NCBI RefSeq assembly: GCF_964059025.1
Contig: NZ_OZ060376.1
Span: 378,467 to 442,466, forward strand
Reading direction: 5' to 3'
From: Buchnera aphidicola (Myzocallis carpini)
Lineage (GTDB): Bacteria > Pseudomonadota > Gammaproteobacteria > Enterobacterales > Enterobacteriaceae
Length of the DNA: 64,000 nt
This document shows, piece by piece, positions 1-64,000 of this stretch. How positions within the stretch are numbered: the stretch's first letter is position 1; the number at the start of each line of letters is the position of its first letter. The position numbers were made by a program, and so were the translations under genes. Under the pieces are notes generated by a model that was not told where the DNA came from, made no database searches, and saw nothing but the letters and a program-made list of their open reading frames with translations.

Positions 1-579
1 ATACAATGGACACTCATAAAAAATGAAAATACCACTGGAATTACAGCTATACAAATGAATCAAGATATTGATTCTGGAAATATATTATATAAAATGCTAT
101 ATAAAATTCATCCTAAAGATAATAATAATGTTTTGACAGAAAAATTATCTGCTCTTGGTATAAAAACACTATTACAAACTTTAATTAAAATTCAAAAAAA
201 AAACCACTACTATATTAAACAAAAAAAATATCAAGTAACATACGCAAAAAAAATTACTAAAAGTATGGGAAGAATAAATTTTTTTATGAGTGCCCAAAAA
301 ATTATAACAATGATTAAAGCATTAAATCCTTGGCCAGGTACATACATAAAAATTAATAATCAAATAATTAAAATACATAAAGCAAAAATAATAAAATCAG
401 ATAACAAATGGAATATTGGAAAAATTATCATCATGAATTCTTCTGGAATTTTTATTCAAACCCAAAAAAATATTTTAAAAATTCTAAAAATACAAGTTCC
501 AGGGAAAAAAATTAATACAATATCTGAATTTATTAATTCAAAACAAAAATTTTTTACTTTAGGTCAAGTACTAATATAA
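1..579 (+). CDS. fmt: Methionyl-tRNA formyltransferase, C-terminal part (5' end outside window)
   Basis: Formylates the amino group of Met-tRNAfMet, using 10-formyl-tetrahydrofolate, for translation initiation. The frame is open from base 1, so the gene enters from outside the window. 192 codons are visible of a family length near 315, so roughly the first 120 residues are missing. What remains is the end of the catalytic domain (TGITAIQMN, DIDSGNILYK) and the C-terminal tRNA-binding domain, with the conserved INPWPG-like segment ALNPWPGTY. In E. coli the def-fmt block lies close to rplQ, so the position is ancestral. It converges on rplQ across a shared hairpin. Confidence 0.95.
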   Translation: MQWTLIKNENTTGITAIQMNQDIDSGNILYKMLYKIHPKDNNNVLTEKLSALGIKTLLQTLIKIQKKNHYYIKQKKYQVTYAKKITKSMGRINFFMSAQKIITMIKALNPWPGTYIKINNQIIKIHKAKIIKSDNKWNIGKIIIMNSSGIFIQTQKNILKILKIQVPGKKINTISEFINSKQKFFTLGQVLI

Positions 580-585
580 AAATAA

Positions 586-605
586 AACGGCAATAAAATG
601 CCGTT
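586..605 (-). terminator. Rho-independent terminator of the alpha operon, probably bidirectional
   Basis: A perfect 7-bp stem, AACGGCA (586-592) with TGCCGTT (599-605), encloses a 6-nt loop. It sits between the convergent fmt and rplQ stops. Read on the minus strand the stem is followed by TTATTTTTA, a good U-tract, so it mainly serves rplQ. It is one of the few GC-containing stems between genes here. Confidence 0.75.
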
Positions 606-616
606 ATATGTGAAAA

Positions 617-1000
617 TTATTCTTTGTTATTGTTTTTTTTTTGCAAACGATCAATCAATTGGATGTATGCAATATTTGCTTTATCACCATTTCTATACCC
701 ACATTTAAAAATTTGGGTATAACCCCCATTTCGATTTAAAAAATGTGGACTGATGTCATTAAATAACTTGAATACAGATTTATTATCTCGAATACGAGAA
801 AATACTAATCTTCTATTTGCTACAGTATTAACTTTTGCAATTGTAATTAAAGGTTCAATAATCATACGTAATTCTTTCGCTTTTGGTACAGTTGTTTGAA
901 TAATTTCATACTGTAATAAAGAACACACCATATTACTAAACATAGATTGTAAATGACTACCATTACGATTTAAATAACGACCTCTATTTTTATGTCTCAT
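617..1000 (-). CDS. rplQ: 50S ribosomal protein L17
   Basis: Large-subunit protein placed near the peptide exit region of 23S rRNA. 127 residues, the same as in E. coli. It starts with the conserved [20 protein letters not shown] block and keeps the N-terminal basic region and the central helix (PLITIAKV). It is the last gene of the alpha operon, 26 nt after rpoA, and ends in a U-tailed hairpin. The short lysine/asparagine-rich C terminus is drift typical of AT-biased genomes. No doubt about identity. Confidence 0.98.
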
Positions 1001-1026
1001 ATATACTCTACTCTTAACATATTTTT

Positions 1027-2019
1027 CTATTGATCAGATATATTTTCAGGAGGCCAATTTTTCAAACGCATTCCAAGAGATAAACCTTTTGAAGCTAATA
1101 TATCTTTAATTTCAGTTAAAGATTTTTTCCCAAGATTTGGAGTTTTTAATAATTCCACTTCAGTACATTGTACTAAATCACCAATATAATGTATTGTTTC
1201 TGCTTTTAAGCAATTTGCAGATCTTACTGTTAATTCTAAATCATCTACCGAACGTAATAAAATAGGATCAATTTCTGGTTTTTTTTCTTCTTCTTTTACT
1301 GGTTCAACAATATTATTAAAATCAACAAATGGACTTAGTTGTTCTGAAAGAATGGTTGCTGCTGTCCGAATAGCATTTTCCGGGTCAATAGTACCATTTG
1401 TTTCCATTTCAATAATTAATTTATCTAAGTTTGTTTTTTGTTTTACTCGAGCAGATTCTACTACATATGCAATACGTTCTATCGGGCTATAACAAGCATC
1501 TAATGATATACAACCAACTTCTTTATCAACATTGTCCAAAGCTATTCTAGATGATGCTGAAACATATCCAACACCTTTTTCAACTTTCATAGTCATTTCA
1601 AGAGAAGATGAAACATCCGTTAAATGACATATGATTTTATTTTTATTAAGAATTTCAACACTATTATCATGTACAATATCTAATCCTCGAACGATCCCAA
1701 TCCCGGTTTTTTTAATATGTAAAAAAACTTGATTTTTATCTTGTAATTTAATTGCCAGCTCTTTTAAATTTAACAATATTGTTAAGATATCTTCTTGTAC
1801 ACCTTCTTTAGCGCAATATTCATGTAAAATACCTTTAATTTTAACTTCAGTAATAGCACATCCAGGAATAGAAGAAAGCAAAACTCTACGTAATGCATTT
1901 CCAATGGTATGACCAAACCCTCGTTCTAAAGGTTCCATGGTGACTTTCATATGAGTATTGCTAATTTTTTCAATATTTACTATACTCGGTTTTAAAAAAC
2001 CTGTTATAAAATTGTGCAT
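1027..2019 (-). CDS. rpoA: DNA-directed RNA polymerase subunit alpha
   Basis: Scaffold subunit for polymerase assembly. 330 residues against 329 in E. coli. The N-terminal domain (about 1-235) has the assembly motif [20 protein letters not shown] linker rich in Glu/Pro ([15 protein letters not shown]) leads to the C-terminal domain, which contacts UP elements and activators. The 265-type determinant is kept (RSANCLKAE) along with the helix-hairpin-helix segment [11 protein letters not shown] complete CTD suggests UP-element or activator contacts are still possible, although few regulators survive in such genomes. Lies between rpsD and rplQ as in E. coli. Confidence 0.98.
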
Positions 2020-2051
2020 GGAACTCTCCCTAATTATTTTATATTTATAAT

Positions 2052-2672
2052 TTATCTTGAATAAAGTTCAATAATTAGGTGTTCATTAATATCCGAAGCG
2101 AAATCAGAACGATCAGGAACTCTAATCAATGTACCTGAAAAATTATTTTTATTGATTTCTATCCAATCTGGTTTTTCTCTTTGTTCTGACAATTCCAATG
2201 AAAATTTAATTCTTATTTGTTTTTGTGATTTTTCTCGTATTGAAATACAATCATTAAGAGAAACTTGATAAGAAGAAATATTAACAATTTTATTATTTAC
2301 CATAATTATTTTATGATTAATTAATTGTTTCGCTTCTGCACGAGTTGCACCAAAACCCATTCGATATACTATATTGTCTAGTCTCATTTCTAATAATGTT
2401 AACAAATTTTCTCCAGTATTTCCTTTTAATTTAGCAGAACGTTTATAATAATTATGAAATTGTCTTTCTAAGATACCATATAAACGACGAACTTTTTGTT
2501 TTTCTCTTAACTGTATACCATATTCAGACAATCTAGATCTTCTTTTTCCTTGTTGTCCAGGTAATTGTTTAATTTTACATTTGTCTTCAATAGAACGTAA
2601 ACCTGATTTTAAAAATAAATCAATACCTTCTCTACGACTTAATTTTAATTTTGGTTTTAAATATTTTGCCAT
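2052..2672 (-). CDS. rpsD: 30S ribosomal protein S4
   Basis: Primary 16S rRNA-binding protein that nucleates 30S body assembly. 206 residues, the E. coli length. Contains the N-terminal region [15 protein letters not shown], the basic [17 protein letters not shown] segment and the S4 RNA-binding fold ([25 protein letters not shown]). In E. coli S4 represses the alpha operon by binding a leader pseudoknot before rpsM. The space before rpsM here is only 75 nt, so I cannot tell whether that control remains. Confidence 0.98.
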
Positions 2673-2696
2673 TGCATTCTCTCATCATCTCTATAA

Positions 2697-3089
2697 TTAA
2701 ATTCTACGTTTTTTAGGTGGACGACATCCATTATGTGGAATAGGAGTCATATCAGTAATATTTGTAATTTTAAATCCAGCAGTATTTAAAGCACGTATTG
2801 TAGATTCTCTTCCAGGTCCTGGTCCTTTTATCATTACTTCTAAATTTTTTATTCCATAATCTTTAATTAAATCTACACATCGTTCTACAGCAACCTGAGC
2901 AGCAAAAGGAGTTGATTTTCGTGAACCTCGAAATCCTGAACCTCCAGCAGTTGCCCATCCTAAAGCATTACCTTGACGATCTGTAATTGTAACAATGGTA
3001 TTATTAAAAGATGCATGAATATATGCAATTCCATCAGAAATCTGCTTTTTTATACGTTTTTTATTATTTCTTATTATTTGTTTTCCCAT
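2697..3089 (-). CDS. rpsK: 30S ribosomal protein S11
   Basis: Platform protein of the small subunit, next to the mRNA exit channel and the E-site codon. 130 residues against 129. Conserved blocks include [46 protein letters not shown] and the C-terminal [11 protein letters not shown] tail. Placed 20 nt after rpsM and 24 nt before rpsD, in standard alpha-operon order. Confidence 0.98.
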
Positions 3090-3109
3090 ACAACCTATGT
3101 TCCCTCATA

Positions 3110-3466
3110 TTATTTTTTTATTGCTTTGCGAGGACCTTTTCTGGTTCTAGCATTCGTTTTTGTTCTTTGTCCTCGTACTGGTAATCCTCTACGATGACGA
3201 AAACCACGATAACAACCAATATCTATTAATCTTTTTATATTTAATGATCTTTCTCTACGTAAATCACCTTCTGTAATAAATTTAGAAATCATACTTCGTA
3301 ATAAATCTAATTGTTGAGTATTTAATGCACTCATTTGTGTATGTTCTGCAATTTTACAACGAATACACATCGATCGAGATAAAGATTTACCTATACCATA
3401 TATTAAACGTAATGCAACGACAATATTTTTATCATTAGGAATATTAATTCCTGCAATACGAGCCAT
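3110..3466 (-). CDS. rpsM: 30S ribosomal protein S13
   Basis: Head protein of the 30S subunit that forms intersubunit bridges and contacts the P-site tRNA. 118 residues from the second of two adjacent ATG codons. I chose this one because it gives the family start [10 protein letters not shown] and an AGAGG ribosome-binding site about 7 nt upstream; the first ATG at 3469 would lie only about 4 nt away. The tail [18 protein letters not shown] followed by [12 protein letters not shown] is intact. First gene of the alpha operon. The 75 nt to rpmJ probably hold its promoter. Confidence 0.97.
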
Positions 3467-3541
3467 CATTTTCCTCTATAAGTATATTTATAAATAATAT
3501 TCTATACAATAAAAAATTATAATATAATATTAATGCAATGG

Positions 3542-3658
3542 TTACCCTTGTCGTTGTTTATGTTTAGGATATGCAGTACATATTACACGAATAACATTTC
3601 TTCTTTTAATAATTTTACAATTGCGACATAATTTTTTTACTGAAGTTCTTACTTTCAT
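3542..3658 (-). CDS. rpmJ: 50S ribosomal protein L36
   Basis: A 38-residue protein read directly from the minus strand: it begins [20 protein letters not shown] and ends [10 protein letters not shown]. It keeps the zinc-ribbon ligands CRNC near residues 11-14, a later Cys (27) and a His (33), so it is the zinc-binding C+ form. Length equals the E. coli protein. It is the last gene of the spc operon, between secY and rpsM, as in enterobacteria. Confidence 0.96.
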
Positions 3659-3712
3659 ATATTATTTATTCTGTATAAATAGTTTAAAAATCATATATCA
3701 TATTAAATATTA

Positions 3713-5047
3713 TCAAAATGTATTATTAACATTTAAATATGACTTATTTAAGATAGAGTTGTATTTATTTGATAAAATTAATGTTTGTATTTGATTAATA
3801 ATATCAATAATTACTACTACTACTATTAATAAAGATGTTCCTCCAAAATAAAACGAAACATGCATCAAAGTTCTCAAAAAATCTGGTAATAAACAAATAA
3901 AGATAATATATATTCCATTAATAAATACAATTTTATTCATAATATGAATAATATATTGTGTTGTTTGTACACCAGGTCTAATACCTGCAATAAAAACACC
4001 AGACTTTTTTAAATTATTTGCAATCTCTCTGGGATTAAAAGATATATAAGAATAACAAAAACAAAAAGCAAAAATTAATATAGAAGATATTATTATATAT
4101 AAAAAATTTCCTGGTTGCAAATAATATAACAAGTATTCTAAATATTTAATATGAATATGTACATTAATTAGTGAAACCATAGTTGAAAAAAATATTATTA
4201 TACCAGATGCAAAGATTGCTGGTATAACACCAGACATATTAATTTTTAAGGGTAGATGCGTTCTTTTTGTAATATATACTTTATGTATATTTTGTGGATT
4301 AGGGTAATGTAAAATAATTTTTCGATAACTTCGTTCTATAAAAACAACAAAACAAGTTACAAAAAAAACAATTATACAAATAAAAAAAATACTTATTAAA
4401 GATAATACTCCTTCTTGAAATTGTTGTAAAGTATGAAAAATAATAAAAGGTATCCTGGAAATAATATTAATACAAAGAATAATTGAAATACCATTTCCAA
4501 TACCATATATTGTAATTAATTCACCTAACCACATTAATAACATAGTTCCAGTACATAAACTAAGTACCGTAGTAAGATAAAAAGAAAAATTAGGGTGTAT
4601 TACTAATCCTCTCATACTAATAATATGAGGTAAAGTAATTGCAACACTAACTGCTTGTATAAAAGATATTAATAATGTAACATACCGAACATATTGATCA
4701 ATTTTTTTTTTTCCTATTTCACCTTCTTTTTTAATCTCTATAAATTTTTTTACTACTAATGTTAATAATTGTATAAGAATAGAAGCAGAAATATAAGGCA
4801 TCACACTTAAGGAAAAAATTGAAGCACGACTTAATGCACCACCAGAAAAAAGATTTAACATATCAATAATAGTATTTTGTTGTGTTTGAAAAAACTGTAA
4901 TAATACAAAATTATTGATTCCAGGTACTTGGATAAAAGAACCAATACGAAAAATTATAATTGCAAAAAAAACAAATATAATTCTTTTTTTTAATTCTATT
5001 AAAGTACTATTAATCTTTTTAAATTTTGAACGTATTTTTTTAACCAT
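3713..5047 (-). CDS. secY: Protein translocase subunit SecY
   Basis: Pore-forming subunit of the SecYEG channel in the inner membrane. 444 residues, one longer than E. coli. About ten hydrophobic segments can be seen, starting with KKRIIFVFFAIIIFRIGSF and the plug region PGINNF...NLFSGGALSRASIFSLSVMPYISASI. Conserved cytoplasmic loops contacted by SecA and the ribosome are present (INMSGVIPAIFAS; NPREIANNLKKSGVFIAGIRPG). It follows rplO by 10 nt, co-transcribed in the spc operon. SecE and SecG lie outside the window. Confidence 0.97.
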   Translation of the reverse strand: MVKKIRSKFKKINSTLIELKKRIIFVFFAIIIFRIGSFIQVPGINNFVLLQFFQTQQNTIIDMLNLFSGGALSRASIFSLSVMPYISASILIQLLTLVVKKFIEIKKEGEIGKKKIDQYVRYVTLLISFIQAVSVAITLPHIISMRGLVIHPNFSFYLTTVLSLCTGTMLLMWLGELITIYGIGNGISIILCINIISRIPFIIFHTLQQFQEGVLSLISIFFICIIVFFVTCFVVFIERSYRKIILHYPNPQNIHKVYITKRTHLPLKINMSGVIPAIFASGIIIFFSTMVSLINVHIHIKYLEYLLYYLQPGNFLYIIISSILIFAFCFCYSYISFNPREIANNLKKSGVFIAGIRPGVQTTQYIIHIMNKIVFINGIYIIFICLLPDFLRTLMHVSFYFGGTSLLIVVVVIIDIINQIQTLILSNKYNSILNKSYLNVNNTF

Positions 5048-5057
5048 GATATGCTAT

Positions 5058-5492
5058 TTATTCCTCAATTTTTCCACCAAATTCTTCTATAATTTTTCGG
5101 ACACTATGCGTAACTTTTAATCCCCGAATAATTTTTACTGTATTGAAAATTCCAGAATTAATTATTTTAACATATCGAGTACTATGTTTAATAATATTAT
5201 TTTTTTTGAGTGTTTTTAAATTAATCACTTTTTGTGGTAAATGATTTATTTCAGATAAACGAACTTCTAAAGTTATATATTTTCTACGAGAAAAAAAACC
5301 AAATTTTGGAATACGACGATATAAAGGCATTTGTCCACCTTCAAAACCTCTCCTAATACTTACTCCTTTTCTTGATTTTTGCCCTTTATGTCCTCTTCCA
5401 CATGTTTTTCCAAAACCACTTCCTATTCCCCTTCCAACACGTTTTTTATTTTTTTTTGCACCTGAACTATATTTTAAATTATTTAAAAACAA
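5058..5492 (-). CDS. rplO: 50S ribosomal protein L15
   Basis: Late-assembly large-subunit protein. 144 residues, as in E. coli. The glycine/arginine-rich N terminus that threads into 23S rRNA is present (KRVGRGIGSGFGKTCGRGHKGQ, with the KSRKG segment after it), as is the block FEGGQMPLYRRIPKFGF. The C-terminal half (GLKVTHSVRKIIEEFGGKIE) matches the globular domain. Four nucleotides separate it from rpmD, and secY follows. Confidence 0.97.
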   Translation of the reverse strand: MFLNNLKYSSGAKKNKKRVGRGIGSGFGKTCGRGHKGQKSRKGVSIRRGFEGGQMPLYRRIPKFGFFSRRKYITLEVRLSEINHLPQKVINLKTLKKNNIIKHSTRYVKIINSGIFNTVKIIRGLKVTHSVRKIIEEFGGKIEE

Positions 5493-5496
5493 TTTC

Positions 5497-5679
5497 TTAT
5501 TCTCCTTGTACTTTAACCATATAATTTACTTTATTAATCATTCCCCGAATATCTCTAGTATCTATTCTTTTTACTGTATGCCCGATATGACGTAATCCCA
5601 GTCCTATGATTGTTGCTTTATGTTTTGGTAAACAACCGATAGTACTTTTAGTTTGCGTAATAAAAATTTTTTTAATCAT
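5497..5679 (-). CDS. rpmD: 50S ribosomal protein L30
   Basis: Small L30 protein of 60 residues (E. coli 59). The signature [24 protein letters not shown] lies near residues 16-35 and matches the L30 fold; the end is [10 protein letters not shown]. Sits between rpsE (9 nt) and rplO (4 nt), so it is probably translated in a coupled way. Some bacteria lack this gene, so its retention is mildly informative. Confidence 0.96.
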
Positions 5680-5688
5680 ATAATATTA

Positions 5689-6189
5689 TTATCCCAATAT
5701 CTCAGATATTAATTTATTTCTTTTTTCAGCAATTATTTTAGGGGATTTCATATTTTTTAATCCATTAATTGTTGCCCTCACTACATTAATGGGATTTGTA
5801 GAACCATAAGTTTTTGCTAACACATTACTTATTCCAACAACTTCTAAAACAGCTCGCATAGCACCTCCTGCAATAATCCCAGTACCTTTAGAAGCAGGTT
5901 TCATAAATATTTTAGATTTAGTATGTACACCTTTTACAGAATGTTGTAATGTTCCATTAGTAATAGGTACAAAAACCATACTACGACGAGCTTTTTCCAT
6001 AGATTTTTGTATAGCTGCAGGAACTTCACGTGCTTTTCCATATCCAAATCCAACTTTTCCATTATTATCTCCAACTACTGTCAGAGCGGTAAAAGAAAAA
6101 ATGCGACCTCCTTTAACAGTTTTAGAAACCCTATTCACTGTAATTAATTTTTCTTTTAATTCTATGTGATGCACTTTTTTATAATACAT
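5689..6189 (-). CDS. rpsE: 30S ribosomal protein S5
   Basis: Accuracy-related 30S protein at the mRNA entry site. 166 residues against 167. The double-stranded-RNA-binding-like N domain contains [20 protein letters not shown] and [20 protein letters not shown]. The C domain contains [19 protein letters not shown] and [16 protein letters not shown]. The N-terminal ten residues diverge from E. coli but align in length, so the start is accepted. Within the spc operon. Confidence 0.98.
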
Positions 6190-6202
6190 AAATTATATAT
6201 CC

Positions 6203-6568
6203 TTAAAATTTTAATCCTGATTTTCTTGCAGTCTCTGCTAAAATACGAACTCTACCATGATACTTAAATCCTGATCGATCAAAAGAAACCGAATTAATTC
6301 CCTGTTTTATAGCTCTTTTTGCAATCATCTCTCCAATAATACTGGACGAAGTTTTATTGCCAGTATATGAAGTAAGAGATTTTTGAATCTTTTTTTCTAT
6401 TGTAGATGCAGCAGTTAAGACACGAGAATCAAAATTAATAATTTGAGCATACATGTGACGTGATGTTCTATGTATAACTAATCGAATTGACTTTGATGAT
6501 TTTAACTGACAACGTGTTTTTAAAGCTCTACGCATACGAGAATTTTTTTTATTAAATAAAATTTTCAT
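6203..6568 (-). CDS. rplR: 50S ribosomal protein L18
   Basis: Binds 5S rRNA together with L5 and L25. 121 residues from the chosen ATG. The frame stays open upstream inside rplF (to 6607), but the family begins close to the basic [14 protein letters not shown] segment, so I use the ATG that starts one base after the rplF stop. This implies translational coupling with rplF. Conserved blocks: [51 protein letters not shown]. Confidence 0.94.
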
Positions 6569-6569
6569 A

Positions 6570-7106
6570 TTATTTCTTTTTAGCCTCTTTAATTCGTATT
6601 TTTTCATTAAAATACCGAATTCCTTTACCTTTATAAGATTCAGGCTTTCTTTTTTTTCTTAAATTGGCTGCTACTTGCCCAAGTAATTGTTTATCAAAAC
6701 TATATAGTATCATTTCTGTTGAAGAAGTACTATTAATTTTGATTTCATCAGGTAAATGATACTTAATAACATGAGAATATCCTAGATACATACTAATTAT
6801 ATTATTTTTCTCAATGTTAACACGATAACCTACACCAATTAATGATAATTTTTTAGTAAAACCTGTAGTTACACCAAGAATCATAGAATGTACTAAAGAT
6901 CTTACAGTACCTGCTTGCATCCAACCATAATTTTTATTATTTCGTGATTGGAAGAACAATTTATTATCATCAAATTTTATTATAACAGAATTATGAAAAT
7001 GATGTGTAAGAGACTTTTCATTACATGTTATAGTAATATTATTTTCCTTAAGTATCACATCTACACTAGAAGGAATTACAATTAGTTTTTTTGCAATACG
7101 AGACAT
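6570..7106 (-). CDS. rplF: 50S ribosomal protein L6
   Basis: Binds 23S rRNA near the sarcin-ricin loop and factor-binding site. 178 residues (E. coli 177), two alpha/beta repeats. The signature in the second repeat is [20 protein letters not shown], and the N-terminal start [15 protein letters not shown] matches the family. Fourteen nt after rpsH, with a 1-nt gap to the next start. Confidence 0.97.
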
Positions 7107-7120
7107 TTAACCTCCAAAAA

Positions 7121-7516
7121 TTAAGATACAATACAAATAACTTCTCCTCCTACTCCAATTTTTTTCGCTGCAATATTACTTATTACACCTTTTGAAGTAG
7201 ATAGAATAGCTATTCCTAGTCCATCCATAACAATAGGTATATTACTTTTACTACAATAAATACGAACACTGGGTTTACTGACTCTATTTATTGTTTCTAT
7301 TACGGATTTTCCATTAAAATATTTTAAAAATATTTTCAATTCCGATTTATTACATTTCTTATCAATAACATAGTTAATAATATAACCTTCTTTTTTTAAT
7401 ACATTACTAATAGCTACTTTTAAATTCGAAGCAGGCATACAAACAAAAATTTTATTTGCTGATTGACTATTTCGAATTCTTGTAAACATATCCGATATTG
7501 GATCTTGCATACTCAT
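7121..7516 (-). CDS. rpsH: 30S ribosomal protein S8
   Basis: Central-domain 16S rRNA-binding protein. In E. coli it also represses the spc operon by binding the rplE mRNA region. 131 residues (130 in E. coli). Starts [18 protein letters not shown] and ends with the block [32 protein letters not shown]. The internal loop is lysine/asparagine enriched. Order rpsN-rpsH-rplF is conserved. Confidence 0.97.
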
Positions 7517-7558
7517 ATTATCTTCTCTTATTATAATTCATTAAAATAATTTGTAATC

Positions 7559-7864
7559 TTACCAACTTGCTTTTCTTAATCCAGGAATTTCTCCACGCAT
7601 CGCTGCTTCTCTTGTTTTAATCCTACTTAAACCAAATTTTCTTAAAAAACCATGCGGCCTACCAGTTTGAAAACATCGATTTCTTTGCCGTGATAAACTA
7701 GAATCACGGGGTAATTTTTGTAATTTTAAAACTGCTCCCCACCTTTTTTGTTTAGAAAGTAAAAGGTTAGAAATTATTTTTTTTAATTTCTGACGTTTTA
7801 CAAAGAATTTTTTTCCTAATTTGATTCGTTTGAATTCACGTGCTTTCATTGATTCTTTTGCCAT
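7559..7864 (-). CDS. rpsN: 30S ribosomal protein S14
   Basis: Late-binding protein of the 30S head. 101 residues, the long zinc-free form seen in E. coli: the CXXC pairs of the short form are absent. The signatures [18 protein letters not shown] and [20 protein letters not shown], ending [11 protein letters not shown], are nearly identical to enterobacterial S14. Between rplE and rpsH. Confidence 0.97.
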
Positions 7865-7885
7865 ATTTTATTACCTAAAATAAAA

Positions 7886-8425
7886 TTATTTTTGAAATGG
7901 GAAATGAAATGCAGATAATAAAAACAATCCTTCTGTATCAGAATTTGCTGTAGTAGTAATAGTAATATCTAGCCCCCGTAATTTATCAATCGTATCATAA
8001 TTAATTTCAGGAAATATAATTTGTTCACGTATTCCCATACTATAATTACCACGACCATCAAAAGATTTTTTTGATAAACCACGAAAATCACGAATTCTTG
8101 GTATTGTAATATTAATTAAACGATTTAAAAAATCCCATTTTCGAATACCTCGTAGTGTGACTTTACACCCAATAGGATATCCTTGACGTATTTTAAAACC
8201 AGAAATAGATCTTTTAGATTTTGTAATAAAAGGTTTTTGACCAGAAATAGCAGTAAGATCTAAAACAGCTCGATCTAATATTTTTTTATTATTATAAGCT
8301 TGTCCAACACCCATATTAAGTACTATTTTATCTATTTTTGGTACTTGCATAACACAACGATAATTGAGTTGTATCATTAATTTTTTTATTATATGAGATT
8401 TATAATAATCATACAATTTTATCAT
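7886..8425 (-). CDS. rplE: 50S ribosomal protein L5
   Basis: Binds 5S rRNA and forms bridge B1b with S13 in the central protuberance. 179 residues, as in E. coli. Blocks include [42 protein letters not shown] and the C-terminal [15 protein letters not shown] segment ([20 protein letters not shown]). The sequence for S8-mediated feedback would lie around its start; no clear stem-loop is visible by eye. Confidence 0.97.
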
Positions 8426-8437
8426 AAATACCCCAAC

Positions 8438-8755
8438 TTATTCAATTATTTTATGATTAGATTTTAAAAATCTTATTTTCTTTCCAGATTGTATTTTAAA
8501 ACCAATACGATCTGGTTTTTTAGTATCAGGATTGAAAATTGCAATATTCGAAAGATCAATAAAAGCTTCTTTTTTTACAATACCAGAATTAATATTTTGA
8601 GATGGTACACCTTTTTGATGTTTTTTAATGTAATTAATTCCTTTTACAAGTACTTTTTTTTTATCAGAAGAAAATTTTTTTATAATTCCCATTTTACCTT
8701 TATCTTTCCCGGTGATCACAATTATATGATCAGAAGAATGAAATTTCATTGCCAT
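8438..8755 (-). CDS. rplX: 50S ribosomal protein L24
   Basis: Assembly-initiator protein that binds the 5' domain of 23S rRNA. 105 residues against 104. The KOW motif is clear: SSDHIIVITGKDKGKMGIIKK near residues 7-27, then VKGINYIKKHQKG and NIAIFNPDTKKPDRIGFK. Separated from rplN by 20 nt. Confidence 0.96.
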   Translation of the reverse strand: MAMKFHSSDHIIVITGKDKGKMGIIKKFSSDKKKVLVKGINYIKKHQKGVPSQNINSGIVKKEAFIDLSNIAIFNPDTKKPDRIGFKIQSGKKIRFLKSNHKIIE

Positions 8756-8775
8756 AATATTTTCCTTATTAATTA

Positions 8776-9144
8776 TTAAAGCACTTCAGGAGCTAATGAA
8801 ATAATTTTCATAAATTTTTCTATTCTTAATTCACGTGTTACAGGTCCAAAAATACGCGTTCCAAGTGGTTGATTTAAATTATTTAAAATAACACATGCAT
8901 TAGTATCAAATCGTATTAATGAACCATCTGAACGACGTATTCCCTTTTTTGTTCTTACTACAACTGCATTAAATACTTCACCTTTTTTTACTTTACTTCT
9001 TGGAACAGATTCTTTAACAGTTATTTTAATAATATCACCAATTTTAGCATATCTTTTTTTAGATCCACCAAGTACTCTAATACACATAGCAGAACGTGCA
9101 CCAGAATTATCAGCTATAGATAATATTGTTTGTTCTTGTATCAT
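8776..9144 (-). CDS. rplN: 50S ribosomal protein L14
   Basis: Forms intersubunit bridges B5 and B8. 122 residues (E. coli 123). Nearly every family block is present: [66 protein letters not shown]. First gene of the spc operon. The 117-nt gap upstream, after the S10-operon terminator, is where the spc promoter is expected. Confidence 0.98.
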
Positions 9145-9219
9145 GGTTTATATCCTTGTATATTAAATAATTACAAATCATAATACCAATTATATTTTAT
9201 AAAATAAAATACAATGTAT

Positions 9220-9246
9220 AAAAGAAGACATGCAAATCATGTCTTC
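9220..9246 (-). terminator. Rho-independent terminator at the end of the S10 operon
   Basis: A perfect 9-bp stem GAAGACATG (9224-9232) / CATGTCTTC (9238-9246), with a 5-nt loop, is followed on the minus strand by UUUU and an AU-rich stretch. It lies 15 nt past the rpsQ stop and before rplN. In E. coli the spc promoter is in this same interval, so the hairpin separates S10 from spc transcription. The promoter itself should be at 9145-9215, but I could not place its hexamers with confidence. Confidence 0.8.
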
Positions 9247-9261
9247 AACATTATAAAATTG

Positions 9262-9516
9262 CTAAAAAATACACTTTTCAACAATTTTTACTAAAGTCCA
9301 GGATTTAGTTTTAGAAATTGGTCGACATGCAGCAACTTCTACTATATCTCCATTAGAACATTCATTATTTTCATCATGAATATGTAATTTAGTTTTTTTT
9401 TTTATAAACTTTTTATAAATGGGATGTTTAATGATACGTTTAATTAAAACAACAGCAGATTTTTGCATTTTATTGCTTACTACACGTCCTTTGAAAGTAC
9501 GCACTTTATTCACCAT
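9262..9516 (-). CDS. rpsQ: 30S ribosomal protein S17
   Basis: Primary 16S rRNA-binding OB-fold protein. 84 residues, as in E. coli. Motifs: [21 protein letters not shown] and [21 protein letters not shown]. Last gene of the S10 operon; its stop is followed by a strong hairpin. Five nt after rpmC. Confidence 0.97.
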
Positions 9517-9521
9517 TACTT

Positions 9522-9707
9522 CTATCCTTTTTGAGTCATTAAAGTTTTAATTCGTGCAATATTTTTTCGTACTTTTCGAAATAAATGAAATTGTTTAAAT
9601 TTTCCTGTAGAGCGTTGCATTTTTAAATTAAATTGCTCACGTAATAAACTTAATAATTCCATTTTAAGATCTTTAAATGATTTTTTACGTAATTGTAATA
9701 AACTCAT
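9522..9707 (-). CDS. rpmC: 50S ribosomal protein L29
   Basis: Two-helix protein at the tunnel exit, part of the docking site for trigger factor and SRP. 61 residues (E. coli 63). Conserved [26 protein letters not shown], then the basic [18 protein letters not shown]. Its start overlaps the rplP stop by four bases (ATGA), so translation is coupled. Confidence 0.96.
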
Positions 9708-10117
9708 TTTATCACCATTTTACTAATAAAAATAGTTTTTACAGATAATTTTGATGTTGCTAACTTGAATGCTTGTCGAGATTCCAATTCAGACAAACCA
9801 CTCACTTCATATAATACCTGTCCTGGTTTTACTAAAGCTACCCAATATTCAACATTTCCTTTACCTTTTCCCATTCGTACTTCTAATGGTTTTTGAGTAA
9901 TCGGTTTATCTGGAAAAATTCTTATCCAAATTTTCCCTTGTTTTTTAATAAATTTTGTAATCACTTTTCTTGCAGATTCAATTTGACGAGCTGTTATTCT
10001 ACCTCTTGTAATAGCTTTTATTCCAAATGTGCCGAATTGAATATTGGAATTTAAAATCACGCCCCTATTTTTTCCTTTATGCATTTTACGAAACTTTGTA
10101 CGTTTAGGTTGCAGCAT
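9704..10117 (-). CDS. rplP: 50S ribosomal protein L16
   Basis: Late-assembly protein near the A-site tRNA elbow. 137 residues (136 in E. coli). Signatures: [59 protein letters not shown] and [23 protein letters not shown]. The Arg that is hydroxylated in E. coli (Arg81, in the RMGKGKG loop) is kept. Overlaps rpmC by 4 nt, with 5 nt to rpsC. Confidence 0.97.
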
Positions 10118-10122
10118 CTATC

Positions 10123-10836
10123 TTATTGCCCCCTATCCTGTTTAAGAAATCGGTATTGTTTTTTTTCTTTAAAAAATGTTTTAGTATCATGTTCTAAATA
10201 TTGCATTCCGTCTAAAATCTCACCCTTAAATACCCAAACTTTTACTCCAATAATACCATAAGTAGTATGTGCCTCTGATAAATTATACTCAATATTTGCA
10301 CGTAAAGTATGTAATGGAACTCTACCTTCACGATACCATTCTCGTCTTGCAATTTCTGTACCACCTAATCTTCCACTAACCTCTATTTTAATACCTTTCG
10401 CACCTTGTCTCATTGCATTTTGCACAGCACGTTTCATAGCTCTTCTAAACATAATTCTTCTTTCAAGTTGTAAAGCGATATTTTCAGAAATTAATTTGGC
10501 ATCTAATTCAGGTTTTTTAACTTCAGTAATATTAATTTGTGCAGGAAATCCAGTAATTTTCGTAATAATTAATCGTAACTTTTCAACATCTTCACCCTTT
10601 TTACCAATAATAATTCCAGGTCTAGAAGTATAAATAGTAATTCGAATATTTTTAGATGGTCTTTCAATAACTATTCTAGCAATAGAAGCATGTTTTAATT
10701 TTTTTTTTAAAAATTGACGTACTTTAAAATCACCATGCAAATATTTTGAAAATTCTTTTTTATGAGCAAACCAACTTGAATTCCAAGATTTTATAATACC
10801 TAATCTCATACCATGAGGATGTACTTTTTGACCCAT
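10123..10836 (-). CDS. rpsC: 30S ribosomal protein S3
   Basis: Forms part of the mRNA entry tunnel, with helicase activity. 237 residues (E. coli 233). The KH domain carries the GXXG loop in [17 protein letters not shown]. The C-terminal domain has [21 protein letters not shown] and [28 protein letters not shown]. The extra length is a lysine-rich tail. Between rplV and rplP. Confidence 0.97.
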
Positions 10837-10854
10837 AAAATCTCCAAAAAATTT

Positions 10855-11187
10855 CTATTTATTAGATACAATCACAGTAATGTGACTAGTACGTTTTAAA
10901 ATTCTATCTGATCTCCCTTTAGCCCTAGGCATCGTACGTTTCATTGTTATTCCGTCATCCACAAAAATTTTTTTTATAAATAATTCTTGTATTTCTATTC
11001 CGTAATTATTTTCAGCATTTGCAATTGCTGATTGCAAAACTTTTTTAACTAAAAAAGCAGATTTTTTTTTGTGATATGTTAAAATATTCATAACTTCTGT
11101 AACATTTTTCCCGCGAATAAGATCTACAATTAATCGAATTTTTTGAGCTGAAGATTTTGCTTTTTTATATTTAGCTATAATTTCCAT
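10855..11187 (-). CDS. rplV: 50S ribosomal protein L22
   Basis: Its beta-hairpin lines the peptide exit tunnel constriction. 110 residues, the E. coli length. Blocks: [31 protein letters not shown] and the hairpin tip [24 protein letters not shown]. In E. coli changes here give macrolide resistance; the hairpin looks ordinary. Confidence 0.97.
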
Positions 11188-11203
11188 AATATTATTTTAC
11201 GAC

Positions 11204-11482
11204 CTATCGTTTTTTAATTTTCTTATCAGCAGTATGTCCTCTATATGTTCTAGTTAAAGAGAACTCACCTAATTTATGTCCCACCATATCTTCAGTAATA
11301 AAAACTGGTATGTGTTGTCTACCATTATGTACGGAAATCGTTAAACCGACCATATTTGGAAAAATTGTTGAACGTCTTGACCATGTTTTTAATGGCTTTT
11401 TACTACCTAAGTTCACTGATTGTTTCACTTTATTTAATAAACTAACATCAATAAATGGACCTTTTTTAAGAGATCTAGGCAT
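11204..11482 (-). CDS. rpsS: 30S ribosomal protein S19
   Basis: Head protein that pairs with S13. 92 residues, identical in length to E. coli. [36 protein letters not shown] and [23 protein letters not shown] are the family blocks. 15 nt downstream of rplB in the S10 operon. Confidence 0.98.
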
Positions 11483-11497
11483 AAGATGTCCTCAAAA

Positions 11498-12325
11498 TTA
11501 TTTGTTAAAACTACGGTTTCGTAAAATAAATTTTTCAGTACGTTTATTTTTACGAGTTTTTTTACCTTTAGTTTGTTGACCCCAAGGAGTAACAGGATGT
11601 TTTCCAAAATTTCTACCTTCTCCTCCTCCATGAGGATGATCAATAGGATTCATAGCTGTCCCTCGAACTGTAGGACGAATACCTCTCCATCTTGATGCTC
11701 CAGCTTTTCCTAAAGTTTGTAACATATGTTCAGAATTACCAACAGTACCAATAGTTGCTCTACATACAGATAATATTTTCCTAATTTCCCCAGAACGCAA
11801 TCGAATACTAACATATTTTTGATCATGCGAAATAATTTGTGCATAACTACCAGCAGTTCGAGAAATCTGAGCACCTTTTCCAGGTTTAAGTTCAATATTA
11901 TGTATTAATGTACCTGTTGGAATGTTTTCTAAAATTAAATTATTACCGATTTGAATATTTACTTTCACTCCAGAAATAATTTTATCTCCTACTAAAATAC
12001 CTTTAGGTGCTAAAATATATCTTCTTTCACCATCTTCGTATAAAATTAATGCTATATTTGCAGATCTATTAGGATCATATTCTATTCGTTCTACTTTTGC
12101 AAAAATATTATCTTTATTCCTTTTAAAATCAATAATTCGATAAATACGTTTATGACCACCACCAATATGACGAGTAGTAATATGACCATGATTATTTCTA
12201 CCACCACTTCTATTTTTTTTTTTTAACAATAAAACATAAGGTTTTCCTTTATACAAGTTTTCGTTTTTAATTTTAACAACATGTCTTCTACCAGAAGATG
12301 TCGGATTACATTTAATCACTATCAT
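11498..12325 (-). CDS. rplB: 50S ribosomal protein L2
   Basis: Needed for subunit joining and peptidyl-transferase activity. 275 residues (273). The OB and SH3-like domains are clear: [41 protein letters not shown], and the C-terminal [20 protein letters not shown], where the His at the peptidyl-transferase side lies in DHPHGGG. Between rplW (26 nt) and rpsS. Confidence 0.98.
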
Positions 12326-12351
12326 AATTACTACCTTTCGAATAAAAATAT

Positions 12352-12654
12352 TTAATGAATATCATTAATAAAATCTATATTTTGATCTTTTGAAATTTTT
12401 ACATAAGCCTTTTTCCAATTACTACGACGAATATCATATTTTCCTTTTTTTTTACATTTACCTTTTATCAAAACAGTATTAATACTATTAACATTAACTG
12501 AAAATAATTTTTCAACAGCAGATTTAATTTCTTTTTTAGTAGCTTTAATAGAAACTTTAAATATTACAACATTATTTTTTTTTTTAAAAATAGTAGATTT
12601 TTCAGAAACATAAGGAGAATATAATATTTGAAACAACTGAAATTCAGATATCAT
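12352..12654 (-). CDS. rplW: 50S ribosomal protein L23
   Basis: Tunnel-exit protein that docks trigger factor and SRP. 100 residues as in E. coli. Motifs: [34 protein letters not shown] and [17 protein letters not shown]. The conserved Glu in SEKS, which contacts trigger factor, is retained. Its start overlaps the rplD stop by 4 nt (ATGA). Confidence 0.97.
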
Positions 12655-13256
12655 GTTAATATTTCCTCAATTTTTTTAATTGCAGCAGTAGTAAGTATAA
12701 TATTTTTACAATTAATTAAACTTACTGGGTCTACTGTTCTTACATCTTTTACAAACACTTTGTGTAAATTACGAGCCGCTAAAAATAAATTATGATCCAA
12801 AAAACGAGTAATAATCAAAACATGATTTAATAAATATTCTTTTAATTTCATTAATAATAATTTTGTTTTTGGAAATAATATTGAAAAATTTTTAAATATC
12901 ATAATACGATTTTTTCGAACTAGTTCCGAAAAAATACTTTTCAAAGCTCCACGATACATTTTTTTATTAACTTTTTGAACATATGATTTTGGCTTAGAAG
13001 CAAAAGTGACTCCACCAGATCTCCAAATAGGACTTCTAATTGAACCAACTCTTGCTCTCCCTGTACCTTTTTGACGCCAGGGTTTTCTCCCAGATCCAGA
13101 AACTTCTGATTTATTTTTTTGTGCTTTACTACCTTTTCTAGCTGCCGCTGAATATGCAACAACAATTTGATGAATTAATGCTTCATTAAATTTTGTGTCA
13201 AAAACATCATCAGAAACTGAAATATATGATTTATCATCTTCAACAATTAACCGCAT
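12651..13256 (-). CDS. rplD: 50S ribosomal protein L4
   Basis: Its long loop reaches the exit tunnel. In E. coli L4 also represses the S10 operon by binding the leader. 201 residues, the E. coli length. The loop block [19 protein letters not shown] is intact, followed by [16 protein letters not shown]. The operon leader here looks too short for the known L4-controlled structure, so autoregulation may be lost. Confidence 0.97.
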
Positions 13257-13265
13257 ATTTTTTCC

Positions 13266-13895
13266 TTATACTTTTATTGCAGGTTTAACAATTACATTAC
13301 TACCAGAAAAACCAGGAATGGAACCCTTAATAAATATTAAGTTATCTTGAAGATCAACACTCACCACTAATAAATTTTGTACTGTAACTTTTTTATTTCC
13401 CATATGACCAGACATTTTTTTTCCTTTAAAAACCCTTCCAGGAGTTTGATTCTGACCAATAGAACCAGGTGCTCTATGCGATAATGAATTACCATGAGTA
13501 GCATCCTGCATACTAAAATTCCAGCGTTTTATAGTTCCCGCAAACCCTTTCCCTTTAGAAATACCAGTAATATCAACTTTTTTGATAGTATTAAAAAAAT
13601 CAACGTTAATCTTTTGTCCTAATTGAAAAACCTGTTCTTTTGCAACTCGAAATTCCCATAATCCATAACCTGCTGATACGTTAGATTTAATAAAATGACC
13701 AATTTCAGGTTTTAATAATTTTTTTTTTTTTTTATAACCTGTAGTCACTTGAATAGCATAATAACCATCACTAGCTAAATTTTTAATTTGAGTAATTCTA
13801 TTTTCTTCAATTTTAATAACTGTTATTGGAATAGAATCTCCTGATTTTTTAAATAATCTCGTCATTCCTATTTTTTTTCCAACTAATCCCATCAT
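13266..13895 (-). CDS. rplC: 50S ribosomal protein L3
   Basis: Assembly-initiating 23S rRNA-binding protein that reaches the peptidyl-transferase centre. 209 residues from the ATG at 13895, exactly the E. coli length and aligned MMGLVGKK to MIGLVGKK. A TTG at 13907 is in frame but lacks support; GGTG lies about 6 nt upstream of the chosen ATG. Key blocks: [32 protein letters not shown] with the Gln methylated by PrmB in E. coli, and [14 protein letters not shown]. Confidence 0.96.
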
Positions 13896-13921
13896 AAAAT
13901 TCACCAATAATAATTATTGAA

Positions 13922-14320
<399 letters not shown>

Positions 14321-14486
14321 TTAAAACATTTTCAGTATGTAAAGAAAAGCACAAAATGAAAATATTAAAAATACAAAAAATAAGAAATATTATTTAGTAT
14401 AATAAATTTTTATAAGATATATGTTGTATATTTGTTATACATACAATATACAATCAAGGTTTTTTGAAAACTATTTCTCTTGATAC

Positions 14487-14515
14487 AGAAAAGAGAATAA
14501 TATATTCTCCTTTCT
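14487..14515 (-). terminator. Possible terminator hairpin downstream of tuf
   Basis: AGAAA (14487-14491) plus GAGAAT (14493-14498) pair with ATTCTC (14504-14509) plus TTTCT (14511-14515): an 11-pair stem with one mismatch and a 5-nt loop, 50 nt after the tuf stop. The downstream minus-strand sequence is not a clear U-tract, so termination is uncertain. Confidence 0.35.
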
Positions 14516-14564
14516 AAAAATCTGTTTTATTAGTATTAATATGTCATTTTCTATAATCGAGAAA

Positions 14565-15749
14565 TCAAGTAATAATTTTTACAACAACACCAGCACCAAC
14601 AGTTTTTCCACCTTCTCGAATTGCAAATCTCAACCCATCTGCCATAGCAATAGGATTGATTAGAGTAACAATCATCTTAATGTTATCTCCAGGCATAACC
14701 ATTTCTATATTCTCTGGTAATTCAATAAAACCAGTTACATCTGTAGTTCTGAAATAAAACTGAGGACGATATCCTTTAAAAAAAGGGGTATGTCTTCCAC
14801 CTTCTTCTTTAGATAAAATATAAACTTCTGATTCAAACTTAGTATGAGGATGGATACTACCTGGTTTTGCTAGTACTTGTCCACGTTCTATTTCATCACG
14901 TTTTGTTCCTCTCAATAAAATTCCAACATTTTCTCCCGCTCTTCCTTCATCTAATAATTTTCGAAACATTTCCACACCAGTACAAATAGTTTTACTTGTA
15001 GGTTTAATACCAACAATTTCAATTTCTTCACCAACTTTAATAATACCTCTTTCTACCCTTCCAGTTACTACTGTTCCTCTACCAGAAATCGAAAAAACAT
15101 CCTCAATAGGTAATAAAAATGGTTTTTCAATATCTCTTTTAGGATCAGGAAGATAACTATCTAAAGCATTAGATAAATCTAATATTTTAGACTCCCATTG
15201 CTTGTCTCCTTCTAGTGCTTTTAAAGCAGAACCACGAATAATAGGGATTTTATCTCCAGGAAAATCATATTGTGTTAACAAATCACGTACTTCCATTTCT
15301 ACTAATTCTAATAATTCTTCATCATCAACCATATCACATTTATTTAAAAAAACAACCATATGTGGTACACCAACTTGACGTGCTAATAAAATGTGTTCCC
15401 TAGTTTGAGGCATAGGACCATCTGTTGCAGCAACAACTAAAACGGCACCATCCATTTGCGCAGCTCCAGTAATCATATTTTTAATATAATCAGCATGGCC
15501 TGGACAATCAACATGTGCATAATGTCTATTTTTTGTATCGTACTCAACATGCGAAGTATTAATTGTAATACCTCTAGCTTTTTCTTCCGGGGCATTATCA
15601 ATTTGATCAAAAGCACGAGCAGATCCACCATAATGTTTAGATAATACAGTCGTAATTGCTGCAGTCAAAGTAGTTTTACCATGATCTACATGGCCAATGG
15701 TACCGACATTAATATGTGTTTTTAATCGTTGAAATTTTTCTTTAGACAC
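14565..15749 (-). CDS. tuf: Translation elongation factor EF-Tu
   Basis: GTPase that delivers aminoacyl-tRNA to the ribosome. I start it at a GTG codon because AAGGAG lies 6 nt upstream and this yields [10 protein letters not shown] and 394 residues, exactly as E. coli tufA, which also begins GTG-TCT. An in-frame ATG five codons earlier contains the Shine-Dalgarno inside the coding region. G motifs: GHVDHGKT (19-26), DCPGH, NKCD. Domains II and III end [12 protein letters not shown]. Only one tuf copy is seen, downstream of fusA. Confidence 0.97.
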
Positions 15750-15805
15750 AATCGACTCCTTCATATATAGTGTATAAAATATTATAATATAATATCAAAC
15801 AAAAA

Positions 15806-17911
15806 CTATTTACCTTTTTTCTCAATAATATTCATAGAAATATTTTTCGGAGTTTCTAAATAATTTAAAAATTCCATAGAATAAGACGCTCTTCCCTGAG
15901 TTTGAGATCTTAAATCTGTAGCATAACCAAACATTTCAGATAAAGGAACTCTAGAAGCAATTAATTTCCCCAGATGAAAATCTTGCATACCTTCAATAAT
16001 ACCTCTTCTACGATTTAAGTCACCAATAACATCACCCATATACTCTTCTGGTGTTTCAACTTCTACTTTCATAATTGGTTCTAATAATATAGGACGTGCC
16101 TTTTTAAATGCGTTTTTAAATGCTATAGAAGCTGCAAATTTAAATGCCAATTCCGAAGAATCAACATCATGATAAGAACCAAAATGTAATCTTACTCCAA
16201 TTCCAACTACTGGGTATCCTGCAAGTGGTCCAGATTTTAATTGTTCCTGTATACCCTTATCAATCGCAGAAATATATTCGTTAGGAATAACACCACCTTT
16301 AATATCATTAATAAATTTATAACCAATATCTCCATCTATAGGAAATAAATCAATAACTACATGTCCATATTGACCTCTACCACCTGTCTGTTTAATGTAT
16401 TTTCCTTCAATATCTTTAATAGATTCACAAATTGTTTCACGATATGCCACCTGAGGTGTTCCCACATTTGCACTAACATTAAATTCTCTACGCATTCTGT
16501 CGATAATAATTTCTAAATGCAATTCTCCCATTCCAGAAATAATAGTTTGATTGGATTCATGATCAATATGTACACGAAATGAAGGATCTTCTTTAGCTAA
16601 TCTACTTAATGATAAACTCATTTTTTCTTGATCGGTTTTTGTTTTTGGTTCTATTGCAATGGAAATAACAGGATCTGGAAATTCCATTTTTTCTAGAATA
16701 ATGGGTTTATTTAAATCGCATAAAGTATCACCAGTAGTAACATTTTTTAATCCAATAGCAGCAGCAATATCACCAGCACATACTTCTTTAATCTCTTCTC
16801 TTTTATTAGCATGCATTTGTACAATTCTTCCAAAACGTTCTTTTTGCATTTTTCCAGCATTCAAGATTGTGTCTCCAGAAGAAACTATGCCAGAGTAAAC
16901 ACGAAAAAAAGTTAAATTACCTACAAAAGGATCATTAGCAATTTTAAATGCTAAAGCAGAAAAAGGTTCTTTATCATTAGGAACACGATATATATGTACA
17001 TTAGAATTATTATTTTGAAGACCTTGAACAGATTCTAAATCTATTGGAGAAGGTAAATATTCAACAATAGCATCTAAAAGAGATTGTATACCTTTATTTT
17101 TAAAAGCAGAACCACATGTTATTAATGTAATTTCATTATTCAGAGATCGTTTTCGTAATCCTAATTTTATCTCTTTTTCAGATAACTTTTCATTATTTAA
17201 ATATTTTTCCATTAATTTATCATTGGATTCTATCGCTGTTTCAATGAGAATATTATGCCATTTTTGTGCTATTTGTAACATATTATTAGGAATATCACTG
17301 GAACGAAATGTAACACCGCAGTCTATATCATTCCAATATATTGCTTTCATAGCAATTAAATCTATTATTCCAATAAATTTGTCTTCAGAACCAATAGATA
17401 ACTGTATTGGTATTGGATTAATTTTTAATCTTTCTTTCATTTGATTAATCACTTTAAAAAAATCAGCACCTATACGATCCATTTTATTAATAAAGGCAAT
17501 TCTAGGAACTTTATATTTATCAGCTTGTCTCCATACTGTTTCTGACTGTGGTTGCACTCCTCCAACAGCACAATATACCATTACAGCACCATCTAAAACT
17601 CTCATGGACCGTTCCACTTCAATCGTAAAATCAACATGTCCAGGAGTATCAATTATATTAATTCTATGTGCAGGAAATTGTTTATACATTCCAGACCAAA
17701 AAGTTGTTGTAGCAGCTGATGTAATAGTAATACCACGTTCCTGTTCTTGTTCCATCCAATCCATCGTTGCTGTACCATCATGAACTTCCCCAATCTTGTG
17801 ATTAATACCAGTAAAATATAAAATACGTTCTGTGGTAGTTGTTTTTCCAGCATCAATATGTGCACTAATTCCAATATTACGGTAATGTATTATAGGTGTT
17901 GTACGAGCCAT
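15806..17911 (-). CDS. fusA: Translation elongation factor EF-G
   Basis: GTPase driving translocation and, with RRF, ribosome recycling. 701 residues (E. coli 704). G1 AHIDAGKT at 17-24, switch [14 protein letters not shown]. Domains III-V are present, with the domain IV loop around [13 protein letters not shown] and the C-terminal [16 protein letters not shown]. It follows rpsG by 93 nt and precedes tuf in the str operon. Sequence is strongly conserved, as in other reduced genomes. Confidence 0.98.
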
Positions 17912-18004
17912 TTAAATCCTCTGCAATAATAAAAAATATTTTATTTATAATTATAAATATTTAAATATTTATAACAAAAATACACTATGTAATAATATAT
18001 TACT

Positions 18005-18475
18005 TTACCAACGATAATGTGCAAATGCTTTATTAGCTTCTGCTATTCTATGTACTTCGTTACGCTTCTTAATTGCTAAACCTTTATTATCTAAAACATC
18101 TACAAATTCATTAAATAATTTTAAACACATAGAATGATCACTTCTTTTACGAGCAGATTCTACTATCCATCTCATTGCTAATGTGTTTCTTCGTTCTGGA
18201 CGTACTTCTATAGGTACTTGGTAAGTTGAACCACCAACTCTTCTAGATTTTACTTCAACAGTAGGACGAACATGTTCTAAAATTTCATCAAAAATATCTA
18301 ATGCATTTTTATTAGATTTAGTAGATATTTTTTCTAAAGCAGAATATACAATGTTTTCCGCAATAGACTTTTTTCCATGCATCATCAAGATATTAATAAA
18401 TTTTGCTAATATTACAGAAGAAAATTTAGGATCTGGTAGAATTTTTCTATTTCCAATAATACGACGACGTGACAT
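18005..18475 (-). CDS. rpsG: 30S ribosomal protein S7
   Basis: Organises assembly of the 30S head and contacts the E/P-site tRNA. In E. coli it represses the str operon through the rpsL-rpsG junction. 156 residues, the core length of the family. [17 protein letters not shown], the [16 protein letters not shown] loop, and the end NKAFAHYRW are conserved. The rpsL-rpsG spacer is 33 nt here against about 96 nt in E. coli, so the S7-binding element is probably reduced. Confidence 0.97.
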
Positions 18476-18508
18476 ATCAATACTCCATCAATAATAAAAT
18501 TAGTATAA

Positions 18509-18883
18509 TTATTTTTTAATTTTTTTAACACCATATTTTGATCTACTTTGTTTTCTGTTTTTCACTCCAGCACAATCTAATGCACCACGAACAACATGAT
18601 ATCGTACTCCTGGTAAGTCTTTTACACGACCTCCTCGAATTAGAATTACTGAGTGTTCTTGTAAATTGTGGCCTTCTCCACCAATATAAGCAGTGACTTC
18701 AAAACCATTAGTTAATTTTACACGACACACTTTACGTAAAGCAGAATTAGGTTTTTTTGGTGTTGTCGTATATACTCTAATACATACTCCTCTTTTTTGA
18801 GGACAACGACCCAAAGCAGGAACATTATTTTTTATCATTCTTTTAATACGAGGATATCGAACTAATTGATTTATTGTAGCCAT
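18509..18883 (-). CDS. rpsL: 30S ribosomal protein S12
   Basis: Decoding-centre protein and site of streptomycin-resistance mutations. 124 residues as in E. coli. [17 protein letters not shown] carries Lys43 and [19 protein letters not shown] carries Lys88 and the Asp that is methylthiolated in E. coli. Both lysines are wild-type, predicting streptomycin sensitivity. First of the str operon ribosomal proteins, after tusB. Confidence 0.98.
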
Positions 18884-18951
18884 ATCATAATCCTTTTAAA
18901 AATATTAATAAATTTAAGACTATTATGAAAATACTTATAATATAAAAAATA

Positions 18952-19239
18952 TTACCAATTAATATATTTAGAATATTTTTGAGTTAAAACAATGAATTGA
19001 GTATAATTAATACAAATAAAATTACTAGAAATATTATTTAAGAGTCCTCTTGCAAGAACATCTTCTTTTAATAAATATAATTTACAAGAATTTTGGATAT
19101 TTTTTTCTAAAATTTCAACATTTTTTAAAGCAATTAATACGCCATCCTGTAACGCTATTAAAGTATCATTTGGAAATAACATTAAACGCATTGTTTGAAC
19201 ATCTATTTTGAAAGGAGAGTGAAATAATATATGCAGCAT
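18952..19239 (-). CDS. tusB: Sulfur relay protein TusB
   Basis: Subunit of the TusBCD hexamer that passes persulfide sulfur from TusA to TusE for 2-thiolation of U34 in tRNA Lys, Glu and Gln. 95 residues, the E. coli length. MLHILFHSPF and the LFPNDTLIALQDGV core (E. coli GDDLLLLQDGV-like) identify it. Sequence is fast-evolving; order tusD-tusC-tusB before rpsL supports the call. Confidence 0.9.
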   Translation of the reverse strand: MLHILFHSPFKIDVQTMRLMLFPNDTLIALQDGVLIALKNVEILEKNIQNSCKLYLLKEDVLARGLLNNISSNFICINYTQFIVLTQKYSKYINW

Positions 19240-19253
19240 ACAAGATTAATATC

Positions 19254-19613
19254 TTAGAAATTTATAATATGATTACATTGATTAATTTTTTTTCTTAATA
19301 CTATAGCATCTATAATTTTTGCATTTAAAATAATCGAAATGTCTTTCTCAAAACCTCTTTGTAACAAAGATTCATAGCATATATAAAATTCATTTACATC
19401 ATATAATGAAAGAATTTTAAAGGAAGCACAATAACTTTTAAAAAATTTTAACCTAGAATTTTGATTATCAATAATTTGAAAAATGCCATCACCAATAAAA
19501 AAAATCTTTAAATTGTTAGTATAACAAGAAGCTGATAATACAAAATTTAATCCATCTTTTCCTATATGCTTTCCATATGGAGCATGTGAAAAAATAATAG
19601 CTATTTTTTTCAT
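19254..19613 (-). CDS. tusC: Sulfur relay protein TusC
   Basis: Middle subunit of TusBCD. 119 residues (E. coli 119). The start MKKIAIIFSHAPYGKHIGKDGLNFVLSAS, read as KKIAIIFSHAPYG then a DsrE-like fold, matches the family. Internal FFIGDGIFQII resembles the conserved VFFLHDGV-type strand. Spaced 4 nt from tusD and 14 nt from tusB, so it is one operon with them. Confidence 0.9.
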   Translation of the reverse strand: MKKIAIIFSHAPYGKHIGKDGLNFVLSASCYTNNLKIFFIGDGIFQIIDNQNSRLKFFKSYCASFKILSLYDVNEFYICYESLLQRGFEKDISIILNAKIIDAIVLRKKINQCNHIINF

Positions 19614-19617
19614 AAAT

Positions 19618-20010
19618 TTAAAATTGTAAAAAGTGATCTGAAGATAACATTGAATATACTAAAGTACTCAACCCAGTTAAATAAAATCCTTTATGTAAAT
19701 TCCCATGTAAAAATCCAAGTGATTTACTCATTTCATTGGATAAAATACCTTTTTCTTGTGCTGAACTAATACAAATATATAACTTAATAAAAAAAAATTT
19801 ACTTAATTGATACCATTCACGTACTAAATTTATAGATTCTATTGGTGTATTAATCATATTATTTGCATTTAATACGCCATTGCCATAAAAAAAAATATTT
19901 TTAATATTATTTTTTTTATTTTTTAATAAACATTTAGCACACAGAAATGCACTTATTGCATTTTCTGTACTATGAGGGGAACCCATAACTAATATAGTAT
20001 ATATTGACAT
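19618..20010 (-). CDS. tusD: Sulfurtransferase TusD
   Basis: Persulfide-carrying subunit of TusBCD. 130 residues (E. coli 128). The active-site Cys (Cys78 in E. coli) is present as Cys80 in LYICISSAQEKGIL. FFYGNGVLNANN and HGNLHKGFYLTGLS match the E. coli FYREGVYNAN and NLQQGFTLSGL. With TusB/TusC intact, tRNA 2-thiolation is likely functional, provided tusA, tusE and mnmA exist elsewhere. Divergent from tsgA. Confidence 0.94.
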   Translation of the reverse strand: MSIYTILVMGSPHSTENAISAFLCAKCLLKNKKNNIKNIFFYGNGVLNANNMINTPIESINLVREWYQLSKFFFIKLYICISSAQEKGILSNEMSKSLGFLHGNLHKGFYLTGLSTLVYSMLSSDHFLQF

Positions 20011-20190
20011 ATCATAATTTAAAAATTTAAAATGACACTTTTATATCATTCTATCATAGAATCTATGTAAAGTAAAAATATTTAATAAAATTATAAACAG
20101 AATATATAATAAAAGATTGTAAAAATATTTTAAAAATAAAATATTTCAAAAAGATAAAATACTAAAAATATATAAAAATAGGAAAATAAT

Positions 20191-21360
20191 ATGAATAAAA
20201 AAAATCTTTTAGGGTTAACGATAATTGGTTTTTTATCATATTTTTTAACAGGAGCAATGATTGTTGTTACTGGAATCGTTATACACAATCTTGCACAATA
20301 TTTTCACCTTTCAATTGCTAAAATGAGTAATGCATTCACATTCTTAAATGCTGGTATCTTAGTTGCAATATTTTTAAATTCTAGAATTACTCAATGTATT
20401 TCTTTAAAAAAACAAATCATCATGGGATTCTTTTTAATAATCATTTCTGTATTAGGATTCATTCAGTCCAATAATCTAATGTTATTTTGTTCAAATATGT
20501 TTATCTTAGGAATTGTTGGTGGTATTACAATGTCTATTGGAACATTTTTAATCACCAATATATATTCAGGAAAAGAAAGAACATCAAAATTATTAATCAC
20601 AGATTCTTTTTTTAGTATGTCTGGAATGATATTTCCAGTACTAGCATCATATTTATTAAGTCATAAAATATTATGGTACTGGATATATATTATTATTAGT
20701 ATAATATATTTTATTATTTTCCTTATTACATTAAATGTAAAATTTCCAAAAATCAACAATAACATTATTAATCAACAAACAATAGAAAGTAAAAAATATA
20801 AAATTAATATATTTATATTATGTTGTTCAGCATTATGTTATATTTTAGGACAACTTGGGTTTATATCTTGGGTTCCTGAGTATACTACTCAAAATATCAA
20901 ACAAGATATTCAATCTGCTGGAAACTTAGTGAGCAATTTTTGGATGTCATATATGTTTGGTATGTGGTGTTTTAGTTACATATTAACATTCTTTGATCTA
21001 CAAAAATCAATTACCGTTCTTAGTGGAATTTCTACATTCTTAATGTATTTATTTATTCACAATACATATTTACCAATACTAAAAATTATAATAATTTTTC
21101 TAGGTTTTTTTTCCAGTGCAATCTATACTATAATTATTACTTTAACATCATTACAAACTCAACAACCATCTCAAAAATTAATTAATAATGTATTAATGTT
21201 TGGAACAATTGGTACCTTATTAACATTTATTATTACTGGTCCTGTGGTATCTACGATGGGAATATATGGGGCATTAATTTTCTGTAATATACTTTATGGA
21301 ATAGTGTTTATACTATCTGGAATATTAAAATTTACTAGTAATCATAAAAAAAATTTATAA
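20191..21360 (+). CDS. tsgA: Major facilitator transporter TsgA
   Basis: Inner-membrane MFS transporter of unknown substrate. 389 residues (E. coli 393), twelve hydrophobic segments. Very close to E. coli TsgA over its length: SYFLTGAMIVVTGIVI near 16-31, FTFLNAGILVAIFLNSR, the GGITMSIGTFLITNIYSG motif, TDSFFSMSGMIFPVL, QLGFISWVPEYT, SNFWMSYMFGMW and GFFSSAIYTIIITLTS. AGGAAA lies upstream of the ATG. It stands alone on the plus strand, converging on trpS with a 10-nt gap. Retention in a genome with few transporters suggests a real role, perhaps exchange with the host (inference). Confidence 0.93.
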   Translation: MNKKNLLGLTIIGFLSYFLTGAMIVVTGIVIHNLAQYFHLSIAKMSNAFTFLNAGILVAIFLNSRITQCISLKKQIIMGFFLIIISVLGFIQSNNLMLFCSNMFILGIVGGITMSIGTFLITNIYSGKERTSKLLITDSFFSMSGMIFPVLASYLLSHKILWYWIYIIISIIYFIIFLITLNVKFPKINNNIINQQTIESKKYKINIFILCCSALCYILGQLGFISWVPEYTTQNIKQDIQSAGNLVSNFWMSYMFGMWCFSYILTFFDLQKSITVLSGISTFLMYLFIHNTYLPILKIIIIFLGFFSSAIYTIIITLTSLQTQQPSQKLINNVLMFGTIGTLLTFIITGPVVSTMGIYGALIFCNILYGIVFILSGILKFTSNHKKNL

Positions 21361-21370
21361 ATATCATGTT

Positions 21371-22366
21371 TTATAATCCCAGTAAATTATAAATATTTTC
21401 TATAGTTTTTTGTGCTATTTTTTTTGCTTGATAAGCACCATAGTCTAAAATATTTTTCAAATAGGGTAAATTATTTCTAAAATAATGAAACTTTTCTTGT
21501 AATACAGATAATTTATTTGAAATCATACATGCTAATAAATATTTAAAATCTTTATATGAAGTTTTTTTAAAAATTTTTTCTACTTCATGTATATTTTGTC
21601 TTTTTAAACTAGCATAAATATTTAATAAATTTGAAATTCCTGGTTTTGTATCAGAATTATAAAAAATTTTATTTTCGGAATCAGTAACTGACTTATTAAT
21701 CTTGTTAAAAACAGATTTTTTATTATCTAATAAAAATATTACATTATTATGATTAACATCTGTTTTGGACATTTTAATAGTAGGATTCAGCAAAGCCATA
21801 ATTTTACAACTATATTTATTTGGTATATAACTATCAGGAATATTAAAAAATTTACCATGCAGAAAATTAAATCGATGAGCAATATTTCTTGCTAATTCCA
21901 AATGTTGTTTTTGATCCTTTCCAATCAAAACAACATTACTTTGATATAACAAAATATCAGAAGACATTAATATTGGGTAATTAAATAAACCAGAATTAAT
22001 ATTCTTGGCATATATTTTAGACTTTTGTTTAAACTGTACCATTCTTTTTAATTCACCAAAATAAGTATAACAATTTAAAATCCAATTTAATTGACAATGT
22101 TGATGTACTTGTGATTGTAAAAATATAATACTTTGTTTTGGATTAATTCCAGCAGATAAATAAAAACATAAAGTATCTAGTTTGGATTGCTGTAATGAAC
22201 TAATATTTTTAAATACTGTTAATGCATGTAAATCAGCAATACTATAAATGCAATGATGTGTAGTTTGCATAGAAGACCAATGAAGTATTGAACCAATATA
22301 ATTTCCAATAGTTAATGTACCAGAGGGTTGTACAGCACTAAATAAAATTGGTTTCAATAAATTCAT
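21371..22366 (-). CDS. trpS: Tryptophanyl-tRNA synthetase
   Basis: Class Ic synthetase that charges tRNA-Trp, which is encoded at 59717. 331 residues (E. coli 334). The HIGH-like signature is in QPSGTLTIGNYIGS and the KMSKS loop appears as KMSKT. The specificity region contains HCIYSIADLHALTV and the dimer segment has NCYTYFGELKRMVQFK. Followed at a distance by rpe, aroB and aroK in the reverse order of transcription, resembling the E. coli aroKB-rpe-trpS cluster without damX, dam and gph. Confidence 0.96.
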   Translation of the reverse strand: MNLLKPILFSAVQPSGTLTIGNYIGSILHWSSMQTTHHCIYSIADLHALTVFKNISSLQQSKLDTLCFYLSAGINPKQSIIFLQSQVHQHCQLNWILNCYTYFGELKRMVQFKQKSKIYAKNINSGLFNYPILMSSDILLYQSNVVLIGKDQKQHLELARNIAHRFNFLHGKFFNIPDSYIPNKYSCKIMALLNPTIKMSKTDVNHNNVIFLLDNKKSVFNKINKSVTDSENKIFYNSDTKPGISNLLNIYASLKRQNIHEVEKIFKKTSYKDFKYLLACMISNKLSVLQEKFHYFRNNLPYLKNILDYGAYQAKKIAQKTIENIYNLLGL

Positions 22367-22411
22367 AAATAATTCCTCAAAATATATTCAATTGACATTA
22401 AAAAATGACAA

Positions 22412-23095
22412 TTACTTTAATTTCCAATAAATATTTTGTAATTTATTTCTAATCATTGTAATTGTATGCTTATAATTTTTTGAATGAAAAATAGCAGAAC
22501 CCATAACTAAAATATTTGCTCCAGCACGCACTACTTCGGTGACATTCTCGATGTTAATACCTCCATCTACTTCTAGTAAAATATTGGGAAAAAATTTATT
22601 AATTCGAATTCTAACTTCTTTAATTTTATCTAATATTGAAGGAATAAATTTTTGATTTCCAAAACCAGGATTAACACTCATTAATACAATTAAATCTAAT
22701 TTGTCCATCACATAATCTAAAATATTTAATGGAGTTGCAGGATTTAAAACTAAACCACATTTACACCCGTATTTTTGAATTAAACTAAGGGTTCTATCAA
22801 TGTGGTTACTAGTTTCTGGATGAAAAGAAATAAATTCTACTCCTAATTTTGCAAAAATAGGAATCAAATTATCCACGGAACGCACCATTAAATGTACATC
22901 AATAGGTGCACAAATTTTGTATTTTTTTAAAGATTCTAATACTAATGGACCAAATGTTAAATTAGGAACATAACAATTATCCATAACATCAAAATGAATA
23001 ATATCACCTCCTGCTTTTAAAACATTATTAACATCTTTTCCTAATCTAGAAAAATCTGCAGATAAAATTGAAGGCGCAATAAAAATTTTTTGCAT
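22412..23095 (-). CDS. rpe: Ribulose-phosphate 3-epimerase
   Basis: Interconverts ribulose 5-phosphate and xylulose 5-phosphate in the pentose phosphate pathway. 227 residues (225). A (beta/alpha)8 barrel with metal ligands in IIHFDVMDNCYVPN (His, Asp) and DVHLMV, the catalytic Asp in LLEVDGGIN, and the phosphate-binding VMGSAIF. Supplies precursors for erythrose 4-phosphate and so for the neighbouring shikimate enzymes. Confidence 0.96.
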   Translation of the reverse strand: MQKIFIAPSILSADFSRLGKDVNNVLKAGGDIIHFDVMDNCYVPNLTFGPLVLESLKKYKICAPIDVHLMVRSVDNLIPIFAKLGVEFISFHPETSNHIDRTLSLIQKYGCKCGLVLNPATPLNILDYVMDKLDLIVLMSVNPGFGNQKFIPSILDKIKEVRIRINKFFPNILLEVDGGINIENVTEVVRAGANILVMGSAIFHSKNYKHTITMIRNKLQNIYWKLK

Positions 23096-23150
23096 TTAAT
23101 TTTCTTATTAAAAAATAAAAAATTTTATCAAAATTATAATAACTAATATT

Positions 23151-24236
23151 TTATAAAAACGATTGAATAGAAGAAACTATAACATCTTTTTTAATATTAT
23201 TAAAAATCTCTACTTTACCAATACTAGTAGGTAAAATTAATGTAATACCTCCAGAAATATTTTTTTTATCTCTTTCCATATATTTTAGATATTCTTGTGC
23301 ATACATATTTTTTGGAGGCATGATTGGTAATCCTGCCATATATATTAATTTCAATATTCTTTTAGTATCAGTACTCTTTAATAATCCAATTATTTCAGCC
23401 GTTTTGCTTGCAATAATCATCCCAACAGCGATAGCATCTCCATGAGACCATGTTGAATATCTAAAATGTGTTTCAATAGCATGTCCATAAGTATGTCCAA
23501 AGTTTAATAACATTCTTGATTTCTTTTCTCGTTCATCTAAATTAACAATTTTTGATTTTAATTGACAACATTTTTTTATACAATATAACATTTTTTTTGA
23601 ATCAACTGATAATTTCACTAAATTTTTTTCTAACCAAACAAAAAATTCATAATCAAAAGAAATTGCATATTTAATAACTTCAGCAAAACCAGATACTAAC
23701 TGCCGAGTAGATAATGTAGATAAAAAAATAGTATCAATAATTACTCCTATAGGTTGCCAAAATGAACCAATCATATTTTTTCCTAAAACATGATTGACTC
23801 CTGTTTTTCCGCCTACAGAAGCATCAACTTGAGCTAACAATGTAGTAGGTATTTGAAGAAATCGTATGCCTCTTTGATAAACAGAAGCTACAAAACCAGT
23901 TAAATCTCCTATTACCCCCCCTCCTAAAGATATTAGTATAGAATTGCGATCATGTTTTTTTTTTAATAAAAAAGATAATAATGATTCTACAGAATGTAAA
24001 TTTTTATATTTTTCTCCATCAGGCAATATAAATTCATCTATAATAATACGATATTGTAACAAATAATGTACTATAGTATTTTTCCACATATCAGAAACAA
24101 CATTATTTGTAACTAATACTACTCTATCACCTTTTTTTAATAAGGGAAATAAATATTTTGAATCAATAATATCATCTCCAATATTAATTGTATAACTATT
24201 ATTATCTAGAGGTACATCAACATGCTCTATTTTCAT
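23151..24236 (-). CDS. aroB: 3-dehydroquinate synthase
   Basis: Second step of the shikimate pathway: DAHP to 3-dehydroquinate, NAD- and metal-dependent. 361 residues (362). NAD-binding region SLGGGVIGDLTGFVASVYQRG, phosphate/lysine block PTTLLAQVDASVGGKTGVNH, and metal ligands Glu in SGFAEVIKYA and His in NFGHTYGHAIE and WSHGDAIAVGM. Works with aroK and trpEG in aromatic amino acid supply to the host. Confidence 0.97.
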   Translation of the reverse strand: MKIEHVDVPLDNNSYTINIGDDIIDSKYLFPLLKKGDRVVLVTNNVVSDMWKNTIVHYLLQYRIIIDEFILPDGEKYKNLHSVESLLSFLLKKKHDRNSILISLGGGVIGDLTGFVASVYQRGIRFLQIPTTLLAQVDASVGGKTGVNHVLGKNMIGSFWQPIGVIIDTIFLSTLSTRQLVSGFAEVIKYAISFDYEFFVWLEKNLVKLSVDSKKMLYCIKKCCQLKSKIVNLDEREKKSRMLLNFGHTYGHAIETHFRYSTWSHGDAIAVGMIIASKTAEIIGLLKSTDTKRILKLIYMAGLPIMPPKNMYAQEYLKYMERDKKNISGGITLILPTSIGKVEIFNNIKKDVIVSSIQSFL

Positions 24237-24263
24237 AAAATACTCTTGAAATATTTAAATACT

Positions 24264-24785
24264 TTAAATTTTCTTTAGCATATGAATAATATTAGATACT
24301 ATCGCTTTTACATTTTTATTATTTGTATTAATAATAATATCAGATATTTCTTCATATAATGGATTTCTTTCATAAGATAATTTTTTTAATATTTCTTCTG
24401 TAGAATCAGAGGTATTTAATAACGGTCTATGTTTTTCCCTTTTTGTCCTCATCAATTGCTGCTCAATTTCTACTTTTAAATATATAATAATACCCCGAGA
24501 AGATAAACAATGTCTAATTTTTTTAGATAATATTGAACCTCCTCCAGTTGCAAGAATAATCTTATTCATCTTAGTTAATTCATCAATAATTTTTTCTTCC
24601 CGGATTCTAAAACCTACTTCTCCTTCTACATCAAATACCCAACTAATATCAACTCCAGTACGATTTTCAATCTCTTGATCGGAATCATAAAAATCCATAT
24701 GAAGTTCTTTAGATAACTGACGACCAATAGTACTTTTTCCAGCACCCATAGGTCCTATTAAAAAAATATTTCTTTTTTCTAACAT
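24264..24785 (-). CDS. aroK: Shikimate kinase I
   Basis: Phosphorylates shikimate at the 3-OH. 173 residues, as E. coli AroK. Walker [10 protein letters not shown] near 11-19, shikimate-binding Asp in [10 protein letters not shown], Arg in [10 protein letters not shown] and the GGGSIL loop. The lid carries [10 protein letters not shown]. The Lys/Arg-rich lid and length favour AroK over AroL. 27 nt before aroB in the same operon. Confidence 0.97.
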
Positions 24786-24928
24786 ATATTTAGTAATTAT
24801 AAATTGTATTTTTTCAATAAACCCAATTATAAAATATTTATTGGAACCATCGAATATAGTTAATCACTATTAATAATAATACTATAATTTATAAATTAAG
24901 AATATTAAAATATATTATATTAAATAGA

Positions 24929-24957
24929 TTTACAGAATTATCAAAATCATTTATTAT
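24929..24957 (+). promoter_or_regulatory. Candidate sigma-70 promoter of tRNA-Ser(GGA)
   Basis: TTTACA (24929-24934), a 17-nt spacer and TATTAT (24952-24957): 5 of 6 matches in each hexamer at ideal spacing. It lies 37 nt upstream of the mature tRNA 5' end, giving a leader of about 30 nt. Chance matches are common in AT-rich DNA, but the C in the -35 box is rare here. Confidence 0.5.
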
Positions 24958-24994
24958 TATTATACAGAAGTAAAAATATTATATTTTTAAATTT

Positions 24995-25081
24995 GGTGAG
25001 GTGTCCGAGCGGCTTAAGGAGCACGTCTGGAAAATGTGTATACAATAAAATGTATCAAGGGTTCGAATCCCTTTCTCACCA
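24995..25081 (+). tRNA. serX: tRNA-Ser (anticodon GGA)
   Basis: Class II tRNA with a long variable arm. The acceptor stem GGTGAGG pairs with TCTCACC and the anticodon loop CTGGAAA has GGA at 25029-25031. The T arm is GGGTTCGAATCCC. Very similar to E. coli tRNA-Ser(GGA). CCA is not encoded and must be added by the nucleotidyltransferase. The discriminator position is A, where E. coli has G. The symbol is by analogy with one of the two E. coli copies. Confidence 0.95.
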
Positions 25082-25096
25082 AAATATTATAATATT

Positions 25097-25804
25097 TCAT
25101 GATATGATTGTTTCTAAAGCAATTTCTATCATATCATTAAAAGAACATTCTCTCTCTTTAGTAGAAAGCTGATTCTTTAAAAGAATATGATCAGAAACAG
25201 AACATATTGACATCACTGGTATGCGATATTCAGCAGCGATATTATAAATTCCCGCAGTTTCCATATCTATCGCTAAAATATTATATTTCTTTAATATATT
25301 CACAATTTCTTTATCATCTGTATAAAATATATCAGTAGTAAAAAAATTTCCAATATGAATATTAATTTTTCTATTACCAGCGATATTAAAAGCTTTATAA
25401 ATTAAATGAAAATCTGCAATCGCAGCAAAATCGTAATTTTTAAATCGAATACGATTAAAATTAGAATCTGTAGAAGCTCCTAAAGCAATAATAATATCTT
25501 TTAAAAAAATATTTTTTTGAATAGTTCCACATGTTCCTACACGAATCATTTTTTTTATATCATAGAATTTTATTAATTCTGTAACATAAATAGCCGCAGA
25601 TGGTATACCCATACCATGACTCATAACAGAAACTAAAATATTCTTATATTTTCCAGTATATCCAAACATATTTCTTATATTATTAATTTGAATAGCATTT
25701 TTTAAAAATGTTTCTGCAATATATTTTACTCTAATAGGATCTCCTGATAAAATAACCAAGTTAGAAATATTATGTTTCTTAGCATTAATATGAGGTGTAC
25801 CCAT
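25097..25804 (-). CDS. deoD: Purine nucleoside phosphorylase DeoD-type
   Basis: Phosphorolysis of purine (deoxy)nucleosides to base and (deoxy)ribose 1-phosphate. 235 residues (E. coli 239). Starts MGTPHINAKK. The phosphate site has the Arg in GDPIRVKYIAE and RVGTCGT. The nucleoside-binding Met-Glu is in IDMETAGIY and the catalytic Asp in CSVSDHI, with the supporting Arg in STKERECSF. Salvage of adenosine or inosine from the aphid host is the likely job. No deoB follows; the region downstream on the other side is empty. Confidence 0.96.
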   Translation of the reverse strand: MGTPHINAKKHNISNLVILSGDPIRVKYIAETFLKNAIQINNIRNMFGYTGKYKNILVSVMSHGMGIPSAAIYVTELIKFYDIKKMIRVGTCGTIQKNIFLKDIIIALGASTDSNFNRIRFKNYDFAAIADFHLIYKAFNIAGNRKINIHIGNFFTTDIFYTDDKEIVNILKKYNILAIDMETAGIYNIAAEYRIPVMSICSVSDHILLKNQLSTKERECSFNDMIEIALETIIS

Positions 25805-27094
25805 AATTTTATTATCCTAAAATAATAATCATAATTATGATAAACATCCATTATATAAATTATAAAAATATATTACATACATTATATAACGAATGGGAAA
25901 GAAAAAATGTTTTCATGTTTTGTAATATACAAAAATTTTACAAAATCAAAAAATGTATTTTTATAGTATTGAATACAAAATACTTTTAAAAGTTTTTTAA
26001 TATACTAAATATTAAAAAAATTCCAAAGTGCCTCAAATACTTTAAAATAATATTTATATCAATGTATAATATTTTTTAATATTATAAAATAAAATAATTA
26101 TCATTGTGATATATCTAAAAAATACTTTTTATATATTCAAGTAGTATAGAAAAATTCAAAATAATATATTGTAACGATGATATTTATACATGCTTTAAAA
26201 AAATTATTGATTAAAATTATTAATATAATTAAAATATTTGCATGCTTTCATAAGATGTATAAAATATCTAAAATTTTTATATAATCACATAAGTTATTAT
26301 ACTCATATATTTGAAAAAATATTTTTATATTACAATTATAACATACGTACTATACTCAATATTAATCATATTATTTCCTATATATTCTAAATTATTTTCT
26401 TATAAAACTAATAATATTACAACGAATTCCTTAAAAATATTTTATATATTTTTAAATTCTTATCCTTATGCATTTAAATTTTTTTAAAAAAATAAAATCA
26501 GTATATAAAAATAAGATCTCTTGTGTTAATATCCAAAATACTAACATTATACAATCTTAATTTTTAAAATGAAAATTTCTAAAAAATAAAAATTATTAAA
26601 AATATATTAATAATAAATTTTTTATTATTTTTATAGATATATTTTATATATTATATTGATTAAATAGTAAAAATAAAAAATTCCTAATTTTTTTAAATAT
26701 CTTTATTTCTAATAATATTATACTTATAAATCTATCAATAAAAATCTATTTTAATACTTATTTTTAATATAACACCCTAATAAAAATTTTACAAATATTC
26801 TCTAAATTACATCAACCATCATTTAAAATTATATATTTTTCAAACATTCTCTTATACAATTCTTCATAACAAATTATATTGTATTATCAATATATTATAA
26901 AATATCCAATGAATTAATATCATTAATACTAAAAACACAAAAAATAAAATAAAAAATTGCAAATTCATTTAATAATCATATTTGCAATTTAACATAATAT
27001 ACTATTACGATATGTATTTCTACATTGCATATCAGGATTATTATGAATATTCAATAATAATAATTACGAAAGTAAAATACTTATTCTAAGATTT
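25805..27094. other. Long gene-free region between deoD and nfuA
   Basis: About 1.3 kb without any recognisable protein or RNA gene. It is almost entirely A/T with a few isolated GC-containing words and stop codons in all frames. By synteny with other Buchnera this is where deoB and prfC stand, so I infer eroded gene remnants; I could not align any part to those proteins by eye. A clear terminator hairpin for nfuA lies at 26954-26990. Confidence 0.6.
26953..26991 (-). terminator. Rho-independent terminator of nfuA
   Basis: AAATTGCAAAT (26954-26964) pairs perfectly with ATTTGCAATTT (26980-26990), an 11-bp stem with a 15-nt loop. On the minus strand it is followed directly by a U-rich tail (TTTATTTTATTTT). 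It lies about 105 nt downstream of the nfuA stop. Confidence 0.7.
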
Positions 27095-27700
27095 TTAAAA
27101 AAAAGAATGTTTTCCTCTATTGTGTTTTGTAACGTCTTGTACACCTTGCAACATAGAAAAATTACTTAAAATTTTTTTTTCAATACCTTCTTTTACAGTA
27201 GTACTAGACATCGCACAACCATTACAACCACCTAAAAACTCTATCATAACAATTCCTGCATCAGTAATATCAATAAGTACAATTTTACCTCCATGATTTA
27301 ACAACATTGGATTGATGTATTGATGAATATAATGATCTACTTCTTGGAATAAAAACATTTTATTTTTTGTAATTTTCTGTTTGTGAAAATTTTCTTTTTT
27401 ATTTTTTTGATTTGCATAAGGAGCCATTAACATTAATTGTTTTTCTAGATCATTATCAAATAAATCGATTTTAGAATCTTTTAAATATGGAATAAAAGAT
27501 TTATCAACAAAAATATTAAAATCTACATACTGTATTTTAATATCTTTTTCATTAAAATTTTTAATATCATCATAAAAAATTTTACATGTAGCATATTTTG
27601 TACCTGGAGCTTCAATCGATATTCTAAGAATATTAGACTTTTTTTGTTTATCCAAAATTTTTTTTAAATATTTTTGAGCTTGTAATGAAATTTCAATCAT
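27095..27700 (-). CDS. nfuA: Fe-S biogenesis protein NfuA
   Basis: Fe-S carrier that delivers [4Fe-4S] clusters to target enzymes. 201 residues (191 in E. coli). A degenerate A-type N-terminal domain (to about 105) is followed by a Nfu domain with the cluster-binding CXXC at Cys159 and Cys162 (EFLGGCNGCAMSS). The linker is lysine-rich and longer. Likely complements the reduced Isc set at 59966-62073. IlvD and other Fe-S enzymes in this window would be clients. Confidence 0.95.
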   Translation of the reverse strand: MIEISLQAQKYLKKILDKQKKSNILRISIEAPGTKYATCKIFYDDIKNFNEKDIKIQYVDFNIFVDKSFIPYLKDSKIDLFDNDLEKQLMLMAPYANQKNKKENFHKQKITKNKMFLFQEVDHYIHQYINPMLLNHGGKIVLIDITDAGIVMIEFLGGCNGCAMSSTTVKEGIEKKILSNFSMLQGVQDVTKHNRGKHSFF

Positions 27701-27990
27701 AAATATTAACTTTTATAATGTATAAAATGTAATTTGTAAAACATATTATAATTATTATACATTAATTATTCATTTAAACTAGTAAAAATAATTATCTTTT
27801 TAAAAAATATTGAAAATAATTTTTAAAAAATATATACTATATTTTCTTATTATTATAATATTATAATATACTCAAAAAAACGTATTCATTCAAATAACTA
27901 TGATTCATTAAAATATAAAAATTTGTATCAAAATTATAAAAAATACCAATAATCATTTTTTATAATTTCTTAATTACATGTAATAAATAT

Positions 27991-28497
27991 TCAAAATGGT
28001 AAATCTTCATCAAATTCCACGTTAGACATATCTTCTTCTAATAATGTATTTTTTAATTTTTTATCTTCATCATTTCCAATATTTATAATAGCTTCTTTAG
28101 GAACTTCTGTACTATGATTCAAATTTTCAATTTTATGAATATTAGATACACGGTTCCCTAACATTTGCATTTTACCATTCATATTTACTATAATTTCTGT
28201 AGTATATCTATTTAATCCATTTTTATCTTTCCATTTTCTTGTTTTTAAAGATCCTTCTATATACACCTGAGAACCCTTTTTTAAAAATTTTCCAGAAATT
28301 TCAGCTAATTTTCCAAAAATAATAATTTTATGCCACTCAGTATTTTCCCTCATATCACCAGTACTCTTATCTTTCCAATGTTCTGAAGTGGCTAAAGTAA
28401 TATTTGTTACTGGATTACCATTTGACATATAGCGAACTTCAGGGTCTTTACCTAAATTACCAATTAAAATAACTTTATTAATTCCTCTATTTGCCAT
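27991..28497 (-). CDS. ssb: Single-stranded DNA-binding protein
   Basis: Homotetrameric OB-fold protein protecting single-stranded DNA in replication and repair. 168 residues (178). [33 protein letters not shown] and [15 protein letters not shown] are conserved. The disordered linker is shortened, but the acidic C-terminal partner-binding tip is kept as VEFDEDLPF. Divergent from dnaB. Confidence 0.97.
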
Positions 28498-28644
28498 ATA
28501 TATTTCCTATAAAATTTTATACCATAAATCTATCATGATAATATATTATTAATATAATATACAAATATATAAATAGTTTATCATGTATTTTACATAAAAA
28601 TTATCTAAAATACAATTTATTCTAATCAATTATAATCATAATAT

Positions 28645-30018
28645 ATGATAATTCATAATGATACCAATATAAAAAAAAGCAATCATTTTAAACAACCACC
28701 ATACTCTCTAGAAGCAGAACAATCTGTTTTAGGTGGATTAATGTTAGACAACACAAAATGGGATATAGTTTCTAATTTTATTATATGCGAAGATTTTTTT
28801 AATAAAATACACCAATTAATTTTTTATGAAATGCAAAATCTGATTTTGCATCATTCCCCTATAGATTTAATAACTTTATCTGAATCATTAGAAAAAAAAA
28901 ATATTTTAAAAACATCCGGACAATTTTCATATTTATCTGAAATTATTAAAAATACTCCTAGTATTGAAAATATTGAAGCATATGCAAAAATTATTAAAGA
29001 ACGATCTATTCTACGAGAGATTATAAAAATAGGAGATCATATTTCTCATTTAGGATATAAACCGAATGGGAAAACTAGTGAAGAAATTTTAGATTACGCA
29101 GAATTTAATATTTTGAATATTGCAAAAAAAAGACTCACACAAGATCATCATCCTAAAAATATTAAAATGATGTTAGATAAGACTATTACTGCAATCGAAA
29201 AATTAATTATCTGTCCAAATAATCATATTACAGGCATTGACACTGGATATCCCGATTTAAATACAAAAACATTAGGATTACAAGAATCTGATTTAATTAT
29301 TATAGCAGCAAGACCGTCTATGGGAAAAACAACACTTGCTATGAATATTTGTGAAAATGCTGCTATGCTACAAGATAAACCAGTCTTAATTTTTAGTTTG
29401 GAAATGCCGGGAGAACAAATTATGATTAGAATGTTATCCTCTTTATCTCGAGTGTGTCAAAAAAATATTAGAACCGGAAATCTGTGCGATGAAGATTGGT
29501 CTAGAATTTCTAGTACTATTAATATTTTGCTAAAAAAGAATAATATATATATTGATGATGCATCAAGAATTACACCAAATGAAATAAGGTCTAAATCTAG
29601 AAAACTATATAAAAAAAAAAATGGACTCAGCCTTATTATGATTGACTATTTACAATTAATTCAAGTACCCCATTTATCCGAACATAGAAATCTTGAAATC
29701 GCAGAAATCTCTAGAACATTAAAATCACTTGCAAAAGAATTAAAAATACCTATTATTGCACTATCACAATTAAATCGCTCATTAGAACAAAGATCTGATA
29801 GAAGACCTATTAACTCAGACCTAAGAGAATCCGGAGCACTAGAACAAGATGCTGATTTAATTATGTTTATTTATCGAGATGAATTATATAACGAAAATAG
29901 TGAATTCAAAGGAATCGCTGAAATAATTATTGGAAAACAAAGAAATGGTCCCAGTGGCAGCATAAAATTAATATTTAATGGGGAATTATGTCGTTTTGAT
30001 AATTATTTTGAGGGATAA
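28645..30018 (+). CDS. dnaB: Replicative DNA helicase
   Basis: Hexameric 5'-3' helicase at the replication fork. 457 residues (471). N-terminal primase-interacting domain (QPPYSLEAEQSVLGGLMLDN), linker, then a RecA-like domain with Walker A AARPSMGKTT at 221-230, Walker B LIMIDYLQLI, and the arginine finger region near RRPINSDLRESGALEQDAD. Nothing unusual in the motifs. The next gene is 520 nt away. Confidence 0.97.
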   Translation: MIIHNDTNIKKSNHFKQPPYSLEAEQSVLGGLMLDNTKWDIVSNFIICEDFFNKIHQLIFYEMQNLILHHSPIDLITLSESLEKKNILKTSGQFSYLSEIIKNTPSIENIEAYAKIIKERSILREIIKIGDHISHLGYKPNGKTSEEILDYAEFNILNIAKKRLTQDHHPKNIKMMLDKTITAIEKLIICPNNHITGIDTGYPDLNTKTLGLQESDLIIIAARPSMGKTTLAMNICENAAMLQDKPVLIFSLEMPGEQIMIRMLSSLSRVCQKNIRTGNLCDEDWSRISSTINILLKKNNIYIDDASRITPNEIRSKSRKLYKKKNGLSLIMIDYLQLIQVPHLSEHRNLEIAEISRTLKSLAKELKIPIIALSQLNRSLEQRSDRRPINSDLRESGALEQDADLIMFIYRDELYNENSEFKGIAEIIIGKQRNGPSGSIKLIFNGELCRFDNYFEG

Positions 30019-30539
30019 AAATATCATATCATTTTCATATATTAAAAATATATAATATATAAAACATGATATTACAAATAATATTTATTATATATTTTTA
30101 TAAAATCAAAAATTTTTATTAATTTTATAGATTCGATGTTAATGATACCACATATAATGAATCAAAGGATTAAAAAAATTCATATAAATTTTGTAAATAC
30201 TATAAAAAATATTAAGTATTTTAAAAAAATACCATTCAAATGACATCAATGTATTAAAGATTCAAAGAGTACTATACTAGTAGTATAAATATAATAAACA
30301 TACAAAATATATTTTTAAAATGTACTTATATTTAAATTTCTAAAACTATTATACTAAATAGAAATATTATTCATGTAATATTTCGAGTATAACAAATAAA
30401 CAATAAATTCATAATAAACTTTGAAAAATTATGAAATAATATTTCAAAAATATAAAACATATAAAATATATAATCAAAATAAAAAATATTGATCCTTTGC
30501 ATGTGAATCAATATGTATAATAACAAAAATTTTAATACA
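30019..30539. other. Gene-free region between dnaB and ruvX
   Basis: About 520 bases of AT-rich DNA without supported genes. The E. coli order gshB-yqgE-yqgF (ruvX), and gshB beside yqgF in other Buchnera, suggests this is the site of a lost gshB. No glutathione synthetase motif is readable. A reading frame on the minus strand at 30371-30679 is antisense to ruvX and not convincing. Confidence 0.55.
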
Positions 30540-30965
30540 ATGATAATCTTATCTTTTGATTTCGGTACTAAAAATATTGGAGTAGCAGTAGGACAAAAAA
30601 TTACAAAAACAGCAAGCGCTTTAAAAAATATTACAGTAAAAAATGGTATTCCAAATTGGAAAAATATTTCTTCAATCATAAAATATTGGAAACCAAAACT
30701 TATTATTATTGGATATCCCTTAAATATGGATGGAACAAAACAAAAAATTACTCAAAAAGTACATATATTCGCTAAAAACATACAATTAAAATATAATATT
30801 CATGTAGAATTACATGATGAACGATTAACAACTGTAGAATCAAAAACAATACTATATGAGTATGGAGGATATAAAAAACTTAAAAAAAACAATATTCATT
30901 CTTTATCTGCTATTATTATATTAGAAAGTTGGCTTAACCAAAATTTTGAAAATACAATACTCTAA
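30540..30965 (+). CDS. ruvX: Holliday junction resolvase-like RNase YqgF/RuvX
   Basis: RNase H-fold nuclease implicated in 16S rRNA 5'-end processing. 141 residues from the ATG giving MIILSFDFGTKNIGVAVGQK (E. coli 138); an in-frame ATG 27 nt earlier adds residues absent in the family. The catalytic Asp lies in SFDFGTK and the later acidic residues in LHDERLTTVESK and the SALSAIIILESW segment. No strong Shine-Dalgarno precedes either start. 47 nt before hemW. Confidence 0.93.
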   Translation: MIILSFDFGTKNIGVAVGQKITKTASALKNITVKNGIPNWKNISSIIKYWKPKLIIIGYPLNMDGTKQKITQKVHIFAKNIQLKYNIHVELHDERLTTVESKTILYEYGGYKKLKKNNIHSLSAIIILESWLNQNFENTIL

Positions 30966-31012
30966 TATCATTTATAGTATATTTTATATTATTTAAAATG
31001 TATAGGAATCTA

Positions 31013-32170
31013 ATGATCTATATACCCAATAAAATAGGATTATATGTTCATATACCTTGGTGCTTTAAAAAATGTCCATATTGTGATCTTAATGCATATA
31101 AAATGAATAATTATTTTAAACAAGAGATATATGTTAAAAAAATTATTCAAGATTTACTACAAGATAAACATTTTATTCATCAAAGAACCATAAAAAGTAT
31201 ATTTATAGGAGGAGGGACACCAAATCTTTTACACCAAAAATTATTAAAAATGATCTTAGTAAATATTAAAAATCTTGTATCTGTTGATCAAAATGCAGAA
31301 GTTACAATAGAAGTACATCCAAAATTTGTAAATATCAAAAATATATTAAAATATGTTAAGATAGGTATTAATAGAATATCTTTTGGTATACAAACTTTTG
31401 ATAAAAATTTATCACAATTAATTGGAAGATCAAATACTACAGAACATATTATATCTCTTTTAAATCAAGTAAAAAAAATTATTCCAATCAATTTTAATAT
31501 AGATCTCATGTATGGTTTACCAAATCAAACTGTCGAAGATTGTCTATTAGATTTAAAAACTGCTATTCAAATGAATCCGAACCATATTTCTTGGTATCAA
31601 ATGAATGTAGAAAAAAATACAATATTTTATTATCAAAAACCTTCTATACCAAAAGAAAATATTATTTTAGATATGTACAAAAAGGGAAATCGTTTATTAA
31701 AACAATCAAAATATAAACAGTACGAAATATCATCATATGCAAAAAAAAAATATTTCTGTTACCATAATTTAAACTATTGGAAATATGGAGATTATCTTGG
31801 TATTGGATGTGGAGCACATAGTAAATTAACACAAAAAAAAAATAATATTATACGTATCATAAAAAAAAAAAGAATTCATGATTATTATCATAGTAATAAT
31901 TACATCGAAAAAATATATTCTGTAAAAGAAAGAGACCAACCATTTGAATATTTTATGAATATTTTTCGAATACTACAACCAATAAAAAAAAAGAGTTTTT
32001 TAAAAAAAACTAATATTAGTATTCCATATATTCAAAAAAGTATACAAACAGCAATTAAAAAAAAATATATTATACAAAAAAAAAAATCTTGGCGTATATT
32101 ACCCAAAGGAAAAATATTTTTTAATGATTTAATAGAATTATTCTTATACCAAAAAAATAATACTTCTTAA
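31013..32170 (+). CDS. hemW: Heme chaperone HemW (radical SAM)
   Basis: Radical-SAM family protein that binds and inserts heme. 385 residues from the chosen ATG, preceded by AGGAA with 5-nt spacing; an ATG 15 nt earlier is in frame. The [4Fe-4S] motif is IPWCFKKCPYCDLN, with the three cysteines of CXXXCXXC, followed by the IFIGGGTPNLL SAM-binding GGTP motif. HNLNYWKYGDYLGIGCGAH matches HemW. Context with ruvX and trmB recalls the E. coli yqgF-yggS...yggW(hemW)-trmB-mutY block. Confidence 0.93.
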   Translation: MIYIPNKIGLYVHIPWCFKKCPYCDLNAYKMNNYFKQEIYVKKIIQDLLQDKHFIHQRTIKSIFIGGGTPNLLHQKLLKMILVNIKNLVSVDQNAEVTIEVHPKFVNIKNILKYVKIGINRISFGIQTFDKNLSQLIGRSNTTEHIISLLNQVKKIIPINFNIDLMYGLPNQTVEDCLLDLKTAIQMNPNHISWYQMNVEKNTIFYYQKPSIPKENIILDMYKKGNRLLKQSKYKQYEISSYAKKKYFCYHNLNYWKYGDYLGIGCGAHSKLTQKKNNIIRIIKKKRIHDYYHSNNYIEKIYSVKERDQPFEYFMNIFRILQPIKKKSFLKKTNISIPYIQKSIQTAIKKKYIIQKKKSWRILPKGKIFFNDLIELFLYQKNNTS

Positions 32171-32173
32171 ATA

Positions 32174-32911
32174 TTATTTAATCAATTGAAATATAATATT
32201 AAAATTATTAACACAATGTAAAGATGCTTGATTAGAAAATTTAGTCTTTATTTTATTATTTATAATATCATGATCATATTTCTTTGAAATATCAACAAAA
32301 TATTTAAAATTCTTCATTAATTTTATAATATTATTATAATATAATACACAATCCGTAATTATATGTAATATTCCTCCTAATATCATTTTCGTTATCACTA
32401 ATTCAATAAATTGTTTATTTATTATTCTTCTTTTATTGTGCCGTTTTTTAGGCCAAGGATCAGGAAAAAAACATTGTACAATACTAATCGAATTATTTTG
32501 AATCATGTATTGTAATACTTCTACTGCATCGTGCATAATTATTTTTAAATTATGAAATATTTTTTTTGTACAAAATATTTTTTTAATAAAATTATAAATA
32601 CCAGCAAGATATACCTCGATGCCAAGAATGTTACAATTAATAAAATGAGAACATGTATAAAATAATGATTCCCCGTTCCCAAAACCAATATCTAGTATTA
32701 TTGGTAAACGATCATTACTATAAAAAGTATGTATATTAATTAGAGAATTTTTAAAATTAATTCCAAATAAAAAAAAATACTTTTTTAAAAAATCTATTTT
32801 CTTTTCTTTTAAATACCTACTACGTAACTGAAAGCTCTTAATTGGTCTTAAAAATTTTCCAAATTTATTGTATTTAGGTATTATAAAACTATTAAGAATA
32901 ATTTTTTTCAT
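32174..32911 (-). CDS. trmB: tRNA (guanine-N7-)-methyltransferase
   Basis: SAM-dependent m7G46 methylation in the tRNA variable loop. 245 residues (239). The SAM site is LDIGFGNGESLFY near 97-110, and the catalytic/tRNA block QCFFPDPWPKKRHNKRRI contains the conserved Asp. Very lysine/isoleucine-rich flanks. Converges on hemW with 3 nt between stops and is divergent from mutY. Confidence 0.94.
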   Translation of the reverse strand: MKKIILNSFIIPKYNKFGKFLRPIKSFQLRSRYLKEKKIDFLKKYFFLFGINFKNSLINIHTFYSNDRLPIILDIGFGNGESLFYTCSHFINCNILGIEVYLAGIYNFIKKIFCTKKIFHNLKIIMHDAVEVLQYMIQNNSISIVQCFFPDPWPKKRHNKRRIINKQFIELVITKMILGGILHIITDCVLYYNNIIKLMKNFKYFVDISKKYDHDIINNKIKTKFSNQASLHCVNNFNIIFQLIK

Positions 32912-32972
32912 AAATATGTTATAATTATTTTTATATAAATACTATCATTTATTATCCATGTTGCAATATACT

Positions 32973-34010
32973 ATGAAAAATTGGAAATTTTCTCAATTAA
33001 TAATCAATTGGCAACACATTTTTGGTAGAAATAATTTACCTTGGCAAAATACAAACAATGCATACTATACATGGATCTCAGAAATAATGTTACAACAAAC
33101 TAAAGTAAATACTGTAATACCTTACTTTAATAAATTTATTACTATTTTTCGTGATATTAAATCCATATCACAAACAAATTTAAATCATATATTGTATATG
33201 TGGAGTGGATTAGGATATTATACAAGAGCTATCAACATATATAAAACTGCAAACATTGTAGTTTCAAAATATCATGGAAAATTACCAGAAAATATACATT
33301 TATTAATACAACTACCCGGAATAGGAAAAACAACAGCAGGTGCTATCCTATCACTAACATATAATTATTCTTTTCCTATTCTTGATGGAAATGTAAAAAG
33401 AATACTTATTAGATTTTATAATATTAATTTAAAAAATAAAAAAACCATTATAGAAAAAAAACTATGGCATTATATTAATCTCCTAACACCTATACATAAT
33501 GCAAAAAAATTTAATCAAGGAATGATGGATTTAGGTACATTAATTTGTAAACCTAAAAAACCAAAATGTTCATTATGTCCAATAATAAATAGTTGTAAAT
33601 ATAAAAATATCAATTACTATCATAAGAGTAAAAAAATAATTTATACAAAAAAATATAAATTTTTTATTATTTTACGATATCAAAATGAAATTCTACTGGA
33701 ACATCGAAAAAAACATAAAATTTGGAATTATTTATTTTGTTTTCCAGAATTTCATTCTATTCGTAGTATGCAATTATGGTTATTAGAAAATAATATAAAT
33801 ATTAAATATTATTATCTATACAATAATATTTATCATCAATTTACACAATTTACTTTGAAAATGATTATTATTAATAGTATCTTAAAAATAAAAAAAAATA
33901 ATCTTAAAAAAAAAAATCATATTTGGTATAATTTAAAAACAATAGAAAAAATTGGTATACCTGCACCAATAACAAAAATCATAAAAATACTAAAAAATAC
34001 AATCAAATAG
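32973..34010 (+). CDS. mutY: A/G-specific adenine glycosylase MutY
   Basis: Removes A mispaired with 8-oxoG or G. 345 residues from the ATG that puts 25 residues before LPWQ, as in E. coli (350); an ATG 15 nt earlier is also possible. The catalytic Glu is in WISEIMLQQTKV, the helix-hairpin-helix in QLPGIGKTTAGAI, the Asp in LDGNVKRIL. The [4Fe-4S] ligands are CX6CX2CX5C in CKPKKPKCSLCPIINSC. The C-terminal 8-oxoG-recognising domain is present but short. Retention is notable in a genome that lost most repair. Confidence 0.95.
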   Translation: MKNWKFSQLIINWQHIFGRNNLPWQNTNNAYYTWISEIMLQQTKVNTVIPYFNKFITIFRDIKSISQTNLNHILYMWSGLGYYTRAINIYKTANIVVSKYHGKLPENIHLLIQLPGIGKTTAGAILSLTYNYSFPILDGNVKRILIRFYNINLKNKKTIIEKKLWHYINLLTPIHNAKKFNQGMMDLGTLICKPKKPKCSLCPIINSCKYKNINYYHKSKKIIYTKKYKFFIILRYQNEILLEHRKKHKIWNYLFCFPEFHSIRSMQLWLLENNINIKYYYLYNNIYHQFTQFTLKMIIINSILKIKKNNLKKKNHIWYNLKTIEKIGIPAPITKIIKILKNTIK

Positions 34011-34018
34011 GATAATAT

Positions 34019-34252
34019 ATGAAAATTGTTTTTTGTAAATATTTTAAAAAAATGTTATCAGGATTTGACTACCAATTTTATCCTGGAGATTTAGGAAAAA
34101 AAATCTATAACAATATTTCTAAAGATGCATGGAAAAAATGGATGATTGAACAAACAAAATTTATTAATGAAAATAATCTTAATATGATTAAAATTTCAGA
34201 TTATAAAAAAGTAGAAAAACATATGATATATTTTTTATTTGGTAAAAAATAA
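34019..34252 (+). CDS. yggX: Fe(2+)-trafficking protein YggX
   Basis: Small protein proposed to protect Fe-S clusters; in E. coli it is next to mutY (mutY-yggX), as here (8 nt). 77 residues against 91: the core is whole (CKYFKKMLSGFDYQFYPGDLGKKIY, ISKDAWKKWMIEQTKFIN) and ends at YFLFGKK, so only the C-terminal tail is missing. The conserved Cys near residue 6 is kept. Probably a shortened but functional protein. Confidence 0.92.
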   Translation: MKIVFCKYFKKMLSGFDYQFYPGDLGKKIYNNISKDAWKKWMIEQTKFINENNLNMIKISDYKKVEKHMIYFLFGKK

Positions 34253-34259
34253 CATGTTA

Positions 34260-35669
34260 CTAAAATAAAAAATTAACATATTTTTTAATTTCTTGCAATA
34301 AAAATGTTTTTTCATTATTATAACGATATTTTAAAGATATTTTATTTAAATACATTAAATAATCATTTATATAATTTCTATTAAATTTTTTAAATCGATA
34401 CAATAACCATTTTTTTTTCTCAAATATATTTAATATTTCTGGAAAATTACGTGCACGTAATCGAAAAAAAAGTTCTTTTAATCTATTATCATAAAAAAAA
34501 AATTTTTTTTTATTTAATTTATTAATTTCAGTATTGTGTATAACTTTCATAAGATAATGATCTTTTTGAGAAAAAAAATTATTATATATTCCTAAATCGA
34601 CATTAGTATTATTATAATTATATTTAAAATTTGTAAAAAAAATATTGATTTTTTCTATTAACAATATATTTTTATACAGTAAACAAATTTTTTTTAAAAC
34701 AATATTACTGTTGATTCCTAAACAGGAAAGTTTTTTAATACTAAAAAAATTTATCGGAATCAGCACAGGACATCGATTAATATACAAAAAATTTATGCCA
34801 ACTTTACGTAATTGATAAATATCAATATTATTATTAGCAATATGTTTCATATATTCAATTAAATCTTCTATATTATAATATAAATCAAAAAATACTAACA
34901 TATTACTATTTTGCATATTCCAAAAAATTGGTATAATACAAGATGTATAATTTCTTAAACGTCCAAAAATATTAGAAATATATATAATTGGTATTCTATT
35001 TTGAATATCAATTAAATTTTTAATATTATTTTTTACTCGATATTTAAATAAAAAATTTAATAATTCTGGTTTTTTTTTTTTAATCAATTTTATTAAATAT
35101 ACTGTAGCATAAACATCAGAAAGAGCATCATGTTTATTCGTATGAGTAATATTATTCACATTTGTTAAATCTTGTAATTTAAAACTAATATTTCCAAAAT
35201 CATTTTTAGGCCATTCAAAATTATTAGGAGACAACACATAACAAGCTAATATTATCTTTATAACGTCCCATCTAGAATTATTTTGTTTCCAACACCAGGA
35301 GTAAGAATCTAATAAATTTCGATAAAATATATTTCTTGTCACTTCGTCATCAAACTGAATATTATTGTAACCGACGATACATGTATTACAAACATTAAAA
35401 ATATCAAAAATTTTTTTAGAAAAAAAAAATTCATTCATTCCTATTTTATAGGCATGTATTGGGCTAATATGAGTCGTTAAAACAGATTGAATATTAGGTA
35501 AATAATCATTAGGAGGATAACAATATAAAACTATTGGTTTTTGGATAACATTAAAATCAGAATCTGTTCTTATACACGCGAATTGTGCTGGCTTATCTAA
35601 TGCAGGATGTAAACCAAAAGTTTCATAATCATAAAATAAAAAACTACACTTACTATCTTTAATAAACAT
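34260..35669 (-). CDS. sbcB: Exodeoxyribonuclease I
   Basis: 3'-5' single-strand DNA exonuclease. 469 residues from an ATG (E. coli 475); an in-frame TTG 18 nt upstream is less likely. DEDDh motifs: FLFYDYETFGLHPALDKPAQF near 9-29, CIVGYNNIQFDDEVTRNIFYRN, and HTNKHDALSDVYATV. The C-terminal half is strongly divergent but collinear, ending in RARNFPEILN-like RNA-binding-fold segments. Converges on yggX. Confidence 0.93.
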   Translation of the reverse strand: MFIKDSKCSFLFYDYETFGLHPALDKPAQFACIRTDSDFNVIQKPIVLYCYPPNDYLPNIQSVLTTHISPIHAYKIGMNEFFFSKKIFDIFNVCNTCIVGYNNIQFDDEVTRNIFYRNLLDSYSWCWKQNNSRWDVIKIILACYVLSPNNFEWPKNDFGNISFKLQDLTNVNNITHTNKHDALSDVYATVYLIKLIKKKKPELLNFLFKYRVKNNIKNLIDIQNRIPIIYISNIFGRLRNYTSCIIPIFWNMQNSNMLVFFDLYYNIEDLIEYMKHIANNNIDIYQLRKVGINFLYINRCPVLIPINFFSIKKLSCLGINSNIVLKKICLLYKNILLIEKINIFFTNFKYNYNNTNVDLGIYNNFFSQKDHYLMKVIHNTEINKLNKKKFFFYDNRLKELFFRLRARNFPEILNIFEKKKWLLYRFKKFNRNYINDYLMYLNKISLKYRYNNEKTFLLQEIKKYVNFLF

Positions 35670-35747
35670 GTAATCTTTAAGGTACAAATATAATAAAAAT
35701 ATTAATATTGATTATCAGTAAATATTTTTTAAAAATATTTTTAATTA

Positions 35748-35820
35748 CTCCTCCGACTGGGCTCGAACCAGTGACATACGGATTAACAGTCCGCCGTTCT
35801 ACCAACTGAACTACAGAGGA
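35748..35820 (-). tRNA. asnT: tRNA-Asn (anticodon GTT)
   Basis: 73 nt, a full cloverleaf: acceptor TCCTCTG with CGGAGGA, D arm AGTTCAGTTGGTAGAAC, anticodon GTT (plus-strand 35785-35787), T arm CTGGTTCGAGCCCAG, discriminator G. Nearly identical to E. coli tRNA-Asn. Preceded by a strong promoter. CCA not encoded. Symbol by analogy with one of the E. coli copies. Confidence 0.96.
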
Positions 35821-35832
35821 TTTGATAATGTA

Positions 35833-35861
35833 ATCATATCAATTACAAACAATTTTGTCAA
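35833..35861 (-). promoter_or_regulatory. Near-consensus sigma-70 promoter of tRNA-Asn
   Basis: On the minus strand TTGACA (perfect, 35856-35861), 17-nt spacer, TATGAT (5 of 6, 35833-35838). The predicted start falls about 6 nt before the mature tRNA 5' end. This is the best sigma-70 promoter I found in the window. Confidence 0.7.
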
Positions 35862-35959
35862 AAGATTTTAAAAATATTTGCAAAAAATAATACTATACAA
35901 ATATTTTTAAATACAAAAGTAGTAGATTATATTTACAAATATATTTATAATGTTTATAA

Positions 35960-36032
35960 GGCCCTTTAGCTCAGTGGTTAGAGCACGCGACTCATAATCG
36001 CTTGGTCGCTGGTTCAAATCCAGCAAGGGCCA
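35960..36032 (+). tRNA. ileX: tRNA-Ile2 (anticodon CAT, read as lysidine-AU)
   Basis: 73 nt. Acceptor GGCCCTT with AAGGGCC, anticodon loop CTCATAA. Although the anticodon is CAT, the body matches E. coli tRNA-Ile2 rather than either tRNA-Met: GGCCC-type acceptor and GCGACTCATAATCGC stem. C34 must be converted to lysidine by TilS to read AUA, a very frequent codon in this genome. A TATAAT at 35946-35951 is a possible -10, without a good -35. Divergent from tRNA-Asn. Confidence 0.93.
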
Positions 36033-36324
36033 AAAATAAATACAAAAAAGATATTTCTATTAAAAATATATACTGTAATTATAATATATATAATAATATT
36101 ATATTCTGGAGATAAGAAATATGATTATGATATATAAAAAATATTAAATATTTATTTACAACATTTACTATTTAAAAAATTTCTTTTATAACCATAATAT
36201 CATTCACTTACAAGAAATCAAATCAAATAATTACAATCAAATTTTCGTATATACTGTAAAAAATTATTCATAAAATTCTCTTGTACTAAAAAATTTGTAG
36301 AAACATATATTTTTTGATATCAAA

Positions 36325-36783
36325 TTATTGTTTTCCAGAATGTCCAAAACCTTTTTCATTTCTAATGGTTTTTTGAAAATCAGATACTACATTTAAATGA
36401 GGTTTAATAATAGGAATAAATACTAATTGTGCAATTCGATCACCAGGAGTAATTAAAAAAGAATTCATACTACGATTCCACACTGAAATCATTAACTCTC
36501 CTTGATAATCAGAATCTATTAAACCAATTGAATTACCTAAAATAATTCCATTATAATGTCCTAAACCAGATCTTGGTAAAATCATTGCTGTAATTAATGG
36601 ATTCTTAATAAATATAGAAATTCCACTAGGAATTAAAGTTATACTCTGAGCATTAAGAAAAAAATTTTTTTTTATCATAGCGCGTAAATCTAACGCAGAA
36701 GATCCCTCTGTTTGATATTTAACAAATTCAAACTGAGAACCTAATCGATTATCTAAAATTTTTACATCAATAACATTATTCAT
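36325..36783 (-). CDS. dut: Deoxyuridine 5'-triphosphate nucleotidohydrolase
   Basis: Hydrolyses dUTP to dUMP, keeping uracil out of DNA and supplying dTMP synthesis. 152 residues, the E. coli length. Trimeric dUTPase motifs: SSALDLRAM (I), PRSGLGHYNGIILGNSIGLIDSDYQGE (II-III, with the catalytic Asp), GDRIAQLVFIP (IV) and the C-terminal FGHSGKQ (V). 139 nt downstream of the rpsF-rpsR-rplI operon, separated by a terminator. Confidence 0.96.
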   Translation of the reverse strand: MNNVIDVKILDNRLGSQFEFVKYQTEGSSALDLRAMIKKNFFLNAQSITLIPSGISIFIKNPLITAMILPRSGLGHYNGIILGNSIGLIDSDYQGELMISVWNRSMNSFLITPGDRIAQLVFIPIIKPHLNVVSDFQKTIRNEKGFGHSGKQ

Positions 36784-36857
36784 AAATTTATTTTCTGAAA
36801 AATTCTTAATTTAAATAAAAATACTTTAAAATTCATTATATCTTTTATATTCTATAA

Positions 36858-36885
36858 AAGATGTATTATACTTATAATACATCTT
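36858..36885 (-). terminator. Rho-independent terminator after rplI
   Basis: A perfect 13-bp inverted repeat, AAGATGTATTATA (36858-36870) and TATAATACATCTT (36873-36885), separated by two bases; the real loop probably includes inner A-T pairs. Minus-strand sequence continues TTATAG with a preceding TT, a moderate U-tract. It lies 37 nt beyond the rplI stop. Confidence 0.7.
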
Positions 36886-36922
36886 CATAAAATCCTTTTA
36901 AATATAATCTCTTTAATAAAAA

Positions 36923-37372
36923 TTAATTTTTAGAAATTATTCGTAAAAATATATAACAAGAAACATCTTTATGAGGTTGGAAAATAATTTTGTAATCTCC
37001 TAACCTTCGAATAATACGATCTTGTATAATTTCATTTGTTTTAATTACTATACCTAATAAATTGATTTCACGAGAAATATCTTTTGCATTAATAGAACCA
37101 AATAATTTATTCTTTTTCCCCGACTTTGAAAATATCACCACCGGAAGTATTTTTTTAATTTTATAAATTCTTAATTGAGCATTAATAATCTCTTTTTTAT
37201 TTTTTTCTATTTTTTTTCTTTGTAAATCTTGAAATTTTTTTAAATTACTCTTAGTACATAGTAGTGCTATTTCATTGGGGATAAGATAATTTCTTGCATA
37301 TCCTGCAGAAACTTTAACAATTTTTCCAAATTGACCTAAATTTTTAAAATGTTTTAATAAAATTATTTCCAT
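36923..37372 (-). CDS. rplI: 50S ribosomal protein L9
   Basis: Two-domain protein near the L1 stalk. 149 residues from the ATG at 37372, equal to E. coli; a GTG two codons earlier overlaps the AAAGG ribosome-binding site. N domain EIILLKHFKNLGQFGKIVKVSAGYARNYLIP, long helix rich in Lys, and C domain KLFGSINAKDI. Third gene after rpsF and rpsR. Confidence 0.95.
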   Translation of the reverse strand: MEIILLKHFKNLGQFGKIVKVSAGYARNYLIPNEIALLCTKSNLKKFQDLQRKKIEKNKKEIINAQLRIYKIKKILPVVIFSKSGKKNKLFGSINAKDISREINLLGIVIKTNEIIQDRIIRRLGDYKIIFQPHKDVSCYIFLRIISKN

Positions 37373-37400
37373 TTTCACCTTTTTATAAAATTATTATTAT

Positions 37401-37628
37401 TTAACGATGTTGATCTGTATACGGTAATAATGCAATATATCTAGCACATTTAATTGCTTTAGATAATTTTTTTTGATATCTTAATCGAGTACCAGTAATT
37501 CTACTAGGTACTATTTTACTATTTTCTGTAATATAACTTTTCAACATTGTAATATCTTTGTAGTCTACTTCTGTAATCTTTTCTGCTGTAAATCGACAAA
37601 ATTTTCTTCTTCGAAAATAACGAACCAT
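37401..37628 (-). CDS. rpsR: 30S ribosomal protein S18
   Basis: Platform protein that pairs with S6. 75 residues, the E. coli length. [38 protein letters not shown] and [12 protein letters not shown] are diagnostic. 41 nt after rpsF: there is no priB between them, unlike E. coli (rpsF-priB-rpsR-rplI). Confidence 0.97.
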
Positions 37629-37669
37629 ATCATCCCCTAAAAATTATATAGAAATATACCTATACTTTA

Positions 37670-38014
37670 TCATAAAGATTTATTTTTCTCATCCTTTAAT
37701 TTTAATACTGGAGACATTGTAACTACTTTATTCTTTAGTTGCAAAATTAAATTTCTAATGACAACATTATCAAAACGAAATTTATCTTTTAATATAATAA
37801 TGATTTTAGGAGATAATTCTACATTCAGTAAAATATAATATGCTTTTTGTAATTTATTAATCTTATATGATAACTGTCTTCTTCCCCAATCTTCTAATCT
37901 ATGTACTAAACCATGATTTTTTTTAATAAATTCTTTATAATTATTAACAATTTTTAATACCTGTTCTGATGTTTGATCAGGATGAATCATAAATATAATT
38001 TCATAATGACGCAT
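37670..38014 (-). CDS. rpsF: 30S ribosomal protein S6
   Basis: 16S central-domain protein. 114 residues (E. coli 131-135, including a variable acidic tail). MRHYEIIFMIHPDQTSEQV and RLEDWGRRQLSYKINKLQKAYYILLNVEL are typical. The glutamate tail modified by RimK in E. coli is absent; the C terminus ends LKLKDEKNKSL. First gene of rpsF-rpsR-rplI. Confidence 0.96.
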   Translation of the reverse strand: MRHYEIIFMIHPDQTSEQVLKIVNNYKEFIKKNHGLVHRLEDWGRRQLSYKINKLQKAYYILLNVELSPKIIIILKDKFRFDNVVIRNLILQLKNKVVTMSPVLKLKDEKNKSL

Positions 38015-38202
38015 TATAGTAGTAATCCTTGTAAATATTCAAGATAATTATAACAAAAAAGTATACAATGCAATAAAGTATAAAATATAAAAATTACATA
38101 TTATAAAAATAATTATAAATTGCCAATAAAATAAAATCTATCTATAATAATTTTTTTAATAATTATTATACTAATAAAAAATGATATATATTTATAGTAA
38201 TT

Positions 38203-39525
<1,323 letters not shown>

Positions 39526-39609
39526 TTAATATAATTTAACAAAAACCATATGAATTTTATAATATAATATTATTATATTTATATATAAAATATATTCATA
39601 AAAATAAGA

Positions 39610-40191
39610 TTAATGATTCAACCATGCTAATGTATTTTCTAGTAAAAGCGAACCCTGCGTTGTTAAGATAGATTCTGGATGAAATTGGAATCCACATACT
39701 CTATCTTTATTATTTCGAATTGCCATCACAGTATTATTAAAATAAGCATTAATTGTTAAAGATTGTGGAATATTCGTACAAATTAAAGAATGATACCTTG
39801 CCACTAATAAAGGATTAGGGAGATTAAAAAACATATCTTGATTATCATGAAGCATTAAAGATGTTTTTCCATGAAAAATATTTCCTGCGTATTCTACAGT
39901 ACCACCATAATATTCAACTATTGCTTGATGTCCTAAACAAATTCCAAGTACTGGTACTTTTCCAATAATATGCTGTAATAATTGTAATATACATCCAGAA
40001 TCTTTAGGTTTTCCAGGTCCTGGTGACAATAGCAATATAGGATTTTGCAATTGAAATAATTTTAATAAAAGAATTTTTAAAGGAATAGTATTACGATAAA
40101 TAACAACATTATAATTACTTACTCTTAACTGATCTACTAAATTATATGTAAAAGAATCAAAATTATCCAATAAAAAAATGTTTTTTATCAT
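39610..40191 (-). CDS. trpG: Anthranilate synthase component II (glutamine amidotransferase)
   Basis: Supplies ammonia from glutamine to TrpE for anthranilate synthesis. 193 residues, a stand-alone TrpG without the TrpD fusion of E. coli. Class I amidotransferase triad: Cys in [17 protein letters not shown] (near 84) and His-Glu in [10 protein letters not shown] (near 170-172); [13 protein letters not shown] forms the oxyanion region. Start overlaps the trpE stop by 4 nt (ATGA), so stoichiometric expression is likely. Its partner being TrpE, not PabB, fixes the role. Confidence 0.95.
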
Positions 40192-41759
40192 TTAATATTC
40201 TTCCTTTTATAATTTGATTCCACAATAGAATTTAAAACCACTTGCGCTTTATTCTGACTTTCATATGTTTCTTCTATGGGAATAGAATCTATTACTATAC
40301 CAGCACCAGATTGTACAGTTGCAATATTATTTTCAATATAAGCAGATCGTATAACAATACATGTATCTAAAAAACCTAAACCTGTAAAATAACCAATAGC
40401 ACCACCATAACTACCTCTTTTATTATTTTCAATTGTAGCAATTAATTGCATAGCTCTTACTTTTGGAGCACCAGTTAAAGTTCCCATATTCATACAAGCA
40501 GCATATGCATGCAAAGCGTCTAAATCGTATTTTAATGTACCTATAACTTTTGAAACAAGATGCATCACATGCGAATATCGATCCACTTTAGTTAAACGAG
40601 ATACAAATCTAGTACCCGGAATACATACCCTAGCTAAATCATTTCTTGCTAAATCAACAAGCATTAAGTGTTCTGAGAGTTCCTTCTGATTCGTACGCAT
40701 TTCTAATTCAATTCTACTATCAAGATCAAAATTTAAATTACCGTTTTTATCAAAACCTCTTGATCGTGTACCTGCAATAGGATATAACTCCACTATTCTA
40801 TTTTTAGGATTATACTTTAATGAACTTTCCGGAGAAGCGCCAAATAAAGTAAAATCCACGTCTTGCATAAAAAACATATAAGGACTAGGATTTTTGTTTT
40901 TTAAAGTATAATATGCAGATAAGGGATAAGGACAGTATAAAATAAACTTTCTAGAAGGAACAATTTGAAATATTTCTCCTTTTTTAATATAATACTGAGA
41001 TTTTTGAATAATTTTTTGATACTCCAAATCATTAAAATTTAATTTAATAGATGAACCAATAACTTTCTTATTCGGAATTTCAATAGGAAGTTTACTTAAT
41101 TGATTTTTAATACTGAATAATTTTTTTATTAATCTTTTTTTTTCTGTATCATTTTTAAAAAATAAACTACCTTGAAGAGTACTTGTTTTATTGATATGAT
41201 TCATGATTAAGAGTATTTCTGATAAATAAAAACAAAAATCTGGACATTTTTGAGTATTATATAATTTTGGTATTTTTTCAAAACTACTTACTAAATCATA
41301 TGAAAATAATCCACCAAAAAAAACAGATTTTTCTTTTTTACTATTTGATTTTAATAACTTTAATAAAAATCTAAAAGTATCAAACACTGAAAATGCATGT
41401 AATTTTTCATCTTCATTTAAATGACTCATAATAAATGGAAACAATAATTTTACTTTTCCTGGGTAAATATACATTTTAATTTCTTTTGGAATTATGAAAT
41501 GTATTTTTTCTAAAACAGCCTTTCCATTTTCAGAAAAAGATTCTAAAATAACTACATTGGTATATGCTGTAATACGAATTGCAGTATCAATAATCATCAT
41601 ACTTTCTACTTGGTATTTTTTATTTATTTCCACCGATTCTAATAACAAAGTATTTTTTTTATCACCACACAATTCATAAAAAGTATCTGCAGGATTCGAT
41701 CTATACGCAACATCCATTTCTATAGTTTCAACAATATTATTCTTATTGAATATTTTCAT
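40188..41759 (-). CDS. trpE: Anthranilate synthase component I
   Basis: Chorismate plus ammonia to anthranilate, first committed step of tryptophan synthesis. 523 residues (E. coli 520). Catalytic C-terminal domain: [58 protein letters not shown]. The tryptophan feedback site looks intact: LLLES near 36-40 and [10 protein letters not shown]. Full-length and uninterrupted. Most Buchnera carry trpEG amplified on a plasmid; here the pair sits in the chromosome between purA and miaA. Confidence 0.96.
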
Positions 41760-41786
41760 TTTTTATTCATTATATATTAAAATAAT

Positions 41787-41810
41787 ATTTTGATATTCTC
41801 ATATCAAAAT
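41787..41810 (-). terminator. Hairpin in the miaA-trpE interval (terminator or attenuator-like)
   Basis: A perfect 10-bp inverted repeat ATTTTGATAT (41787-41796) / ATATCAAAAT (41801-41810) with a 4-nt loop lies 28 nt upstream of the trpE ATG and about 140 nt after the miaA stop. The minus strand continues ATTATTTTAATA, moderately U-rich. It could stop miaA transcripts or act in the trpE leader. No Trp-rich leader peptide or TrpR operator was seen. Confidence 0.45.
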
Positions 41811-41950
41811 TTATATCGTAAAAGTATAACAATACTTTAAAAATAAAACCCCGAAAATATTTTATTGAAAATAATACATTTTATATATTTTTTAAAAAAT
41901 CAAAATATATAATATAAATTTTAAATATTATAAAAACTACATATAATGTA

Positions 41951-42919
41951 TTAATAATTTCTAGGAATAATTTTATATAAAATACTTATAATTTTTTTAG
42001 TTAAATAATTAATCTTATTATCATATAAAAAGTAAACATTTTTCCATTTTTTTAACCAAGTTCTTTGTTTTTTAACTAATTGACGTGTTGCAAAAATAGT
42101 ACTTTGAATCATTTGACTAAAATTCATCTTCTTCATAAAATATAAAAACATTTGGCGATAACCAACACAACGCATTGCCGGTAAATCAATATTTAAATCT
42201 TTACGATGAAACAATGTTCTCACTTCCAGTTCAAATCCATTATTTAACATATGATAAAATCTAGTATTAATATTATCATATAAAAATTTCTTTTCTGGAT
42301 ATATTGCAAACTGTATCGCATGATATGTAAAAGGATTGGATACCTTCTTTTTTAAAATACTATATTTTTTACCTGTTATTAAACAAACTTCTAAAGCTCG
42401 CAAAATTCTTTGCAAATCATTAGGATGAATATTTTCAGCAGATTCTCTATCCATTTTAGATAAATATTGATGTAATATAAAACTATTTTGAAAACCATAT
42501 TTATTAAATATTGTATTTCTAACATCTATATTTGACTTTGGTAGATTAGATATTCCATGGAGCAAAATATTATAGTAAAACATTGTACCACCAACTAACA
42601 AAGGAATTTTTTGCATATCAAAAATTTCTTTAATCGCCTGCAAAACATCACATCTAAAATCTTGTACACAATAATAATCTTTAGGATCTCTTAAATTAAT
42701 TAATCGTAACGGATGTTTTAATAATTGTTTTTTATTAGGCTTAGCTGTTCCAATATCCATTCCTTTATATACTAAAGCTGAGTCTACACTCACTAATTCC
42801 ACTGGTAAATACTTTTGCAATTGCATAGATAATTCTGATTTACCAGAAGCAGTAGGTCCCATTAAAAAAATTACATATTTTTTATTAAAAATATTATTTT
42901 GCATAATCATATGATACAT
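41951..42919 (-). CDS. miaA: tRNA dimethylallyltransferase
   Basis: Adds an isopentenyl group to A37 of tRNAs reading UNN codons. 322 residues (316); ATG codons at 42919, 42910 and 42904 are all plausible, and I keep the first, which leaves 7 nt to pgi. P-loop GPTASGKSELS, SVDSALVYKGMDIGTAKP, and the tRNA-binding helical block LPAMRCVGYRQMFLYF. The usual next gene hfq is absent. Confidence 0.95.
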   Translation of the reverse strand: MYHMIMQNNIFNKKYVIFLMGPTASGKSELSMQLQKYLPVELVSVDSALVYKGMDIGTAKPNKKQLLKHPLRLINLRDPKDYYCVQDFRCDVLQAIKEIFDMQKIPLLVGGTMFYYNILLHGISNLPKSNIDVRNTIFNKYGFQNSFILHQYLSKMDRESAENIHPNDLQRILRALEVCLITGKKYSILKKKVSNPFTYHAIQFAIYPEKKFLYDNINTRFYHMLNNGFELEVRTLFHRKDLNIDLPAMRCVGYRQMFLYFMKKMNFSQMIQSTIFATRQLVKKQRTWLKKWKNVYFLYDNKINYLTKKIISILYKIIPRNY

Positions 42920-42926
42920 AAGAATA

Positions 42927-44573
42927 TTAATTCATTGAATTTTTAAAAGTATTATAGAAATGTATTAATCCTTGAGTAGAAACATCATTTTTATAATTTT
43001 TCCCACCATGTAAACCTTGAAAAATATTATTAGATATTACTTTTCCGAGTTCTACACCCCATTGATCAAAACTAAAAATATTTAAAATAACACCCTGTAC
43101 AAAAATTTTATGTTCATACAAAGCAATTAGCGAACCTAATGAGTAAGGATCAATAATTTTAAATAAAATAGAATTACTAGGACGATTTCCTTCAAAATAT
43201 TTAAATTTTTCAGAAAAATGATTTACGTCATGATCACAAGAAGTATTTTCACCATTATTATTAAAATATTTTCCAAAAGCTAAAGCATGAGTTTGCGCAA
43301 AAAAATTAGATAATAATATTTTATGGTGATTTTCTATAGGATTATGTGATATTGTTGATGCAATAAAATCACATGGAATAAGTTTTGTTCCTTGATGTAT
43401 TAATTGATAAAAAGAATGTTGCCCATTTGTTCCTACTTCTCCCCATGTAATAGAACCTGTTTGCCAACACACTTTATCTCCATTACGATCAATATTTTTC
43501 CCATTTGACTCCATATTACATTGTTGAATATATGAAGGAAATCGATATAAATATTGGTCATAAGGTAAAATTGCTTCTGTTTGAGTATTAAAAAAATTAT
43601 TATACCAAATTCCTATTAATGACAATAATACTGGAATATTTTTTTCAAAACTGGCATGCTTAAAATGTATATCCATATCATATGCTCCATGTAAAAAATT
43701 ACAAAAATTATTAAAACCAATGGAAAGCATAATTGATAAACCCATAGCAGACCATAACGAATAACGACCACCAACCCAATCCCATAATTCAAAAATGTTA
43801 TTTTGTTCAATACCAAACTTTAAAGCTTCCTGAACATTCGCTGTAACAGCAAAAAAATGATGTTTCATATCTTTGAGGTTACAATATTTTTTTAAAAAAT
43901 AATTTTTAATTGTTGTAGCATTTGTAATTGTCTCTTCTGTAGTGAAATTCTTTGAAGATACTAAAAATATTGTAGAAGAGAAATCACAATTTTTTAATAT
44001 ACTATATACATCAGTACTATCAATATTGGATACATAAGAAATCTTTAAATGATTTTTATAAGGTTTTAATGCTTCAGTCACCATCCTTGGACCTAAATCC
44101 GAACCACCAATACCAATATTTACAACATGAGTAATTTTTTTTCCTGAATATCCTCTCCAAACTCCAGAGATAATACTTTTTGAAAAGTGTTTCATTTTAT
44201 TTAATACAGCACGTATCTTTGGCATAATATCAATGTTATTCACTAAAATAGGTTCATGAGAAAAATTTCTAAGAGCTGTATGTAATACTGGACGATTTTC
44301 AGTAACATTAATATGTTTTCCATTAAACATATCTTGAATAGATTGTGATAATTGCATTTCTTCAGATAATCTTAATAAAATCTGAATAGTTTCATCGGTA
44401 ATTCTATTTTTAGAAAAATCAATCAACATATTACTTTTAAAAACATAAGAAAAATTTTTAAAACGATTATGGTTATATTTAAATAAATCAACTAAATGAA
44501 TATTTTTCATTTTATTAAAATGTATTCTTAATTCTTTCCAGGCATTTGTAGTAATTGGTGAAATACTTTTCAT
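42927..44573 (-). CDS. pgi: Glucose-6-phosphate isomerase
   Basis: Interconverts glucose 6-phosphate and fructose 6-phosphate. 548 residues (549). Family signatures: VVNIGIGGSDLGPRMVTEAL, SKNFTTEETITNA, the PGI motif with the catalytic Glu in GEVGTNGQHSFYQLIHQGT, His in that block, and the C-terminal Lys in GVELGK. Divergent from ibpA and 7 nt upstream of miaA. Confidence 0.97.
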   Translation of the reverse strand: MKSISPITTNAWKELRIHFNKMKNIHLVDLFKYNHNRFKNFSYVFKSNMLIDFSKNRITDETIQILLRLSEEMQLSQSIQDMFNGKHINVTENRPVLHTALRNFSHEPILVNNIDIMPKIRAVLNKMKHFSKSIISGVWRGYSGKKITHVVNIGIGGSDLGPRMVTEALKPYKNHLKISYVSNIDSTDVYSILKNCDFSSTIFLVSSKNFTTEETITNATTIKNYFLKKYCNLKDMKHHFFAVTANVQEALKFGIEQNNIFELWDWVGGRYSLWSAMGLSIMLSIGFNNFCNFLHGAYDMDIHFKHASFEKNIPVLLSLIGIWYNNFFNTQTEAILPYDQYLYRFPSYIQQCNMESNGKNIDRNGDKVCWQTGSITWGEVGTNGQHSFYQLIHQGTKLIPCDFIASTISHNPIENHHKILLSNFFAQTHALAFGKYFNNNGENTSCDHDVNHFSEKFKYFEGNRPSNSILFKIIDPYSLGSLIALYEHKIFVQGVILNIFSFDQWGVELGKVISNNIFQGLHGGKNYKNDVSTQGLIHFYNTFKNSMN

Positions 44574-44636
44574 AATGATACTCCTTGTAATCTTGAATGA
44601 AATATATTATACTAATTATAAAATATAAATAATTAA

Positions 44637-44664
44637 CTTGAAAAAAAAATATTCATCCTCATAT
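44637..44664 (+). promoter_or_regulatory. Sigma-32 heat-shock promoter of ibpA
   Basis: CTTGAAA (44637-44643, a perfect -35), 13-nt spacer, CCTCATAT (44657-44664, matching CCCCATNT at all but one defined base). The spacing fits the sigma-32 range. The predicted start is about 70 nt before the ibpA ATG. A run of nine A (44641-44649) spans the end of the -35 and the start of the spacer, so slippage would change spacing directly. Confidence 0.75.
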
Positions 44665-44741
44665 TATTTATTAAAATCAAAGATTTTCAAGATTATAAAC
44701 ATAAATTGCAATTCTTTATTTTATAACTGAGGAAATTCATT

Positions 44742-45197
44742 ATGATTTATCATTCAATGTCTTTTTCACCAAAATTGACAGATAATTTATTTTCAGAACG
44801 ATTAAATCAAATTGATAAAATATTTAGTACTTTAACAGGGGAAAAAAAGTTATCTAATATTCCTGAATATAATATTATAAAAATGAATGGTAACCAGTAC
44901 CAATTAGAAATAACAGTTCCAGGTTTTGAAGAAAAAGAATTAGAAATATCTATTGAAAATAAAAAATTAATCATTACAGGAAAATATCAAAAAGATAATA
45001 ATATACAAAACGAAAACAAAAATATTAAATATTTACATCAAGGAATCAAAAACAAAAATTTCTCTATTCATTTTGATATTTATAATCCTATTCAAATTAA
45101 TAAAGCAACATTAAAATTAGGTATTTTAATCATACAATTTGAATATGAAATTCCTAAAAATCAAAAAATACAAAAAATAAATATAGAAAAAGAATAA
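44742..45197 (+). CDS. ibpA: Small heat shock protein IbpA (Hsp20 family)
   Basis: ATP-independent holdase that binds unfolding proteins. 151 residues (E. coli IbpA 137). The alpha-crystallin domain spans about 45-140 with YNIIKMNGNQYQLEITVPGFEEKELEISIE and KLIITGKY; N-terminal phenylalanine motif SMSFSPKLTDNLFSERLNQID. The canonical GVL-type segment near the end is diverged (LKLGILIIQFEYEIP). GAGGAA ribosome-binding site. The AU-rich 5' leader might fold as a thermometer, but no ROSE motif is evident. Confidence 0.94.
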   Translation: MIYHSMSFSPKLTDNLFSERLNQIDKIFSTLTGEKKLSNIPEYNIIKMNGNQYQLEITVPGFEEKELEISIENKKLIITGKYQKDNNIQNENKNIKYLHQGIKNKNFSIHFDIYNPIQINKATLKLGILIIQFEYEIPKNQKIQKINIEKE

Positions 45198-45241
45198 AAA
45201 TTTTTATATATTTTTAAATAAAATTATATAATTATTATAAA

Positions 45242-45295
45242 TATCATTGTTATTATAATACACAATACATGTAAATATCTATGATAACAATGATA
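45242..45295 (+). terminator. Large stem-loop downstream of ibpA
   Basis: TATCATTGTTATTATA (45242-45257) pairs with TATGATAACAATGATA (45280-45295): 12 perfect pairs plus a G-U and three more, with a 22-nt loop. It starts 45 nt after the ibpA stop. The following sequence is ATAAAATTTTG, a weak tail, so it may be a terminator or a 3'-end stabiliser. Confidence 0.5.
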
Positions 45296-45519
45296 ATAAA
45301 ATTTTGTTAAAATAAATAATATATGTTCTTCTAAAATATAAAAAATAATATACATAAAAATTATATATACTTATAATATAAAATCTGTATAGTATTTTAT
45401 AAAAAAATATCATTTTCTTAAAATTCATATAATTGCTATGATTTTCAAAATGATAAATTAACCATGCTCATATATATATTAATAGTAATATGAAAATATC
45501 GAATATTTTCAGTCTACAT

Positions 45520-45592
45520 GCGGGAATAGCTCAGTTGGTAGAGCGCAACCTTGCCAAGGTTGAGGCCACGAGTTCGAACCTCGTTTCCCGCT
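45520..45592 (+). tRNA. glyV: tRNA-Gly (anticodon GCC)
   Basis: 73 nt. Acceptor GCGGGAA with TTTCCCGC, D arm AGCTCAGTTGGTAGAGC, anticodon loop TTGCCAA with GCC at 45553-45555, T arm CGAGTTCGAACCTCG, discriminator T. Matches E. coli tRNA-Gly(GCC). A perfect 8-bp inverted repeat GAAAATAT...ATATTTTC (45492-45510) lies just upstream. Symbol by analogy with one of the E. coli copies. Confidence 0.96.
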
Positions 45593-45612
45593 TAAAAAAA
45601 TATAAAATATTA

Positions 45613-45813
45613 TTATGAAAATTTCTTATTAAATTGTTCGATCCTTCCACCATGATTCACAATTCTTTGTTTTCCCGTATAAAATGGATGACAATGTGAA
45701 CAAACATCAAGATTTAAAATACTTTTTGATAAAGTAGTAAAAATAATCATATTATTTCCACAGACGCAATTAGCAGATACTTTATTATATTTAGGATGAA
45801 TATTCTTATTCAT
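45613..45813 (-). CDS. rpmE: 50S ribosomal protein L31 (zinc-binding form)
   Basis: 66 residues from the ATG with AAGGA just upstream (E. coli 70). The frame stays open to 45939 but that extension has no family match. Starts [20 protein letters not shown] and has four zinc ligands, Cys16, Cys18, Cys38 and Cys41, then [24 protein letters not shown]. Convergent with tRNA-Gly and divergent from hslV. Confidence 0.95.
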
Positions 45814-45926
45814 AATGTTCCTTAAAAAATATAAAATATAAATATTATAATAACATTTTTCTACATTAATATTTAATATGAATAAAATCATTAATATATA
45901 ACTAACATTATATACAAAATATATAA

Positions 45927-45955
45927 TTTGAAAATACAATTTTAAAGATGCATAT
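45927..45955 (+). promoter_or_regulatory. Candidate sigma-32 promoter of hslVU
   Basis: TTTGAAA (45927-45933), 14-nt spacer, ATGCATAT (45948-45955). The -35 matches sigma-32 at six of seven positions; the -10 keeps only CATNT. The predicted start would leave a leader of about 13 nt before the hslV ATG. hslVU is sigma-32-driven in E. coli, which supports the reading. Confidence 0.4.
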
Positions 45956-45974
45956 CACATAAAGAGAATGTTGT

Positions 45975-46505
45975 ATGACAACAATATTAAGCATAAGATT
46001 AAAAAATAAAGTGGTAATTGGAGGAGATGGACAAGCTACTTTGGGTAATACCATTATTAAAAATAATGTTAATAAAATACGATCTTTATATAATAATAAA
46101 GTAATATCAGGATTTGCTGGAGGCACAGCAGATGCATTTACTCTATTTGAACTGTTTGAAAAAAAATTAGATATATACCAGGGACAATTAAAAAGAGCAG
46201 CTATAGAACTTGCAAAAGACTGGAGAAGTGATCATGTATTAAGAAAATTAGAAGCTATATTAGCTGTTGCAGATCAAAAAAGTTCACTAATTATTACTGG
46301 AAATGGAGATGTCATACAACCAGAAAATGATTTAATTGCTATTGGTTCCGGAGGTCCATATGCACAATCTGCAGCATATGCATTGTTACAAAATTCAACT
46401 TTAGAAGCAAAAGAAATTGTAAAAAAATCACTACATATAGCAGCAAATATTTGTATATACACAAATCATCATTTTACTATTAAAGAACTTTACTCTGAAA
46501 AATAA
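45975..46505 (+). CDS. hslV: ATP-dependent protease subunit HslV
   Basis: Proteasome-like threonine peptidase; with HslU forms a double-ring protease. 176 residues, the E. coli length. After Met removal Thr2 is the nucleophile (MTTILSIRL). [30 protein letters not shown] [15 protein letters not shown] and [18 protein letters not shown] are conserved. 14 nt before hslU, one operon. Confidence 0.97.
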
Positions 46506-46519
46506 TTAAGGATTTCTCT

Positions 46520-47848
46520 ATGTCAACAATGACTCCTCGTGAAATTGTAAAAGAGCTGGATAAATTTATCATTGGGCAAGAAAAAGCAAAACGTGCTGTA
46601 GCAGTAGCACTAAGAAATCGTTGGAGAAGAATGCAATTAAAAAGTTCATTACGTAGAGAAATAACACCTAAAAATATTCTCATGATTGGACCTACTGGAG
46701 TAGGAAAAACAGAAATTGCTAGAAGATTATCAAAATTAGTTCAAGCTCCTTTTATAAAAGTAGAAGCAACAAAATTTACAGAAGTAGGATATGTTGGGAA
46801 AGAAGTAGATTCTATTATCAAAGATCTAACAGAAGCAGCAATAAAAACAATACGAACACAAAAAATTCAACAAAATCAAAAACATGCTAAAAAAATTGCA
46901 GAACAAAGAATACTAGATATTCTAATACCAAAAGTAAAAGATAAAGAAACACAAAAAAATATTCCACATCCTACAAATACTATGAAAATTTTTCATCAGC
47001 AATTAAAAGAAGGAAAACTAGACGATAAAGAAATTGAAATTAGTATCATGAATTATCCTGCAGGAGTAGAAATTATGGCTCCATTAGGAATAGAAGAATT
47101 AACAAATCAATTGCAATTGTTATTTCAAAGTATTAATAGCTATAAAAAAAATAAAAAGAAATTTAAAATTAAAGATGCGATAAAAATATTAACAGAAGAA
47201 GAAGCAAATAAGTTATTAAATATGGAAGAAATAAAAATAGAAGCTATTCAAGAAGTAGAACAAAATGGAATCGTTTTTATTGACGAATTAGATAAAATTT
47301 GCAGAAAAAGAGGCGTAAATGGATTAGATGTTTCAAGAGAAGGTGTACAAAGAGATTTATTACCATTAATTGAAGGATGCTCGGTATCTACTAAACACGG
47401 AATAGTAAAAACAGATCATATTTTATTTATTACTTCAGGAGCATTTCAAATATCCAGTACTTCTGAACTAATTCCAGAACTACAAGGAAGATTACCAATA
47501 CGAGTAAAATTACACCCATTAAATATAGCAGATTTTAAAAAAATTCTCCAAGAACCTAAAACATCTCTTATAAAACAATATATCGCACTGATGAAAACTG
47601 AAGGTCTCAATATTAATTTTACAGAAGACGGAATACAAAAAATTTCAGAAGCAGCATGGAAAATCAATGATATTGTAGAAAATATTGGTGCTAGAAGATT
47701 ATATACATTATTAGAAGGATTAATGGAAGATATATCATTTTATGCAACTGAGGTAAAAGAAAAAAATATTGATATTAATGCAGAATATGTAAGTAAACAT
47801 TTAGATCAGTTAATACCTAAAGAAGAATTTGGTAAATTTATGTTATAA
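46520..47848 (+). CDS. hslU: ATP-dependent protease ATPase subunit HslU
   Basis: AAA+ unfoldase that feeds HslV. 442 residues (443). [17 protein letters not shown], Walker [10 protein letters not shown] at 57-65, pore loop [14 protein letters not shown], Walker [12 protein letters not shown], sensor/arginine finger region [10 protein letters not shown], and a C-terminal tail EEFGKFML resembling the HslV-docking tail (E. coli ends RFIL). The I domain (about 110-240) is lysine-rich but present. Confidence 0.97.
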
Positions 47849-47906
47849 AATCCTTATAAATATATACAATTTTATTATTAAGATATTTTATCATCAGGGA
47901 TATAAA

Positions 47907-48656
47907 ATGACAGAGTGGGTAAATGCAAAAGTCATTAAAAATAAAAAATGGAATCAAAAACTCTTTAAAATCATTTTACATGCCCCAATATCTCCATTTA
48001 TTGCAGGACAATTTAGTAAATTTTCAATAAAAAATCATGAGAATAAAAATATTTACCGAATATATTCATATGTTAATGCTCCTAATAATACAAATTTAGA
48101 ATTTTGCATTACAAGAATACCAAATGGTATTATGACAAACCAACTATATCGTTTAAAACCTGGAGATATCATTAACATATCAAAATATTCTGCTGGTTTC
48201 TTTACAATTAATGAAATTCCATCATGTGAAATATTATGGATGTTCGCTACAGGAACTGCTGTAGGTCCATTTTGTTCAATCTTACAAGATGGAAAAGGAC
48301 TCGATAAATTTAAAAAAATAATACTTACTTATGCTACAAAATACAAAGATGAACTTATATATAAAAAATTAATACAGAAAATACAAAAAAAATACTATAA
48401 TAAATTAATTTTACAAACTATTACCAGTCAAGAAAAAGATCCGGGTTCCCTGCAAGGAAGAATTCCTAAACTATTAAAAAATCAAGCTATTGAAAATAAT
48501 GTTGGATACATTATGCATAAAAATAATTCTCATGTTATGTTATGTGGAAACCCCGATATGGTAAAAGATACAACATCTGTGCTCATAAAATATAAAAATC
48601 TACAAAAACATTTTCGTAGAAAACCAGGGCATATTAGTCAAGAAAATTATTGGTAA
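47907..48656 (+). CDS. fpr: Ferredoxin/flavodoxin-NADP reductase
   Basis: FAD enzyme that passes electrons from NADPH to ferredoxin or flavodoxin. 249 residues from the ATG giving MTEWVNAKVIK, preceded by AGGGA (E. coli 248). The open frame back to 47829 lacks family support. FAD site RIYSYVNAPN, NADP site MFATGTAVGPFCSIL, C-terminal LCGNPDMVKDT and RRKPGHISQENYW. The fdx ferredoxin at 61744 is a possible partner for Fe-S assembly. Confidence 0.96.
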   Translation: MTEWVNAKVIKNKKWNQKLFKIILHAPISPFIAGQFSKFSIKNHENKNIYRIYSYVNAPNNTNLEFCITRIPNGIMTNQLYRLKPGDIINISKYSAGFFTINEIPSCEILWMFATGTAVGPFCSILQDGKGLDKFKKIILTYATKYKDELIYKKLIQKIQKKYYNKLILQTITSQEKDPGSLQGRIPKLLKNQAIENNVGYIMHKNNSHVMLCGNPDMVKDTTSVLIKYKNLQKHFRRKPGHISQENYW

Positions 48657-48670
48657 TCATATTAAAAATA

Positions 48671-49636
48671 TTAACAATTTTCAAAAGAAAAAGATAAAGT
48701 ATCATGCAAACTATCAGTATTCAAAATCATCATTATTAAACGATCTAAACCAATCGCTATTCCAGAACAATTAGGCATATACTTAGAATTTATAGCATTA
48801 ATTAATCTCATATCAATCGATTGCACTGGTAAATTATTCTTTTTCCTAAAAATATTATCTTTTTGAAACCTTTTCATTTGTTCAGTACCGTCAATTAATT
48901 CATAAAAACCATTACCTAGTTCTAATCCCTTAAAAAAAATTTCAAAACGGTCTGAAACATATGCATTATACTTATTAATACAAGCTAATAAAGCTTGTTC
49001 TGCAGGATAATGATATATAAAAATAGGAACATCATTTCCAATATTTGGTTGTATCCCTATCATAAAAATTAAATTTAATAAATCTGTAATAGAGTTTTTA
49101 TGATTAATTAAATGTTTTTGATGTATTTTTTTTAAAATACCATTTAATTCCTGAATACTAATTGCTTCTGGATTAATAGAAAAATATTTTATAAAAATAT
49201 CTTTATAAGATATTTTTTCAACATACTGAATATCAAAAATATTCAAGAAAAATTTTTCAATAAATTCCATCATATCAAACATATTATAAAACGGTTGATA
49301 CCATTCAAGCATAGTAAATTCTGGATTATGAATTTTACCAAATTCTTCATTACGAAAAACATGACAAATTTGATAAATAGGTCCTATACCAGAAGCTAAC
49401 AATCTTTTCATATGATATTCTGGACTTGTAATTAACCACATCTTTGCATCATTATTATGATTCAAAACTTGAAATGGTAAAATATTAATGTCAGTAATTG
49501 TATATTTTGTTAATATTGGTGTTTCTATTTCTAGAATGTTATTTTTTGAAAAGAAATTACGTATTTTAAATAAAATATTATTTCTTTCATATAATATTTT
49601 ATGAGATATATTTGGGATTCCAAATGTCATAATCAT
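48671..49636 (-). CDS. epmA: Elongation factor P--(R)-beta-lysine ligase EpmA
   Basis: Class II LysRS-like enzyme (GenX/PoxA) that attaches beta-lysine to EF-P. 321 residues (325), lacking an anticodon domain. Motif 2 FRNEEFGKIHNPEFTMLEWY, motif 3 SGIAIGLDRLIMMI, and the substrate loop NGFYELIDGTEQ. EpmB, which makes beta-lysine, and EF-P are not in this window. Converges on fpr. Confidence 0.94.
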   Translation of the reverse strand: MIMTFGIPNISHKILYERNNILFKIRNFFSKNNILEIETPILTKYTITDINILPFQVLNHNNDAKMWLITSPEYHMKRLLASGIGPIYQICHVFRNEEFGKIHNPEFTMLEWYQPFYNMFDMMEFIEKFFLNIFDIQYVEKISYKDIFIKYFSINPEAISIQELNGILKKIHQKHLINHKNSITDLLNLIFMIGIQPNIGNDVPIFIYHYPAEQALLACINKYNAYVSDRFEIFFKGLELGNGFYELIDGTEQMKRFQKDNIFRKKNNLPVQSIDMRLINAINSKYMPNCSGIAIGLDRLIMMILNTDSLHDTLSFSFENC

Positions 49637-50025
49637 TCTTATAAAATAAGTAGAAAATTGAATGATATTTTTATACTTATAATGTTACATAACAATAACA
49701 TTTACTATACTCAAAAAATTTTTATAAATTTTTAAAAAACTTTTTATACATATCAAAATATATATTTATTACATATAAATCATATTTTCAAAAAATATAA
49801 ATAAATTTTTACGAAAACAGTAATCAGTATAATCATATCAGTTGTATACTATAATAGTATATACGACATATAAAATTATAATATATATTATAATTATATA
49901 TTATATAATCTTTCAATATATAAAATTTACATAATATTCAAATACTTTATAACAATATTTATAATATAATAATTATTATATCAATAATATTTAATTTAAT
50001 AAAACTTCATTCAATATAAATACCA
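49637..50025. other. Gene-free region between epmA and rsmJ
   Basis: 389 bases of AT-only-like sequence with short TATA/ATAT repeats near 49870-49915. It is upstream of both neighbours, so their promoters are here. No tRNA, hairpin with a U-tract or reading frame worth naming was found. Confidence 0.5.
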
Positions 50026-50769
50026 ATGAAATATCCTATTGAAATTATTAATACAGATACTAAAAAAAAATATGAATTTATTACTAAAACCTGGGGAATA
50101 AAAAATACAAAAAATACTAATTTTTCATTAATTATTAAAAATCATAGAATTGAATTACAAAACAATTTAAAAAATAAAGAAAAAAATATATGGGTTGATT
50201 TTAATTACAAAAAATTCCAAAAATATAAAAAAGATAAAAAGATAAAAATAATACAAACACTTGGAATAAAAAAAAATTATATTCCACATGTATTAGATAG
50301 TACTGCTGGTGTCGGAAAAGATTCTTTTATATTTTTTTCACATGGTTGTAAAGTCACTATGGTAGAAAAAAATCCTATATTATCAATATTATTATACGAT
50401 GGTTTATACAGAGGTTTTCAAAACCATAAAATCGGAATTCTCATGAAAAAAAATATACAATTAATCTATAATACTAGTAACAATCTAAAAAAAATAAAAA
50501 TATTAAAACCAGATGTTATTTATCTTGATCCTATGTTTCCACAAAAAAAAAAAAAATCGTTACCAAAAAAAAATATGCAAACTATTCAAAAATTAATTGG
50601 AAATGATACAGATTCTCATATTTTATTTCAACAATGTAAACAATTTGCAAAAAATAGAATTGTAGTAAAAAGAAAAATGACATCCAAATACATTTCGAAT
50701 GATCTTCCAGATTTTAATATAAAAACAAAAAAACACAGATTTGATATTTATTTAATAAAAAAAAAATAA
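50026..50769 (+). CDS. rsmJ: 16S rRNA (guanine(1516)-N2)-methyltransferase RsmJ
   Basis: SAM-dependent methylation of G1516 in 16S rRNA. 247 residues (250). SAM-binding VLDSTAGVGKDSFIFFSHGCKVTMVEKN near 92-119, the catalytic-type VIYLDPMFPQKKKKS motif, and NRIVVKRK...HRFDIYLIK at the end, aligned with E. coli YhiQ. The N-terminal ~60 residues diverge. Strong A/T drift (poly-Lys) but collinear. Confidence 0.9.
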   Translation: MKYPIEIINTDTKKKYEFITKTWGIKNTKNTNFSLIIKNHRIELQNNLKNKEKNIWVDFNYKKFQKYKKDKKIKIIQTLGIKKNYIPHVLDSTAGVGKDSFIFFSHGCKVTMVEKNPILSILLYDGLYRGFQNHKIGILMKKNIQLIYNTSNNLKKIKILKPDVIYLDPMFPQKKKKSLPKKNMQTIQKLIGNDTDSHILFQQCKQFAKNRIVVKRKMTSKYISNDLPDFNIKTKKHRFDIYLIKKK

Positions 50770-50789
50770 AAAATATATAAAAAATTCAT

Positions 50790-50809
50790 TATGTGATACA
50801 ACTCACATA
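50790..50809. terminator. Bidirectional terminator between rsmJ and ynfM
   Basis: TATGTGA (50790-50796) and TCACATA (50803-50809), 7 perfect pairs with a 6-nt loop, stand between two convergent genes, 20 nt after the rsmJ stop. The minus strand continues ATGAATTTTTTATATA, a fair U-rich tail. Confidence 0.45.
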
Positions 50810-50863
50810 TTAGATATTATAATATAAAAATATTACTAAATATTCTCAAAATTTTAATATTTC

Positions 50864-52120
50864 CTAATGACTTTCTTCTTCACTAATCCTATTAGTTATA
50901 TTGATACCAATCAATAAGATTGCAATAATAAAAAAAGAAATTCCCAACCAACTGCCTAAAGACCAAAAAAAACCACCAAAAGTACCTAAAATACTAGAAC
51001 CAAGATAATAACAACACAAATATAATGATGATGCCTGACCTTTAGCCACTTGAGAACGATGTCCAATCCAGCTACTTGCAACAGAATGTGCAGAAAAAAA
51101 ACCACTAGAAAAAATCATTAAACCCAATATGATAAAAATTAAATAATTCCATTGTGTTACTATAATACCCAAAATCATAATTAACAAAGAATAAATCAAT
51201 ACTTTTTTTCTACCATATTTTTTGATAAATTCACTCGCTTTTGGTGAACTATATGCACCAGTTAAATATACAATAGATATTAAACCTATTATTACTTGGT
51301 TTAAAGAAAAGGGTTGTATCATTAATCGATAACCAACATAATTAAATAAAGTCACAAAACTACCCATTAAAATAAATCCAATAATAAATAAAACAGGCAA
51401 TACTTCGTCATGTAATTGTATAAGAAAATTACCAAGAATTTTTTTTGGTTGTAAAGAAATACTACGAAAATTCTTTGAAGGAGGCAATAAACATACAAAT
51501 AATAACGATCCAATTAAAGATAGCATCCCAATAATAAATAACGATTTTCCCCAAGAACAATAATTCACTAAAACACTACTTAAAAATCTACCAGAAAAAC
51601 CACCAATTGTATTTCCACTAATATACAAACCAATTGCAAAAGGTAGTACATTAGGGTGTATTTCTTCACTCAAATATGTCATCGCAACTGCTGCTACACC
51701 ACTTAATGATAATCCAGTAAAAGTTCTAGTAACAATAATTTCTAACCAAGTGTGCATAGCAGAACATAAAATTGTTAATAATGTTGCTAATAATAACGAA
51801 GTACTCATGATCACCTTTCTTCCAAAAGTATCTGATAAAGAACCAGTAAATAACATACCAAAAGCCATGGAAGCAGTAGCAACTGATAAAGATAAACTAC
51901 TTTCAGCCGGTGTTAAATGAAATGTACTTGAAAATGTAGGTAAGATAGGTTGTACACAATATAAGATAGAAAAAGTCGCTAATCCAGCAGCAAACAATGC
52001 TAGAATTACTTTATTAAAAACTATAGTACCTTTTTGAATATATGTTTTCTCTTTATGAGAATTATTTATAATAATATTATTTTTACAATTCTTATATATA
52101 TTGTTATTACGATTTAACAA
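50864..52120 (-). CDS. ynfM: Major facilitator transporter YnfM
   Basis: Inner-membrane MFS transporter. 418 residues (E. coli YnfM 417). Twelve hydrophobic segments follow a hydrophilic N terminus of about 35 residues. Very close to YnfM: FAAGLATFSILYCVQPILP, the MFS motif FTGSLSDTFGRK, GLSLSGVAAVAMTYLSEEIHP, GSFVTLFNYVGYRLM, SSGFFSAHSVASSWIGHRSQ and KGQASSLYLCCYYLGSS. Substrate is not established; YnfM has been discussed as an amino acid or metabolite exporter candidate in Buchnera. One of two intact MFS genes here. Confidence 0.93.
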   Translation of the reverse strand: MLNRNNNIYKNCKNNIIINNSHKEKTYIQKGTIVFNKVILALFAAGLATFSILYCVQPILPTFSSTFHLTPAESSLSLSVATASMAFGMLFTGSLSDTFGRKVIMSTSLLLATLLTILCSAMHTWLEIIVTRTFTGLSLSGVAAVAMTYLSEEIHPNVLPFAIGLYISGNTIGGFSGRFLSSVLVNYCSWGKSLFIIGMLSLIGSLLFVCLLPPSKNFRSISLQPKKILGNFLIQLHDEVLPVLFIIGFILMGSFVTLFNYVGYRLMIQPFSLNQVIIGLISIVYLTGAYSSPKASEFIKKYGRKKVLIYSLLIMILGIIVTQWNYLIFIILGLMIFSSGFFSAHSVASSWIGHRSQVAKGQASSLYLCCYYLGSSILGTFGGFFWSLGSWLGISFFIIAILLIGINITNRISEEESH

Positions 52121-52234
52121 AATTGTCTCCTAAAAGATAAAATTTAACAAAATATAAAATATTGTATAGAATATACTATCACTTGCAATCTAAAATATTA
52201 AATATTATATAAAATAAAAATTCAAAAATAAAAA

Positions 52235-53083
52235 TCAAACTTTTATATAACCATCATATACATGTTCTGCAGGACCTGACATATATACAGAATGAGTATC
52301 ACCCATCCAAGAAATTTTTAAATTCCCACCAGAAAGTGTTACCACAACACTCGAAGATAAAATCTTTTGTAGAATACCAAACACAACAGAAGCACACGCT
52401 CCACTTCCACATGCTTGTGTTTCTCCTACACCTCGTTCATATACTCGTAGTATAATACTGTTAGGAGAAATAACTTCCATAAAATTAACATTTACACCAT
52501 CTGGAAAATCATTATAATTACTATTTATTATTTTTCCTATTTTTCCCACTGGATATTTTTTAATATTATGAACAACTATTATACAATGCGGATTACCAAT
52601 AAAAATATTTCCAAATTGTATAATCTGATTATTGATATTCAAAGTCTGTAAAGAAAAATTATCAATATGAAATTTTGGAATATTATGAATATTAAATTTT
52701 GGTTTACCCATATTTACAATAATTTCATTTTTATTAATTATTTTTATACAAATATCACTAGTATACGTTTTTACAAAAATTTTTTTTTTATTTGTTAATT
52801 TTTTTAAATATACAAAATATGCAAAACATCTTGCTCCATTTCCACATTGAAATACTTCAGATCCATCAGAATTAAAAATACGATAATAAAAATCATATTT
52901 TTTATTATTTGATTTTTCAACAAGAAGTAATTGATCAAACCCTATTCCAGTATTTCGATTAGATAATTTTTTTATCATTTTTATCGAAAATGTAACATTT
53001 TGATTTATATTATCTATAACAACAAAATCATTTCCTAATCCATGCATCTTTGAAAAATATATTTTTTTATTTATATTTATCAT
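52235..53083 (-). CDS. dapF: Diaminopimelate epimerase
   Basis: Converts LL- to meso-diaminopimelate, needed for lysine and peptidoglycan. 282 residues (274). PLP-independent, two catalytic cysteines: one in QCGNGARC and one in TQACGSGACAS. N-terminal FSKMHGLGNDFVVID is invariant. Divergent from cyaY; in E. coli these two are also neighbours (cyaY-yifL-dapF). Confidence 0.97.
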   Translation of the reverse strand: MININKKIYFSKMHGLGNDFVVIDNINQNVTFSIKMIKKLSNRNTGIGFDQLLLVEKSNNKKYDFYYRIFNSDGSEVFQCGNGARCFAYFVYLKKLTNKKKIFVKTYTSDICIKIINKNEIIVNMGKPKFNIHNIPKFHIDNFSLQTLNINNQIIQFGNIFIGNPHCIIVVHNIKKYPVGKIGKIINSNYNDFPDGVNVNFMEVISPNSIILRVYERGVGETQACGSGACASVVFGILQKILSSSVVVTLSGGNLKISWMGDTHSVYMSGPAEHVYDGYIKV

Positions 53084-53197
53084 ATTATCATCACTGACCT
53101 AACTATTCATTACATTAATAATATTACCACCAAAATTATATTTATCATTAATATAAAAAATCATTTAAATGAAATATTAATATTAGGGTATGAATAT

Positions 53198-53545
53198 ATG
53201 CGTGATCTTAAAAGTAAGTTTAATATTGTTTTTAATAAAACATTATTCATAATAGAGGAATATTTAGATACTTTTAATAACAAAAATGATATAGATTACG
53301 AAATTAATAATCAAATGATGACAATAACTTTTTCTAAAAAAAATAAAATTATTATTAGTAAACAAGAAATATATCAACAATTATGGTTAGCAACAAAATG
53401 CAATGGATATCATTTTAATTATATCAATAATAATTGGATTTGTAATCGAACTCGTAAAAATTTTTGGAATATTTTAGACGAGTCATTCTATATACAATCA
53501 AAAGAAAAAACTAATTTTTCAAAAAAATTTCTAAATATAATATAA
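53198..53545 (+). CDS. cyaY: Iron-binding protein CyaY (bacterial frataxin)
   Basis: Modulates IscS activity and iron supply in Fe-S assembly. 115 residues (106). Matches CyaY in layout: an acidic first helix (FIIEEYLDTFNNKNDIDYEINNQMM, with the acidic ridge thinned by Asn), strands ITFSKKNKIIISKQEIYQQLWLATKCNGYHFNY and WICNRTRKNF. The Trp and the QLWLA block are conserved. AGGG lies upstream of the ATG. Partner genes iscS/iscU are at 59966-61604. Confidence 0.9.
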   Translation: MRDLKSKFNIVFNKTLFIIEEYLDTFNNKNDIDYEINNQMMTITFSKKNKIIISKQEIYQQLWLATKCNGYHFNYINNNWICNRTRKNFWNILDESFYIQSKEKTNFSKKFLNII

Positions 53546-53592
53546 AAAATTTCAAAAAATAATAACATTTTTCAATATTTTTTAAAATATTT

Positions 53593-53666
53593 TCGGCGAA
53601 AGAGGATTTGAACCCCTGACCTACTGGTCCCAAACCAGTTGCGCTACCAAGCTGCGCTATTCGCCG
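53593..53666 (-). tRNA. proM: tRNA-Pro (anticodon TGG)
   Basis: 74 nt. Acceptor CGGCGAA with TTCGCCG, anticodon loop TTTGGGA with TGG, T arm GGGTTCAAATCC-type, discriminator A. Nearly identical to E. coli tRNA-Pro(TGG). Last of a three-tRNA minus-strand cluster (Arg-His-Pro). Confidence 0.95.
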
Positions 53667-53712
53667 AATCTTTGAAAAATGAATTTATTGATAATGGAAA
53701 ATACAAAATATG

Positions 53713-53786
53713 GGTGACTAATGGGGCTCGAACCCATGACATCTGGAACCACAATCCAGGACTCTACCAACTGAGCTATAGTCACC
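53713..53786 (-). tRNA. hisR: tRNA-His (anticodon GTG)
   Basis: 74 nt including the extra 5' G(-1), which pairs with C73, the identity element for HisRS. Acceptor GTGACTA with TAGTCAC, D arm AGCTCAGTTGGTAGAGT, anticodon loop TTGTGGT with GTG, T arm TGGGTTCGAGCCCCA. Matches E. coli hisR. 89 nt after tRNA-Arg and 46 nt before tRNA-Pro. Confidence 0.95.
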
Positions 53787-53875
53787 AAAATATTATAATA
53801 TAAAATACGAATTTTAATATAACATATTTTATGTATAGAGTAAATATTTTTTAACAAATATCTATAATTTATTTG

Positions 53876-53949
53876 TGCGCTCGACAGGATTTGAACCTGA
53901 GACCTCTACCTTCGGAGGGTAGCGCTCTATCCAACTGAGCTACGAGCGC
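53876..53949 (-). tRNA. argX: tRNA-Arg (anticodon CCG)
   Basis: 74 nt. Acceptor GCGCTCG with CGAGCGC, D arm AGCTCAGTTGGATAGAGC, anticodon loop CTCCGAA with CCG, T arm CAGGTTCAAATCCTG, discriminator A. Same as E. coli argX, first gene of argX-hisR-leuT-proM. It reads CGG, an extremely rare codon in such AT-rich genomes. Confidence 0.95.
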
Positions 53950-54002
53950 AAAATATTTGTATTATAAAAACATAAAATAATAACATTTATAATAAAAATA
54001 TT

Positions 54003-55262
54003 TTATGATCTTTTCATCATATTAAAAAAATCATGGTTTGTTTTAGTCATGGATAATTTATTAATTAAAAACTCCATAGCATCAATTTCATTCATAGGGT
54101 TAATAATTTTCCGTAAAACCCACATTTTTTTCAATTCATTGGAAGAAATTAACAATTCTTCTTTTCTAGTACCAGAACGACTGTAATCAATAGCTGGGAA
54201 AATACGTCTTTCTGCTATTTTTCTTGATAATAATAATTCCATATTTCCAGTACCTTTAAATTCTTCATAAATAACCTCATCCATTTTCGAACCTGTATCA
54301 ATTAAAGCAGTTGCAATAATCGTTAAACTACCCCCTTCTTCTACATTTCTAGCAGCTCCAAAAAAACGTTTCGGTCGATGTAATGCATTAGAATCTATTC
54401 CACCCGTTAATACTTTTCCAGAAGATGGAATAACAGTATTATATGCTCTTGCTAATCTAGTAATAGAATCTAATAAAATGATTACATCTTTTTTATGTTC
54501 TACTAATCGTTTTGCTTTTTCAAGAACCATTTCAGCCACTTGGATATGACGCATGGCCGGTTCATCAAAAGTAGATGCAATAACTTCTCCTGTTACCAAT
54601 CTTTGCATTTCAGTAACTTCTTCAGGTCGTTCATCAATTAATAACACTATTAAAATACATTCTGGATAATTATTCATAATACTTTTCGCGATACTTTGTA
54701 ACAACATAGTTTTTCCTGCTTTAGGAGGAGCTACAATTAATCCCCTTTGTCCCCTACCAATAGGTGTAGATAGATCTAATACACGTGTTGTTACATCTTC
54801 AGGAGATCCATTTCCTCTTTCCATTTTTAATCTAATATTAGTATGCAATGGAGTTAAATTTTCAAATAATATTTTGCTTCTAACATTTTCTGGTTTTTCA
54901 TAATTAATTGTCTTCACTTGTAATAAAGCAAAGTATCGCTCCCCTTCTTTTGGGGGACGAATTTTTCCCGAAATAGTATCTCCAGTTCTTAAATTCAATT
55001 TTCTAATTTGACTAGGAGAAACATATATGTCATCTGGACCAGCTAAATAAGAACTATCAGAAGACCGTAAAAAACCAAATCCATCTTGTAATATTTCTAA
55101 TACCCCGTCTCCAAAGATATCTTCTCCACTTTTTGAATGTTGCTTAAGAATAGTAAAGATGATATCTTGTTTACGCATACGAGCTAAATTTTCCAGTCCA
55201 ATATTATCGCCAAGTATAATTAATTCAGAAACTAACATATTTTTTAGTGTAGTAAGATTCAT
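54003..55262 (-). CDS. rho: Transcription termination factor Rho
   Basis: Hexameric RNA helicase for factor-dependent termination. 419 residues, the E. coli length with the same numbering. N-terminal RNA-binding OB fold ([28 protein letters not shown]), P-loop APPKAGKTM with Lys181 and Lys184, Q loop, R loop and the arginine region near [20 protein letters not shown]. Its survival fits a genome with few intrinsic terminators. Followed by the tRNA cluster on the same strand. Confidence 0.98.
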
Positions 55263-55420
55263 AAAAATTATTTCTTAATAAAAATCTGAAATGAAATTTT
55301 AGAAATTATATCAAAAATTTTACAAATATAAAAATCTTCTAAAATAGAGTCATATTATCATGATAGTAACATTATATTTAAAAAATATCTAGAAATTTTC
55401 ATTAACTGAAAATACAAAAA

Positions 55421-55762
55421 TTATTCTAAATTTAAATGTAATGTAATCAATTTTTTAATCTCATTTTTAGAAATTAAACCAATATTTTTTGATATAACCT
55501 GTTTATTTTTAAATAATAATAGAGTTGGTATACTTTGTATTTCAAATTTAGTAGCAATCTCAGAACAATGATCAACATTAACTTTTGTAAAAATTATATT
55601 TTCATGATATTGTATTGCGATTTCTTCTAAAATTGGAAGTAATAGTTTACAAGGACTACACCATTCAGCCCAAAAATCTACAAAAACTGGTTTTTCTTCT
55701 TGAAGAACAATTTTTTTAAAATTTTTATTTGTTAAATTAATTATATAATTATTCGACATCAT
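55421..55762 (-). CDS. trxA: Thioredoxin (CSPC active site)
   Basis: Protein-disulfide reductant. 113 residues (E. coli 109; a second ATG one codon in is equally good). Typical fold: FVDFWAEWCSPCKLLLPILEEIA with active cysteines 35 and 38, the cis-Pro in QSIPTLLLFKN, and a C-terminal helix. The dipeptide between cysteines is Ser-Pro instead of Gly-Pro, which is unusual for TrxA. Neighbour of rho as in E. coli (rho-rhoL-trxA region). Confidence 0.93.
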   Translation of the reverse strand: MMSNNYIINLTNKNFKKIVLQEEKPVFVDFWAEWCSPCKLLLPILEEIAIQYHENIIFTKVNVDHCSEIATKFEIQSIPTLLLFKNKQVISKNIGLISKNEIKKLITLHLNLE

Positions 55763-56121
55763 ACATTCCCATAAATATTTTAAAAAAAATTTTCAATATT
55801 TTAAAGTAAAAATAATAATTACACTAATATGATCTTAATAAAATGATTTTATATAATAAAATTCAATATATAATTCATATGAAATAAATATATTATCTTA
55901 TAAAAATTATTAAAAAGTATTGTATATATTAAAAATGTTTTATCAAAATGGATTATATATATCTGATATAAATGGTATTTCATTGCTTCAATACAAAATA
56001 TATTATGAATAATATTTAACAATATTGCTCATATTAGCATATATGCTAATAATTTTTAAAAAAAATTTCTATAATATTATTATATCGCATGAATAGATTT
56101 TTAAATCTATATAATAAATTT
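55763..56121. other. Gene-free region between trxA and ilvC
   Basis: 359 bases without a gene. In other Buchnera and E. coli, rep lies in this neighbourhood (trxA-rep-ilvC), so I infer loss of the Rep helicase gene here. Nothing of its motifs is readable. It contains a 20-base perfect palindrome at 56032-56051. Confidence 0.55.
56032..56051. repeat. Perfect 20-bp palindrome downstream of ilvC
   Basis: TATTAGCATATATGCTAATA has two complementary 10-base arms with no spacer. It lies 71 nt after the ilvC stop and 270 nt before trxA. The tail on the ilvC strand is not U-rich, so it is not a standard terminator. As DNA it resembles a dimeric-protein binding site. Confidence 0.5.
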
Positions 56122-57594
56122 TTAACAACTGGAAATTTTTTTCATATTAATCATATATTTTCTTAGTTTCCTACCTACTATCTCAATTTTATGATTAGAA
56201 ATTTTTTCGTTTAATTTTTGTAATTTCACATTATCAATCACTTTATTTGGATATATACAACCAAGATCTTCCGATTTTATTGTTTTTAAAAAAGTCTTTA
56301 AAATAGGAATGGATTGGTTTGTAAATAAATAACTACCATATTCTGCAGTATCAGAAATCACTAAATTCATTTCATATAAACGTTTTCTGGAAATCGTATT
56401 TGCAATTAATGGCAATTCATGTAAAGATTCATAATATGCAGATTCTTCTTTAATTCCAGCAGAAACCATAATTTCGAAAGATAGTTCTACTCCAGCTTTT
56501 AATATTGCAACCATTAAAGTTCCACAATCAAAATAATTATTTTCATCAATTATCGCATGAGATACCGCAGCTTCTTCAAAAGAAGTATGTTGTATTTTTT
56601 TTCTCCATGCTAATAAATTACAATCTTTATTCTTCCAATCTACCATCATATCAGCTGAAAATTTTCCAGAAAGAATATCATCCATATGTTTTTGAAATAA
56701 AGGAGTAAAAATTTTTTTAATAGAATCAGATAATACACATGCTCGAAATTTAGCAGTATTAGATAACCGATGCAACATCAGTGTTATTCCACCATGCTTT
56801 AAAGCTTCTGTAATTACTTCCCAACCATTTTGTAATAGTTTTACTGCATAATCTTCTGTGTATCCATTAGATATTAAAGTATCATAAAGTACTATAGAAC
56901 TTGATTGTAATAATCCGCATAATATAGTTTGCTCTCCCATTAAATCTGATTTTACTTCAGCAATAAAAGAAGATTGTAAAACACCTGCATTGTGACTACC
57001 AATGGAATAAGCCCAAGCTTTTGCAATATTAAAACCGATTTGTAAAGGATCATTATCTTCGTGTACAGCAATTAAAGCAGGTACTCCAAAACCTCTTTTA
57101 TATTCTTCCCTGACTTCTGTTCCTGGACATTTTGGAGCCACCATAATCACAGTAATATCTTTTCTAATTTTTTCTCCCATTTCAACAATATTAAATCCAT
57201 GGGAATATCCTAATACTGCATTTTTTTTCATTAATGGCTGTATTGTTTGAATAACACTAGAATGTTGTTTATCAGGTGTTAAATTAATTACTACATCTGC
57301 TTCAGGAATTAATTGAGAATATTCTCCAAACGAAAAATTATAATCATTAACATTTTTCCAAGATTTATTTTTACTTAAGATACTTTCTTTTTTTAAAGCA
57401 TACGAAATATTTAAACCTGAATCACGCATATTTAAACCTTGGTTTAATCCCTGTGCACCACAACCTATAATAACTATTTTTTTATTTTTTAAAAAATGAA
57501 TAACATTATTAAATTCTTGTTTTTTTAAAAAAAAACATTTTTGTAATTGTGTTATTTGATTACGAAAATTCAATTTGTTAAAATAATTATCCAT
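56122..57594 (-). CDS. ilvC: Ketol-acid reductoisomerase (class II)
   Basis: NADPH- and Mg-dependent isomeroreduction of acetolactate and acetohydroxybutyrate in valine and isoleucine synthesis. 490 residues from the ATG giving [13 protein letters not shown] (E. coli 491); a GTG five codons earlier is in frame. Rossmann motif [51 protein letters not shown] and the duplicated C-terminal KARI domain of class II enzymes with [18 protein letters not shown]. Next to ilvD. Confidence 0.97.
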
Positions 57595-57688
57595 ATTATT
57601 AATTTCCACTATTAAAAAATTGTATAATATTGATTATTTTTATTAGATATATTATGAAATATTAACAATAATTTTATCAAAATATATT

Positions 57689-59563
57689 TTATATAATATC
57701 TTTTTTATTATTAAACGCATGAATCATCTCTTTATTTCTGACAGCACCACGATCAGCACTAGTAGCAAACAACCCATACATTTTTAACGCTAAAGAAATA
57801 GACCTTGTTCTATTTTTTGGTTGATAAGAATTATCAACTTGTAACTCTTTTTTTTTGCGCAACATAATTTCTTGATCTGTGATTTTTACATGAATCATTC
57901 TTTTAGGAATATTAATATATATAATATCATTATTTTGAACTAAAGCAATTAATCCTCTATCTGCTGCTTCAGGAGAAATATGACCAATAGACAATCCTGA
58001 TGTACCTCCTGAAAAACGACCATCAGTAATTAATGCACATGATTTGTCTATTCCAACTGATTTTAAATATGTAGTAGGATACAACATTTCTTGCATTCCT
58101 GGTCCTCCTTTAGGACCTTCATACCTAATAACCACAACATCTCCAGAAACAATTTGATGATTTAATATAGCTGTAACAGCAGATTCTTGACTTTCAAAAA
58201 CCTTTGCAGGTCCTTCAAAAACCAATTGTTCTTTATCTAAACTAGCAGTTTTTATAATACATCCATCTTTTGCTAAATTACCATATAATACTGCTAATCC
58301 ACCATCCTTACTAAAAGAAAAATTTGCAGAACGAATACAACCAGATTTACGATTTTTATCTAACTGTAACCATCGAAACGATTGGGAATATGGTTTGGTA
58401 GTTTTCATACCCATAGGTCCCGCACAAAACATACTGATTATTTCTTTATCTTTAGTAATCATAATGTCATACTTTTGCAAAGTATCTTGTAAAGAAATAC
58501 CTAAAATATTTTTTATATGATTATGTACTAAACCAATTCTATTTAATTCTCCTAATATACCCATCACTCCTCCTGCACGATGTACATCCTCCATATGATA
58601 TAATGATGTACTAGGAGCTACTTTACATAAGTGTGGTGTACTTCTTGATAACTGATTAATATGATGCATACTAAAATCAATATTTCCTTCTTGTGCAGCA
58701 GCTAAAAGATGTAGTATAGTATTTGTTGAACCTCCCATAGCAATATCTAATCGCATAGCATTCTCAAAAGAAAATTGATTTGCAATATTTCTAGGTAAAA
58801 CATTTACATCATTATCTTCATAGTACTTTTTAGTTACTTGCACAATTAATTTTGCGGATTCGATAAATAGTTTTTTTCTATCAATATGTGTAGCTAACAA
58901 CGTTCCATTTCCTGGTAATGCCAATCCTATTGCTTCCATTAAACAATTCATAGAATTTGCTGTAAACATACCGGAACAAGAACCACAAGTCGGACATGCT
59001 GACTTTTCAATTTCGGATACAACATCATCTGTAATATTAGTATTCGCACTATAACTAATAGCATCTACTAAATTAATTTTATGTACACCTTGAATATTAT
59101 TTACTTTCCCGGCTTCCATAGGTCCGCCGGAAACGAAAACAGTTGGTATATTTAATCTTAAAGCAGCCATAAACATAGCCGGAGTAATTTTATCACAGTT
59201 GGAAATACATATCATTGCATCAACACAATGCGCATTAATCATATATTCAATAGAATCTGCAATTAATTCACGAGAAGGTAAAGAATATAACATTCCTCCA
59301 TGACCCATAGCAATTCCATCATCAATAGCAATAGTATTAAATTCTTTCGCAACAGCTTGATTTGATCGATGAATTTCATCTACAATCATTGTTCCTACTT
59401 GTTGTAAATGTATATGTCCTGGAACAAATTGAACAAAGGAATTGACAACTGCAATAATTGGTTTGTTAAAATCTTCATCTGTCATTCCAGTAGCACGCCA
59501 TAAAGATCTGGCTCCTGCCATATTTCGACCACTAGTACTTGTTTTAGAACGATATGTAGGCAT
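57689..59563 (-). CDS. ilvD: Dihydroxy-acid dehydratase
   Basis: Fe-S enzyme for the third step of valine/isoleucine synthesis. 624 residues from the ATG giving [19 protein letters not shown] (E. coli 616). The frame stays open 120 nt further upstream, but that hydrophobic stretch has no counterpart. Cluster/metal motifs [12 protein letters not shown] and [21 protein letters not shown], and the catalytic region [15 protein letters not shown]. Depends on the Isc proteins at 59966-62073. Confidence 0.97.
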
Positions 59564-59716
59564 GATATTAATCTCTAAAATCGTGGCTAAAATATAAAAG
59601 TACAATATAAAATTTAAAATATTGATCACTTCTATAATAATATTTATAAATGTTCTAATAAAAAATTTTATATAATATTTCAAATATCAATTGTCGTGTG
59701 AATATACTAAAATATA

Positions 59717-59790
59717 CAGGGATGGAGGGAATTGAACCCACAACTTTCGGTTTTGGAGACCGATACTCTACCAAATTGAGTTACATCCCT
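59717..59790 (-). tRNA. trpT: tRNA-Trp (anticodon CCA)
   Basis: 74 nt. Acceptor AGGGATG with CATCCCT, anticodon loop CTCCAAA with CCA (plus strand 59754-59756), discriminator G as required by TrpRS. D arm ACTCAATTTGGTAGAGT has one more base than E. coli. T arm GTGGGTTCAATTCCCTC. In E. coli trpT also lies near the ilv cluster, after rrnC. Confidence 0.94.
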
Positions 59791-59805
59791 TCTTCTAATA
59801 TAAAT

Positions 59806-59834
59806 ATTATACTGTAATAAATATATTTAGTCTA
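59806..59834 (-). promoter_or_regulatory. Candidate sigma-70 promoter of tRNA-Trp
   Basis: Minus strand: TAGACT (59829-59834, 4 of 6), 17-nt spacer, TATAAT (59806-59811, perfect). The predicted start is about 9 nt before the mature tRNA. Confidence 0.5.
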
Positions 59835-59965
59835 CTAGCAAATTATATACCACATACAAAACATATTTATAATATACTATCATATTTAAAAAAATTATTT
59901 AAAAAGATATCAATTCTTCAAAATCACAAAAATACATAATACGAATACAGTATTAAGGAAAAATA

Positions 59966-61183
59966 ATGATAAAATTTCCAATTTATTTAGATTATGCTGC
60001 AACTACTCCTACAGATCCTGAAGTAGTTCAAGAAATGGTAAAATATTTAACTATTGACGGTACATTTGGAAATTCAGCTTCTCGTTCACATCAATTTGGA
60101 TGGTTAGCAGAAGAAGCGGTAGATGTAGCAAGAGAACAAATTGCAAAATTAATTAACTGCGATTGTAGAGAAATTATTTTTACATCTGGAGCAACAGAAT
60201 CTAATAATTTAGCAATTAAAGGAATTTGTGATTACTATAATAATAAAGGTAATCATATTATTACAAGTAGTACAGAACATAAATCAGTACTAGATCCTTG
60301 TCAGTATCTTGAACAAAAAGGATTTGATGTTACTTATGTCAATCCAGAATGCAATGGAATTATTGATATTCAAAAAATACAATCCAGTATTAAAAAAAGT
60401 ACAATATTAATTTCTATTATGCATACTAATAATGAAACTGGTACCATACAAAATATTAATAAAATTTCTGAACTTTGTATTTCTAAAAATATCTTCTTTC
60501 ATGTAGATGCAACACAAAGTATCGGTAAAATACCCATCAATCTAAATAATATTCACATCGATTTAATGTCATTTTCAGCACATAAAATTTATGGCCCTAA
60601 AGGTATTGGGGTATTATATATTAAAAGAAAACCAAGAGTTCGATTATCTGCACAAATCCATGGAGGTAGTCAAGAAAGAGGAATGCGATCTGGTACATTA
60701 CCTGTACACCAAATTGTAGGTATGGGAAAAGCTTGTGAAATTGCTCAAAAAAATCTTTTTTATGAATCATTAAAAACTATAGAATTAAGAAGAAAATTAT
60801 GGATCGGTATTCAAAATATAGAAGAAATATATTTAAACACTAATTTGCAATATAGCGCACCACATATTTTAAATGTTAGTTTTAATTTTGTTGAAGGCGA
60901 ATCACTCATTATGGCACTAAAAAATTTAGCTGTTTCTTCTGGATCTGCCTGTACTTCATCTAGTTTAGAACCTTCCTATGTTTTACGTGCTTTAGGATTA
61001 AAAGATGAACTGGCACATAGTTCAATTAGATTTTCAATAGGAAGATTTACAACAGCAGAAGAAATTCAATATACAATTGATATGATTCATCAAGCAATAA
61101 AAAAACTACGAGAATTATCCCCGTTATGGGAAATGTTTAAATCAGGTATTGATTTGAATAAAGTCACATGGAAACATAATTAA
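59966..61183 (+). CDS. iscS: Cysteine desulfurase IscS
   Basis: PLP enzyme giving persulfide sulfur to IscU, TusA and other acceptors. 405 residues (404). PLP Lys207 in [24 protein letters not shown], and the mobile-loop catalytic Cys329 in [13 protein letters not shown]. The C terminus [17 protein letters not shown] is the IscU-binding end. First gene of a shortened isc operon without iscR in front. Also feeds the tusBCD relay. Confidence 0.97.
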
Positions 61184-61217
61184 ATAATTTCATTTTCCAC
61201 TTAAAAGGTATTGCACT

Positions 61218-61604
61218 ATGACATATAGTAAAAAAGTATTAGATCATTATGAAAATCCTCGTAATGTTGGATCTTTCCAAAATATTACATCTAAAAAAAT
61301 TGGAAATGGACTAGTAGGAGCCCCAGCATGCGGAGATGTTATGAAATTACAAATTAAAGTAAATAAAAAAGGCATTATTGAAGATGCGTGTTTTAAAACA
61401 TATGGTTGCGGTTCTGCTATTGCTTCAAGTTCCTTAATTACTGAATGGATTAAAGGAAAATCTATTCAAGAAGCAGAAAATATAAAAAATACTACTATTG
61501 CAGAAGAATTAGATCTACCTCCAGTAAAAATTCATTGCTCAATTCTAGCAGAAGAAGCTATTAAAGCTGCTATTGCTGATTATAAAAAAAAAATTAACAA
61601 ATAA
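61218..61604 (+). CDS. iscU: Fe-S cluster scaffold protein IscU
   Basis: Assembles [2Fe-2S]/[4Fe-4S] clusters. 128 residues, as in E. coli. Cluster ligands Cys38, Asp40, Cys64 and Cys107 are intact (GAPACGDVM, YGCGSAIASSS, IHCSI). The LPPVK motif recognised by the HscA chaperone is retained at 100-104, although hscB and hscA do not follow. iscA is missing as well; the next gene is fdx, 139 nt on. Confidence 0.97.
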   Translation: MTYSKKVLDHYENPRNVGSFQNITSKKIGNGLVGAPACGDVMKLQIKVNKKGIIEDACFKTYGCGSAIASSSLITEWIKGKSIQEAENIKNTTIAEELDLPPVKIHCSILAEEAIKAAIADYKKKINK

Positions 61605-61614
61605 TATTTTTAAA

Positions 61615-61654
61615 TATCCTGTTGTATTTAAAAATATTTAAATATATCAGGATA
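61615..61654 (+). terminator. Stem-loop between iscU and fdx
   Basis: TATCCTG (61615-61621) and CAGGATA (61648-61654) form a 7-bp stem; inside, TATTTAAA and TTTAAATA can pair further. It starts 11 nt after the iscU stop. The downstream tail is A/T mixed, so it may end or attenuate iscSU transcription ahead of fdx. Confidence 0.45.
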
Positions 61655-61743
61655 ATAAATATTTTATATAAAATTATATTGTTATTCAAAAATAAAATAT
61701 TAATATTATAAATATAAAATATTAATATTTATGAGGTCCAAAT

Positions 61744-62073
61744 ATGTCAAAAATTATTTTTCTTCCACATAAAATATTATTACCGAAAAAAACTAGTTGT
61801 AATATGGAAATCGGAAAAACTATTTTGGATATTGCTCTCGAAAATGACATTAATATGCAACATGCATGCGAAAAATCTTGCGCATGTAGTACATGTCATT
61901 GTATTATTCGAGAGGGATACAATGCATTATCTAAAATTACTGAAAAAGAAAATGATGTTTTAGACAAAGCTTGGGGAGTAGAATACTATAGTAGATTATC
62001 TTGTCAAGCAAAAATTATTAATTTATCCTGTAATATTATTGTAAAAATACCACCGTATAAATCAAATTACTAA
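61744..62073 (+). CDS. fdx: [2Fe-2S] ferredoxin of the Isc system
   Basis: Adrenodoxin-type ferredoxin donating electrons in cluster assembly. 109 residues (111). Ligands Cys42, Cys48, Cys51 (HACEKSCACSTCHC) and Cys87 (RLSCQAK); DKAWGVE is conserved. GAGG ribosome-binding site 8 nt upstream of the ATG. Fpr at 47907 could reduce it. Converges on der. Confidence 0.96.
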   Translation: MSKIIFLPHKILLPKKTSCNMEIGKTILDIALENDINMQHACEKSCACSTCHCIIREGYNALSKITEKENDVLDKAWGVEYYSRLSCQAKIINLSCNIIVKIPPYKSNY

Positions 62074-62100
62074 GTAAAAATATTATTATGATATCGAAAA

Positions 62101-63471
62101 TTACATATATGGATTTTTTTTATTTTTAAAAACAATTTTTATGTTGATATCTTCCACACCTAAAGATTGTTGAAAAAAATATATTAAATACCGATGATAC
62201 GTTTTAGAAATATAATGTGTATTCATTCCATGAATAATAATCGTTGGAGGATAATATCCTCCAGGATGTGCATATTGTAACTTAATTTTTTTACCTTGAA
62301 TAATTTTCGGAGGATGTTGTTTTATTGCAGTATATAACATTTTTGTAAGCTGAGAGGATTTCATTAATCTATTAGATTGAGTATACATCATTTGAATTAA
62401 TGAAAAAATTTTTTTAATACCTAATTTGTACAAAGCAGAAATAAAATGTATTTTAAAAAATTTTAACATTTTATATCTTTCTAATAAAGTATTTTGAATG
62501 TTTTTCTTTTTTTGTAAAGATAAATTTTCTGCTTTATTAAAAATAATCAACAATAGTTTTCCAGATTCTATAACAGTATTTAAAATCCACAAATCTTTTT
62601 TAGAAATTTCTTGTTTTGAATCTATCACTACTATAATAATATTAGAATTCTGAATTGCGTGTAATGTTTGCATAATAGATAAAGATTGTATTTGATTAAC
62701 ATTTTTACTATTAATTCCAGCAGTGTCAATAATCATATATCTTTGATTTAAACAAAAATGTTCTATTGAAATACTATCTCTTGTAGTACCAGGTATATGA
62801 TGTGTCACAACTCTATTTTCATTTAATAAACTATTTAATAATGTTGATTTTCCAACATTTGGTTTACCAACTACAGAAATCGTAATTATTTTTTCAGAAT
62901 AACAAATATTTTTAGAAAAAAAATGATTAGGATATAAATTTCGAAAATAATAAAAAAGATATATATTATATAATACCCATTTTTTTATTTTATCTTTTAA
63001 TATATGAATACCAATATTTTTCAAAGCTGAAATTGCAAAAACATTTTTTATACCAGAAATATGATATTGATATATAAAATCTGAATAACATTTTATACTA
63101 TCAATTTTATTAACTACTAAAAATATTTCTTTTTTTTGTTTTTGTATTGTAGTAATAAAATCTATATCGTCATAAGTAATATTATTTTTTGCATTTATGA
63201 CAAATATAATTAAATGTGATTCAAAAATTGCTGTTAATGTTTGATTCATTATTTTTTTTTTTAAAATATCTTTATGATTCTTGATTTTTTCAATACCTGC
63301 GGTATCAATAATATTTATAAAAAACTTTTGGAATTTTAGTATTCCATACTTTCGATCACGAGTAAAATGATTATGATCGTTAACTAATGCATTTTTTTTT
63401 TTTGTTAATATATTAAATAAAGTAGATTTTCCTACATTAGACGAACCAATTAATGATATTATAAATGTCAT
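62101..63471 (-). CDS. der: GTPase Der (EngA)
   Basis: Double-GTPase needed for 50S subunit assembly. 456 residues (490). First G domain: GSSNVGKST at 9-17 (usually GRPNVGKST), DTAG, NKID at 121-124. Second: GKPNVGKST at 202-210, DTAG, FNKA for NKxD. C-terminal KH-like domain ends in VNYFFQQSLGVEDINIKI-type sequence. The acidic linker between G domains is shortened. In E. coli der lies near the isc-hisS region, so the adjacency to fdx is old. Confidence 0.94.
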   Translation of the reverse strand: MTFIISLIGSSNVGKSTLFNILTKKKNALVNDHNHFTRDRKYGILKFQKFFINIIDTAGIEKIKNHKDILKKKIMNQTLTAIFESHLIIFVINAKNNITYDDIDFITTIQKQKKEIFLVVNKIDSIKCYSDFIYQYHISGIKNVFAISALKNIGIHILKDKIKKWVLYNIYLFYYFRNLYPNHFFSKNICYSEKIITISVVGKPNVGKSTLLNSLLNENRVVTHHIPGTTRDSISIEHFCLNQRYMIIDTAGINSKNVNQIQSLSIMQTLHAIQNSNIIIVVIDSKQEISKKDLWILNTVIESGKLLLIIFNKAENLSLQKKKNIQNTLLERYKMLKFFKIHFISALYKLGIKKIFSLIQMMYTQSNRLMKSSQLTKMLYTAIKQHPPKIIQGKKIKLQYAHPGGYYPPTIIIHGMNTHYISKTYHRYLIYFFQQSLGVEDINIKIVFKNKKNPYM

Positions 63472-64000
63472 ATATACATATACTCATCAAAGTGTTATAA
63501 AATATAAAAATACAATAAAAATAACTATAATAATGAAATTTATTATATTATATATTCAAATATAAATTTTTCAAAAATTTTTCATGTACTACATTATATG
63601 TATATTAAAAATAAAATAAAATTTTTAATAAAAATAAAAATTCTAATGATATCTTTTAAAAAATATCAGTTGTATTATTATAAAATATATATATAATATA
63701 GATTATAATAAAATTATATTCATAGCAATTATACAATTAATAAATTATTACAATATTTAAAAAACTCTATAATTTTATAATATTATATCAAATAAAAATT
63801 TATCTTATTTTAATATATATAAATAGTATAAATCAGAACATTAATTTAAATTATCAAACCACATAAATATTTCTTTTCTATATATTATAAGAAATATGTA
63901 CAACATGTAATATGTATAATTCTCTAGTAAAAATATCTACACTAATTGAATAGTTTATGTACCCACCCCCCCCAGGCTCCAGTCATCCATAGGGAACATA
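63472..64000. other. Gene-free end region with C-rich terminal segment
   Basis: 529 bases upstream of der with no reading frame or RNA gene that I can support; 63472-63960 is ordinary AT-rich intergenic sequence and should hold the der promoter. The last 40 bases change character: 24 of 40 are G or C, including a run of eight C at 63966-63973. This may be a contig-edge artefact or foreign sequence. Confidence 0.55.

Follow-up and report, generated by a model that had tools for sequence, protein, structure and literature searches.

The ibpA promoter of Buchnera aphidicola (Myzocallis carpini): a conserved sigma-32 site of probably constrained spacing whose A run is a likely mutational weak point

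In Buchnera aphidicola from Myzocallis carpini, ibpA is preceded by a sigma-32 site, CTTGAAA-N13-CCTCATAT, whose boxes and spacing are conserved across Buchnera, and the same genome encodes an intact rpoH. It is highly probable that this site is a conserved heat-inducible RpoH promoter in which the distance between the two boxes is constrained, and that the A run in its spacer represents a mutational weak point rather than a demonstrated adaptive switch. By analogy with the pea aphid system, ibpA in this lineage would be induced by heat and slippage in the run would affect that induction. The stretch of DNA analysed (the window) forms the final 64,000 bases of a genome (G000) assembled as a single contig of 442,466 bases.

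Both the boxes and the nine-A run were found exactly where the original prediction had placed them, with a single exact match to CTTGAAA-N13-CCTCATAT in the window, at 44637-44664 on the forward strand (Table 1). CCTCATAT ends 77 bp upstream of the ibpA start at 44742, and a family search identifies the gene product as HSP20 (PF00011, 48.6 bits). The RpoH consensus, as given in an excerpt of PMC6699477, consists of CTTGAAA and CCCCATNT separated by 11-15 bases; the window site agrees in 7/7 and 6/7 specified bases, respectively, with a spacer of 13. This corresponds to a score of 14/15 (N scored as match), for which 0.1 sites are expected per 64 kb (first-order Markov, both strands, spacers 12-15, 20 simulated windows). 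When three mismatches are allowed, the window contains four matches (three of them with three mismatches each), not above the shuffled mean of 4.63. The stricter pattern TTGAAA-N12-15-CCYNATNT matches once in the whole genome, at the ibpA promoter, with no match for the backward control; across 11 genomes of the genus it yields 17 matches, eight of them upstream of ibpA, compared to 7 in the control. The score and this single genome-wide match bear out the description of the site as a strong sigma-32 promoter.

Table 1 Features of the ibpA promoter region in window coordinates
Feature	Position	Strand	Evidence
-35 box CTTGAAA, sigma-32 promoter	44637..44643	+	7/7 to consensus; CTTGAAA in 9/9 ibpA-bearing genomes of the genus, including G000
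A9 run, spanning the end of the -35 box (three bases) and the start of the spacer (six bases)	44641..44649	+	length 3-11 across 9 genus genomes
13-base spacer	44644..44656	+	unambiguous spacing at the window's site
-10 box CCTCATAT	44657..44664	+	6/7 specified bases of CCCCATNT; same box on Buchnera plasmid pBPS1
sigma-70-like TTGAAA-N18-TATTAT, overlapping, status uncertain	44638..44667	+	10/12 consensus bases
Shine-Dalgarno-like TGAGGA	44728..44733	+	direct reading of sequence
ibpA, small heat-shock protein, 151 aa	44742..45197	+	ORF; HSP20 family; relatives found
ORF taken to be pgi from recognition of its protein, divergent neighbour upstream	42927..44573	-	ORF; syntenic matches

Absence of rpoH had been named beforehand as evidence against the promoter; the gene is present in G000, scoring 354.1 bits against a family cut-off of 323.1, with an uninterrupted reading frame. 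It lies above this cut-off in 10 of the 11 genus genomes, with G009 below it at 295 bits. A broken rpoH in G009 was considered and rejected, as the single TAA is C-terminal, where the frame ends. A 41-row DnaK tree places G000 within a 33-row clade (98/97 support) and, inside it, within an 11-row group with genomes of 412-453 kb.

We compared 50 Buchnera ibpA upstream regions: nine from the window's genus, 32 from the genus g73 and nine from four other genera. The region from G100 contains no site and was dropped, leaving 49. The search had found ibpA in 9 of 11 genomes of the window's genus (G002 and G007 had no match) and in 33 of 36 genomes of g73, one of the 33 being a pseudogene with nine stops. 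With ties resolved towards 13-14, 43 regions score best with a spacer of 13, six with 14 and none with 12. Spacing is unambiguous in 30/49 regions, including that of the window, with 13 in 25 and 14 in five. In the remaining 19 the -35 box gives an equal score at a second spacing, which is 12 in ten of them. All ten belong to g73 and have a weak -10 box, CCTTACTA or CCCTACTA; they are counted as lacking a 12-base spacer because the register at 13 follows the CCT common to their relatives. The 14-base spacers occur in G003, G010, G308, G309 and G329, all unambiguous, and in G173, where the site is weak. The ibpA coding region of G309 is 91% identical to that of G302, which has a spacer of 13, and the G309 spacer is, as read from this comparison, a recent plus-one change.

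Both boxes are recognisable in 9/9 genus genomes with ibpA, and the CC that opens the -10 box is retained in all nine. The -35 box begins with C in 9/9 of the genus compared to 3/32 of g73, and the mean site score is 13.4 versus 11.4; of the two, it is hence the window's lineage that has kept the better sigma-32 site. The distance from the -10 box to the ATG ranges from 54 to 112. Among 327 pairs drawn from 30 of the 32 g73 loci (ibpA coding DNA >80% identical), 48 differ in the assigned spacer and 318 in the -10-to-ATG distance, a contrast that depends on the alignment and is not a test, since the pairs overlap and are not independent. Runs of at least seven kept their length in 223/278 cases inside the promoter versus 174/402 outside across the same overlapping pairs. 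For the 19 pairs >90% identical, run length is kept in 10/15 inside versus 6/17 outside and the spacer differs in 3/19, so that at this closeness the contrast is weak. The alignment across Buchnera proposed with the original prediction thus shows the boxes and the 13-14 spacing to be kept, whereas the A run itself varies.

Counted from TTG onward, the run ranges from 0 to 14 A in the 49 regions, with A11 the commonest length (18/49). It reaches at least seven A in 37/49 regions and in 7/9 of the genus, where the individual lengths are 9, 7, 9, 3, 9, 8, 9, 4 and 11. The A3 and A4 runs belong to G004 and G009, sisters in the DnaK tree (100/97 support). Within g73, A11 is found in 17/32 regions and a run of eight or fewer in 12/32. 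The A9 run is unremarkable as such, since the window contains 98 A9/T9 matches, overlapping ones counted; it is the position within the promoter that is unusual. The promoter copy is the only one of 13 CTTGAAA in the window to have A9, the other 12 having A5 at most, and two of 130 TTGAAA are associated with A9. Six leading A's in the window spacer have P ~0.016 given the spacer composition. The mean number of leading A's is 4.67 in the genus compared to 1.78 for permuted spacers (largest of 2000, 4.11), and 6.34 compared to 3.97 in g73, by a permutation test that is generous as the rows are related. Because the leading A's exceed the prediction from composition, the run may be more than AT bias.

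Outside Buchnera, 48 rows were assembled, 32 of 80 loci from one search and 16 from another. A clear site is present in 24, with a spacer of 13 in 20 and of 14 in four; the other 24 rows have no clear site by the same measure. The clear sites carry A2-A6, with A4 in 16/24. Three of the 24 are repeats, and the 21 distinct sequences give 13 in 18, 14 in three and A4 in 13. Since the 13-14 spacing extends outside Buchnera with A2-A6 only, the spacing seems older than Buchnera, while the long A run looks like a derived Buchnera elaboration. In the Wigglesworthia plasmid locus L055 a ten-T run occupies the homologous 13-base spacer upstream of an HSP20 gene, an independent homopolymer in the same place. 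Locus L042 (3,450 bases, from G190), which surrounds a relative of ibpA, contains 261 G+C bases (~8%, no N) and still has CTTGAAA-N13-CCGCATAT with a mixed spacer. A search of E. coli genomes returned no similar DNA.

Other heat-shock genes of the genus have weaker sites: those of groES and dnaK are missed by the strict sigma-32 pattern. For groES a spacer of 14 ranked first in 8/11 genomes, 12 in two and none in one, with frequent ties between 12 and 14; the A runs are A2-A5, often followed by T runs, the exceptions being G006, with A8, and G009, which has no clear site. The dnaK sites (CTTGAT) have A-rich spacers of 13 in 9/11 and 14 in 2/11. Save for A8 in G006 groES, neither gene has A runs as long as those of ibpA. 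No convincing sigma-32 site was found within 300 bases of the grpE family match in the genus, a weak negative as the match starts off the start codon; a grpE sigma-32 site is reported in Aphidinae in the part of PMC3164680 available to us. Control through the ibpA leader was also considered. ROSE and fourU are families of RNA thermometers. Covariance models run over 44560-44860 to E 5 returned only two matches, to other families, on the minus strand and below cut-offs, and the leader fold has a z of -0.69. An RNA thermometer was hence rejected, there being no such family and an ordinary fold.

The gene has moved, and in places has been lost. ibpA follows pgi in 8/9 genus loci, the ninth having miaA in that place and no match to pgi, and is flanked by hslU and fpr in 30/30 g73 loci examined; a passage in PMC11188193 likewise describes its position as variable among aphid subfamilies. 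Published A. pisum ibpA primers match in full none of 37 g73, g120 and g110 loci. On plasmid pBPS1 (NC_004843.1) both boxes are identical to those of the window, with a spacer of 13. HSP20 genes are also carried by Nipponaphis pLeu (NZ_AP019380.1) and Formosaphis pTrp (NZ_CP135048.1), where the best upstream sites are weak at 12/15 (spacer 14) and 11/15, respectively. Within 250 bases upstream of the G317 ibpA pseudogene no site scores above 9/15. Given the shared boxes on pBPS1 and the disappearance of the site at this pseudogene, promoter and gene travel mostly as one unit. ibpA is dispensable in G002 and G007, as both are without a match, and its absence from G002 looks like loss because the sister genome G003 has the gene. 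The corresponding pgi-rpmE intervals (L231 in G002, L232 in G007) contain, as read by eye, a tRNA-like sequence, with an additional ORF in that of G002. Many insect-symbiont plasmids (Arsenophonus, Wigglesworthia, Riesia, Sodalis, Erwinia haradaeae) are among the best 40 of 484 plasmid records, and Pantoea symbionts are also among the relatives of the window's ibpA. The window's gene looks like symbiont-plasmid HSP20 and is perhaps not an ortholog of E. coli ibpA.

We propose that RNA polymerase with RpoH would read CTTGAAA and CCTCATAT held 13 bases apart, and that selection would act mainly on this distance. The A run would then be a product of A/T-ward mutation and slippage in a spacer that is rather free in other respects. 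As the run starts within the -35 box and continues beyond it, a one-base slip would leave that box intact and alter only the spacing. Loss of one base would be expected to abolish induction, by extension from data obtained by others in the pea aphid, and gain of one base appears to be tolerated, because 14-base spacers occur in several species. Slips would tend to be purged by selection over species time. The species data appear to fit this asymmetry between a harmful minus-one and a tolerable plus-one change.

The original prediction went further, envisaging that this lineage carries a slippage switch comparable to that of the pea aphid. The homology of the tracts stands: A9 occupies the position at which, in passages of PMC8466206, a deletion turns the 13-bp pea-aphid spacer into one of 12. 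In stronger form, the A run would be a maintained contingency locus, kept since slippage toggles ibpA between inducible and non-inducible states used by host populations; a reversible switch of this type would require the run to vary in length within populations. Such a locus would agree with a homologous tract that slips with a phenotype (PMC8466206, in part), with the prevalence of runs of at least seven A in Buchnera and in the genus, with the leading A's above composition and with the five unambiguous 14-base spacers, which show that length does change. We nevertheless judge it quite unlikely, as a 12-base spacer is assigned to no region (10/49 tie with 12), the run falls to A3 and A4 in the sisters G004 and G009 and to eight or fewer in 12/32 g73 regions, and the 12-bp allele is, in the same excerpt of PMC8466206, absent from 129 field pea aphids. 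The run is moreover Buchnera-wide, and with A9 the window falls short of the commonest length, A11. A thermal switch in this lineage is possible as an accident rather than as a demonstrated adaptation. The excess of leading A's over permuted spacers in both genera, together with the A-rich dnaK spacers, could instead reflect a selected A-tract, i.e. a working promoter part that aids the RpoH holoenzyme through DNA curvature or bending. This is unlikely, given that the groES sites in these genomes carry A2-A5 (with the two exceptions above), that the non-Buchnera relatives have mixed spacers and that the run has nearly gone in G004 and G009.

A different reading makes the promoter mainly a sigma-70 one (TTGAAA-N18-TATTAT), with ibpA constitutive. 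The overlapping site at 44638-44667 matches 10/12 bases, the 741-base region contains 21 sigma-70-like matches compared to 10.5 in shuffles, and a 5/6 hexamer lies 16-18 bases from TTGAAA in 7/9 genus genomes. However, about ten such matches are expected by chance in 741 bases, and such matches arise from the sigma-32 -10 box through its own AT end, the two not being separable. As the leading CC of the -10 box is kept in 9/9 genus genomes, we consider this reading most improbable. TTGAAA is common to both arrangements, 13 bases from the sigma-32 -10 box and 18 from TATTAT, and 17 bases is the best sigma-70 spacing. Loss of one A would thus give 12 (a poor sigma-32 spacing) and 17, so that slippage might swap sigma factors and render ibpA constitutive rather than off; we regard such a swap as very improbable. 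The favoured explanation therefore remains an RpoH promoter of constrained spacing with a run prone to slip. It suggests that the 13 (sometimes 14) spacing is an old constraint common to Buchnera, the loss of which makes pea aphids heat-sensitive, and one that would have survived relocations of ibpA involving different chromosomal positions and at least one plasmid. On this view the pea-aphid mutation would be an accident at a shared weak spot, and slips of plus one are predicted to be tolerated but those of minus one not.

The closest known system is the ibpA promoter of pea-aphid Buchnera, on which Dunbar et al. 2007 is reportedly the primary paper, contrasting a 13-bp wild type with a 12-bp mutant. 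Excerpts from the literature describe ibpA as heat-induced in Buchnera of A. pisum and S. graminum (PMC1440324), the one-base deletion from 13 to 12 bp as causing heat sensitivity (PMC8466206) and the tract as a 'homopolymeric track' (PMC4357604); a review-like passage of PMC12617022 words it to the contrary, the aphid mutation being said to raise ibpA expression. As far as these excerpts describe it, the pea-aphid promoter resembles that of the window in gene, sigma-32 type and 13-base spacer with homopolymer. In the window, A9 stands at the 5' end of a spacer of 13, and the gene downstream is an ibpA relative (HSP20 match) in a genome placed within Buchnera by the DnaK tree. The two differ in run length, A9 in the window compared to a commonest A11 in g73 (no genome among those compared being identified as that of the pea aphid itself), in location, with the window ibpA between pgi and rpmE-hslVU rather than hslU and fpr as in g73, and in the first -35 base, which is uniformly C in the window's genus and seldom so in g73. 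The plasmid HSP20 genes of Buchnera belong to the same family as the window's ibpA, but the window copy is chromosomal. An RpoH site upstream of ibpA is reported as conserved in four Aphidinae Buchnera in the accessible part of Degnan et al. 2011 (PMC3164680), and in this conserved sigma-32 site before ibpA the two cases are alike. Our comparison widens theirs, taking in 49 regions and the genus of the window, and the same kind of element is found.
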